Shown: positions 1-38,568 of the stretch, piece by piece
Layout of the letters: the number at the start of each line of letters is the position of its first letter
Numbering within the stretch: position 1 is the stretch's first letter
Source of the DNA: Rhodovastum atsumiense
GTDB taxonomy: Bacteria; Pseudomonadota; Alphaproteobacteria; Acetobacterales; Acetobacteraceae
Length of the DNA: 38,568 nucleotides
Direction: 5' to 3'
Assembly: GCA_026225115.1 (NCBI GenBank)
Contig: JAMFSE010000108.1
Span: forward strand, 1-38,568
The notes under the pieces: model-generated
Databases searched by the model: none
What the model saw: the letters and a program-made list of their open reading frames with translations, nothing else
Told to the model about the DNA's origin: nothing
Position numbers and translations under genes: made by a program

Positions 1-704
1 GCTCCGTCGGCATCGGCTTCGCCATCCCGTCGGCCATGGTGCAGCCGGTCGTCGAATCGCTGAAAACCACCGGCACCATCAAGCGCGGCTGGCTTGGTAT
101 CAGCTCGCAGGACGTGACGCCCGAAATCCAGAAAATGCTGCAGCTGCCGGCGGTCTCCGGCGCGCTCATCGGCGGCGTCACCAAAGCCGGGCCGGCACAT
201 GACAGACTGCAGCCGGGCGACGTCCTGGTCGCCTTGAATGGCGCACCCATCACCAACACCCGCTCGTTGATGATCCGCACCGCGCAGATCCTTTCCGGCC
301 AAAAAGCCAAGGCGCAATTCTACCGCGACGGCAGCCTGCAAACGGCCGAACTCACCGTCGCCGTCCCGCCGGCCGACACGCCACCCGGCGTCGCCCAGGT
401 CGCCACCCCGCCCAACATCAACCTCGCCGCCATCGGCACCGCCATCTCGGCCGCCTCCTCGCCAAACGGCCTCACCGTCGTCGCGGTCGACCCGCACGGT
501 CCGGCCGCAAAAGCCGGCCTGGTCGCCGACAACACCATCGCCGCCGTCGGCGCCAACGCGGTCACCTCGCCCATCACCTTGCGCGACCAACTGGCCGACC
601 TCGCCAAAGCCCACCAGCCCGTCGCCGTCCTGCTGGTCAGCGGCTATGACTCCTCGGGCACCGACCCCGGGCCCCGTTGGCTGCCGGTCACGCTGGCAAA
701 GTAA
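1..704 (+). CDS. HtrA/DegP-family periplasmic serine protease, C-terminal part (5' truncated)
   Basis: The frame is open from the window edge (first full codon at 3) and gives 233 visible residues. The first residues read GIGFAIPS, the end of the S1C trypsin-like domain of DegP/DegQ proteins just before the PDZ region, so the catalytic His-Asp-Ser lie outside the window. PDZ1 starts near residue 29 (RGWLGIS) and carries the ligand-loop pattern LQPGDVLVALNG near residue 69. PDZ2 occupies about residues 135-230 (GLTVVAVDPHGPAAKAGL). The family are periplasmic quality-control proteases and chaperones that degrade misfolded envelope proteins, with PDZ domains governing substrate binding and oligomer state. 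The gene ends with TAA directly before a repeat-type terminator. Family assignment is firm; which paralogue (DegP, DegQ or MucD-like) cannot be told from this part. Confidence 0.9.
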   Translation, partial: SVGIGFAIPSAMVQPVVESLKTTGTIKRGWLGISSQDVTPEIQKMLQLPAVSGALIGGVTKAGPAHDRLQPGDVLVALNGAPITNTRSLMIRTAQILSGQKAKAQFYRDGSLQTAELTVAVPPADTPPGVAQVATPPNINLAAIGTAISAASSPNGLTVVAVDPHGPAAKAGLVADNTIAAVGANAVTSPITLRDQLADLAKAHQPVAVLLVSGYDSSGTDPGPRWLPVTLAK

Positions 705-768
705 GCGGTTCTTTTTCTGCAGAAAAAGAACCAAAAAGACTCTTTTGAACCCGGTCCACGGGCGCCGG
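705..768 (+). terminator. Gene-end repeat (Family 2), copy 1, after the HtrA-type gene
   Basis: A perfect 26-nt AT-rich dyad at 707-732 (arms GGTTCTTTTTCTG) is followed by an A-run, GACTCTTTT and a GC-rich part (CCCGG, GGCGCC). It starts at the stop codon. The same order of parts recurs at 11098-11173, twice in 15175-15306 and at 22957-23022, so it is a repeated module. Termination is inferred from position and structure. Confidence 0.65.
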
Positions 769-915
769 AACGGCGAAACCCCAATACCCACAATTGACAC
801 CATCCACGCCTTAATTTCCGCCAAACCTCTTAGCTCGTAGGGGGTTTAGCGGCGCGCTAACCCACCCGTTCTCTATGCACTGGGCGAAGAAGCATTTGCT
901 CACTAATGTCTCGTA

Positions 916-1476
916 ATGATCATCCGACAAGCGGAACCGAGGGACGCACGCCACGTTGCAGAGATTCACACTGCGTCATGGCAATCGGCTTTCCATGGCA
1001 TCATGTCCGACGACTTTCTTGCGCGACAAAATGTCGAGAAGCGGGAGGCCGAATGGCTAAAAAACATAATGGATTATCCAGGTAATCTATTAATCATTTC
1101 TGATTCCGAATCAGATATCGTCGGGTTTTCGTGCAGCGGCCGTGTCGTCCGCCAAACGGAACACGCGTTCGACGGCCAAGTGTTTGGAATTCATGTTTCA
1201 CCTGTATCCAAGGGCCGCGGATACGGCCGGCAATTGATGACAGCATCCTTTAATTGGCTAGCTTCGCTAGGATGTAAAAATGCCTTTTTATGGACGCTAG
1301 AGGCAAATGACGACGCGCGCGGTTTTTACGAGGCGCTTGGAGGCAGAATAATAGCCCTAAAATCAGATAACTTCGGCGATCGCACGCTCGAAGAATTGGC
1401 TTATGGTTGGGAGACGCTTACGCTCGCGCGGAGGGGTCATTCTTGTACAACTAGCAGAGACGAGCCTTTAAGCTAA
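916..1476 (+). CDS. GNAT-family N-acetyltransferase
   Basis: The 186-residue protein has the GNAT fold: an N-terminal IRQAEPRDARHVAEIHTASW segment (beta1-alpha1), a beta4 strand with acetyl-CoA motif A near residues 93-108 (HVSPVSKGRGYG, matching Q/R-x-x-G-x-G/A), and motif B near 125-145 (TLEANDDARGFYEALGG). The family transfers an acetyl group from acetyl-CoA to an amine; the acceptor cannot be read from the sequence. Acceptors in the family include antibiotics, polyamines and protein N-termini. The gene stands alone between a terminator and the convergent rlmB. Its base composition is visibly more AT-rich than its neighbours (many TTA, AAT, ATA codons), suggesting recent acquisition. No strong Shine-Dalgarno sequence precedes the ATG. 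A likely cytoplasmic enzyme. Confidence 0.85.
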   Translation: MIIRQAEPRDARHVAEIHTASWQSAFHGIMSDDFLARQNVEKREAEWLKNIMDYPGNLLIISDSESDIVGFSCSGRVVRQTEHAFDGQVFGIHVSPVSKGRGYGRQLMTASFNWLASLGCKNAFLWTLEANDDARGFYEALGGRIIALKSDNFGDRTLEELAYGWETLTLARRGHSCTTSRDEPLS

Positions 1477-1483
1477 ATTTCTC

Positions 1484-2542
1484 TTACCCCAACGCCCGCG
1501 TCAACTCATACAACGCCACTGCTCCGGCCGCCGAAACATTGAGACTTTCCATCCCGCCCGGCATCGAAAGTGCTGCTATCTCATCACAGGTCTCGCGCGT
1601 CAGCCTTCGCATCCCCTCGCCCTCGCTGCCCAGCACCAGCGCCACGCGCCGACCGGCAAAGCCGGCCCCGTTCAACCGGTTCTCCGAAGCTCCATCCAAC
1701 CCGACCACCCAGACGTTGGACGCCTTCAGCACAATCAGCGCCCGGGAAATATTCACAATCCGCAACAACGGAATCAGCTCCAGCGCGCCGCTCGCCACCT
1801 TCGCCAGCGCCCCGGTCTCCTCCGGCGCATTGCGCTCCTGGGCGATCACCATCGCCGCCCCAAACGCCTGCGCCGTGCGCATCAGCGCGCCGATATTCCG
1901 CGGATCCGAAATCTGATCCAGCACCAGAATCGGCCCCGGCCGCTTCAGCGCATCCAGCAACGCCGGCGCCGCCAGCTGGTCCGTCAGCAGCGCCACGCCC
2001 TGATGCACAATCCCGCTGCCTGGCCGGGCTCCAAGCAACCGATCGATCCCATCCCGGGGCGCGATCTCCTGCTGAATCGGCCAGGGTTTCGGCAGCTCAG
2101 CCGCCAGTGCCGCATCCGCCTCTTCGGTGATCACCAGCCGCCGCAGCCGGCGCGCCGGATTGGCCAGCGCCGCCGCCACCGCATGGGTCCCGTACAGCCA
2201 GACCGCGCCATTCGGCACCGCCGGCGCCCGCTGCCCCCGCGAATGCCCATCCCGCGGCGGGCGATCCTGCGCGCCCCGCTCCTGCGGCCCGCGCTCCGGC
2301 CGTCCCCGATTCTCCTGCGGCCGCTCGGGCCGTCCCTCCGGCCGCGCCAGCGTCAGCTTCGGCCCGCCGAACTTCGGCTCACTCTTGCCCGCAGCCCCAT
2401 CGCGCCGCTCGCCGAACTTCGGCCGGTCCCCAGGTGAACCGCGCCCGCCGGCGCTGGCACCACCGCCATGGCCGCGATGCTGGCCGGCCGGCTTGCCGGA
2501 CTTGGGTCCCGATTTCGATCCTGGAGGGCGCTGCTGTGTCAT
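1484..2542 (-). CDS. rlmB: 23S rRNA (guanosine-2'-O-)-methyltransferase RlmB (TrmH/SpoU family)
   Basis: This SPOUT enzyme (352 residues) methylates the 2'-O of a conserved guanosine in the peptidyl-transferase region of 23S rRNA (G2251 in E. coli) using S-adenosylmethionine. About 110 N-terminal residues are low-complexity and rich in Gly, Arg, Pro and Lys, probably a disordered RNA-binding tail that E. coli RlmB lacks but many alphaproteobacterial versions have. The substrate-binding domain follows (VWLYGTHAVAAALANP). The SpoU motifs are all present: motif 1 DQISDPRNIGALMRTAQAFG, motif 2 LGSEGEGMRRL, motif 3 SLNVSAAGAVALYE at residues 333-346. These form the trefoil-knot cofactor site. Its place just upstream of tRNA-Tyr, tRNA-Gly, tRNA-Trp, secE and nusG matches the common alphaproteobacterial order, which supports RlmB over other TrmH paralogues. 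Confidence 0.9.
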   Translation of the reverse strand: MTQQRPPGSKSGPKSGKPAGQHRGHGGGASAGGRGSPGDRPKFGERRDGAAGKSEPKFGGPKLTLARPEGRPERPQENRGRPERGPQERGAQDRPPRDGHSRGQRAPAVPNGAVWLYGTHAVAAALANPARRLRRLVITEEADAALAAELPKPWPIQQEIAPRDGIDRLLGARPGSGIVHQGVALLTDQLAAPALLDALKRPGPILVLDQISDPRNIGALMRTAQAFGAAMVIAQERNAPEETGALAKVASGALELIPLLRIVNISRALIVLKASNVWVVGLDGASENRLNGAGFAGRRVALVLGSEGEGMRRLTRETCDEIAALSMPGGMESLNVSAAGAVALYELTRALG

Positions 2543-2609
2543 GGCGCTTCACTATCCCCCGGCCTTCGCGTTGACAACCAATGTCTAATCGCGGAAATGA
2601 CCCCCAGCC

Positions 2610-2695
2610 GGAAGGGTGCCCGAGTGGCTAAAGGGGGCGGACTGTAAATCCGCTGGCGTACGCCTACGTTGGTTCGAATCCAACCCCTTCCACCA
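2610..2695 (+). tRNA. tRNA-Tyr (anticodon GTA)
   Basis: An 86-nt tRNA with encoded CCA. The acceptor stem GGAAGGG/CCCTTCC is perfect. The anticodon loop CTGTAAA sits on the stem GGA/TCC. A long variable arm (CTGGCGTACGCCTAC) marks a class II tRNA, as expected for Tyr. The T-arm is GTTGG-TTCGAAT-CCAAC. Palindrome A begins inside the 3' CCA. Confidence 0.97.
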
Positions 2696-2837
2696 ACACC
2701 GGTTCAAAATGCACTCTGACGCGGCATCTGACGCGCATCTCCTGCGCTCCGGTGCTCACGGCCAGTAGGCCGCTCCGCTCCGGTGCTCGGATCTGCACGC
2801 CAGCTGCCCCGCCAGAGCCCATTTTGAACCGGTGTTG
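2694..2837 (-). repeat. Palindromic element A (Family 1), minus-strand orientation
   Basis: Outer arms are a perfect 18-bp inverted repeat (2694-2711 and 2820-2837) that continues imperfectly inward to about 49 bp per arm. The centre, 2742-2788, is the 47-nt core shared with elements B and C, here on the minus strand: GAGCACCGGAGCGGAGCG, a short stem CGGCC/GGCCG around TACT, then GAGCACCGGAGCGCAG. Of nine differences between the arms, four are transitions and all four become G-U pairs in minus-strand RNA; none do in plus-strand RNA. It abuts the tRNA-Tyr 3' end. Its function is unknown to me. Confidence 0.8.
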
Positions 2838-2942
2838 AATCGGCTCATCAACGGCGGGGTTTACTCATCTTGGCCTCTTGCCCTAGAGGTTTTTCAGAAT
2901 TCGGTATGGTGAGTCGAATAGGCCGCCAGAGCGAATTCTGAC

Positions 2943-3016
2943 GCGGGTGTAGCTCAACGGTAGAGTCCTAGCCTTCCAAGCTAGTTGTGCGGGTTCGATT
3001 CCCGTCACCCGCTCCA
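2943..3016 (+). tRNA. tRNA-Gly (anticodon TCC)
   Basis: A 74-nt tRNA with encoded CCA. Acceptor stem GCGGGTG/CACCCGC with discriminator T. The D-arm contains AGCTCAACGGTAGAG, the anticodon loop CTTCCAA reads TCC, and the T-arm is GCGGG-TTCGATT-CCCGT. A tuf gene often follows this tRNA in other proteobacteria; here palindrome B follows instead. Confidence 0.97.
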
Positions 3017-3030
3017 GTTTCCATTGCTCG

Positions 3031-3176
3031 GCCAGCCTGCTTGGAAATTCGCTCCGGTGGCCAAGCTGGGGCGTGTTTTGAGAACCGGCGCGCAGCGTAC
3101 GTAAGTACGTGAGCACCGGAAGCGCAAAAACGCGCCTCAGATTGGTCGCCGGAGTAGAATTACCAAGTAGGCTGGC
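3031..3176 (+). repeat. Palindromic element B (Family 1), between tRNA-Gly and tRNA-Trp
   Basis: Arms of about 50 nt start GCCAGCCTGCTTGG and end CCAAGTAGGCTGGC. The 47-nt core is at 3080-3126, with apical stem CGTAC/GTACG around GTAA and the motif GAGCACCGG downstream of it. Five of the mismatches between the arms are G-U compatible on the plus strand and none on the minus strand. The arms share no sequence with those of A or C. The element fills the gap where many relatives carry tuf. Confidence 0.8.
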
Positions 3177-3239
3177 AACCGCCGTACTTGACACGAACCC
3201 CCGTAAAGTGTGGAACGCCGCCTTGCGCTGGTTCGGACT

Positions 3240-3316
3240 AGGGGCGTAGCTCAATTGGCTAGAGCGCCGGTCTCCAAAACCGGAGGTTGAGAGTTCGAGA
3301 CCCTCCGCCCCTGCCA
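3240..3316 (+). tRNA. tRNA-Trp (anticodon CCA)
   Basis: A 77-nt tRNA with encoded CCA. Acceptor stem AGGGGCG/CGCCCCT with discriminator G. Anticodon stem CCGGT/ACCGG carries loop CTCCAAA, giving CCA. The T-arm is GAGAG-TTCGAGA-CCCTC. It precedes secE, the usual arrangement, and may be co-transcribed with it. Confidence 0.97.
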
Positions 3317-3412
3317 TCCTCCGGCGCATCGCGCGAAGGCGCGTAAGGGTTAACGTTAAAAATTTGAGTTTATTAAGTCGTGACTAGAAATGATTAGCGG
3401 AGTTCAGTTGGC

Positions 3413-3607
3413 GTGGCGCTAAAAGCGGTACAATTTTTCCGGGATGTCCGGACCGAGGCGAAGAAAACGACCTGGCCGTCGCGCAAGGAAACCTTGCAGA
3501 CAACCGGAATCGTGCTCGCCATGGTGGTGATCACAGCCATTTTCTTTCTGACTGTTGATCAGATTATCGGGGCCGGTATGCGGGCTCTTTTCGGCGTCGG
3601 CAGTTGA
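3413..3607 (+). CDS. secE: Preprotein translocase subunit SecE
   Basis: SecE is the small essential clamp subunit of the SecYEG channel in the inner membrane. This 64-residue protein is the short single-span form. An amphipathic N-terminal segment with the family signature (FFRDVRTEAKKTTWPSRKET, about residues 8-27) is followed by one membrane helix (about 30-52, GIVLAMVVITAIFFLTVDQI). The GTG start at 3413 is chosen because GGAG lies ten bases upstream and the protein then begins MALKAVQFF. nusG follows after 12 nt, so the pair is an operon. It is preceded by tRNA-Trp. Confidence 0.96.
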   Translation: MALKAVQFFRDVRTEAKKTTWPSRKETLQTTGIVLAMVVITAIFFLTVDQIIGAGMRALFGVGS

Positions 3608-3619
3608 GGTTTTATTAGA

Positions 3620-4150
3620 ATGGCCAAGCGTTGGTACGTATTGCATGTGTATTCCGGGTTCGAGAAAAAAATCGCCACCCAGATTCTCGAACAGGCGCAG
3701 CTGAAAGGCCTCGCCGACCAGATCGATGAAGTCGTGGTCCCCACCGAGGAAGTGGTCGAGATCCGCCGCGCCCAGAAAGTCAACGCCGAGCGCAAATTCT
3801 TCCCCGGCTACGTGCTGATCAAAATGGAACTGACCGACGACGCCTGGCATCTGGTCAAGGACGTGCCGAAAGTCACCGGCTTCCTGGGCACCAAAACCCG
3901 CCCCACCCCGATCTCGGATGCCGAAGCCGACCGCATCATCAAGCAGGCCCAGGAAGGTACCGAAAACCGCCGCCCCTCGATCATCTTCGAAATCGGCGAA
4001 CAGGTCCGCGTCGCCGACGGACCTTTTACAAGTTTCAATGGGGTCGTGGAAGAAGTCGACGAAGACAAGGGCCGCGTCAAAGTCTCGGTCTCCATCTTCG
4101 GCCGCTCCACCCCCGTCGACCTCGAATACGGCCAGGTCGAAAAGGTCTAA
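3620..4150 (+). CDS. nusG: Transcription termination/antitermination factor NusG
   Basis: A 176-residue NusG of normal length. The N-terminal NGN domain (about 1-115) binds the clamp helices of RNA polymerase and begins KRWYVLHVYSGFEKKIA. It also carries the segment FFPGYVLIKM and the VTGFLG motif. The C-terminal KOW domain (about 122-176, EIGEQVRVADGPFTSFNGVV) contacts Rho or ribosomal protein S10. It regulates elongation, Rho-dependent termination and transcription-translation coupling. The operon with secE is canonical. The next gene is not rplK: the ribosomal protein operon that nearly always follows in proteobacteria is missing, and palindrome C lies 23 nt after the stop. Confidence 0.97.
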   Translation: MAKRWYVLHVYSGFEKKIATQILEQAQLKGLADQIDEVVVPTEEVVEIRRAQKVNAERKFFPGYVLIKMELTDDAWHLVKDVPKVTGFLGTKTRPTPISDAEADRIIKQAQEGTENRRPSIIFEIGEQVRVADGPFTSFNGVVEEVDEDKGRVKVSVSIFGRSTPVDLEYGQVEKV

Positions 4151-4173
4151 CTTCTTAAAAAGACGCGGCTTTT

Positions 4174-4294
4174 CAGAAGTCGCTCGGGTGAGTCGCATGA
4201 CGGTGATTTTCGAGCACCGGAGTGGAGCGTACATAGATACGCGAGCACCGGAGCGCAGAAAATCGCCGTCAGGCGGCCACCCGAGCGACTTCTG
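4174..4294 (+). repeat. Palindromic element C (Family 1), after nusG
   Basis: Arms begin CAGAAGTCGCTCGGGTG and end CACCCGAGCGACTTCTG (17 bp perfect), extending to about 38 nt per arm. The 47-nt core at 4212-4258 has GAGCACCGGAGTGGAGCG, apical stem GCGTA/TACGC, then GAGCACCGGAGCGCAG. Two further arm differences are both G-U compatible on the plus strand. A separate small dyad (ATGCTGCCGCGCAGCAT) follows at about 4311. It could terminate secE-nusG, but there is no T-run. Confidence 0.8.
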
Positions 4295-4366
4295 CTACGC
4301 AAATCCCGCGATGCTGCCGCGCAGCATCCGGCTTGCAACCCTTCCCATTACGTCCACATTTGGCCG

Positions 4367-5452
4367 ATGGACCAACAGACGCCGATGGCGACAGCAACCC
4401 AGGCAATCGATCCCGCCCCGCGCCCCTGGAAGCGCCTCGCCCTCATCGCCGGCGGCATTCTAATCGTCATCGCCCTCATTATCTGGGCCATCTACTACTT
4501 CACCGTCGGCCAGTATTTCGTCTCCACCGATGACGCCTATATCGGCGCCGACACCACCATCATCGCCCCCAAAATCACCGGCTATGTCACCAACGTATTT
4601 GTCAAAAACAACCAGCCCGTCCAAAAAGGCCAGCTGCTGATCACCATCGACGACCGCGACTACCAGACAGCCCTGGCCGGCGCCAAAGCCGACATGCAGG
4701 CAGCCCAGGCCGCCATCCTCAGCGACCGCGCCCAGATTACCCTGCAGCAGGCCAAAATCGCCGCCGCCGCCGCCCAGGTCGAAGGCGACAAGGCCAAGCT
4801 CGCCTACGCCCAATCCGATGACCGCCGTTACGCCAGCCTCACCGCCTCGGGCGCGACCACCAAGCAGTCCTCCGAACAGGCAAGCACGGAATCGGAATCC
4901 GCCAAGGCAACGCTGGACGGCGATAACGCTGCCCTGCTCGGCGCCAAACTGCAGGTGAACGTGCTGACCGCCGCCCTTGCCCAGGCCAATGCCAGCCTCG
5001 CGCAATCCTACACCCGCGCCCAGCAATCCGCCCTCGACCTCAGCCATACCGAGGTCCGCGCCCCCTTCGCCGGCATCGTCGGCAACAAAACCGTGGCGCT
5101 GGGCGACTATCTCCTGCCCGGCACCCAGATCATGGCCATCGTCCCGCTGGACCAGATCTATGTGACCGCCAATTACAAGGAAACCCAGCTCGGCGGCGTC
5201 AAACCCGGGCAGAAGGTCAACATCATCGTCGACACCTTCCCCGGCCTCAAGGTCACCGGCCTGGTCGACAGCGTCTCGCCCTCCAGCGGCCAGGAATTCG
5301 CCCTCCTGCCGCCCGACAACGCCACCGGCAATTTCACCAAAATCGTCCAGCGCGTCCCGGTCAAAATCGACATCTACCTCAATAAGGACCTGATCGGTAA
5401 ACTGCTGCCCGGCATGTCGGTCGAACCCTCCATCGACACCCGACCGCATTAG
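4367..5452 (+). CDS. emrA: EmrA/HlyD-family membrane fusion protein of a multidrug efflux pump
   Basis: The periplasmic adaptor (361 residues) that links an inner-membrane DHA2 transporter to an outer-membrane channel. One N-terminal membrane anchor (about 23-45) is followed by the family start TDDAYIGAD (residues 54-62), the first lipoyl half (APKITGYVTNVFVKNNQPV), and a long alanine- and glutamine-rich coiled-coil hairpin (about 100-205). The second lipoyl half follows (LSHTEVRAPFAGIVGNKTV), then the beta-barrel domain (NYKETQLGGVKPGQKVNI). The EmrB-type transporter begins 8 nt after the stop, so they form an operon. No TolC-type gene or local regulator is present, so an outer-membrane partner must be encoded elsewhere. 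No clear Shine-Dalgarno sequence precedes the ATG at 4367. Substrates cannot be inferred. Confidence 0.92.
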   Translation: MDQQTPMATATQAIDPAPRPWKRLALIAGGILIVIALIIWAIYYFTVGQYFVSTDDAYIGADTTIIAPKITGYVTNVFVKNNQPVQKGQLLITIDDRDYQTALAGAKADMQAAQAAILSDRAQITLQQAKIAAAAAQVEGDKAKLAYAQSDDRRYASLTASGATTKQSSEQASTESESAKATLDGDNAALLGAKLQVNVLTAALAQANASLAQSYTRAQQSALDLSHTEVRAPFAGIVGNKTVALGDYLLPGTQIMAIVPLDQIYVTANYKETQLGGVKPGQKVNIIVDTFPGLKVTGLVDSVSPSSGQEFALLPPDNATGNFTKIVQRVPVKIDIYLNKDLIGKLLPGMSVEPSIDTRPH

Positions 5453-5460
5453 CCCGCCCG

Positions 5461-7026
5461 ATGCCCGATAACGAGCCAATCCCGCTTCGCAACAAGGCCG
5501 CGGTCGGCGGCGCTTTGCTCGGCGCCTTCATGGCGGTGCTCAACATCCAGGTCGTCAACACCTCGCTGCCGGACATTCAGGGCGGCATCGGCACCGGGCT
5601 CGACAACGGCGGCTGGATCTCCACCGCCTATCTCATCGGCGAGATCGTCGTCATCCCGCTCTCCGGCTGGCTCACCAATGTCTTCTCGCTGCGCCGCTAC
5701 CTCATCGCCAACACCATCCTGTTCCTGGTCTTCTCGGTCGCCTGCGGCCTCGTTTCGAACTTTCCCGAAATGGTGGTGCTGCGCGCCTTGCAGGGTTTTT
5801 CCGGCGGCGTGCTGATCCCGCTGGCGCTCACCTGCGTCCTCATCCTGCTGCCGCCTCGCGCCCGGCCGGTCGGCTTTGCCTGCTTCGCGCTCAGCGCCAC
5901 CTTCGCGCCCGCCATCGGCCCCACCATCGGCGGCTACATCACCGATCTGTTCGACTGGCGCTATATCTTCTTCCTCAATCTGGTCCCCGGCGCCATCATG
6001 CTCCCGGCCTTGATCTGGGGCCTGGAACCGGCCCCGATGCAGTTGAAAAAATTCGGCGAAGGCGACTGGTTCGGCATCATCACCATGGCCGTCGGCCTCA
6101 GCGCCCTGCAGATCGTGCTGGAAGAGGGCAACAAGGACGACTGGTTCGGCTCCGATTTCATCTTCCGCACCTCGATCATCTCCGCCGTCGCGCTGGTCGC
6201 CTTCCTCGTCATCGAACTGCGCAGCAAAGCCCCGCTGATCAACCTTCGCCTGTTCTCGTCACGCAATTTCACCCTCGTCACCATTGCCAACATGATGCTC
6301 GGCTTCACCTTGTATTCGGCAATTTACCTGATTCCGATCTACCTCTCACAATCTCACGGCTACAGCGCCCGGGAATCCGGCGCCGTCCTTGCCTGGGTCG
6401 GCCTGCCGCAATTGCTCATCATCCCCTGCATGCCCTGGCTGATGAAACGCATCGATGTGCGCTACCTGCTGCTCTTCGGCTTCGTCGTCTTTGCCTTCAG
6501 CACCTTCCTCAACATCCATCTCAACCCGAACTACAGCGGCCCGGAAATGTTCTGGCCGAACGTCATCCGCGCCGTCGGCCAGGCCACCATCTTCCCGACC
6601 ATCACCACCATCGTCACCGCCGGCCTCAAGCCGCAGGACAACGCCTCAGCCTCGGCTTTATTCAACATGCTGCGCAACCTCGGCGGCGCCATCGGCATCG
6701 CCGTCACCCAGACCTTCGTCACCAACCGCGAAAAATTCCACTCCGCGATCATCAACCCCCATGTCAGCCTGCTGCAACCCGCCACCCAGGAGCGCATCGC
6801 CATGCTGCAGCGCTATTTCGAATCCCGCGGCATTGCCGACCCCGCCACCGCCCAGCACCAGGCCATCATCGCCGTCGGCCGCACCGTCCAGGCCCAGGCC
6901 TATTACTTCGCCTACAGCGACGCCTTCGCTTTGCTGGGCTTCAGCATGGCCCTGGGCGCGGTCGCCGTTCTGTTCATAAAAAAACTCCCTCCACCCGCCC
7001 AAGGCGGCGGCGCTCCTGCGCATTAG
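5461..7026 (+). CDS. emrB: EmrB/QacA-type (DHA2) MFS multidrug transporter, 14 transmembrane segments
   Basis: A 521-residue inner-membrane drug:proton antiporter of normal length for DHA2 proteins. The start matches EmrB (GALLGAFMAVLNIQVVNTSL), with the DHA2 motif D-like segment in TM1. Motif A-type sequence follows TM2 (GWLTNVFSLRRYL), and motif C lies in TM5 (LSATFAPAIGPTIGGYITD), which marks antiporters. Later hydrophobic segments run to about residue 510, ending in a short cytoplasmic tail. It is expected to work with the EmrA protein encoded just upstream to move toxic compounds across both membranes. No terminator with a T-run follows. Confidence 0.93.
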   Translation: MPDNEPIPLRNKAAVGGALLGAFMAVLNIQVVNTSLPDIQGGIGTGLDNGGWISTAYLIGEIVVIPLSGWLTNVFSLRRYLIANTILFLVFSVACGLVSNFPEMVVLRALQGFSGGVLIPLALTCVLILLPPRARPVGFACFALSATFAPAIGPTIGGYITDLFDWRYIFFLNLVPGAIMLPALIWGLEPAPMQLKKFGEGDWFGIITMAVGLSALQIVLEEGNKDDWFGSDFIFRTSIISAVALVAFLVIELRSKAPLINLRLFSSRNFTLVTIANMMLGFTLYSAIYLIPIYLSQSHGYSARESGAVLAWVGLPQLLIIPCMPWLMKRIDVRYLLLFGFVVFAFSTFLNIHLNPNYSGPEMFWPNVIRAVGQATIFPTITTIVTAGLKPQDNASASALFNMLRNLGGAIGIAVTQTFVTNREKFHSAIINPHVSLLQPATQERIAMLQRYFESRGIADPATAQHQAIIAVGRTVQAQAYYFAYSDAFALLGFSMALGAVAVLFIKKLPPPAQGGGAPAH

Positions 7027-7177
7027 CAAGACGCGTCAAAAATGGCTGACAACGAACATAGTCGCCGCGGTTCGCTCGCAATGACCTAAGCTTATCAGGC
7101 CAGATTTCACACCGTCTTCACCGGTTTCGTGTAACAACGCTTCCGTTGTGACGAAAAATTTGTCAAAAACCTTAATC

Positions 7178-7612
7178 ATGCACCTTCACGCTTCTTGTGC
7201 TGCGCGCCGAGGCCCGGATGGCGACGAGGCCATTCTGTTGGTAGGCCCCCCAGGCGCCGGAAAGTCCGATCTGTTGCTGCGGCTGGTCCATGCCGGATGG
7301 GCGCTGGTCGCCGATGACCAGGTTGTCATTGAAGACAATATCGCCGCTGCGCCGGCAGCCCTTGCCGGCATCATCGAAGTTCGGGGGCTGGGTCTTTTCA
7401 AACTACCTTATCTTAACGCCGCACCCCTCCGGCTGGTGATTCGCCTCGGCGTGCAGCCCGTGCGTCTGCCGGAACCCGAACGTGATCCTGCGCTAAATCT
7501 ACCTGTGGTCACCATCGATGCCGCCGTTGCCTCGGCGGTGGAGCGGGTGACAATCGCCCTGGATGCCGCCTGCGGCCGGATCGCTCAAATCGCCGGTGCC
7601 TTCGTTGAATGA
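7178..7612 (+). CDS. hprK: Short alphaproteobacterial HPr kinase/phosphorylase
   Basis: HprK phosphorylates and dephosphorylates HPr on its regulatory serine. Firmicute HprK is about 310 residues; this 144-residue protein is the catalytic domain only, the form usual in alphaproteobacteria. It begins MHLHASCAA, then Walker A GPPGAGKS (residues 23-30), DDQV (about 46-49) and the HprK signature region GIIEVRGLGLFKLPYL (about 72-87). I chose the ATG at 7178 over a GTG at 7148: family members start at this point, and the GTG lies partly in a small dyad (7134-7149, ACAACG-CTTC-CGTTGT). rapZ follows after 10 nt, then EIIA, HPr and enzyme I, so its substrate is encoded in the same run of genes. The target serine is present in that HPr (Ser51). 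Confidence 0.88.
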   Translation: MHLHASCAARRGPDGDEAILLVGPPGAGKSDLLLRLVHAGWALVADDQVVIEDNIAAAPAALAGIIEVRGLGLFKLPYLNAAPLRLVIRLGVQPVRLPEPERDPALNLPVVTIDAAVASAVERVTIALDAACGRIAQIAGAFVE

Positions 7613-7622
7613 CCTGCCACGC

Positions 7623-8534
7623 ATGAATGCGCCGGAACGGCATCTGCGGATTGTCTTAGTCACCGGGCTTTCCGGCGCCGGTAAAAATTCCATTCTGCGG
7701 GCGCTCGAAGACCTTGGCTTCGAGACCATGGATAACCCGCCGTTAAATTCGCTCGAGGAGTTGGTCGACCGCGGCGAACGCAACCTCGCCATCGGCGTCG
7801 ATGCACGCTCCCGCGGCTTTAACTCCGATACCGTCATCGCCACCATCGAACGGCTGAAACTGAACCCGGAACTGCGGCCGGAACTGGTCTACGCCTTTGC
7901 CGAGGATGAGTTTCTGCTCCGCCGCTATACCGAAAACAGGCGCCGGCACCCGCTAGCCCAAACCGGCCAGGTCGTGGAGGGCATCGCCCTTGAACGCCTG
8001 CTCACCGAAGGGCTGAGGCGCGCCGCCGATCTGCTGATCGACACCTCAACCCTGCCGCTCTCGTCGCTGCGCCGGATGATCGAGCAGCGCTATGGCGCCG
8101 AGTCCCCCGGCATGGCGATTTCCCTGGTGTCTTTCGCGTATCCCGCCGGTCTGCCGCGCGAGGCGGATATCGTGCTCGACGCCCGGTTTTTACGCAATCC
8201 GCATTACGAGCCCATGCTGAAACCGCTGACCGGCCTTGAACCCCGGGTAGGTGCGTTCATCGAGGCCGACCCTAATTATGCCCCGTTTTTTGCCCATATA
8301 AGGGGCATGGTCGATTTCCTCTTGCCCCGCTTCGTGCAAGAAGGCAAGAAATATGCAACAATTGCGATTGGATGTACCGGCGGCCAACATCGATCTGTAT
8401 TTTTGATCGAACGGCTGGCAGCACATTTGAGACAGTCCGGCTGGCGGGTGGGTATTACCCATCGCGAGCAGGAGAATACAAGCGCGGCGGGTGACGGAGT
8501 TCGGACCAAAACAATGAGCAGCGCGACGAAATGA
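7623..8534 (+). CDS. rapZ: RapZ-family RNase adaptor / P-loop nucleotide-binding protein
   Basis: A 303-residue RapZ (YvcJ/YhbJ) protein. In E. coli RapZ binds small RNAs and directs RNase E, tuning glucosamine-6-phosphate synthase; in alphaproteobacteria its role is less clear, but it is regularly found with hprK and PTS genes. The N-terminal P-loop is GLSGAGKN at residues 15-22: the Ser/Thr that normally follows the Walker lysine is Asn, with Ser next to it. ALEDLGFETMDNPP (about 27-40) is the usual second motif. The C-terminal domain has the conserved IAIGCTGGQHRSVFLIE (about 255-271). The ATG at 7623 gives the normal family N-terminus and clears the end of hprK; an upstream in-frame ATG at 7563 would overlap hprK. 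Confidence 0.92.
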   Translation: MNAPERHLRIVLVTGLSGAGKNSILRALEDLGFETMDNPPLNSLEELVDRGERNLAIGVDARSRGFNSDTVIATIERLKLNPELRPELVYAFAEDEFLLRRYTENRRRHPLAQTGQVVEGIALERLLTEGLRRAADLLIDTSTLPLSSLRRMIEQRYGAESPGMAISLVSFAYPAGLPREADIVLDARFLRNPHYEPMLKPLTGLEPRVGAFIEADPNYAPFFAHIRGMVDFLLPRFVQEGKKYATIAIGCTGGQHRSVFLIERLAAHLRQSGWRVGITHREQENTSAAGDGVRTKTMSSATK

Positions 8535-8558
8535 GTCTTCTAAAATGAGCTTCCCTAG

Positions 8559-8996
8559 ATGATCGGTATGGTCCTGGTTACCCACGGCACACTCGCTCTG
8601 GCTTTGCGAGACGCCATGGAGCATGTGGTCGGCAAACAAACCGCTTTGGCCACGGTATGCATTGAATCGGATGCGGAAATTGAAGGCCAGCGGGCGGAGG
8701 TCGCCAAATGCGTGGCCGAAGTCGATAGCGGCGACGGTGTTATTCTGCTGACCGACATGTTCGGCGGCACCCCTAGCAACGTGGCAATGTCGATGCTGAC
8801 GGGCAAGGATGTTGAGGTCATCGGCGGCGTCAATCTGCCGATGCTGGTCAAGCTCGGCAAAATTCGCGGCAGCTACGGCCTGGCGGAAGCCGTGCAATGC
8901 GCCGAAGCGGCAGGCCGGAAATATATCTGCTCCGGCCACGACGTTCAGCAAACCGCGAACATGCTTGGCGCTGCGCCCCGCTGCGCCACCGGTTGA
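8559..8996 (+). CDS. PTS mannose-family EIIA component (regulatory type)
   Basis: A 145-residue stand-alone EIIA of the mannose superfamily. The phosphorylated histidine is His9 in MIGMVLVTHG. The conserved DMFGGTPSNVA segment (about 67-77) forms the other side of the active site. It accepts phosphate from HPr. No EIIB, EIIC or EIID lies in the window, so as in other alphaproteobacteria it probably acts in regulation, not in sugar transport. It sits 24 nt after rapZ and 8 nt before HPr. In some relatives the same protein is called ManX or PtsM. Confidence 0.9.
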   Translation: MIGMVLVTHGTLALALRDAMEHVVGKQTALATVCIESDAEIEGQRAEVAKCVAEVDSGDGVILLTDMFGGTPSNVAMSMLTGKDVEVIGGVNLPMLVKLGKIRGSYGLAEAVQCAEAAGRKYICSGHDVQQTANMLGAAPRCATG

Positions 8997-9004
8997 GCCA
9001 TTAG

Positions 9005-9289
9005 ATGAGCGAGGGCGCCGTCATCAGCCGCGATGTCGGCATCGTCAACCGGCGTGGATTGCACGCCCGCGCCGCCGCCAAACTGGTTACACTGGCGGAA
9101 AAATTCAGTGCTTCGGTTGAAGTCGCCAAAGACGGGCAGTCGGTCTCCGCCCGCTCCATCATGGGCCTGATGATGCTGGGTGCGGCCCCCGGCAGCACGG
9201 TGCGCCTGACCGCCGAAGGCTTTGACTCCAAGGAGGCGCTGGACGCCATCGCGGTCTTGATCGAGGCCGGTTTTTACGAAACCGATTGA
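9005..9289 (+). CDS. ptsH: Phosphocarrier protein HPr
   Basis: A 94-residue HPr. The EI-dependent phosphorylation site is His20 in RRGLHARAA, and the regulatory serine is Ser51 in SARSIMGLMMLGA, matching Ser46 of classical HPr. It carries phosphate from enzyme I to the EIIA encoded next to it, and Ser51 is the expected target of the HprK encoded three genes upstream. Both phosphorylation sites are intact, so the switch should work. Spacing to EIIA is 8 nt and to ptsI 31 nt. Naming as ptsH or npr is a matter of usage in this class. Confidence 0.93.
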   Translation: MSEGAVISRDVGIVNRRGLHARAAAKLVTLAEKFSASVEVAKDGQSVSARSIMGLMMLGAAPGSTVRLTAEGFDSKEALDAIAVLIEAGFYETD

Positions 9290-9320
9290 GCGCAGAACAC
9301 GAACAAAGGTGACGGGTGAG

Positions 9321-11093
9321 ATGATAGAAAAATCGCAGCGCTCACGGCGCGAAATGCGATTCTCGGGTCACCCGATTTCGCCGGGCATCGGCATCGGCCC
9401 GGTCTCCGAGGCAGCCGAGCCAGTCCTCATCGTTCCGCACCGGAAAATATTCGCGGCCGACATCGCCGCCGAAAACGCCCGGCTGGAAGATGCGGTGGCG
9501 CTGTCGCGAAAACAGCTTGGCAAATTGAAAATCAGGCTGGCCAGCCTGCCGGAACAAAGCCAGTCGGAAATTTCCCCGCTGATCGATGCCTATGTGCATA
9601 TGCTGGGCGCTTCCCGGCTGATGCGCGGCGTCAAAACCCGCATCAGCGACCAGCTTTTATCCGCCGAGACGGCGATGATGGAACAGGCGGAAATCGCCGC
9701 AGAACTGATCCTGGGCATGCCGACGACCGACCCTGCCGGACGCGCCAGGCGCGCCGACGAAGTGCGCGAAATTGCCCGCCGCGTCGTGCAGAACCTCACC
9801 CGACTGCCGTTTCGAAATTTTGCCAATCATGCCCCAGGCAGCATCCTCGCCGCCGAATCCCTGCGGCCCTCGGACGCGGCGTTGATCCAACCCAGCCATT
9901 TCGCCGGCGTGATCACCGCGGAAGGCGGCGCCGACGGCCATACGGCGGTAATGCTTCGCGCCCTCGGCCTGCCGGCAATCCTGGGTGCCACCGGTGTGCT
10001 GGAAGCCGCCAAACCAGGTACCATCGCGATCATCGACGGGGAGACCGGCGAGATCGTGTTGAACCCCTCCGCCAAAAGCCTGCGCCACGCCCGCGCCAGG
10101 CTGGCGGAGCGCGCCCGCACCCAACGCACGCTCTCGCGCCTGCAGCGACTGCCCTCCGAGACCACCGACAAGGTGCCGGTCAACCTGCAGGCCAATCTGG
10201 AACTGCCCTTCGAACTGCCGATGATCGCGCAATCCGGCGCCCATGGTATCGGCCTGATGCGCAGCGAATTCATTTTCATGAACCGCGAAGTCCTGCCGGA
10301 TGAAGACGCCCAAAGCGAAATCTACCGCACCATCGTGGAGGCGATGGATGGCGACCCGGTCACCATCCGCGTCCTCGACTGGGGGTCGGACAAGGATGTC
10401 GAGGCGCTGAACGTCTATATGCCCGACACCGGCGAAGCCAATCCTGCGCTCGGCCTGCGCGGCATCCGCCTGCTGCTGCGCAATCCGGATCTGCTGGAAA
10501 CCCAGCTGGCGGCAATCCTGCGCGCCGCCGCCGCCGGCCCGGTGCGCATCATGCTGCCGATGGTTGGTTTTCAATCTGAAATCATCGCCGCCTGGGAAAT
10601 CTACGACCGCACCTGGCGCCGCCTGAAACGCCGCAATATCCGGCTGCCCGATATCCAGCCGCCGCTTGGCATCATGATCGAAACCCCGGCGGCCGCCCTC
10701 GCCGCCCGGCATCTTGCAAAACATGCTGATTTTTTCTCCATCGGCACCAACGACCTCACCATGTACACGCTCGCCGCCGATCGCGGCTTGCCGATGGGAA
10801 GCAAACTCTACGATCCGCTGGAACCGACGATCCTGCGTCTGATTTTGGAAACCGCGGCCGCCGCGGCGGCCGGACGAATTCCGGTATCGGTCTGCGGGGA
10901 ACTGGCGAGCCGCCCCGAGGCAGCGCCGCTGCTGATCGGTCTCGGCATCCGCGAATTATCCATGCACGGCAACGCCATCCCCCGCGTCAAACGCGCCATC
11001 CGCAACGTCAGCCTGAAACAATGTACCGATATGGCAACAGCGGCCCTGGCCGCCATCACCGCCGATGAAGTGCGGGAAATTATCCGCGGTTGA
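9321..11093 (+). CDS. ptsI: Phosphoenolpyruvate-protein phosphotransferase (PTS enzyme I)
   Basis: Enzyme I moves phosphate from phosphoenolpyruvate to HPr. This 590-residue form has no N-terminal GAF domain, so it is PtsI-like, not PtsP. Order: HPr-binding and phosphohistidine domains (SPGIGIGPV near the start; active His207 in GGADGHTAVMLRALG, where classical enzymes have TSHT), then the PEP-binding TIM barrel (RSEFIFMNR, LRGIRLLL, GIMIETPAA, FSIGTNDLTMY). Catalytic Cys525 is in VSVCGELA. The ATG at 9321 is chosen because AAAGGTG lies 9 nt upstream; an in-frame GTG at 9309 is the alternative. It is the last gene of the hprK-rapZ-EIIA-HPr-ptsI run and is followed by a repeat-type terminator. 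Confidence 0.95.
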   Translation: MIEKSQRSRREMRFSGHPISPGIGIGPVSEAAEPVLIVPHRKIFAADIAAENARLEDAVALSRKQLGKLKIRLASLPEQSQSEISPLIDAYVHMLGASRLMRGVKTRISDQLLSAETAMMEQAEIAAELILGMPTTDPAGRARRADEVREIARRVVQNLTRLPFRNFANHAPGSILAAESLRPSDAALIQPSHFAGVITAEGGADGHTAVMLRALGLPAILGATGVLEAAKPGTIAIIDGETGEIVLNPSAKSLRHARARLAERARTQRTLSRLQRLPSETTDKVPVNLQANLELPFELPMIAQSGAHGIGLMRSEFIFMNREVLPDEDAQSEIYRTIVEAMDGDPVTIRVLDWGSDKDVEALNVYMPDTGEANPALGLRGIRLLLRNPDLLETQLAAILRAAAAGPVRIMLPMVGFQSEIIAAWEIYDRTWRRLKRRNIRLPDIQPPLGIMIETPAAALAARHLAKHADFFSIGTNDLTMYTLAADRGLPMGSKLYDPLEPTILRLILETAAAAAAGRIPVSVCGELASRPEAAPLLIGLGIRELSMHGNAIPRVKRAIRNVSLKQCTDMATAALAAITADEVREIIRG

Positions 11094-11097
11094 AGGC

Positions 11098-11173
11098 AAG
11101 CAGTTCTTTTCTGAAGAAAAGAACCAAAAGACTTTTTTATTCCGGGCCAGAGGTGTTGGCGCCGCCAACGCCC
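11098..11173 (+). terminator. Gene-end repeat (Family 2), copy 2, after ptsI
   Basis: An AT-rich hairpin at 11103-11124 (GTTCTTTTC-TGAA-GAAAAGAAC), then CAAAAGACTTTTTTAT, CCGGGCC, and a GC hairpin (GTTGGC/GCCAAC, 11155-11169). It begins 5 nt after the ptsI stop. The T-run after the first hairpin supports intrinsic termination. Confidence 0.7.
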
Positions 11174-11174
11174 A

Positions 11175-11204
11175 TAGATTAGATTAGATTAGATTAGATT
11201 AGAT
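11175..11204 (+). repeat. Pentanucleotide tandem repeat, six copies of TAGAT
   Basis: Six exact TAGAT units lie between the ptsI terminator and the small gene at 11237, ending 32 nt before its ATG. Copy number of such tracts can change by replication slippage. Being non-coding, a change would alter spacing in the promoter or leader of the small gene. Confidence 0.9.
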
Positions 11205-11236
11205 CCTACCTGACATATTTAAGGACGCAAAAAGCC

Positions 11237-11452
11237 ATGGGGATTTCCAATTTGGAAGACAGGGAAGAAATGCGCGTCACCCTTCGCCGGGCGACCTATG
11301 AGGCCAAGGAAACCCTGCGGGAGCTTGCGGCAAAAGTCGGCGCCGTAAGCCCGGACGCCGAGCGTGCCATCCTGCGTGCCAACATCGACCTGTTCGAGGC
11401 CTGGACCCATCTCTGCGAGCATTCCACGGACGACGACGATCACGACCACTAG
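11237..11452 (+). CDS. Small acidic hypothetical protein with a DDDDHDH tail
   Basis: I do not recognise this 71-residue protein. It is mostly helical and charged (MGISNLEDREEMRVTLRRAT at the start, then RELAAKVGAVSPDAERAILRA), with two predicted amphipathic helices and no signal peptide or membrane segment. It ends in a run of aspartates and histidines that could bind a divalent metal. AAGGA lies about 12 nt upstream of the ATG. The gene follows the six-copy TAGAT repeat and precedes a YbjN-type gene by about 175 nt. Codon use (GCC, CTG, CGC) matches the surroundings, which favours a real gene. Confidence 0.65.
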   Translation: MGISNLEDREEMRVTLRRATYEAKETLRELAAKVGAVSPDAERAILRANIDLFEAWTHLCEHSTDDDDHDH

Positions 11453-11627
11453 GCCGTCGGCCCGGATGGAATTGTTATTGCGTAAAGATAAATTACGACG
11501 CAATTTTGTGCATTGCGGCGCGGAGCAGAAACCCGGTACACTATATATCGTGGTGAGGTGAAACTCTGACCGCTTGGTTTTGAGAGAAGTCTCGCCGCTT
11601 TGGCCGTCCTTGAAACAGGAGACCCCG

Positions 11628-12134
11628 ATGCCGAGTCTGCTCATATCCGAAGAAACCACCACCGTTTCCAACCCGCTCGACCTCGTGGAGCAAGTCATCA
11701 CCGCCAATGACTGGGTGTTCGACCGCCGGTCCGACGCCGAAATGGCCGCCGAAGCCCCCGGCAAATGGTGCGATTACGGGCTGTTCTTCTGCTGGTCGCA
11801 CGAAATCTCGGTCATGCATTTCTCCTGCGCCTTCGACCTGAAAGCCCCGGAAAAGCGCCGCGCCGCGCTCTATGAGCTGCTCGCCAAAGCGAATGAAAAA
11901 CTCTGGATCGGCCATTTCGGCATGGACGACGAAGACGGCATGCCGATCTATCGCCACTCCGTCCTGCTGCGCGGCGCCCCCAGCGCCTCGGCGGAATCCA
12001 TCGAGGACATGGTCGATATCGCAATCACCGAATGCGAGCGCTTCTTCCCCGCCTTCCAATTCGTCCTTTGGGGCGGCAAGTCGCCGGAAGAAGCGTTGCA
12101 GGCCGCCATGCTGGAATGCGTCGGCGAAGCATGA
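11628..12134 (+). CDS. YbjN-domain protein
   Basis: This 168-residue cytoplasmic protein matches the YbjN family of type III secretion chaperone-like folds: NPLDLVEQVITANDWVFDR at the start, CDYGLFFCWSHEISVMHFSC in the middle, then IYRHSVLLRG and a helical end (ECERFFPAFQFVLWGGKSPE). E. coli YbjN affects motility and stress responses, but the biochemical role is unknown; alphaproteobacterial members are often found near proC, as here. The start at 11628 is preceded by CAGGAGA at ideal spacing; an upstream in-frame ATG at 11574 has no such signal. A hairpin separates it from proC. Confidence 0.85.
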   Translation: MPSLLISEETTTVSNPLDLVEQVITANDWVFDRRSDAEMAAEAPGKWCDYGLFFCWSHEISVMHFSCAFDLKAPEKRRAALYELLAKANEKLWIGHFGMDDEDGMPIYRHSVLLRGAPSASAESIEDMVDIAITECERFFPAFQFVLWGGKSPEEALQAAMLECVGEA

Positions 12135-12138
12135 CATG

Positions 12139-12163
12139 AAGGGGCCATGATTTCTGGCCCCTT
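12139..12163 (+). terminator. Hairpin between the ybjN-type gene and proC
   Basis: Nine-bp arms AAGGGGCCA / TGGCCCCTT with a 7-nt loop begin 4 nt after the upstream stop. No T-run follows, so it may slow, protect or partly terminate transcription and not end it fully. Confidence 0.5.
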
Positions 12164-12190
12164 GCCTTCGCTAACAAAGAGAACCCTCCG

Positions 12191-12997
12191 TTGAGCGCGC
12201 TGCCGGCGCTGCTGCTGGTCGGCTGCGGCAAAATGGGCGGCGCCCTGCTTTCCGGCTGGCGGGAACGGGGAATAAGCACCGCAATCGTGGTCGACCCCGC
12301 CCCGGGGGCAGCCGAACTTGCGGCGCCCGGCATAAAAATCACCGCCTCCGCGCAGGAAATTCCGCCGGATTTTACCCCGGCAGCGGTAATTCTGGCGGTA
12401 AAGCCGCAAGCCGCTCCGCAGGTCCTCCCCGCCTATGGGCGATTCGCCGGACAGGCCGTCTTCATCTCCATCATGGCCGGCAAGACAATCCAATCCATCG
12501 GCCAGATGCTGGGCGCCGATGCCGCCATCATCCGCGCCATGCCCAACACCCCGGCCGCGGTTCGCCAGGGCATCACCGTCGCAGTCGCGGGTTCACTTGT
12601 CACCGAATCGCAGCATGCGCTGGCCGATACGCTGCTGGCCGCCACCGGCGGGGTCGCCTGGGTCACAGAGGAATCATTACTGGACCCGGTGACCGCCATT
12701 TCCGGCGGCGGCCCGGCCTATGTGTTCCTGCTTACCGAATTGCTGGAAAAAGCCGCGCTGGAACAAGGCATCCCGCCGGACCTCGCCCGCCTGCTGGCAC
12801 GGCAGACGATTATCGGCTCCGGCGCTTTGCTTGCCGGCAGCACGGATGACGCTGCCAATCTCAGAATCGCCGTGACTTCCCCCGGCGGCACCACCGAACA
12901 GGCGCTCGCAGTGTTGCGCGCGGATGACGCCTGGCCGAAATCGATCTCGGCTGCGATCGATGCCGCAACCAAACGGTCACAAGAACTTCAAGGTTGA
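12191..12997 (+). CDS. proC: Pyrroline-5-carboxylate reductase
   Basis: ProC catalyses the last step of proline synthesis, reduction of 1-pyrroline-5-carboxylate with NAD(P)H. The 268-residue protein has the N-terminal Rossmann motif VGCGKMGGALLSGW (residues 10-23) and AVKPQ (about 75-79). IIRAMPNTPAAVRQG follows, and the C-terminal family signature runs from ISGGGPAYVFLLTE to VTSPGGTTEQAL, forming the dimer and substrate site. The start is TTG at 12191, giving the expected short lead into the Rossmann strand; no strong Shine-Dalgarno sequence is seen (GAGAACCC lies upstream). The gene stands 57 nt after the ybjN-type gene and 71 nt before prs. Confidence 0.94.
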   Translation: MSALPALLLVGCGKMGGALLSGWRERGISTAIVVDPAPGAAELAAPGIKITASAQEIPPDFTPAAVILAVKPQAAPQVLPAYGRFAGQAVFISIMAGKTIQSIGQMLGADAAIIRAMPNTPAAVRQGITVAVAGSLVTESQHALADTLLAATGGVAWVTEESLLDPVTAISGGGPAYVFLLTELLEKAALEQGIPPDLARLLARQTIIGSGALLAGSTDDAANLRIAVTSPGGTTEQALAVLRADDAWPKSISAAIDAATKRSQELQG

Positions 12998-13068
12998 TGG
13001 ACAGGGCTAGGGGGCGAAGCTATACCCGCCGCGGTTAAGCGCGTCATTGGTCAACCGGAAAGCATCGC

Positions 13069-14001
13069 ATGAAAATTGTTGCCTGCAACAGCAACCGCCC
13101 CCTGGCCGAGGCTGTCGCCGCCGCGTTGAACCTGCCTTTGACCCGCGCCTCCATCCGCCGTTTCGCCGATATGGAAGTGTTCGTCGAAATCCACGAAAAC
13201 GTCCGCGGCGAGGATGTTTTCGTCATCCAATCGACCTCCTACCCGGCCAACGATAATTTGATGGAGCTTCTTATAACGCTGGACGCGCTCCGCCGCGGCT
13301 CCGCCCGGCGCGTCACCGCCGTGGTCCCCTATTTCGGCTATGCCCGCCAGGACCGTAAATCCGGCCCCCGCACGCCGATTTCCGCCAAGCTGGTCGCCAA
13401 TCTCATCACCGAAGCCGGCGCCAACCGGGTGCTGACGATGGATCTCCACGCCGGCCAGATCCAGGGGTTTTTCGACATCCCCGTGGACAATCTCTATGCC
13501 GCCCCGCTGTTTTCCCGTGACATCCAGGAGCGATACAAGGGCCGCGAGCTAATGATCGTCTCGCCGGATGTCGGCGGCGTGCTGCGCGCCCGGATCATCG
13601 CGCGGCGCCTCAACTGCGACCTCGCCATCATCGACAAGCGCCGTGAACGCGCCGGCGTCTCCGAGGTGATGAACATCATCGGCGACGTGAAAGACCGCGA
13701 CTGTATCCTGATCGACGATATCGTCGATTCCGGCGGCACCCTATGCAATGCCGCCGAAGCTTTGCTGAAAGCCGGCGCCCGCTCGGCCAGCGTCTATGTC
13801 ACGCATGGCGTGCTCTCCGGCGGCGCCGTGGCGCGCATCGCCGCCTCGCCGATCGAGATGTGCACCATCACCGATTCGATTGCCGCCACCGAGGCCGTGC
13901 GCCTGGCCCATAACGTCCGCCAGCTCACCATCGCGCCGCTATTGGCCGAAGCGATGCGCCGCATCTCCGACGAAAGCTCGGTCAGCTCACTGTTCGATTA
14001 A
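13069..14001 (+). CDS. prs: Ribose-phosphate pyrophosphokinase (PRPP synthase)
   Basis: This enzyme makes 5-phosphoribosyl-1-pyrophosphate from ribose-5-phosphate and ATP for purine, pyrimidine, His, Trp and NAD synthesis. The 310-residue length is typical for class I. Motifs in order: [13 protein letters not shown] at the start, [20 protein letters not shown], the catalytic loop [13 protein letters not shown] (about 83-95), [20 protein letters not shown], the flexible loop IIDKRRE, and the PRPP-binding motif [13 protein letters not shown] (about 214-226). It starts with ATG preceded by CGGAAAGC. It ends 9 nt before the GST-like gene, so transcription may continue. Confidence 0.96.
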
Positions 14002-14010
14002 GGCGCCGCT

Positions 14011-14628
14011 TTGGAACTTTTCTACTCGCCCAACGCCTGCTCCCTCGCCATCCATGTTTTGCTGGAGGAGATCGGCAAGCCATATACGCTGCGGCGCGTC
14101 GATTTCAGCAAACAAGAGCAATACGGCGCGGAATATGTCGCCCTCAATCCGAAATCCAAGGTTCCGGCGCTGCTGCGCGACGACGGAACGCTGCTGACCG
14201 AGCTGCCGGCCATCGCCTGGTACCTCGCCCGTTCCAACCCCGAATTGAAATTACTGCCGCCAGATATCGACGCCGAGGTCCGCACGCTGGAAATCATGGA
14301 TTACCTGGTCTCCACCGTACACATGCGCGGATTTACCCGGATATTTCGCCCCGAGAATTTTTCGCCAACGCCGGAAGATAAGGAAAAGGTGCAGGCGACC
14401 GGGCGAAAGACCATTGTGGACGGTTTTGCGATTATAGCTCCGGTACTGGGCGCGTCGGATTATCTGTTTGGCGCATTTTCCATTGCAGATGCCGTGCTGT
14501 TTTTTCTGGAATACTGGGCGGTTCGGCGCGCCGGCATGAGCCTGCCTTCGGCGTTGGACGGCCATTTCCAACGCATGTTGATGCGTCCAGCCGTGCAGCG
14601 CGCTTTGGCCGCCGAAGGGCTCTCTTGA
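14011..14628 (+). CDS. Glutathione S-transferase family protein
   Basis: A 205-residue cytosolic GST. The thioredoxin-fold half (1-80) begins MELFYSPNACSLAIHVLLEE, the pattern of beta-class bacterial GSTs (YxxxxxCS with Cys10 near the glutathione thiol). The cis-proline segment is SKVPALL and the Glu-Leu-Pro of TELPAIAWYLA contacts the gamma-glutamyl group. The helical C-terminal half has the N-capping motif region FSIADAVLFFLEYWA. The substrate is unknown; the family conjugates or reduces electrophiles. The start is TTG at 14011. The stop overlaps the start of the phosphatase gene by 4 nt (TTGA), so the two are translationally linked. Confidence 0.88.
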   Translation: MELFYSPNACSLAIHVLLEEIGKPYTLRRVDFSKQEQYGAEYVALNPKSKVPALLRDDGTLLTELPAIAWYLARSNPELKLLPPDIDAEVRTLEIMDYLVSTVHMRGFTRIFRPENFSPTPEDKEKVQATGRKTIVDGFAIIAPVLGASDYLFGAFSIADAVLFFLEYWAVRRAGMSLPSALDGHFQRMLMRPAVQRALAAEGLS

Positions 14629-15170
14629 GCCTACCCGAAATCCCATTCTGGTTCCTTCGCCATGGCGAAACCGATTATAACGCCCGGGGCCTCTCGCAAG
14701 GCGCCATCGATATTCCGCTGAACGATAACGGCCGGACCCAGGCAAGAGCCGCGGCGGCAATGTTGGCGGGCAAGGGAATCGTCGCCATCGTCTGCTCGCC
14801 AATGCTGCGCACGCGCGAGACCGCCGCCATCGTCAACGAAGTGCTCAACCTGCCGATCAGCTTCGAGCCCGCCATTCGCGAAGTGGTCTTCGGCGGCATG
14901 GAAGGCAAGCCGCTCTCCCCATGGTTTCAGGACTGGATGGACGGCACATTCACCCCGGACGGCGCCGAAAGCTTTGCCGAACTGGTCGCACGCCTCAGCG
15001 CCGCCATGCAGACCATCCTGGCGCTGCCCGGCCCCGTCCTGGTCGTTGCGCATGGCGGCGTATTCCGCGCGCTGCGCGACCTGATGGGCGTCACCCGTGA
15101 AGGCCTGACCCCAAACGGCATGCCGCTCTACTGCAAACCCACGGCTGAGGGCTGGCAGGTAGTAGTTTAA
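14625..15170 (+). CDS. Histidine phosphatase family protein (phosphoglycerate mutase-like)
   Basis: A 181-residue member of the branch-1 histidine phosphatases. The phosphate-accepting motif is LRHGETDYNARGLSQG near residues 10-25, with the nucleophile in RHG. It continues with LNDNGRTQARAAA, SPMLRTRETAAIV, an acidic EVVFGGMEG segment and the second active-site histidine in VVAHGGVFRALRDLMG. The short length and lack of mutase insertions fit a GpmB/CobC-like phosphatase better than a glycolytic mutase; the substrate cannot be told. The TTG start overlaps the stop of the GST gene. A convergent double terminator repeat follows. Confidence 0.87.
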   Translation: MSLPEIPFWFLRHGETDYNARGLSQGAIDIPLNDNGRTQARAAAAMLAGKGIVAIVCSPMLRTRETAAIVNEVLNLPISFEPAIREVVFGGMEGKPLSPWFQDWMDGTFTPDGAESFAELVARLSAAMQTILALPGPVLVVAHGGVFRALRDLMGVTREGLTPNGMPLYCKPTAEGWQVVV

Positions 15171-15174
15171 AGTA

Positions 15175-15306
15175 AAGCGGTCGCTTTTTGAAAAAAGCTC
15201 CGCAAAAACTTTTTTATGCTGGGCCATGGGCGGTGGAGGCGCCACCGCCCATGGCCCAGCATAAAAAAGTCTTTTTGGTTCTTTTTCTTCAGAAAAAGAA
15301 CTGCTT
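15175..15306. terminator. Two Family 2 gene-end repeats in head-to-head inverted arrangement
   Basis: A plus-strand copy begins 5 nt after the phosphatase stop (hairpin 15177-15203) and a minus-strand copy begins about 11 nt after the xthA stop (hairpin 15278-15301, GTTCTTTTTC-TTCA-GAAAAAGAAC). Their inner parts are identical, producing a perfect 29-bp inverted repeat at 15208-15236 and 15242-15270 around a 5-nt loop. It would terminate both convergent genes. Confidence 0.8.
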
Positions 15307-15316
15307 CCTTCTTATT

Positions 15317-16123
15317 TCAAACCGCCAGCGTTACAGCCACCGGCACGTGGTCCGAGGGCTGCGCCCAGTTGCGGGCTGATTTCAGGATCTGGTGTGAAAC
15401 CAAGCCGGGGGCCAGGTCGTGGGAAACCCAGAAATGGTCCAACCGGCGGCCACGGTTGGAGATTTCCCAGTCGCGGTTGCGGTAGGACCACCAAGTGTAG
15501 AGTTTTTCCTCAGGCGGAACGAAATGGCGTAGCGCATCCGTGAAGCCTTCGGCCTGCCAGGCGTTCAGGCCGGCGGTCTCCACCGGGGTGTGGCTGACGA
15601 TGTTAAGGAGCTGTTTATGGTTCCAGACATCATGTTCCAGCGGCGCGATATTCAGATCGCCGACCAGGATGGAACGGCGTGGCGGGGCGGCGGCAAAATG
15701 GGCGCGCGCCTCGGCGATGAAATCCAACTTATGGCCGAATTTTACGTTCTGTTCCCGGTCCGGAATATCGCCGCCGGCGGGCACATAGAAATTATGCACG
15801 ATGATCGGAGACCCGGCGACCTCGACACTGGCGGCGATATGGCGGCAATCGGTTTTTTCGCACCAATCGGGTGTATCTGGGATGAGCGCTAATGGCAGAC
15901 GAGAGAGGATGGCGACGCCGTTATAACCCTTCATGCCCCGCATGACGCAATATTCAAAACCGGTATCGGCCTTGAGATTGGCCGGGAAAAGATCGTCCGG
16001 CACCTTGGTTTCCTGCAGGCAGATAACGTCCGGCGCCATATTGGCGATGATGGTCTGCAGATGCGCCTGCCGAAGCCGCAACGAATTGATATTCCAGGTA
16101 ACGACGGTGAGTTTATCTGTCAT
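15317..16123 (-). CDS. xthA: Exodeoxyribonuclease III
   Basis: A DNA repair enzyme (AP endonuclease and 3'-5' exonuclease) of the EEP superfamily, 268 residues. It begins MTDKLTVVTWNINSLRLRQ with Asn11, then catalytic Glu38 in VICLQETKVPDD. YNGVAILSR follows, and the metal-site motif ILVGDLNIAP. The DNA-binding segment is YTWWSYRNRDWEISNRGRRL, LDHFWVS carries the catalytic Asp, and the end has PSDHVPV with the catalytic His. I start at 16123 since this matches the family; the frame is open upstream but those residues are unlike any XthA. It lies 55 nt after lolA, so the two may be co-transcribed. Confidence 0.94.
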   Translation of the reverse strand: MTDKLTVVTWNINSLRLRQAHLQTIIANMAPDVICLQETKVPDDLFPANLKADTGFEYCVMRGMKGYNGVAILSRLPLALIPDTPDWCEKTDCRHIAASVEVAGSPIIVHNFYVPAGGDIPDREQNVKFGHKLDFIAEARAHFAAAPPRRSILVGDLNIAPLEHDVWNHKQLLNIVSHTPVETAGLNAWQAEGFTDALRHFVPPEEKLYTWWSYRNRDWEISNRGRRLDHFWVSHDLAPGLVSHQILKSARNWAQPSDHVPVAVTLAV

Positions 16124-16178
16124 GCGCCGCGTATAAAGGGGCACGGCCAGGGCATCAATCCAGCTCCGGATAGGCCTG

Positions 16179-16883
16179 CTATCCCCCGGAAGGTATGGGC
16201 GATTGCCCCTGGAAGCTGAACAGCGAATCTGGAAATGGCCCGCCGGGGGCAATGTCATAGAGGCTAACGCGGGTTTCACGATTCTGGGCATCGAGCACCT
16301 GCCATTGCCGAAGTTCCAGCGGACCGGTGCCGAAGACCAGGGTAAGGCTGCCGGCGGCGGCTTTGCCGGTGCGAATGAGGGTAATTTCAACCTCACCCGG
16401 ATTGCGCTGGATGCCGGTGACCGTCACCGCGCCCGAAAGGACGACATGCTGTGCAAGCAATATCCCAAGCGGCGTATCGGAAAGTGGAATGTTTGTGGTC
16501 TGGCCGAGTTGCGGGTCGTTATAGACCAGCAGGCCGAAGCCCGCGACGAGCAATTGCGGGTCCGGCGGATCGTATTCAAAGCGCATCTTTCCTGGCCGCT
16601 GCAGCCATGCCTTACCGGTTCGGGTAGAACCATCGGCCGCCACTTGCAGAAAATTTGCGGTCAGCGCCGAGAGTCCATTCAGGTAAATTTCTACCTGAGA
16701 TATAAGTAGCTCATCATCCGCGCCAAGCGGATTGCCGCTCCCTGGCGATGGCGGATCGGGCAGCGTGTTAACAACTTGGCCGGCATCTGCCTTACCCATT
16801 CCGACTAGACATTGCCCGGCGAAAAACGCGCCAAATAACATGCCGGCGCCGAAAGCGGTTTTCGCGAACCTCCGACGGAGCAT
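16179..16883 (-). CDS. lolA: LolA-like outer-membrane lipoprotein carrier protein
   Basis: The 234-residue protein has an N-terminal signal peptide (basic RRRFAK, then a hydrophobic stretch to about residue 32 with a possible cleavage after GKADA) and a LolA domain: YLNGLSALTANFLQVAADGS, then GKAWLQRPGKMRFEYDPPDP, the canonical LolA pattern. LolA shuttles lipoproteins through the periplasm from LolCDE to LolB. The segment between the signal and the domain (about 33-55) is Pro/Gly/Ser-rich. xthA follows on the same strand, an order seen in other alphaproteobacteria where ftsK-lolA-xthA is common; here a MarR regulator, not ftsK, lies upstream. Confidence 0.88.
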   Translation of the reverse strand: MLRRRFAKTAFGAGMLFGAFFAGQCLVGMGKADAGQVVNTLPDPPSPGSGNPLGADDELLISQVEIYLNGLSALTANFLQVAADGSTRTGKAWLQRPGKMRFEYDPPDPQLLVAGFGLLVYNDPQLGQTTNIPLSDTPLGILLAQHVVLSGAVTVTGIQRNPGEVEITLIRTGKAAAGSLTLVFGTGPLELRQWQVLDAQNRETRVSLYDIAPGGPFPDSLFSFQGQSPIPSGG

Positions 16884-16939
16884 ATTAATTTTTCGTAATC
16901 TTAAAAAGATCAGAAATTAATTTTACGCATTGGCGCCGG

Positions 16940-17317
16940 TTAGCCGGCGGCGCGGCGGCTCGCTGCTTCGGTACGATTGGCAGCCAAAGCCTCGGTCATG
17001 ATGCTGCGGGTTTCGCGCAGGAATGCCGCACCCTTTGGCGTGCGCTGCACGAGGACACTACGCCGATCCGCCGGGTCGACCTTGCGGCGGACAAAGTCCA
17101 GTTCCGTCAAACGGTCCAACGCGCGGGTGATTGCCGGTTTCGAAACGTTCAGATCAAGCGCCAGGCCGCGAACGGTATGCCCACCTTCGTTAAGGTAGCA
17201 GGTCAGAAAAACACCAAGCTGGCGCGCCGATAAATCAACGCCATCGCGGCGGACCAGGGAAACAACCGTGTCACGAAGAATACCAACCAGTTGGTCGGAG
17301 GAAAGATGCGCTGCCAT
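16940..17317 (-). CDS. MarR-family transcriptional regulator
   Basis: A 125-residue winged-helix protein. The recognition helix region is TVRGLALDLNVSKPAITRAL (about 47-66) and the wing is FVRRKVDPADRRSVLVQRT (about 74-92, with the DRRS/DxR motif diagnostic of MarR proteins). MarR proteins are dimeric repressors released by small aromatic or oxidant ligands. It is short at the C-terminus, with only one dimerisation helix after the wing. It has no obvious target beside it: lolA is 56 nt downstream and 524 nt of AT-rich intergenic DNA lies upstream. Autoregulation is likely for the family. Confidence 0.87.
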   Translation of the reverse strand: MAAHLSSDQLVGILRDTVVSLVRRDGVDLSARQLGVFLTCYLNEGGHTVRGLALDLNVSKPAITRALDRLTELDFVRRKVDPADRRSVLVQRTPKGAAFLRETRSIMTEALAANRTEAASRRAAG

Positions 17318-17841
17318 ATTGAATCCTTTCTGGCAAAATCCATATAAACAAAACGGAATGTAGAACTATACTGGACGCGTAGAGTTAATAAACTGGACCA
17401 GTGATGATTGGGTTATCGCAATGTGAAAACTTGCCGGCGGGCCATTTTCACAATCACTATCGTACTGCGATCATTACTGTACTGTCTTTGCCGAAACTGA
17501 CTTTGCCGAAACTGACTTTGCCGAAATTGATTACACTCGAACACCTATTTAAGATTCATTTGCAAGAACCACAAGCCGTTAAAGATTAAAAATAACCCAC
17601 TATAGTTACCAAAACTTTGATAAACTTACGCAACAATGCGTTACTTTCAGAGAATAACCGTTACATGAAATAACAGAATTAGATTGACCAATTGCTAACA
17701 ATAATACGGCCAAAAAGCGCGTAGCGATGAGCATTCCGAGCAAAAAATATTCAAAATTTGGCGTTTTCCAGGGCCAAGATCCAGATCACCGGGATCGCAA
17801 AGTTTCAACTACACCGCGATTGGTCCAGAATTGGAAATAAT
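17318..17841. other. AT-rich intergenic region upstream of the MarR gene
   Basis: This stretch holds the marR promoter side and a short dyad ACTGG-A-CCAGT at 17392-17402 that could be an operator, though this is only a guess. It also holds the 3 x 15 bp tandem repeat listed separately. From 17590 to 17841 I see only AT-rich DNA. No reading frame here looks like a gene; one at 17401-17589 is mostly the tandem repeat. Confidence 0.5.
17486..17530 (+). repeat. Tandem repeat, three copies of a 15-bp unit
   Basis: Units CTTTGCCGAAACTGA at 17486-17500 and 17501-17515 are identical, and 17516-17530 differs by one base (AATTGA). It lies about 170 nt upstream of the MarR gene start. The spacing of about one and a half helical turns could present repeated protein sites, but no such protein is known to me. 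Confidence 0.85.
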
Positions 17842-19242
17842 TCACCTATTCGTAGATTGACCCTCGGCAAACCGGGTTTCCAGCATGCCGAACAGCGCGC
17901 GTAACGTTTGCGCCTCACCGCCCTCCGGCCGGCCGGGCCGCGTCTGATCGTTCCAGGCATAAACATCAATATGTGCCCAGGGGACCGTATCGGGGACAAA
18001 ACGCTGCAAAAACAAAGCAGCAACAATTGCGCCGGCGAAGGGCCTGGCTGACACGGTATTCGCATCCGCCACATTGCTATCCAACCATGAATTGTATTCC
18101 GGCCATAAAGGCAATCGCCATAATGGATCATCCGCCGCGGCGCCAGATTTCAAAATTGCGTCGGCCAGATCGTCATCGTTTGAAAACAAGGCGGGAATAT
18201 CCGGGCCCAGCGCAACGCGGGCTGCCCCCGTCAGGGTCGCCGCATCGATCAACCAATGCGGGTTCTCGGCCCCGGCCTCTGCCAGCAAATCGCACAGGAC
18301 CAGCCGGCCCTCGGCATCCGTATTGCCGACCTCAACCGTCAGGCCGGCATGCGTCTGCAGCACATCCGAGGGGCGCATGGCGTGACCGGATATGCTGTTT
18401 TCAACGCAGCCGATGCGGACATGCAAGCGCACCGGGAGGTCTGCACCCATGATGAGCCGCGCCAGGCCCAGAATAATTGCAGCACCACCCATGTCTTTTT
18501 TCATCCGCAACATTGCGGCGCTGGGCTTCAGATCATAACCGCCGGTATCGAAGCACACACCTTTTCCACATAGAGAAATCAGCGGCGCATCGGCGCCAGC
18601 GTTGGTACCCGCCCAGGCAAAGAACACCGCTTCCGGCGGCCGATCGGAGCCCGCGCCGACGGCGTTCAACGCAGGATACCGTGTAGTGAGCGCTTTACCT
18701 GAAATCCGATCAACCTTAGCTTGAAAATCTGTGGCCAAGATGAATGCGGCGTCGGCGAGTTCGGTTGGGCCAAGTAGATTCGCGGGCGTATTAATGAGGT
18801 CGCGCGCAAAACAGATCGATTCCGAAATCGCAATGATTCTGTCGCTCACCGCGCCCCGACGTAGTTTTGCTGGCGGCCGTGCACGAGGCTTCAGGCGATC
18901 GTAATGATATGCACCCAGCAGAAACCCTAACGTAGCGTCATCTTGGGAAAAATCGCCGGGTACGATCCGCCATACGGATTCCGGCGGCAAGTTGACGGCA
19001 AGGGCGCCGAAGGCAAAAGGCGAGGTATCTGCTCCAAGTCCCAGGACCGCGCCGAAAATTCCATCGGCGCCTGGCAATAAAACCATAGATTTGGCGGCGC
19101 CGGTAAAATTCTGTGCTTTAAGGAAACTCCTTTGCACGGTCGAGAGGGTTTCCAAAAACGCATCAAGCCCCGCCGGGCGAATCGCGTATAGCGGCAACGC
19201 ATTTCCGCTTTCCGCGGCGAGACCAGCCAGAATATCGCTCAC
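17842..19242 (-). CDS. M17 leucyl aminopeptidase family protein
   Basis: A cytosolic dizinc aminopeptidase, 466 residues. The N-terminal domain is divergent (residues 1-150). The catalytic domain has the family hallmarks: GKGVCFDTGGYDLKP (metal ligand Asp and the Lys/Tyr region), MKKDMGGAAIILG, and the signature NTDAEGRLVLCDLL (about 300-313) carrying the remaining metal ligands and catalytic Arg. The family removes N-terminal residues in peptide turnover. The sequence lies closer to the shorter PepB-like/'leucyl aminopeptidase family' group than to E. coli PepA. The GTG start overlaps the pdxJ stop by 4 nt (GTGA), so it is translationally coupled to pdxJ. Confidence 0.92.
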   Translation of the reverse strand: MSDILAGLAAESGNALPLYAIRPAGLDAFLETLSTVQRSFLKAQNFTGAAKSMVLLPGADGIFGAVLGLGADTSPFAFGALAVNLPPESVWRIVPGDFSQDDATLGFLLGAYHYDRLKPRARPPAKLRRGAVSDRIIAISESICFARDLINTPANLLGPTELADAAFILATDFQAKVDRISGKALTTRYPALNAVGAGSDRPPEAVFFAWAGTNAGADAPLISLCGKGVCFDTGGYDLKPSAAMLRMKKDMGGAAIILGLARLIMGADLPVRLHVRIGCVENSISGHAMRPSDVLQTHAGLTVEVGNTDAEGRLVLCDLLAEAGAENPHWLIDAATLTGAARVALGPDIPALFSNDDDLADAILKSGAAADDPLWRLPLWPEYNSWLDSNVADANTVSARPFAGAIVAALFLQRFVPDTVPWAHIDVYAWNDQTRPGRPEGGEAQTLRALFGMLETRFAEGQSTNR

Positions 19243-19958
19243 GACCGGGCCTCCTGCATCAGGGTTTTCATCTGCCGGATACTGGCCGGCAAACCGACCA
19301 GTAACGCCTCGCCGATCAGGTAATGGCCGATATTAAGTTCCCGAATTTCCGGCAAAGCGGCGATCGGCTGGACATTGGCATAAGTCAAGCCGTGCCCGGC
19401 ATGGCATTCCAGGCCAAGCCCGGTTGTAAGCGCAGCGGCGGCGGCAAGCCTCGCGAGTTCACCCGGCCGTTGATTGGCATAAGCCCCGGTATGCAGTTCA
19501 ACGACCGCGGCCCCAACAGCTGCGGCGGCCTCAAGCTGCGCGGTCTCAGGGTCGATAAAGAGCGAAACAACGATGCCGGCGCCGTTCAGCCGGGCAATGA
19601 TCGGCAGCAGCTGGCCCTTGTTGGCGATCACGTCCAAACCACCCTCGGTCGTGATTTCGGCGCGCCGCTCGGGTACGATGCACACGCCATGCGGGCGCAG
19701 CCTGCAGGCAATATCCGCCATCTCGCCGCTGGCTGCCATTTCAAAATTGATGGGTGCGCCGAGCTTCAAACAGATTCGCTCCGCATCGTCGTCGCGGATA
19801 TGGCGCCGGTCTTCACGCAGATGGATCGTAATACCGTCTGCCCCGGCCGCCATTGCCGCCACGGCAACCGTGTAAGGATCGGGATGGAGGCCGCCGCGGG
19901 CGTTTCTCAGGGTCGCGACATGGTCGATATTTACGCCTAATCGGATTGCATTTGTCAT
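19239..19958 (-). CDS. pdxJ: Pyridoxine 5'-phosphate synthase
   Basis: PdxJ joins 1-deoxyxylulose-5-phosphate and 3-amino-1-hydroxyacetone 1-phosphate to pyridoxine 5'-phosphate in the DXP-dependent vitamin B6 pathway. The 239-residue TIM barrel begins LGVNIDHVATLRNARGG (catalytic His and Arg). It continues with DGITIHLREDRRHI, INFEMAA (catalytic Glu), VCIVPE, VSLFIDPE and VELHTGAYA. It ends with the phosphate-binding ECHAGHGLTYANV and ELNIGHYLIGEAL. All expected active-site segments are intact. It precedes the aminopeptidase with a 4-nt overlap and follows lpd by 22 nt. Confidence 0.97.
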   Translation of the reverse strand: MTNAIRLGVNIDHVATLRNARGGLHPDPYTVAVAAMAAGADGITIHLREDRRHIRDDDAERICLKLGAPINFEMAASGEMADIACRLRPHGVCIVPERRAEITTEGGLDVIANKGQLLPIIARLNGAGIVVSLFIDPETAQLEAAAAVGAAVVELHTGAYANQRPGELARLAAAAALTTGLGLECHAGHGLTYANVQPIAALPEIRELNIGHYLIGEALLVGLPASIRQMKTLMQEARS

Positions 19959-19980
19959 CGCGTCAAATTAGCGTCCGGCG

Positions 19981-21384
19981 TCAAATATGTAAGGCTCGTC
20001 CTTCGACTGCCAGCGCTGCCTCTTTCACAACCTCGCTCAATGTCGGGTGAGCATGGCAAATCCGGCCGACATCTTCCGCCGAGGCGCCGAATTCGATGGC
20101 GGTGGTCAGTTCGGCAATCAGCGTGCCCGCATCCGGCCCGATGATATGCGCACCCAGCAAGCGGTCCGTCGTCTTATCCGCCAGGATTTTCACAAATCCG
20201 TCGGTATCGCCCATGGCGCGGGCTCGGCCGTTGGCAAGGAACGGGAACCTGCCGACGCTATATTCGGTGCCGGCGGCTTTCAGCTCTTCCTCCGTGGCGC
20301 CGACCGAAGCGACTTCCGGCCAGGTATAAACGACGCTGGGGATCGCGCCGTAATTCACATGCCCGGCCTGGTCGGCCAGGCGCTCGGCGATGGCAACCCC
20401 TTCATCCTCGGCCTTATGCGCCAGCATCGGTCCGGTAATAACGTCGCCGATGGCGTAGATATTGGGGATATTGGTCGCAAAATGGGCGTCGGTCTTCACC
20501 CGGCCGCGCTCATCGGTCTCAACGCCCGCGGCATCCAGGCCAAGACCTGCGGTATAGGCATAACGGCCGATGGCCAGCAGAACGACATCGGCCTCGATGG
20601 TCTCGGCAGCACCGCCCTTGGCCGGCTCAACGGTCAGAGTAACGCCGGCATCACCCAGCTTGGCAGCCGTGACCTTGGCGCCGAGTTTAAACTTAAACCC
20701 TTGTTTTGCCAAAACTTTCTGAAATGCAGTGGCCACTTCGGTATCCAGGGTCGGGGTGATCCGGTCGAGGAACTCAATCACGGTGACCTCCGCCCCCAGC
20801 CGGCGCCAGACGCTGCCAAGCTCGAGGCCAATCACGCCGGCGCCGATCACCACCAGATGCTTGGGCACGGCTTCCAGCTCCAGCGCGCCGGTCGAGGTAA
20901 CAATGCGCTTCTCATCGACTTCGACCCCCTTCAGCGGCACGGAGTCGCTTCCAGTGGCGATGATGAAGGATTTTGCCGTATAGGCGCTGCCGGCAACGTC
21001 GATCTCGGTGGCGCTGTTGAATTTGGCGGCGCCCTTGAGCCATGTGACCTTGTTCTTCTTGAAAAGAAATTCGACGCCCTTGGTGTTGGCGGCAACCACC
21101 TCGCCCTTGCGGGCCTGCATGCGCTTCAGGTCCAGGCCGACCTCGGCGATCAGAATACCGTGATCCTTCAGCGAATGCGCCGCCTGATGAAAATTCTCGG
21201 AGGATTGCAATAACGCCTTGGACGGAATGCAGCCGATATTGAGGCAGGTGCCGCCGAGTGTCTCGCGTTTCTCGACGCAGGCGACCTTCAGGCCCAATTG
21301 AGCGGCCCGGATTGCGCAGACATAGCCGCCGGGACCGGAACCAATCACGATGACGTCGAAATTCGGGGCCGAGGTCTCACTCAT
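19981..21384 (-). CDS. lpd: Dihydrolipoyl dehydrogenase
   Basis: The FAD-dependent E3 subunit of 2-oxo acid dehydrogenase complexes and the glycine cleavage system, 467 residues. FAD-binding IGSGPGGYVCAIRAAQLG (14-31), the redox disulfide Cys47/Cys52 in GGTCLNIGCIPSK, NAD-binding VVIGAGVIGLELGSVW, the second FAD motif YAIGDVITGPMLAHKAEDEG, and the C-terminal dimer-interface His-Glu region HAHPTLSEV are all present. No E1 or E2 genes lie here, so its partners are elsewhere. The ATG at 21384 gives the usual start. pdxJ follows at 22 nt. Confidence 0.96.
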   Translation of the reverse strand: MSETSAPNFDVIVIGSGPGGYVCAIRAAQLGLKVACVEKRETLGGTCLNIGCIPSKALLQSSENFHQAAHSLKDHGILIAEVGLDLKRMQARKGEVVAANTKGVEFLFKKNKVTWLKGAAKFNSATEIDVAGSAYTAKSFIIATGSDSVPLKGVEVDEKRIVTSTGALELEAVPKHLVVIGAGVIGLELGSVWRRLGAEVTVIEFLDRITPTLDTEVATAFQKVLAKQGFKFKLGAKVTAAKLGDAGVTLTVEPAKGGAAETIEADVVLLAIGRYAYTAGLGLDAAGVETDERGRVKTDAHFATNIPNIYAIGDVITGPMLAHKAEDEGVAIAERLADQAGHVNYGAIPSVVYTWPEVASVGATEEELKAAGTEYSVGRFPFLANGRARAMGDTDGFVKILADKTTDRLLGAHIIGPDAGTLIAELTTAIEFGASAEDVGRICHAHPTLSEVVKEAALAVEGRALHI

Positions 21385-21621
21385 GGGGGCGGCATTCCTT
21401 CGCGCAATTTGCTCAGCCGGTCATAGCCCCGCCCAGGCGGGCAAGCAATGAATGCGCGGGCCGGGCAATGCTGCGATGCAGCGCGCGCATCGGCACCGGC
21501 CAAGGCCGCATGTAAACGCACGGTGACGGCTTTGTAACGTCCTCCGCTCTTACCGATCGCGCATCGAATCACAACGTATGCTGGGTCATTCGGAACCTTT
21601 AAATTCATTCGGGAGAGCGTA

Positions 21622-21804
21622 ATGTCGTTGATTCTTATTATTATATTGCTCGTTCTAATCTTCGGGGGCGGTGGCGGTTACTACGCACATCGTAACTATG
21701 GCGGGTATGGTTCAGGCGGCGTTCTTGGCCTGATTTTAATCATTCTGATCGTCGTTTGGCTGTTCGGCGGCTTTGGCGGCTTTGGCGGCTACGGCTACCA
21801 CTAA
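21622..21804 (+). CDS. Small Gly-rich hydrophobic membrane protein (DUF3309-like)
   Basis: This 60-residue protein has two hydrophobic helices, residues 2-16 (SLILIIILLVLIFG) and about 33-50 (GVLGLILIILIVVWLFGG), joined by a glycine/tyrosine-rich turn (GGGGGYYAHRNYGGYGSG). It ends in a GGFGG repeat. The layout resembles DUF3309, a family of very small bacterial membrane proteins without known role. GGGAG lies 8 nt before the ATG. It is divergent from lpd and followed 79 nt later by a small secreted-protein gene. Family assignment rests on layout only. Confidence 0.75.
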   Translation: MSLILIIILLVLIFGGGGGYYAHRNYGGYGSGGVLGLILIILIVVWLFGGFGGFGGYGYH

Positions 21805-21883
21805 GCTGATTTAACGAAAGCGGGCACCAAGGTGCCAGCTGAAATCCGGCGCCGCGAAAGGTGCCTGAATGAGGAACGCAACA

Positions 21884-22219
21884 ATGTTGAAAATTACGAT
21901 TTCCACGGGTGCTGCGCTGCTGATGATGTCGGCGGGTGCTTTTGCACAAAGCTCGACAACAACGACCAGCACGACCAGTGCCCAGCCGCCTGCCGTGTCA
22001 GCCCCGGCGCCGGTAACGCCACCGCCGCCCGGCACGTTGAGCACCACCGAGACCAAACATGCGGTGGACGCCTATGGCGATCAGATGAACTCGACCAAGA
22101 CCACCTATGGCAGCGGCGATACGGCCGCCAGCGACAGCGTCACGAACACCACCATCGTGCCGCCCCCGCCGCCGACCACGTCCAGCTCAACCACGACGAC
22201 CACAACCGGAACGCCTTAA
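21884..22219 (+). CDS. Small secreted Thr/Ser/Pro-rich low-complexity protein
   Basis: I do not recognise this 111-residue protein. A clear signal peptide (LKITISTGAALLMMSAGAFA, cleavage before QSS) precedes a low-complexity chain: Ser/Thr runs, APAPVTPPPPG, a central ordered-looking part (KHAVDAYGDQMNSTKTTYG), then PPPPP and a final Ser/Thr block. It is probably periplasmic or cell-surface and intrinsically disordered. The ATG at 21884 is chosen for GAGGAA 7 nt upstream; an in-frame ATG at 21869 has AAAGGTG upstream and would give five more residues. A strong hairpin follows. Confidence 0.75.
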   Translation: MLKITISTGAALLMMSAGAFAQSSTTTTSTTSAQPPAVSAPAPVTPPPPGTLSTTETKHAVDAYGDQMNSTKTTYGSGDTAASDSVTNTTIVPPPPPTTSSSTTTTTTGTP

Positions 22220-22226
22220 TTTTCGG

Positions 22227-22255
22227 AGCTCCAGCGCCAGTCAGGCGCTGGAGCT
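22227..22255. terminator. Bidirectional hairpin between convergent genes
   Basis: A perfect 12-bp stem AGCTCCAGCGCC / GGCGCTGGAGCT with loop AGTCA. It starts 8 nt after the stop of the secreted-protein gene and contains the stop codon of the opposing DUF1275 gene in its loop (22241-22243), so the stem also encodes the end of that gene. A weak TTTT lies on the left. Confidence 0.7.
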
Positions 22256-22924
22256 TGCGGTGCTTTGGAAATGAATGGCGAAGGCCGCTGCAATTGCGGT
22301 CAACGGCAGGATAATCACGATGCTGAAATTGAAGAAGCACAGCAGGCCGGCAAATAGGGCCCCGGCAAAATACAGGCAGAACGAGACGATCTGCCGCCTG
22401 GTATCCGTGCTTAACGTGATTTTTCCCCTGACCAGATTATCGGTGACGGCAGTGACGATGTTTGTGAGCGTGCTGGTGAACACGATGGTCGGGATGTTCG
22501 AGAGATTTATCTTTTTGCCCACGACCCCCTGCAGGCCCATGGCGATGGCCAGAATCAGAATCAGCAGATCCGCCGACAGATTTCCGTTGCGGTGAGAGAC
22601 AAAAAACCAAAGAACCGCCGCGGCAAATAAGAGGATCGTCTGGGCGCCCAGCAAAACCGTCATTGCCGTTTGATTGACCCGGTCGCGGGTGAGCGCGGTT
22701 CCCATCGAAACGCCGGCGATAAAGCCGAACAAGGCAATCAATGAGCTGATTGCCGACAACACCGAGCCTCTTGCCACGTATAGCCCCAGCAATGCCAGAT
22801 TACCGGTCATCGCAGAGGCAAAAATCCCGCCCAACTTCGCAAAGCTGATAATATCGACAGACCCGGCCGCAAAAGCGGTCAGAATTAGAACAAACTCAAG
22901 ATGATTAGACGCTCTCTCAGCCAC
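22241..22924 (-). CDS. DUF1275 (YoaK-like) membrane protein
   Basis: About 227 residues with six likely membrane helices, matching DUF1275/YoaK: LILTAFAAGSVDIISFAKLGG near the start, GIFASAMTGNLALLGLY, then GFIAGVSMGTALTR and the typical TFTSTLTNIVTAVTDNL. The function of the family is unknown; a role as a small-molecule transporter has been guessed from the fold. The frame is open to 23008, but that upstream part lies inside a gene-end repeat of the corC operon, so I place the start at a GTG (22924) giving VAERASNHLEF; this start is uncertain. The last codons lie in a hairpin. Confidence 0.8.
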   Translation of the reverse strand: MAERASNHLEFVLILTAFAAGSVDIISFAKLGGIFASAMTGNLALLGLYVARGSVLSAISSLIALFGFIAGVSMGTALTRDRVNQTAMTVLLGAQTILLFAAAVLWFFVSHRNGNLSADLLILILAIAMGLQGVVGKKINLSNIPTIVFTSTLTNIVTAVTDNLVRGKITLSTDTRRQIVSFCLYFAGALFAGLLCFFNFSIVIILPLTAIAAAFAIHFQSTASSSA

Positions 22925-22956
22925 TTTGTAATGCAGCCCGCAAGCAAAACTTAAGC

Positions 22957-23022
22957 TGGCGACCCCATGTCCCAGGCTGAAAAAGTTTTTTTGCTTCTTT
23001 TTGTTCACAAAAAGAAGCGCTT
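22957..23022 (-). terminator. Gene-end repeat (Family 2), copy 5, after corC
   Basis: On the minus strand: hairpin GCTTCTTTTTGT / ACAAAAAGAAGC (23018-22993), then AAAAAAACTTTTTCA, CCTGGGACATGGGG and TCGCC. It starts 11 nt beyond the corC stop and ends the miaB-phoH-ybeY-corC operon. The match to the other copies covers sequence as well as structure. Confidence 0.7.
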
Positions 23023-23028
23023 CTAACC

Positions 23029-23913
23029 CTAGCTTTCATCCTTGGCTTCAGTCTCTTCCGCTTCCGGGGTCACCGTGCGCCGTGCGCGCAGGCGGCGTAT
23101 CCGCCGCGCATCGGCTTCGAGCACCAAAAACTCAATGCCGGAAGGATGCGGAATGATTTCGCCCTTGGTCGGAACGCGGCCGGCAAGGTTGAAGACAAGG
23201 CCGCCAACGGTTTCAATATCGGCCTCGCGCTCGTCCTCGGAGAGTACCGGACCCAGCCGCGCCTCGAATTCCTCCACCGGCAGCAAAGCGTTGATATCCA
23301 GCGCGCCGTCCGCGCGTTCGGCCAGCATCGGGCCTTCGATCTCGTCATGCTCGTCGGCGATATCGCCGACGATGGTTTCCACCAGATCCTCGATCGTCAC
23401 CAGCCCGTCGATACCGCCATATTCGTCGACCACCAGGGACAAATGGGTGCGGGTCATCCGCATCTGCAGCAGCAGGTCCAGCACCGAGATCTGCGGTGCG
23501 ACCATCAGCGGCTTGCGCAGGATGGCTTCGAGCGAGAAAGTCTCTGGCGGCCCGGTATAGGCGAACACGTCCTTGATATGGACCATGCCGAGCACGTCAT
23601 CGAGATGGTCCCGGAAGACCGGCAGGCGGGAATGGCCCTCGCGGCGGATCTGGCTGATGGCTTCGGCAAGCGAGACATTGGAGCGCATGGCGATGATGTC
23701 GGGCCGGGGCACCATGACATCGTCGGCGGTGATTTCGCGCAGGCGCAGCACATTGGCGATCAATGCCCGTTCCTGGATGTCGAGCCCGGGATTCTCACCC
23801 TCCGCACCGGCTTTATCGGCGCCGGCCTCGTGCACCAGTTCGGCGATGGATTCGCGGACCGACTGCTCGGTGTTGCGCAGCCGGCTGAGCAGGCGTGTCA
23901 AAGGCGAGCTCAT
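23029..23913 (-). CDS. CorC/HlyC-family CBS-domain protein
   Basis: The 294-residue protein has an N-terminal region ending VLRLREITADDVMVPR, a pair of CBS domains (about 65-190: ITADDVMVPRPDIIAM and VSVLDLLLQMRMTRTHLSLV, then VDEYGGIDGLVTIEDLVETI) and a C-terminal CorC_HlyC/transporter-associated FAD-like domain (about 205-280, with ETVGGLVFNLAGRVPTKGE). Cytoplasmic CorC has been linked to Mg/Co efflux and membrane maintenance; CBS pairs bind adenine nucleotides. Its ATG overlaps the ybeY stop by 4 nt. It is last in the operon miaB-phoH-ybeY-corC, a conserved order. The C-terminal tail is Glu-rich. Gene name corC (or ybeX) is plausible. Confidence 0.92.
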   Translation of the reverse strand: MSSPLTRLLSRLRNTEQSVRESIAELVHEAGADKAGAEGENPGLDIQERALIANVLRLREITADDVMVPRPDIIAMRSNVSLAEAISQIRREGHSRLPVFRDHLDDVLGMVHIKDVFAYTGPPETFSLEAILRKPLMVAPQISVLDLLLQMRMTRTHLSLVVDEYGGIDGLVTIEDLVETIVGDIADEHDEIEGPMLAERADGALDINALLPVEEFEARLGPVLSEDEREADIETVGGLVFNLAGRVPTKGEIIPHPSGIEFLVLEADARRIRRLRARRTVTPEAEETEAKDES

Positions 23914-24356
23914 TTGGACTTCCAGGGATTGGGAATTTTAAGAACCGAAAGCAACCGGGTTTCGGCACGTTCCATACGGCGCGCGTCGCCCGGATGGTCA
24001 TGTTCGTAGCCGGCCAGGTGCAGAGAGCCGTGCACCAGCAAATGGGACAGATGATCGGCAATTGATTTTTTCTCGGCCGCGGCTTCGCGGCGGACGGTGC
24101 CGAGCGCCAGCAGGATTTCCGGCGGGTGTTCATAGGTCAAGACGTTGGTCGGCTTGTTCTTGCCGCGGTCGCGGGCGTTCAGGCGCTGAATGGTCAGGTC
24201 GTCGGTCAGGATCACATTGGCCGGGCAACCGGTGAGGCCCATTGCGCGGGCTACGACACGGTCGACATTCGGCACGAAGCTGTGCCAGCGCGGATCGGCG
24301 ATGGTGAGTTCGCCCCCAGGCAGCTCGCCTGGGGGGATGGTACTGTCTGGCTCCAT
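23910..24356 (-). CDS. ybeY: Endoribonuclease YbeY (rRNA maturation factor)
   Basis: A 148-residue metal-dependent endoribonuclease involved in 16S rRNA 3'-end maturation and ribosome quality control. The zinc-binding motif HGSLHLAGYEHD has its three ligands at His109, His113 and His119. Also present are LTDDLTIQRLNARDRGKNKP and TNVLTYEHP (family LNxxYRGxxxxTNVLSF pattern, here with YEHP). The N-terminus is slightly extended. It overlaps corC by 4 nt and follows phoH by 2 nt, the classical arrangement. Confidence 0.95.
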   Translation of the reverse strand: MEPDSTIPPGELPGGELTIADPRWHSFVPNVDRVVARAMGLTGCPANVILTDDLTIQRLNARDRGKNKPTNVLTYEHPPEILLALGTVRREAAAEKKSIADHLSHLLVHGSLHLAGYEHDHPGDARRMERAETRLLSVLKIPNPWKSK

Positions 24357-24358
24357 GA

Positions 24359-25381
24359 TCAGCCGTGACGCTCCCGCGCATGTTCCTTGATGGCGGCGTG
24401 GCGCTGATCGTAAGCCTCCACAATCCGGCCCACCAGCGGGTGGCGGACCACGTCGGAATTATTGAAGCGGGCGACGCCGATGCCGGAGATGCCTTCCAGC
24501 GTGTCCAAAGCATCGGCGAGGCCCGAGCGGGTGCCAGCGGGCAGGTCGATCTGAGTCAGATCGCCGGTGACGACCATCCGCGTGCCCTCCCCCATGCGCG
24601 TCAGAAACATTTTCATCTGCACCGGCGTGGTGTTCTGGGCTTCGTCGAGAATGACGAAGGCATGGGCGAGCGTACGGCCGCGCATGAAAGCCAGCGGCGC
24701 GATTTCGATTTCGCCGATAGCCATTCGCTTGGTGAGCTGGTCGCCGGGGAGCATGTCATTCAACGCGTCATAGAGTGGGCGGAGATATGGGTCCACCTTC
24801 TCCTTCATATCGCCGGGCAGGAAGCCGAGGCGCTCGCCGGCCTCGACCGCCGGCCGCGAGAGCACGATGCGGTCGACCTTGCCGGAGGTCAGCATGGCGA
24901 CAGCCTGGGCGACGGCCAGATAGGTTTTGCCGGTGCCGGCCGGGCCGAGCGCAAAAACCATCTCATGTCGGGCCAGCAGATCGATATACCCTGTCTGGCC
25001 GGCGCTGCGCGGGCCGATGGCGCCTTTGCGGGTACGAATGGCGGGCAGATCCGATAGCGGCAGGCGCGGATCGGCGGTGGGATCGGTCAGGCGCATGGCG
25101 GCGTCGACCTTGGGACCATCGATGAGTTCGCCGCGTTCCAGCTGCCGGTAGAGCGCAGCCAGTGCTGCCTCGGCGGCTGAGACCTGGGTGGCGGAGCCGG
25201 AGATGGAGATGCGGTTGCCGCGGCAGGCGAGCCGGACGCCGAGGCGTTGCTCGATCCGGGCGAGATGCCGGTCATGGTCGCCGAGCAGCAAGGGCAATAA
25301 TGCGTTGTTCGCGAAAGTAAGGGTCAGCGCATGGGGTGGCGGGGTTTTGGTTGTAGCCGAAGATGAGAGGATCTGGCTCAA
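24359..25381 (-). CDS. PhoH-like ATPase
   Basis: A 340-residue cytoplasmic P-loop protein of the PhoH/YbeZ group. An N-terminal KH-like segment (about 38-90) precedes the ATPase domain: Walker A GPAGTGKT at residues 146-153, LSRPAVEAGERLGFLPGD, Walker B AFVILDEAQNTTP and the sensor VVTGDLTQIDLP. E. coli YbeZ interacts with YbeY and is thought to assist RNA processing. The 4-nt ATGA overlap with miaB and the 2-nt gap to ybeY indicate one transcript. The symbol ybeZ or phoH would both be used for such a gene. Confidence 0.94.
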   Translation of the reverse strand: MSQILSSSATTKTPPPHALTLTFANNALLPLLLGDHDRHLARIEQRLGVRLACRGNRISISGSATQVSAAEAALAALYRQLERGELIDGPKVDAAMRLTDPTADPRLPLSDLPAIRTRKGAIGPRSAGQTGYIDLLARHEMVFALGPAGTGKTYLAVAQAVAMLTSGKVDRIVLSRPAVEAGERLGFLPGDMKEKVDPYLRPLYDALNDMLPGDQLTKRMAIGEIEIAPLAFMRGRTLAHAFVILDEAQNTTPVQMKMFLTRMGEGTRMVVTGDLTQIDLPAGTRSGLADALDTLEGISGIGVARFNNSDVVRHPLVGRIVEAYDQRHAAIKEHARERHG

Positions 25382-26757
25382 GCTGCGATGGTCTCCTTGT
25401 CTGGATGGAGGTTAAGGCTTCCGAGTAGAGAGTTGGGATTGGCATGGGTGATTTTCACCTGCCGGATTTCACCGGTAAGTTCGGTATCGGACTCGACGAC
25501 CACCGGCTGGGCGTAGAGCGAACGGCCGGCGATCTGGCCGGGGTAGCGGCCGGTGCCGGTGAACAGGACCGGGGTGGTCAGGCCAACCGTGGCCGCATTG
25601 AATTCATCCTGCTGGCGGCGCAGCTCGGCCTGCAATTCATATAGTCTGGCGTCCTTCACCTCGGCCGGGATTTGCGGCAGGCCGGCGGCGGGCGTGCCGG
25701 GGCGGGGCGAATAGTTGAAGCTGTAGGCCAGCGCGAAGCGGGTTTCACGCACCAGCGCCATGGTGGCCTGAAAATCGGCCTCGGTTTCGCCCGGATGACC
25801 GATAATGAAATCCGAGGTGAAGGCCATGTCCGGCCGGACCTCGCGGAGCTTTGCGATGCTGCGGCGGAAATCATCGGCCGTGTGCTTGCGGTTCATCGCC
25901 GCCAGGATTTTGTCGGAACCTGACTGCACCGGCAGATGCAGATAGGGCATCAGCGCCGGATTATCCCGATGCGCCGCGATCAGTCCATCGGTCATGTCCG
26001 ACGGGTGCGAGGTGGTATAGCGCAACCGCTGCAGGCCGGGGATTTCAGAGAGCGCCTGCAAAAGTCTTGGCAATGTCCAATCGGCGCCGTCGGGACCCGC
26101 CCCGTGATAGGCATTGACGTTCTGACCGAGCAGCGCGATTTCGCGCGTGCCGAGTGCTACCATGCGCCGGGCCTCGGCCAGGACCGAGATAGCGGGGCGC
26201 GAGGATTCGGCGCCGCGGGTATAAGGCACGACGCAGAAGGAGCAGAATTTGTCGCAGCCTTCCTGAATGGTGAGGTTGGCGATAACCCCCTGCGGGGCAG
26301 CGGCATCCGGCAGGAAATCGAATTTCTGTTCGACCGGGAAATCGGTATCGATCACCGAATTTTTGCTGCGGTGCGCCTGTGCAATCAGTTCCGGCAGGCG
26401 GTGATAGGCCTGCGGGCCAACCACGAGGTCGACATAGGGGGCACGCTTGAGGATGACCTCGCCCTCCGCCTGGGCGACGCAGCCGGTCACCGCGATCAGC
26501 ATATTGCCGCCGCCCTCCTCCTTCAGCACTCGCAGGCGGCCGAGGGCGGAAAAAACCTTGTCCGCGGCCCGTTCGCGGATATGGCAGGTATTCATGATGA
26601 CCATATCGGCGCCGGCAGGGGTATCGACCTGGGCGTAGCCTAGCGGCGCCAGCACATCGGCCATGCGTGCGCTGTCATAGACGTTCATCTGGCAGCCATG
26701 GGTGACGATATGCAGCTTGCGGGCGGGCGGCTTGGTTTTCAGGGCGGTCAAATTCAT
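25378..26757 (-). CDS. miaB: tRNA-2-methylthio-N6-dimethylallyladenosine synthase MiaB
   Basis: A radical-SAM methylthiotransferase that adds the 2-methylthio group to i6A37 of tRNAs reading UNN codons. The 459-residue chain has the three N-terminal cluster cysteines Cys22 (HGCQMN), Cys58 (NTCHIRE) and Cys93 (TGCVAQ), the radical-SAM triad Cys168, Cys172 and Cys175 in QEGCDKFCSFCVVPYTRG, and a C-terminal TRAM domain (about 375-445). These mark MiaB over RimO or MtaB. It is the first gene of the miaB-phoH-ybeY-corC operon; the promoter must lie in 26758-26986, which also holds two and a half copies of an 11-bp repeat TGGGCCAAGGG (26916-26941). Confidence 0.96.
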   Translation of the reverse strand: MNLTALKTKPPARKLHIVTHGCQMNVYDSARMADVLAPLGYAQVDTPAGADMVIMNTCHIRERAADKVFSALGRLRVLKEEGGGNMLIAVTGCVAQAEGEVILKRAPYVDLVVGPQAYHRLPELIAQAHRSKNSVIDTDFPVEQKFDFLPDAAAPQGVIANLTIQEGCDKFCSFCVVPYTRGAESSRPAISVLAEARRMVALGTREIALLGQNVNAYHGAGPDGADWTLPRLLQALSEIPGLQRLRYTTSHPSDMTDGLIAAHRDNPALMPYLHLPVQSGSDKILAAMNRKHTADDFRRSIAKLREVRPDMAFTSDFIIGHPGETEADFQATMALVRETRFALAYSFNYSPRPGTPAAGLPQIPAEVKDARLYELQAELRRQQDEFNAATVGLTTPVLFTGTGRYPGQIAGRSLYAQPVVVESDTELTGEIRQVKITHANPNSLLGSLNLHPDKETIAA

Positions 26758-26986
26758 GCGTTAAGGTCCATCCGGGTTTCCCGAATGGAAAAGCGCGTGT
26801 GTGGTGCCCTGGTCAAGGTCAAAGCCGTGGCTGTTCTCCCGATCTGACGCCCAGTCGGCAATGGAAACACGCGCCGTGTCAAGGAAATATCGCGTGACAG
26901 TTGGGCGTAAGGCGGTGGGCCAAGGGTGGGCCAAGGGTGGGGTAGTGTTTCGCCGCCCGGTATGCGATATGCCTGCCGGGGCGTGC

Positions 26987-27061
<75 letters not shown>

Positions 27062-27097
27062 ATCTTGCAACAGCTTAAGAGCCGATCCGTTGCGGGC

Positions 27098-27509
27098 TTA
27101 AAGTCTCGGGTAGCACGGGGGTAACACCATGCTTATGCAACTGCGGCGGAACAGACCAGCGAAAGAGTCCTTGGCCTCGCTTGTGGATGGGGACACTGTA
27201 CGAAATCGCTGCGGCACCAACGTTAGAGCCGCTAACCACAAACGCAGGTCGGCTCCCCTCAGGTTGGCGGAGACCAGATAGGCATTGGTCAGGTTGGCTC
27301 CGATCAGGTCGGCGTTGGCCAGATTGGCCGAGACCAGGAGGGCGAGCCGACCAACCGCCGACATCAATTTTTATCGAGGTTTCGTTTGGAAGCTTATAAG
27401 CCGCTAGGACCGTTGCCTCGCCGGCAACTGGGGCGTCACTGTCATTAGCACTTTCCTTTTGATCTGAACCTACCGCCCTACCTAGTCCTCTATATAAGAT
27501 AAAGGACAT
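27098..27509 (-). pseudogene. Frameshifted pentapeptide-repeat protein relic
   Basis: On the minus strand one frame starts MSFILYRGLGRAVGSDQKES and runs to IKIDVGGWSARPPG. A shifted frame then carries at least six pentapeptide repeats of the A(N/D)Lxx type (ANLANADLIGANLTNAYLVS, then ANLRGADL), which would form a short right-handed beta-helix. The two frames join near 27350, so an indel has probably split one gene. After the repeats the chain becomes irregular and ends without a family match. The flanks 27062-27097 and 27510-27744 hold nothing I can name. Function of the ancestor is unknown; pentapeptide proteins include gyrase-protecting and scaffold types. Confidence 0.55.
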
Positions 27510-27744
27510 TATCCATATAGAAGCCGTACCGGAGATGGGAATGAGATAGAACAGGAAGGTTCACATCGTGCTGCTGTTGCCCGCCAGCTATGAGATGAAG
27601 TCCGACTCGGGAGCGACTCGCATATGACGACGCCAATCGCACCTGCTCCGTTTATCCCATTCAAGTATCTTGGCGGAATAAAGGGCGACAAGGCAATTAA
27701 GAGGCATCAAGCAACGTTCCAGAGCCTGAGAATAGCTCTACGGG

Positions 27745-28812
27745 TTATAGAAATTGCCGTTGCCCGGTGGAAGACGCTTTATCGATTACGTCTAACAACA
27801 ATGTAAGCTTCAACGCGCTGCCGAAATCAGGAACTGTTTTCTGCTTTCGTTGAAGGTCCTCAGCGAAACATGCGTAAGCCTGCGCCACATTCACCGGCGG
27901 CCCTGTCAACGCCGGTGCTATCTGATCCGGCAACGGTTCAATCGGAAAGCTGGCCTCGAGTGCCAGCCTTGGAATCTGGCAGGTTCCCGGTACCGTTCCG
28001 GTAATTTTGATCCAGCCTTTCTCGCCTTTGATTTCGAACGAGGACGGAAAAGATGAAGCGCCGCCCTGCACCTCCAGCAAGGACACGCAGCCGCCCTCAT
28101 GCCGGCCGAGCACCAGCATGTGATCCGCGCAGGTTCGCGGGACAAATTCATTCGTGCCGGTCACCCGAACGGTTTCTCGCAAGGTCGAATTTCGGGCGTC
28201 AACTTCGGAATAATCACCGATCAACGCTTCAACGGCCGCAAGCGCATGGCCGCCGCCGATAGTCTCGAGGGTGGCGCCGTTACGTTTATCCTGCAGATAC
28301 ACGTTGAATGCCGGCACTTCCTCACCCCAGGCCGCGGCCGAAGTGAAGCCGCGAAAGGATTGCAGCCGTCCAATGGCGCCGGCGCGCAAAAGCCCGGCAG
28401 CGCGAACAATGGCCGGTGAGAAAATTCCCTGCAGACCGATGATCACATGGTGTTTCGGCTTAACGGCGGCGGCCATTTCACGGGCTTCGGCAAAATCAAT
28501 CCCAAGCGGCCATTCGCAATAGATATGCTTGCCGGCGCCGAGCGCTGCCAGCACGATGGCGCGATGTTCCGGCACTTTTACCGTGACAGCAATCAGATCG
28601 ATTTCAGGATCGCGAACCATAGCCAGTGAGTCACCATAGGCGCGCTCAGCGCCAAACAGTTTTAGCGCAGCATCCGCCAGCGCCTGGCTCCTTGCCGAGA
28701 TCGCGCCAATCTTGAATTGCGGCAATGCATTGAGCGCCGGCAGATGCGCATCCCGCGCCCAGCCGCGCTCCGCATTGGCGCCAACGATACCGACCCGAAT
28801 GGAATTATTCAT
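27745..28812 (-). CDS. Gal80-like Gfo/Idh/MocA-fold protein
   Basis: This 355-residue protein has the Rossmann start VGIVGANAERGWARDAHLPA and a Gfo/Idh C-terminal domain. From memory it resembles yeast Gal80 more than sugar oxidoreductases: AVTVKVPEH (Gal80 VVSVKVPEH), YCEWPLG at 98-104 where oxidoreductases have EKP, LQGIFSPAIVRAAGLL (Gal80 LQGRKSPYIVRA), TCADHMLVLG (Gal80 TCPDHLLFQG) and GEKGWIKITG. The catalytic lysine of EKP is Trp101. It may be a ligand-sensing regulator or an oxidoreductase with an altered mechanism. The ATG at 28812 overlaps the SDR stop by 8 nt. It is the last gene of a five-gene operon. The frame is open further upstream inside the SDR gene, without homology. Confidence 0.82.
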   Translation of the reverse strand: MNNSIRVGIVGANAERGWARDAHLPALNALPQFKIGAISARSQALADAALKLFGAERAYGDSLAMVRDPEIDLIAVTVKVPEHRAIVLAALGAGKHIYCEWPLGIDFAEAREMAAAVKPKHHVIIGLQGIFSPAIVRAAGLLRAGAIGRLQSFRGFTSAAAWGEEVPAFNVYLQDKRNGATLETIGGGHALAAVEALIGDYSEVDARNSTLRETVRVTGTNEFVPRTCADHMLVLGRHEGGCVSLLEVQGGASSFPSSFEIKGEKGWIKITGTVPGTCQIPRLALEASFPIEPLPDQIAPALTGPPVNVAQAYACFAEDLQRKQKTVPDFGSALKLTLLLDVIDKASSTGQRQFL

Positions 28813-29674
28813 GCGCCGCTCCCCGTCTTGCAACCAGCACCGAGCGGCCATCGAGCGACATTGTCGGCCGGCCGATCTCATCGAGATATTTATGTGACCA
28901 GGCGACCCGCCCGGTTCCCTGTGCGACAGGGCGCGAGACGAGATCGAGCGCCGCTTCCGCCATTTGCTCGACAATTTCGCAGGCTGCGTGATCTGGCGAG
29001 AAACCGAGGCCGAGCGCATCCAGCCCTGGCGTGAAGACGCCGCCGACGGGTGCCAGCACATTCACCGTGATGTTGTGCTGGAAAACCTCCGCTGCCAGCC
29101 CCTGGCTGAAGCGATGAATGGCGGCCTTGAGGGCAGCGTAGAGGACATCGTTGCCGAAATATTGCAGATGCCTTTCATACGGCGGTTGCGGTGTTTTTAT
29201 CACGGAGCTTGATCCGAGGTTGAGGATCGAACCGCCGCCTCCCGCAATCATATGCGGCAGGAGCAAATTACATAGATGCCACGGGCCGGTGAAATAGGCT
29301 TCAATCTGGCTCAGCCCTTCGGCATGACTGAAATCCCAGGTTTTCTTATACACGGCCGTGCCGGCATTATTGACCAGGATATCGATTTTTCCCGCCGCTG
29401 AGATTGCATCTTTGATGAACGCCTCGCGGCTGGCGGCATCGGTCATGTCGACAGCCAGCGGTGTGGCGTGGCCGCCCAGCGCGCGGATTTCGGCGGCGGT
29501 TTCATGGACGGTGCCGGCAAAAGCGCCGGCCGCCTGATCTAGGCTGCGGGCACCAATGATGGCGTGCGCGCCGGCCGAGGCCAGGCGCAAGGCGATCGCG
29601 TTGCCGATCCCGCGGCTGGCGCCGGTGATGATGGCCGAGCGGCCTGCCAATGGTTTATCAGTTTCGTTCATCAT
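28805..29674 (-). CDS. Short-chain dehydrogenase/reductase
   Basis: A classical SDR, 289 residues. Cofactor motif TGASRGIG (17-24), NNAG (102-105), catalytic Ser around 155-157 (LGSSSVI) and Tyr179/Lys183 in LYAALKAAI are all present, followed by NVLAPVGGVFTPG. The glycine motif with Ser-Arg and ARS after beta2 (GARSLDQ) fits NADP(H). Two insertions relative to short SDRs are seen at 108-128 and 160-178 (TPQPPYERHLQYFGNDV), which probably shape the substrate pocket. The substrate is unknown. Two adjacent ATG codons start it, with AAAGGA upstream. It sits in the operon between a Dabb-like gene (12 nt) and the Gal80-like gene (8-nt overlap). Confidence 0.92.
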   Translation of the reverse strand: MMNETDKPLAGRSAIITGASRGIGNAIALRLASAGAHAIIGARSLDQAAGAFAGTVHETAAEIRALGGHATPLAVDMTDAASREAFIKDAISAAGKIDILVNNAGTAVYKKTWDFSHAEGLSQIEAYFTGPWHLCNLLLPHMIAGGGGSILNLGSSSVIKTPQPPYERHLQYFGNDVLYAALKAAIHRFSQGLAAEVFQHNITVNVLAPVGGVFTPGLDALGLGFSPDHAACEIVEQMAEAALDLVSRPVAQGTGRVAWSHKYLDEIGRPTMSLDGRSVLVARRGAAHE

Positions 29675-29686
29675 TCAATCCTTTGG

Positions 29687-30358
29687 CTAGGCTGCCGGCG
29701 CGGTCGCCGAGCCCATAATCGTCCGGTCGATCTCGACCGCCACCTGGATGAGCTGCGGGTCAACCATGTAATTCGGGCATTCGGCATCGAACCAGGAATC
29801 GACGACGCCCCAATGAATCGGATGCGTCATATATTCGCCGGTGAGCCCTGAGACATCGTCGAACTCCTGTTCCCAGACATGGGTGAATGCCTTCGGCCCC
29901 TCGACCAACGCAACCGGGCTCAGCGCCCAGCTTCGGATGGAGGAGACATATTTCGGCATCATCATCAGCCCGGCTTCGATGGCGTGCGCATGCGCAGGAA
30001 ATCCCTCCGGCATGACGCGGAAGATCAGCGCGCGCCAGATCCCTGGACCGGCCAACCGCACCGCCGACCGTGTGACACGATAGCCGACGGATGTAACTTC
30101 CGTTACGGCGAGCAAAGGCGCTATCGCGCGGCCCCAGGCCGGGTCCTGCCGTATGGCCATCGCCTCACGCTCGGTCGCGAACACCATGCGCCAGACGATG
30201 TGGCCGGCATTTATCGCAACGCCGTCTAAAGCCGGTGCAATCCATGAGGATGCGACGCCTTTAAGGGCGGCGGCGCCCAGACGTAATTCGGCGAGTTGGG
30301 CATCGCGTTGCAAAATTTGCGCTTGCGGCAGGGTGATCAGCCTGAGGGCGACGAACAT
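29687..30358 (-). CDS. Ferredoxin-fold (Dabb/EthD-like) protein, two-domain length
   Basis: This 223-residue protein is not one I can name. Its C-terminal part (ALVEGPKAFTHVWEQEFDDV, then SGLTGEYMTHPIHWGVVDSW) has the pattern of stress-responsive A/B-barrel (Dabb) and related dimeric alpha/beta-barrel domains. The N-terminal half (MFVALRLITLPQAQILQRDA, then GHIVWRMVFATEREA) looks like a second such domain, so it may be a fused pair forming one barrel. Such proteins bind or convert small hydrophobic molecules such as olivetol-type polyketides, quinones or aldehydes. The start at 30358 is one base beyond the stop of the upstream gene, so translation is coupled. Confidence 0.7.
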   Translation of the reverse strand: MFVALRLITLPQAQILQRDAQLAELRLGAAALKGVASSWIAPALDGVAINAGHIVWRMVFATEREAMAIRQDPAWGRAIAPLLAVTEVTSVGYRVTRSAVRLAGPGIWRALIFRVMPEGFPAHAHAIEAGLMMMPKYVSSIRSWALSPVALVEGPKAFTHVWEQEFDDVSGLTGEYMTHPIHWGVVDSWFDAECPNYMVDPQLIQVAVEIDRTIMGSATAPAA

Positions 30359-30359
30359 G

Positions 30360-30704
30360 TTACGGCTCCGCATCCAGGCTGCTGAGAAAGCTGCGCTTTC
30401 GGTTGAGTGTCATGGGCTCGGTTTCCTGCCACCAGCGCAGCTTTTCAAAACGCTCGTCCGCGCCGTCATCCGTGCGGCTTAAGCGCATCCGCCACCAGCC
30501 GGCCACGTCTTCCACCGACCACATGAAGTACAAAGTGGTCGGCAATTCTTCGAAATCCTGCACCGGCGGATTGCGCCAGCGGCCTTCGCTGCGCATGCCC
30601 CGCCGCTGCGCGCTAGGCGCGTAGTCGCGCGCATAGGCTTCGAGATAGGCGGCGGCGTGGCCGGGCTTTACGATGATTTCGTCCAGAATGAAGATTCGGC
30701 TCAT
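30360..30704 (-). CDS. NIPSNAP/dimeric alpha-beta barrel-like small protein
   Basis: A 114-residue protein starting RIFILDEIIVKPGHAAAYLE, the first strand and helix of a ferredoxin-like dimeric alpha/beta-barrel domain of the NIPSNAP/ABM/EthD sort. The segment TTLYFMWSVEDVAGWWRMRL holds the third strand and an aromatic-rich helix. The end (ETEPMTLNRKRSFLSSLDAE) is charged. No catalytic residue can be assigned. It lies 5 nt after the SnoaL-like gene and directly before the Dabb-like gene. Family assignment is by fold pattern only. Confidence 0.68.
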   Translation of the reverse strand: MSRIFILDEIIVKPGHAAAYLEAYARDYAPSAQRRGMRSEGRWRNPPVQDFEELPTTLYFMWSVEDVAGWWRMRLSRTDDGADERFEKLRWWQETEPMTLNRKRSFLSSLDAEP

Positions 30705-30709
30705 CGGCG

Positions 30710-31264
30710 CTAAGCCGGCCCCTCATGCTCGAATCCGGCCGGCAGCTGGTCCGTATAAACCAGATCTTGCCGGTCACGCCGCCCGAAGATGTAACGATCC
30801 TCCGCCCCCGGCCGTTGCCGCATCCGGTCGAACCAGGTCTCGCCCGATGGCTGCATGCGAGACCAGTCCCAAAGCACGACTCGGCGGCTGATTTTCCATG
30901 CCCCGTCGCGGCGTTCAAAACGATCTAGATAGCGCCCGCGAAGCATCTCGTCCCATAGCTGGCCGGCTTCGTCGCGGCTCTGATGCAGCGCGTTGAAGCA
31001 GCTTTCGGCGCGGGCTTTATCGCCGTCCAGATCGATCAGCACATTGGTGATGGCGTGTTGGGATAAAAGCAGCTTGGAGCGTCCGAGCACAGTTAGGATG
31101 TTGCGCACCGGGCCGTTGGCGAGGCCGTGGTAATCTGTTCCGTCTTCGTGGAAGCCGGAGCCGAACAGCTCAACATCGCCGCGGTCCGTGCCGCGTGCGA
31201 CCCGGTAGAGCACCTCGGTGATTTCCTGCTTTGCCAGCAATGCCAATAAGGCATCCTCCGCCAT
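30710..31264 (-). CDS. SnoaL-like (NTF2-fold) protein, possible ring-hydroxylating-associated enzyme or isomerase
   Basis: A 184-residue NTF2-like protein of the SnoaL_4 type: an N-terminal helix LLALLAKQEITEVLYRVARG with the typical RGTDRGDVELF, HEDGTDYHG (Asp/His pocket), then HAITNVLIDLDGDKARAES and the last strand pair GRYLDRFERRDGAWKISRR. Family members include polyketide cyclases, scytalone dehydratase-like enzymes and isomerases. HEDGTDYHG and HAITN match dehydratase-like members, so a dehydration or isomerisation step is my inference. It is the first gene of the five-gene operon and has a strong Shine-Dalgarno (AGAGGAGA) before the ATG. The promoter must lie in 31265-31366. Confidence 0.8.
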   Translation of the reverse strand: MAEDALLALLAKQEITEVLYRVARGTDRGDVELFGSGFHEDGTDYHGLANGPVRNILTVLGRSKLLLSQHAITNVLIDLDGDKARAESCFNALHQSRDEAGQLWDEMLRGRYLDRFERRDGAWKISRRVVLWDWSRMQPSGETWFDRMRQRPGAEDRYIFGRRDRQDLVYTDQLPAGFEHEGPA

Positions 31265-31366
31265 GGGTTGTCTCCTCTGATCGACCGTTGATTAAGTAGA
31301 ATCTAAATCAGGGTTATGCGGCGGACGAGAGGGAAAACAGCCAAATTTCACCGTTTCCGGCCAGAC

Positions 31367-32326
31367 TCACATTGCTCGAGAATTTTCGCGGCCGGCAAGA
31401 ATGCCGCGGCGGTAATGTGAAGGTGACTTGCCCAGAAGGCTTTGGAATTTAGCGCGAAAAGCGTTGGTGGATTCGAAACCGGTGAGTACCGCAATCTGTG
31501 CGATGCTTTGGGTCGTGGTTTCCAGTAAGGCGCGCGCTTTATGGACCCGCCTGGCCAGGAGCCACTGATGTGGGGACGTGCCCATCTGGGCGCGAAAATG
31601 GCGCGCAAAGCTGCGCTCGCTGAGCTTTGCCCGGGATGCAAGCAAAGGGACTGTAAGCGGCTCGGCATAATGGGCTGACATCCAGTGGAGAACCGCGCCT
31701 ATGCCTGTTTCCGGCAGCGGTGGCACCGTTTGGGACGCCGCGTCTGCGGGTGCGCGGCCCATGGCCACCCATTCCGCGCGTGCGGCGAGCGCCTCGCCGA
31801 AATCCCGGCGGATCAGGCCCAGGCACATCTCAATGCCGGCCAGTGCCCCGGCGGAAGTGACGATCGATCCGTCATCGACGACCATCGCCTCCCGTTCGAT
31901 CAAGATGGCTGGATAGCGGCGGGCCAGGGCATCTATGCCCATGCGATGCGTGACCGCCCGCCGCGCGTCGAGCAATCCTGCCGCCGCCAAGACAAACGCG
32001 CCGTAACAGATGGAACAGACCCGGGCGCCCGCGCGGGACGCTTTGCGAAGCGCGGATATTAAATCGCGCGGAATTGGCCGGTCGAAATTATTTGAACCGG
32101 CGACGATCACCGTATCGGCGCTTTCCAAGGCTTCGAAACCGCAATCAGGCTTCACGTCGAACCCCATGCCGTGGACGATGGGCGCCTCACCGCAGACCAC
32201 GAGATGGTAGAGGGGGACGCCGTTTTCGGTGCATGCGGCACCGAAAAGCTGCGCTGCCCCGCTGAGGTCGAACGGCGCCACCCCATGCATCGCAACCAGC
32301 GCTACCAAATGCGTCCGTGGATTCAA
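31367..32326 (-). CDS. GlxA-type AraC family transcriptional regulator (DJ-1/PfpI-like sensor domain)
   Basis: A 319-residue regulator with an N-terminal DJ-1/PfpI-like domain (1-190), including the nucleophile-elbow Cys107 in VCSICYGAFVLAAAG, and a C-terminal AraC DNA-binding domain (about 215-305; LTVPLLASRAKLSERSFARH and IAQIAVLTGFESTNAFRAKF are the two helix-turn-helix units). GlxA-type regulators often control catabolism of amines or aromatics. It lies 102 nt upstream of the five-gene operon on the same strand and could activate it. The TTG start at 32326 is chosen because AGGGAGGT stands 6 nt before it. Confidence 0.9.
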   Translation of the reverse strand: MNPRTHLVALVAMHGVAPFDLSGAAQLFGAACTENGVPLYHLVVCGEAPIVHGMGFDVKPDCGFEALESADTVIVAGSNNFDRPIPRDLISALRKASRAGARVCSICYGAFVLAAAGLLDARRAVTHRMGIDALARRYPAILIEREAMVVDDGSIVTSAGALAGIEMCLGLIRRDFGEALAARAEWVAMGRAPADAASQTVPPLPETGIGAVLHWMSAHYAEPLTVPLLASRAKLSERSFARHFRAQMGTSPHQWLLARRVHKARALLETTTQSIAQIAVLTGFESTNAFRAKFQSLLGKSPSHYRRGILAGRENSRAM

Positions 32327-32507
32327 GCACCGACCTCCCTAAATGGTCCTTACAAAGACACTGCCATATCCGGGGGCCGTCAAGCGTTGCGAGACAGCAG
32401 CAAAGGCAAGACGTTCCCCACGGTGGTGGCGCGTGGCGTGTGCTGCATATAGACTATGCCGAAAGCACGTCCCATTTCGCCGCCGCTACCCGTCACGCGA
32501 GGAAATA

Positions 32508-33000
32508 ATGCCAATGGCTCCAAATGCCCTCGCGCAACCATCCGCCCATGAAACCCGCCTGCCGCGCGCCGTACCCGCACAAGATAACGACTTGACCTGG
32601 CAACCCGCCTGGCGCCTGCGCGAATTGATCGCGGCCCGGAAACTCTCCCCCGTGGAGCTTACCGAGCATTTCCTGGCGCGCATCGCGCGCCTGGACCCGC
32701 AATTGCACGCCTTTCGCCAGATCGACGCTGCCGGCGCGCGCGCTCAAGCCAAACGGGCCGAAGCCGCGGTCATGGCCGGCGAGCCACTTGGCCTGCTCCA
32801 CGGCATTCCCGTCGCCATCAAGGAGTTCCTCGCAATCGCCGGTATGTCATGGCGTAATCTCAGTATCGGTGCCGATGTCATCGCCAGCCGCGACTCGCTG
32901 GAGGCCGGGCGCCTGCGCGAAGCGGGTGCCATCCTGGTTGGCCCCCCCGTCGCCGGCCTCGTCGTCCGCGAATTCGGCGATTCCGATCGCATGCCATCAA
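32508..33000 (+). pseudogene. Amidase-signature family protein, 3' truncated
   Basis: From the ATG at 32508 (AGGAAAT upstream) the chain is a normal amidase N-terminus: LTWQPAWRLRELIAARKLSP, VELTEHFLARIARLDPQLHA, and LLHGIPVAIKEFLAIAGMSW, which holds the first catalytic Lys. It keeps homology to AGAILVG (about 32940). The GSSGG region with the catalytic Ser pair is absent: the frame runs through about 60 nt of unassigned sequence into an IS3-type transposase relic on the other strand and stops at 33125. So the enzyme is broken, and the deletion or insertion has removed about two thirds of it. Confidence 0.8.
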
Positions 33001-33390
33001 TCAACAAAGGATTCGGCGATCCGTTCTGCTACGGTTTGCCCGGCGCAATATATGCCATCCTACGCCGGATCGATCGGCCCAAGCCAAAAAACGTTCAACC
33101 TCCAGTCCAGTGTCATTGTCGCTAACAAGTGTCCGTTGATCAGGTCCGGTTCGCGCGCGACTCAAGCACCCGATAGTGACTTGTCCGCTATCAGCGCTGG
33201 GCACTCGCGGGTAATCGTCCACCACGTAGAGAATTCAGAACTGCCGCTCATCGGTTATCTGGTCGGAGACAAAATCTAAACTCCAGCGATTGTTTGCCGC
33301 AACCACCGCTTCCATCGGCCGGCGACTCCTCGTATCCCGCTTAAATCCCCTGCGACGGCGACCAATCAAACCAATCCCTCCAGTACATCT
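33001..33390 (-). mobile_element. Degraded IS3-family transposase (orfB, DDE integrase core)
   Basis: On the minus strand, pieces of an IS3-group orfB are found in order but in different frames: RRRRGFKRDTRSRRP, NNRWSLDFVSDQITDERQF, an in-frame TGA, ILYVVDDY, then in another frame TRECPALIADKSLSGA with another stop. LVSDNDTGLEVERFLAWADR (the second Asp region) follows, and in a third frame YIAPGKP-stop-QNG. The motifs WSLDFV, VVDDYTRECLA, VSDNGTE and WHYIAPGKPQQN are the family hallmarks. At least three frameshifts and three stops show it is an old relic. I see no terminal inverted repeats. Confidence 0.85.
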
Positions 33391-33721
33391 TGTGAACAAA
33401 CTTTTGTTTACTACATGCCCTCGTAGCACAGTAACACACACACACAATTTTAGCTTGCACTAGAAGTCCTTTTCGTTACTAGATGCCGAGAATGCGCTGG
33501 TCCGAGAGAACTTGCCCTCATCGGGACTGGACATGTTAACGAAGCTGGTCGCGCCGGACACTCTCGAAGCGAGCGTTCGGGATATGGTCGAAGCAAAAAC
33601 ATTGTACAGGTCATCGTCCATTGAATTGGCTACTTTATCGGCGTTTTTAGCTCATTATTGAGACGATATTTCAGATTACTGCGTGAGTATTTTTCAGACC
33701 AACCCCACGAGAAGGATCGTC
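33391..33721. other. Unassigned DNA between the IS relic and the small gene pair
   Basis: AT-rich, with a short (AC)n run near 33434-33446. A plus-strand frame is open from about 33457 to 33661 (contains LLDAENALVRENL and MVEAKTLYRSSS), but it has no good start codon except an internal ATG at 33533. It may be the tail of a lost gene. GAAGGA at the right end is the ribosome site of the next gene. Confidence 0.4.
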
Positions 33722-33820
33722 ATGGAAAAGGTCAGTACAATCCCTATTCTTGTTCTGCCTCCCGTTCTTTTCACCACCGCCGATGAATACGCGGGCGGTT
33801 GTGTTATGGAAGAGGGGTAA
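33722..33820 (+). CDS. Very small ORF (32 residues), coupled upstream leader of the next gene
   Basis: The ORF encodes 32 residues beginning MEKVSTIPILVLPPVLFTTA and ending GGCVMEEG. GAAGGA lies 7 nt before the ATG, an ideal ribosome site. Its stop TAA shares its last A with the ATG of the next gene (TAATG), a classic coupling junction, and the codons GAAGAGGGG just before the stop double as the Shine-Dalgarno of that next gene. No match comes to mind. It could be a leader peptide or a small independent product. Confidence 0.5.
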   Translation: MEKVSTIPILVLPPVLFTTADEYAGGCVMEEG

Positions 33821-34089
33821 TGGATCCAGACCTCAACGTTCACCTATGGACGATTCGAATACATGAACTCCAGCGGCGGAACGAGGTTTTAAAAACCGGG
33901 GCAGCATCTGTACACGTGAAGACTTCTTCGGTTTTAACAGGAAGTTCGTGGCATGATTATTCTGAAGAGCAAATTGCTCGTAATAATCAATGGATTATTG
34001 ATCTCCGTTTGCTTATGGCAATGCACGCGGCACATCTCAAAAATAACCCGAATTTTCAAATTCTGATAGAAAATGTGGCGGAGGAATAA
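33820..34089 (+). CDS. Hypothetical 89-residue protein
   Basis: I do not recognise this protein. It starts MDPDLNVHLWTIRIHELQRR, is followed by a polar stretch (HVKTSSVLTGSSWHDYSEEQ) and ends in a likely helix (LRLLMAMHAAHLKNNPNFQI). No signal peptide or membrane segment is seen. The ATG at 33820 is preferred to an in-frame upstream ATG at 33799 because of the AGAGG at 33811-33815 and the TAATG junction with the 32-residue ORF. Composition is AT-rich compared with the chromosome core, which with the nearby IS relic suggests foreign origin. Confidence 0.55.
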   Translation: MDPDLNVHLWTIRIHELQRRNEVLKTGAASVHVKTSSVLTGSSWHDYSEEQIARNNQWIIDLRLLMAMHAAHLKNNPNFQILIENVAEE

Positions 34090-34475
34090 AGGCTAGCTTA
34101 AAATGGCCAAGGCGTTGTGCATAATTTGTTAGATACTATGGCGTTTTTACGGACTTGATCAACCTGGCCCGATCGTTAAGGCAGATCTTGAAAACTCGCA
34201 AAACATTGTGCATTCGGTCATGAGTTTTTGACCTATTTAAGTCGGCACGGTGAGGCCGGCCCTTGCGGCCTGATCGCGCCAATCGTTCAGGGAGCTGCCG
34301 GTGGTTGTGGCTGGGATGGAATATTGGGACCGTGTTTCTGAAGATGACGAATTATGCGAAGATCCGTTTCTTCCGCCACGCAATCTTTAAGCAAGCGATG
34401 TCAAGCTAACTTCCGCGTCAAGTAGCGCTAAGCCTTTTATTCTGTTCCCCGCCCGAGGACAAAGCTTGCCAAAGT
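34090..34475. other. Intergenic region with one possible tiny ORF
   Basis: The left half is AT-rich and I see nothing in it. At 34301-34390 a GTG-started frame of 29 residues (includes GMEYWDRVSEDDELCEDPFL) has AGGGAG 7 nt upstream; it may be a small gene or the end of a lost one. The right end holds the 3' side of the minus-strand gene at 34476. Confidence 0.35.
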
Positions 34476-34808
34476 TCAGATAGCCTCTTTTACCACGGAG
34501 CGGGTTGGCTCCGCTAAGAACTGAAGAAGAACCTCTGCGTCGATCGCTTCACTGATTAACATTTCACCGTTCTGCCACCGCGCATTGATTTCCGAGATAA
34601 CAGCCCGCGGCTCATCTGAGTCGATCTCATACAGCGCAATGGAATACCACGCTGGCGTTTCAAACGTGGAAGGCTCTTGGGCAAGAACTCGAAACCTAGT
34701 CGCGTTCGCAACTCCCGGGACGGCGACGACATCCTTGAGGTGTTGGTTATCATACCAACTATCAAACTCTCGCTGTGCACCCGGTTTGGCCCTGGTTATC
34801 ACGATCAA
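34476..34808 (-). CDS. Ferredoxin-fold (EthD/DUF4286-like) protein, start possibly frameshifted
   Basis: A 110-residue protein of the dimeric alpha/beta-barrel type: FDSWYDNQHLKDVVAVPGVA, then NATRFRVLAQEP and AWYSIALYEIDSDEP. The WYD..H..DV..VPGV pattern is typical of small EthD-like or DUF4286 proteins found in catabolic clusters. The available start in this frame is TTG (34808). An ATG 16 nt upstream, in a different frame, would give MTQKQLIVITRAKPG if one A were added in a run of four A; as it stands that frame stops after five codons. So either the TTG is used or a one-base deletion has damaged the start. The C-terminus looks complete. Confidence 0.6.
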   Translation of the reverse strand: MIVITRAKPGAQREFDSWYDNQHLKDVVAVPGVANATRFRVLAQEPSTFETPAWYSIALYEIDSDEPRAVISEINARWQNGEMLISEAIDAEVLLQFLAEPTRSVVKEAI

Positions 34809-35481
34809 TTGTTTTGTGTCATAGTACTTTCGCTGGGTCTAAATCTGACGCATCGGCGGCCGATTTGAGCATTAACGGCCAAATAATTCCTACAAATTCA
34901 CGAGTGAGCTCGCCGTACCCAGGATTTATTTCGAACGAAATATCGCATTTAAATGATTATCTTGAAACCAACAATAACCATGCCAATGCTATCAATTGTG
35001 CTCCAAACGTAATGTCGTTTTAGAAATCGTTTGCCGACAAATTGTATATTAGAAAACTGGTTTTTGCGATCCGCCACAGACGCGCCAGCGGCAGCGCCAA
35101 CCTAGAGCAACGGCGACGCCAGCGCAATTATAAATACAATGGACATTGTCTTATTATTTTATTGATAAGTTTGGATGTAGGCTAATATTCTATACCTGGA
35201 ATGACTTGTAGCCGGGATTTATTCGCGACACTGCGGCGTGCCGTGTTTAGCCCATCTGCCCAACCGGCGATTATCCGCCATCGCGAACTGTTTGCATTTG
35301 TGGATCAACTCCCGCCTTAACAGGCAAAACTAAGCCTCGTTGGGGTGATTGATACCCATCTCAGACTTTCCTGCTGTCCGTCCGAGTAGACGCCGTGACG
35401 AAGGACGTTGGAGACAGCGCGGCGTTCAGTGGCACCCGGACGGCCTATAGCCCTACGGGGCCGCCCCTTTTGATGTCGTGT
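34809..35481. other. AT-rich intergenic region of about 670 bp
   Basis: It contains a TTG-started plus-strand frame at 34865-35023 (about 52 residues, Asn-rich, with NDYLETNNNHANAINCAPN) that I cannot support as a gene, and otherwise no reading frame, tRNA or clear dyad. It separates the EthD-like gene from the aldehyde dehydrogenase, both on the minus strand. The 35395-35481 part is the 3' flank of the dehydrogenase. Confidence 0.35.
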
Positions 35482-36966
35482 CTAGGCAGTACCTATTGGA
35501 GCGGTCTCGAAGATCATAGTCTTGGTTTCGAGATAGGGATGAAGCCCCTCCACACCGCCTTCGCGGCCCAAACCCGACTGCTTGAACCCGCCGAAGGCGA
35601 TGTTGAAGTCGTTCTTGAAGCCGTTATGGCCCATAGTGCCAGCGCGCAAGCGCCGGCCGACGGCATATGCGCGGTCGGGATCGTTCGTAAATACGGTGCT
35701 GTTGAGTCCGTAGATGGTATCATTGGCAATCTCGATCGCCTGTTCTTCGTTCCTGGCGCGGATGATGCTGACTACCGGGCCGAAAATTTCTTCCTGGGCG
35801 ATTGTGGAGGCGTTATCGACATTGGCGAACACGGTCGGTTCGATGAAATAACCCCGGTTAAGATGCGCCGGGCGGCCGCCGCCGGTGGCAAGCTGTGCAC
35901 CCTCAGATATGGCCCGGGCGATCAGACCCTCAACCCTGTCGCGCTGCCGCTCCATCGCTAATGGCCCCATTTGGCTTTCCGTATCGAAGGGATCACCTAC
36001 CTTAATTTTGCCAAACGACGCGCTGAGGGCATCGACGAAATCATCGTGCCGATTACCGCTGACGATAATGCGGGTGAGCGAGGAGCAAACCTGACCCGTC
36101 ATCAGCGGCGCAGTGCGCGCGATCGATGCCGCCGCTTTGCCGATGTCGTAATCGTCCAGAATGATCGCCGGTGATTTGCCGCCGAGCTCGAGCGTGACAC
36201 GGGCGATCCGCTCGCCGCAGATCGACGCGATCTTCCGGCCGGCGGCTGTCGATCCGGTAAAGCTCACCTTGTCGATACCCGGGTTGCGAACCAGTAGCTC
36301 GGATACTTCGCGGTCGGCGGTGAGCACATTGACGACGCCGGCGGGCAGCCCGACCTCTTCGCAAATCTCGGCGAGAAAATAGGGTGCCGCGGGCGCTTCG
36401 GGAGAAGCCTTAAGGACGACCGTACAGCCCGCGATCAGCGCGGCGGCCGCCTTATAGGACATCAACGAATGCGGTGCGTTCCAGGGGATGATTGCCGCGA
36501 CAACACCCACCGGTTCACGGACCAGCAACGCGGGTAGGCCCATTGAAGAGGTGTGCTTCTCCTCCCATGCGAAGGCTTTTCCAAGTTCGGCATAGTAGCG
36601 GAACACCCCAGCAACGCCTTTTGCCGAATGGATCGACATAGAGCGCAGCACACCAGACTCCGACGCCCAGGTGTCCGCTAGCGCTTCGCCGCGTGTTTCC
36701 CAGGCATCCGCGATCTTGTTGAGGTATGCGCCGCGTTCGACCGGCGTGAGCCGCGGCCAGGGTCCGTTATCGAATGCTTCGCGCGCCGCTGCGACCGCAC
36801 GCTCGACATCGGCCGCCTGCGCTTCGGCGACGGTCAGAAACACCTCTTCGGTGGTGCTATCCCGAACATCAATCGTCGAGGCGGACGAAGGTTCAATCCA
36901 CTCCCCGCCAATGAAGAGTGCGCGAGGATTGCGAACATGGCTTTTGCGGCTTGCGATAATTGTCAT
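35482..36966 (-). CDS. NAD(P)-dependent aldehyde dehydrogenase
   Basis: A complete 494-residue aldehyde dehydrogenase. Asn163 in IIPWNAPHS, Glu260 in TLELGGKSP and the nucleophile Cys294 in GQVCSSLTRI are all present, as is EEIFGPVVSI. The cofactor fingerprint is SFTGSTAAGRKI. The family oxidises aldehydes to acids; the substrate is not evident, though the sequence fits the broad group that includes betaine-aldehyde and aromatic aldehyde dehydrogenases. AGGACA lies before the ATG. It follows the zinc alcohol dehydrogenase by 57 nt on the same strand; together they could convert an alcohol to the acid. Confidence 0.94.
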   Translation of the reverse strand: MTIIASRKSHVRNPRALFIGGEWIEPSSASTIDVRDSTTEEVFLTVAEAQAADVERAVAAAREAFDNGPWPRLTPVERGAYLNKIADAWETRGEALADTWASESGVLRSMSIHSAKGVAGVFRYYAELGKAFAWEEKHTSSMGLPALLVREPVGVVAAIIPWNAPHSLMSYKAAAALIAGCTVVLKASPEAPAAPYFLAEICEEVGLPAGVVNVLTADREVSELLVRNPGIDKVSFTGSTAAGRKIASICGERIARVTLELGGKSPAIILDDYDIGKAAASIARTAPLMTGQVCSSLTRIIVSGNRHDDFVDALSASFGKIKVGDPFDTESQMGPLAMERQRDRVEGLIARAISEGAQLATGGGRPAHLNRGYFIEPTVFANVDNASTIAQEEIFGPVVSIIRARNEEQAIEIANDTIYGLNSTVFTNDPDRAYAVGRRLRAGTMGHNGFKNDFNIAFGGFKQSGLGREGGVEGLHPYLETKTMIFETAPIGTA

Positions 36967-37023
36967 GGATGCTGTCCTGTTTGTTGTACGTCACTTGGTG
37001 AGCAGTGATCACATTATACGCAT

Positions 37024-38109
37024 TCAATGATCGAATACGATCACGCTGCGCGCCGTCTCACCAGCAATCAACTGCTCGTATCCACGGTTGATCTCTTCGA
37101 GCGCGATCCGCTGCGAGACCAGCGGGTCGAGCGTCAACCGGCCCTCTAGATAGAGCTTCGCATAGGTCGGGATCACCCGCTGGAATGGGACCGAACCCAT
37201 CACCGAGCCGATGACGCGCATCTCGCGTGCGATCATGGTCAATGCGGGCACGCTCACATCCGACCCCATCCTTGGCAGCCCAACTAGCACCAGGGTGCCG
37301 CGCCGGCGCAGCATCAAGAACCCTTGACGCTGAACCGCAGGAATGCCGACAACTTCAAACACATAATCGGCGCCGCCGTCGGTCAGCTCCATTATTCGTT
37401 CCACCACGCCCTCGCCCCCGGTAACGGTACCGGTCGCGCCGAAGATGCTGGCCATCGCAAGCTTGGCCGGATTAAGATCGACCGCAATAATCTGCGCCGC
37501 GCCGGCAAGGCGCGCCCCCTGCACGACATTAAGGCCGACGCCGCCGCAGCCGATCACGACGACCTTGCTGCCGGGCCGTACCTGCGCCCCCTCGGTCACC
37601 GAACCGATACCGGTGAGCACCGCACAGCCCAAGAGCGAGGCGATGTCCAGCGGCATGCCTTCGGGCAGTTTCGACACGGCGCTGTGATGCACCACCATCT
37701 CCTCAGCAAAAGCACCGAGATTACAGAACTGCTGGATCGGCTCGCCGTTCTGGCGGATCGGCGAATTCGCCTGCGGATGTTCGCGCAGAGGTTTTTCGCC
37801 GCACAAATGGTTGTGGCCGGCTTGGCAGTCACCGCAATGGCCGCAATAGATCGACGTACAGGTCACCACCCTATCGCCCCGCGCTAGGCCGCGGACATCG
37901 CTGCCCACCGCCTCGACGACACCCGAGGCTTCGTGGCCGAGCACGATGGGGAAAGCCGATCCCATATCGCCGGACATCACGTGGTAGTCGCTATGACAGA
38001 GCCCGCTGGCAGCAACCCGGATGCGGACTTCCTCTGGGCGCGGGCCATCGAGTTGCACCGTCTCGATCGACATCGGGGTGCGCGCGGCGCGCAATATGGC
38101 AGCTTTCAT
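37024..38109 (-). CDS. Zinc-dependent alcohol dehydrogenase (class III-like MDR)
   Basis: A 361-residue medium-chain dehydrogenase. Catalytic zinc ligands: Cys38 (GLCHSDYH) and His59-Glu60 (LGHEASGVV), with the third in LLGCAVLTGIG. The structural zinc site is Cys89, Cys92, Cys95 and Cys103 (CGHCGDCQAGHNHLC). The NAD motif is VIGCGGVGLNVVQG, followed by VDLNPAK, so NAD is preferred. The chain resembles class III/aryl-alcohol dehydrogenases of the AdhC/XylB group. AGGA precedes the ATG. It is the first gene of the adh-aldh pair. Confidence 0.94.
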   Translation of the reverse strand: MKAAILRAARTPMSIETVQLDGPRPEEVRIRVAASGLCHSDYHVMSGDMGSAFPIVLGHEASGVVEAVGSDVRGLARGDRVVTCTSIYCGHCGDCQAGHNHLCGEKPLREHPQANSPIRQNGEPIQQFCNLGAFAEEMVVHHSAVSKLPEGMPLDIASLLGCAVLTGIGSVTEGAQVRPGSKVVVIGCGGVGLNVVQGARLAGAAQIIAVDLNPAKLAMASIFGATGTVTGGEGVVERIMELTDGGADYVFEVVGIPAVQRQGFLMLRRRGTLVLVGLPRMGSDVSVPALTMIAREMRVIGSVMGSVPFQRVIPTYAKLYLEGRLTLDPLVSQRIALEEINRGYEQLIAGETARSVIVFDH

Positions 38110-38377
38110 TATTTATCCTCAAATTTCATGCGTGCTGGGAGCGATGTCGAGCGAGCAGCCTTAACCCGCGGACTCGTATTACCGAGAGGTTTCCGGTCCG
38201 CCCCTCATTGTGACTCACTACCTGGCCGGAGACCAGCATAGAAGCGGTCATTGCTGTTGCCCTTTCAAACTAATGTTCCTTTCTGGGCCGGATCAGCGGA
38301 TACATCCTTGCGCTGAGGCTTTCGAAATAGGCCCACGCGGAACCGAGTCGACCCAAGAATTTAACGGGCGGCGGAGT
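38110..38377. other. Upstream region of the alcohol dehydrogenase
   Basis: It should contain the promoter of the adh-aldh pair. A 41-codon minus-strand frame (38251-38126) starts MTASMLVSGQVVSHNEGRTG and ends 16 nt before the dehydrogenase ATG; it has no recognisable relative and could be a leader peptide or chance. No terminator is evident for the gene at 38378. Confidence 0.3.
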
Positions 38378-38568
38378 CTAGAAGGAACTGTTTGCGGCCA
38401 TGGATTCCGGGTCGAAGTCGGAGCTGGGTTGCGGGCCGAAGATGTCGGCGTATTGGAAGTTTTGCCAGGGGCCGCGGCCGAGGAAGGAATAGTCGCCGGT
38501 TTGCAGGTTGAAGGTCAGGCCTGCTTCGTAGACGTTGACCGGCACCACGGGGGTGGTTTTCAGCATCA
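38378..38568 (-). CDS. Unrecognised protein, C-terminal part (5' truncated at window edge)
   Basis: The frame is open to the window edge and ends with TAG at 38378, giving about 63 residues. The end is aromatic- and Pro-rich: VPVNVYEAGLTFNLQTGDYS, then FLGRGPWQNFQYADIFGPQP and a Ser/Asp-rich tail. There is no membrane segment. I do not recognise it. Beta-rich composition hints at an extracytoplasmic domain, but this is weak. Codon use is GC-rich like the chromosomal core, unlike the AT-rich stretch at 33400-35480. Confidence 0.6.
   Translation of the reverse strand, partial: MLKTTPVVPVNVYEAGLTFNLQTGDYSFLGRGPWQNFQYADIFGPQPSSDFDPESMAANSSF

Follow-up and report, generated by a model that had tools for sequence, protein, structure and literature searches.

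Hairpins among tRNA genes and nusG

The window analysed here, a stretch of 38,568 nt, is contig 11 (C11) of a 3.67-Mb genome in 149 contigs. A tRNA-Tyr gene at 2610..2695 on the plus strand meets with its 3' end the base of a long hairpin, e1 (2694..2837), whose conserved core reads on the minus strand. The second hairpin, e2 (3031..3176, plus), is located between tRNA-Gly and tRNA-Trp, and the third, e3 (4174..4294, plus), begins about 20–23 nt past the stop codon of an open reading frame at 3620..4150 (plus), supported by flank conservation, which we take to be nusG. While e1 adjoins its tRNA directly, the bases of e2 and e3 lie about 14 and about 23 nt from the gene end, and neither abuts it. 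An earlier sequence-only reading of this DNA had placed three long hairpins at these positions, and folding confirms them: the core strands give −110, −103 and −86 kcal/mol for e1, e2 and e3, versus −84, −82 and −77 kcal/mol for the opposite strands (RNAfold). All three are also matched by the covariance model described below, at C11:2702-2829, 3040-3167 and 4171-4297, respectively.

Each hairpin carries a core, at 2747..2788 (minus) in e1, 3080..3121 (plus) in e2 and 4212..4253 (plus) in e3. The cores align without gaps, as the sequence-only reading had it; the length it gave, 47 nt, includes flanking bases, and the distance from the start of the first motif to the end of the second is 42 nt. 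The same reading had one motif repeated within every core. This holds for e1 and e3, the only two with an exact pair of GAGCACCGGAG motifs, and not for e2, in which both are degenerate (GAGAACCGGCG, with two differences, and GAGCACCGGAA, with one) and one additional base lies just past the second. The apical stems, CGGCC/GGCCG in e1, differ in sequence among the three elements and retain their pairing. Our counts of transition-type mismatches in the arms, expressed as G-U to A-C on the core strand (4/0 in e1, 5/0 in e2 and 2/0 in e3), agree exactly with those made earlier by eye.

A fourth, coreless copy, overlooked in the sequence-only reading, lies at about 2892..2943 (plus), between tRNA-Tyr and tRNA-Gly. 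It consists of outer arms only, is a weak match to the model (E 0.036) and has its arm sequence in common with one of the subfamilies described below, subfamily A.

A dispersed palindromic family of Alphaproteobacteria

The three hairpins are copies of one non-coding, apparently mobile, dispersed palindromic family. Searching the host genome with a strict core pattern yields seven copies. A covariance model built from eight copies (e1–e3 and five others) gives 61 matches there at E<=1, which correspond to 43 distinct full-length places, the coreless copy and one fragment at a contig end, the other 16 being opposite-strand repeats. The model-matched length ranges from 95 to 172 nt, short coreless copies are also present, and the full-length set includes e1, e2 and e3 as divergent members. 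Nearly all 43 copies form long fold-backs when folded; one, L024, is clearly decayed.

The headline of the sequence-only reading, that the outer arms are unrelated between elements, is wrong, and its suggestion that they evolve or are copied independently of the core is not supported. For each of the six arms of e1–e3, the best score against the other 42 copies in the host genome exceeds that of all 200 shuffles, with best identities of 30/36, 36/42 and 43/48 for the left arms of e1, e2 and e3 and of 32/41, 41/49 and 36/41 for the right arms. The arms are thus homologous family sequence, common to the dispersed copies, and fall into at least two subfamilies: e3 is an ordinary member of subfamily A, and e2 a divergent member of subfamily B whose arms are 36/42 and 41/49 identical to those of copy L133. 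For this part, the genome search thus gave the very outcome that the sequence-only reading had named as refuting it. The arms looked unrelated because the pairwise comparison of e1 with e3 cannot be told from shuffled sequence, its left-arm score being reached by 178/500 shuffles and its right-arm score by 53/500. Three neighbouring copies can therefore appear unrelated and yet belong to one family. The observation itself was real and its scale undersold. Model searches of the host genome and its relatives, which had been proposed as a check, return many copies, with covariation.

Within the genus, 19/31 genomes, the host included, contain a match at E<=0.01. The strict 47-base pattern occurs in 14 stretches of the named genome collection, from Lichenicoccus, Acidocella, other Acetobacteraceae and Rhodospirillales MAGs, Devosia, Asticcacaulis and one unclassified MAG. 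With blastn, 26 plasmid records were matched, 25 of them alphaproteobacterial and one from Legionella adelaidensis; five stretches of viral contigs were matched, and one query against 50,697 phage records gave no match. A wider model, made from 20 diverse copies, finds at least 17/241 genomes of the class at E<=1e-6 (the host included; no more than 17 candidates scored per genome; individual matches partly checked), and in the genomes of six Devosia, Asticcacaulis and Lichenicoccus loci it returns 49, 42, 36, 7, 6 and 3 matches. No Rfam family other than tRNA is matched at its gathering score; the one contact with e3 at E<=5 comes from a plant microRNA family that scores far short of its own gathering threshold. 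A string and keyword search of a library of open-access papers found no description of the core, the core strings occurring only in papers unrelated by title. The family is widespread in the Alphaproteobacteria, spanning several orders, and is probably ancient.

Pairing, strand asymmetry and position at gene ends

Double changes that keep a pair intact are found in 20/51 pairs of the eight-copy alignment, 20/31 pairs of 20 diverse copies and 18/58 pairs of five e1 orthologues, in all three cases with the structure predicted from the same alignment as tested. Among the e1 orthologues, the outermost stem, which reaches the 3' end of the tRNA, varies between species and mostly stays paired; the orthologue of genome G009 folds less well (−64 kcal/mol). 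Pairing in the arms is under selection on structure, as the sequence-only reading had argued. The core strand is the more stable one in 83/86 copies from the genus with RNA energies and in 84/86 with DNA energies, in 41/43 diverse copies, and in 19/20 and 20/20 of two sets of 20 copies from Devosia and Asticcacaulis. The conserved core itself probably accounts for part of this advantage.

The mismatches in the arms are also asymmetric between strands. When counted by symmetric self-alignment of each copy, with neither strand favoured, the 86 genus copies have 364 G-U and 44 A-C on the core strand. The G-U:A-C ratio is 205:26 in 50 copies antisense to the neighbouring gene and 32:5 in seven sense copies (p=0.78); since the ratios are alike in both gene orientations, the asymmetry tracks the core and not the gene. 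Thus the claim that wobble bias follows core orientation holds in the genus. Elsewhere the bias is less marked (106:60 in 43 diverse copies and 45:28 in 20 Devosia copies), and in the arms of 20 Asticcacaulis copies it is reversed (26:47), in part through a conserved internal loop (CGAAAA.. vs ..TTTGCAG) that adds A-C counts. From the diverse copies, L102 and L249 were dropped as weak, both here and in the position counts below, and L235, L253 and L256 were dropped here as unclear; one mislocalised copy, L329, is counted inside the n=20 of the Devosia/Asticcacaulis analysis.

The frequency of the mismatches bears on their cause. Across 82 copies, with four e1 orthologues left out, G-U is a common state (in more than five copies) in 11/39 pair columns and A-C in none. 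For rare states, the G-U:A-C ratio is 6:16 among singletons (p=0.05), 28:28 among states in at most two copies and 51:34 among those in at most five (p=0.08), the last becoming 44:22 (p=0.009) once columns with a common G-U state are removed. The result is threshold-dependent, being balanced at two copies or fewer and leaning towards G-U at five or fewer. With all 86 copies, rare states split 48:44 and common ones 326:0; a global alignment, in which the inner arms were mispaired and rare A-C and G-U numbered 69:56, was set aside in favour of self-alignment. An origin of the G-U excess in mutation bias from transcription or replication is not supported: copies in either gene orientation are biased alike, and one- and two-copy states have no excess. 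In our reading, mismatches are filtered over time or as the element propagates, and resident copies at first decay without strand preference.

The position of the copies is closely tied to gene ends. Measured from the 3' end of an opposite-strand gene or tRNA, the right end of the element falls within −9 to +12 nt in 54/86 genus copies; in 11/86 the orientation is reversed, the left end lying at the 3' end of a same-strand gene; four copies do both. This orientation preference (p=4e-9 over the 86 copies) is also seen in the host genome alone, with 29 copies in the preferred and two in the reverse orientation. Among the 54, six adjoin a tRNA, in five cases at the orthologous tRNA-Tyr site, and 48 adjoin protein genes, versus 9.4 expected from a control that took all intergenic positions within 600 nt, for protein genes only (81 loci usable). 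The distance from the right end to the antisense gene is between −8 and +8 in 53/64. Genes in front of the element, translated at 30 loci, look ordinary, including what we take to be yajC, dut, ftsH, acnA and acpP.

Gene calls beyond the annotated records, in the genus as elsewhere, come from a crude ORF caller. Outside the genus, 46 diverse loci include 24 with an antisense stop and eight with a sense stop within 7 nt, four of these having both; some stem ends in this set are uncertain. Annotated plasmid records that fit the antisense-stop rule include those of Allorhizobium, Bosea and Shinella, while the copies in Phyllobacterium (L225) and Sphingobium (L232) lie behind a sense-strand stop and another Phyllobacterium copy (L224) lies between annotated divergent genes. 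Of 20 Asticcacaulis copies, the right end fits in ten and the left end in one, which fits at both; for 20 Devosia copies the counts within 9 nt are three and three, with stem ends that often run into the gene. The element may be targeted to gene 3' ends or tolerated there. If the stop-codon rule and the orientation hold, the family would be unusual among repeats in how precisely it is placed, at gene 3' ends, across several orders. Hairpins directly behind stop codons would then be a natural test of effects on translation termination, mRNA decay and tRNA maturation, and selection on the folded strand during propagation could be separated from selection in place by the G-U/A-C frequency spectrum.

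Mobility, origin and relation to known systems

Comparison of the 1.3-kb flanks of the 86 copies identifies the tRNA-Tyr site alone as clearly common across species, with the element in the same orientation in five of them. One pair of loci (L041/L171) has both flanks in common and the element reversed, and several other pairs are alike on one flank only. The e1 site is filled in 4/18 relatives with a readable spacer; the e2 site in 17 relatives and the e3 site in 18 have no model match. Site polymorphism is therefore seen between relatives at the between-species level. The presumed acpP-fabF locus was compared in 13 relatives. In genome G022, acpP ends in ...GAATAA and the element follows directly after the TAA; its sister G019, with flanks 92–96% identical, and 12 other relatives carry a spacer of 17–39 nt instead. 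The G022 site is without a duplication, and the former spacer cannot be cleanly reconstructed from it.

Part of the family has the terminal sequence GAGRCTGTTT...AAACAGYCTC in common, and GAGRCTGTTT ends recur in Acidocella-type genomes, Asticcacaulis, Mesorhizobium and one Devosia copy. Recognisable GAG/CTC ends are present in 29/86 genus copies, many copies being without them. Exact 3-bp duplications, all of the form TNA, flank nine of these 29 (shuffles: mean 2.4, maximum 8 in 2000) and are absent from the other 20; in a set from Asticcacaulis and Mesorhizobium there are 2/9, which is not significant. A TNA target together with GAG ends is what we take to mark the IS1031 group within the IS5 family. 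The observed ends and the nine duplications fit this group, and no such IS or other parent was found at the loci searched: the exact GAGRCTGTTTSA end is absent from 19 PF01609 (DDE_Tnp_1) loci in seven genomes and from one PF13340 (DUF4096) locus in the host genome, and these 20 loci have only scattered single GAGRCTGTTTSA matches with one or two mismatches. The REP transposase domain PF01797 (Y1_Tnp) is found in 0/8 searched genomes with copies and in 1/14 genomes of the genus, G021, which is itself without copies. Given its absence from the eight searched genomes with copies, we reject RAYT mobilisation for this genus.

We propose that the family is probably an ancient, dispersed MITE-like element, often located behind stop codons, whose fold is kept while its sequence changes. 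An enzyme, not found in the searches above, would copy the element in trans, and insertion would take place onto TNA-type targets, many of them stop codons. What is filtered during propagation would be the core-sense strand in its folded form, antisense to the preceding gene. Most resident copies would then decay; a small number, among them e1 next to tRNA-Tyr, would persist at their sites, probably through a use that the hairpin acquired at the 3' end concerned. In its behaviour the element resembles a MITE, and membership of that class hinges on the missing parent transposon.

Other readings have to be weighed against this one. The repeats could be of the CIR type, with a GANTC site in one arm and a function linked to DNA methylation in the cell cycle, which we consider a possible, if doubtful, account. 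GAGTC is found in the left arm of 72/86 genus copies and 36/43 host copies, and CIR repeats are strictly intergenic according to the CIR passage of a review on MITEs (PMC10969869). However, e1 and e2 lack GAGTC in their left arms, and outside the genus GANTC is present in the left arm of only 8/43 diverse copies, 4/20 copies from Asticcacaulis (itself one of the Caulobacteraceae) and 11/20 Devosia copies, which weakens a general CcrM role. A 3'-end element of the REP or terminator kind, ending or stabilizing transcripts and placed by selection and not by an insertion mechanism, would account for the close match of positions to stop codons and tRNA ends, the ordinary genes in front and the retention of e1. 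We think it unlikely, as selection alone would allow gaps of tens of nucleotides whereas 53/64 distances fall within −8 to +8, and the mRNA-side strand of antisense copies, opposite the core, is the less stable one in 83/86; such a role also leaves the preferred orientation unexplained.

The sequence-only reading had argued for RNA structure in a defined orientation, and its structural part stands. A functional structured RNA transcribed from the core strand, present in many copies because it is useful to the cell at many loci, would fit the covariation, the G-U over A-C preference on that strand in the genus and the e1 site, which is retained in five species with 18/58 pairs doubly changed and 36 G-U versus two A-C in 290 cells. 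The RNA part is nevertheless improbable: in most gene-abutting copies the core strand runs antisense to that gene, so that no obvious transcript reads it, sites are mostly not common to different species, one- and two-copy mismatches have no G-U excess, Asticcacaulis arms reverse the bias (26:47), and there is no Rfam match. The structured strand could instead be folded as single-stranded DNA, in an attC-like recombination site at which a recombinase would act on the gene's antisense strand. Abutment on stop codons, variable sequence with kept structure and the stability of the core strand with DNA energies too (84/86) would agree with this. By eye, however, GTTRRRY/RYYYAAC ends are absent from the consensus and the printed ends, and the 3-bp duplications seen in some members point to another chemistry. 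We hold this explanation to be very improbable. A bolder version of the preferred MITE-like reading borrows attC-like logic without an integron: in an ancient, Alphaproteobacteria-wide element the folded single strand, preferentially the one antisense to the host gene, would be the mobilisation substrate, delivered precisely to stop codons and tRNA CCA ends, with pairing that is maintained to tolerate G-U on just one strand. We offer this as speculation that is unlikely to be correct as a whole.

Among known systems, integron attC sites are imperfect palindromes behind stop codons in which the antisense strand is the structured one. The present elements have this arrangement in common with them, and differ in that no attC boxes are seen in the consensus or printed ends. 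REP, BIME and REPIN sequences are extragenic palindromes that are often found at gene 3' ends. According to the description of REPs in PMC3733652, these are 20–40 bp long and GTAG- or CGTC-tagged; the present elements are far longer, and the eight searched genomes with copies are without Y1_Tnp. The family may be related to the CIR repeats of Caulobacter, to which we liken it by description and not by sequence. CIR repeats of Caulobacter crescentus, as reportedly set out by Chen and Shapiro in 2003, are inverted repeats of more than 100 bp in up to about 20 copies, and CIR1/2 are said to carry the CcrM site (GANTC) in one arm. As in CIR, which are alphaproteobacterial and intergenic in the account of PMC10969869, a GANTC in one arm holds for Acidocella-type copies, whereas it is lost in most other lineages tested; abutment on stop codons and orientation do not figure in the CIR passage of that account.

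By description and not by sequence, there is also a likeness to other repeats of Alphaproteobacteria, namely Bru-RS of Brucella, given as palindromic, intergenic and 103–105 bp long in the relevant part of PMC2267715, and RIME of Rhizobium, intergenic according to a title cited in PMC2873474. Bacterial MITEs are characterized in the MITE overview of PMC10969869 as short, non-coding and intergenic, with terminal inverted repeats and many copies. Unlike these, the present elements fold back over nearly their full length around a conserved 42-nt core and have a preferred orientation behind stops, and the parent transposase was not found at the loci searched. Like MITEs, they are short, non-coding and intergenic, have terminal inverted repeats and occur in many copies; the 3-bp duplications in part of the family may be a further likeness.

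Coreless and enlarged copies

Coreless short copies of the element, about 50–60 nt long and consisting of the outer arms only, coexist in the genome with full copies, which combine the outer arms with a conserved 42-nt core. One lies in the window at 2892–2943, and others are found near position 1500 of loci L188, L195 and L189. These short copies look as if they were the product of a deletion of the inner hairpin. Enlarged forms are also present: in two own-genome copies (L018, 1501–1672, and L134, 1501–1669) the apical region holds an additional inner hairpin, GC-rich and about 45 nt long, and a separate class of copies, about 142 nt in length, has one more inner stem.

Element sites and tRNA-adjacent spacers

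Two loci from congeneric genomes, L041 (G022) and L171 (G012), have both flanks in common while carrying the element in opposite orientations, which suggests either independent insertions or an inversion at one site. At L144 and L152, both in G013, the terminal repeat of the element seemingly takes in the end of the adjacent gene, stop codon and last codons included.

The spacer next to the orthologues of e1 (the minus-strand element at 2694–2837, whose base abuts the tRNA-Tyr 3' end) aligns poorly over most of its length, with one short motif kept in four species: TTGCGCCAA, or TTGAGCCAA in G013, which adjoins the left side of the hairpin (loci L114, L116, L118 and L128). In the tRNA-Gly/tRNA-Trp spacer of G015 (L118, approximately 1894–2100), where the window has e2 (3031–3176, plus strand), there is another long palindrome, GTCATTGCGAGCGCAGC... 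plus its complement, apparently a member of another repeat family.

Copies outside the genus

A well-folded copy on a Legionella adelaidensis plasmid (L228) has a host outside the Alphaproteobacteria, with horizontal transfer and sequence contamination both possible explanations. Many copies outside the Acetobacteraceae, at diverse loci, have in common a conserved non-Watson–Crick internal loop in the arms (CGAAAATG versus CATTTGCAG). In Devosia indica (L098), where a second element occupies 7534–7656, the element at 7107–7310 meets the 3' end of an opposite-strand tRNA, as e1 does.
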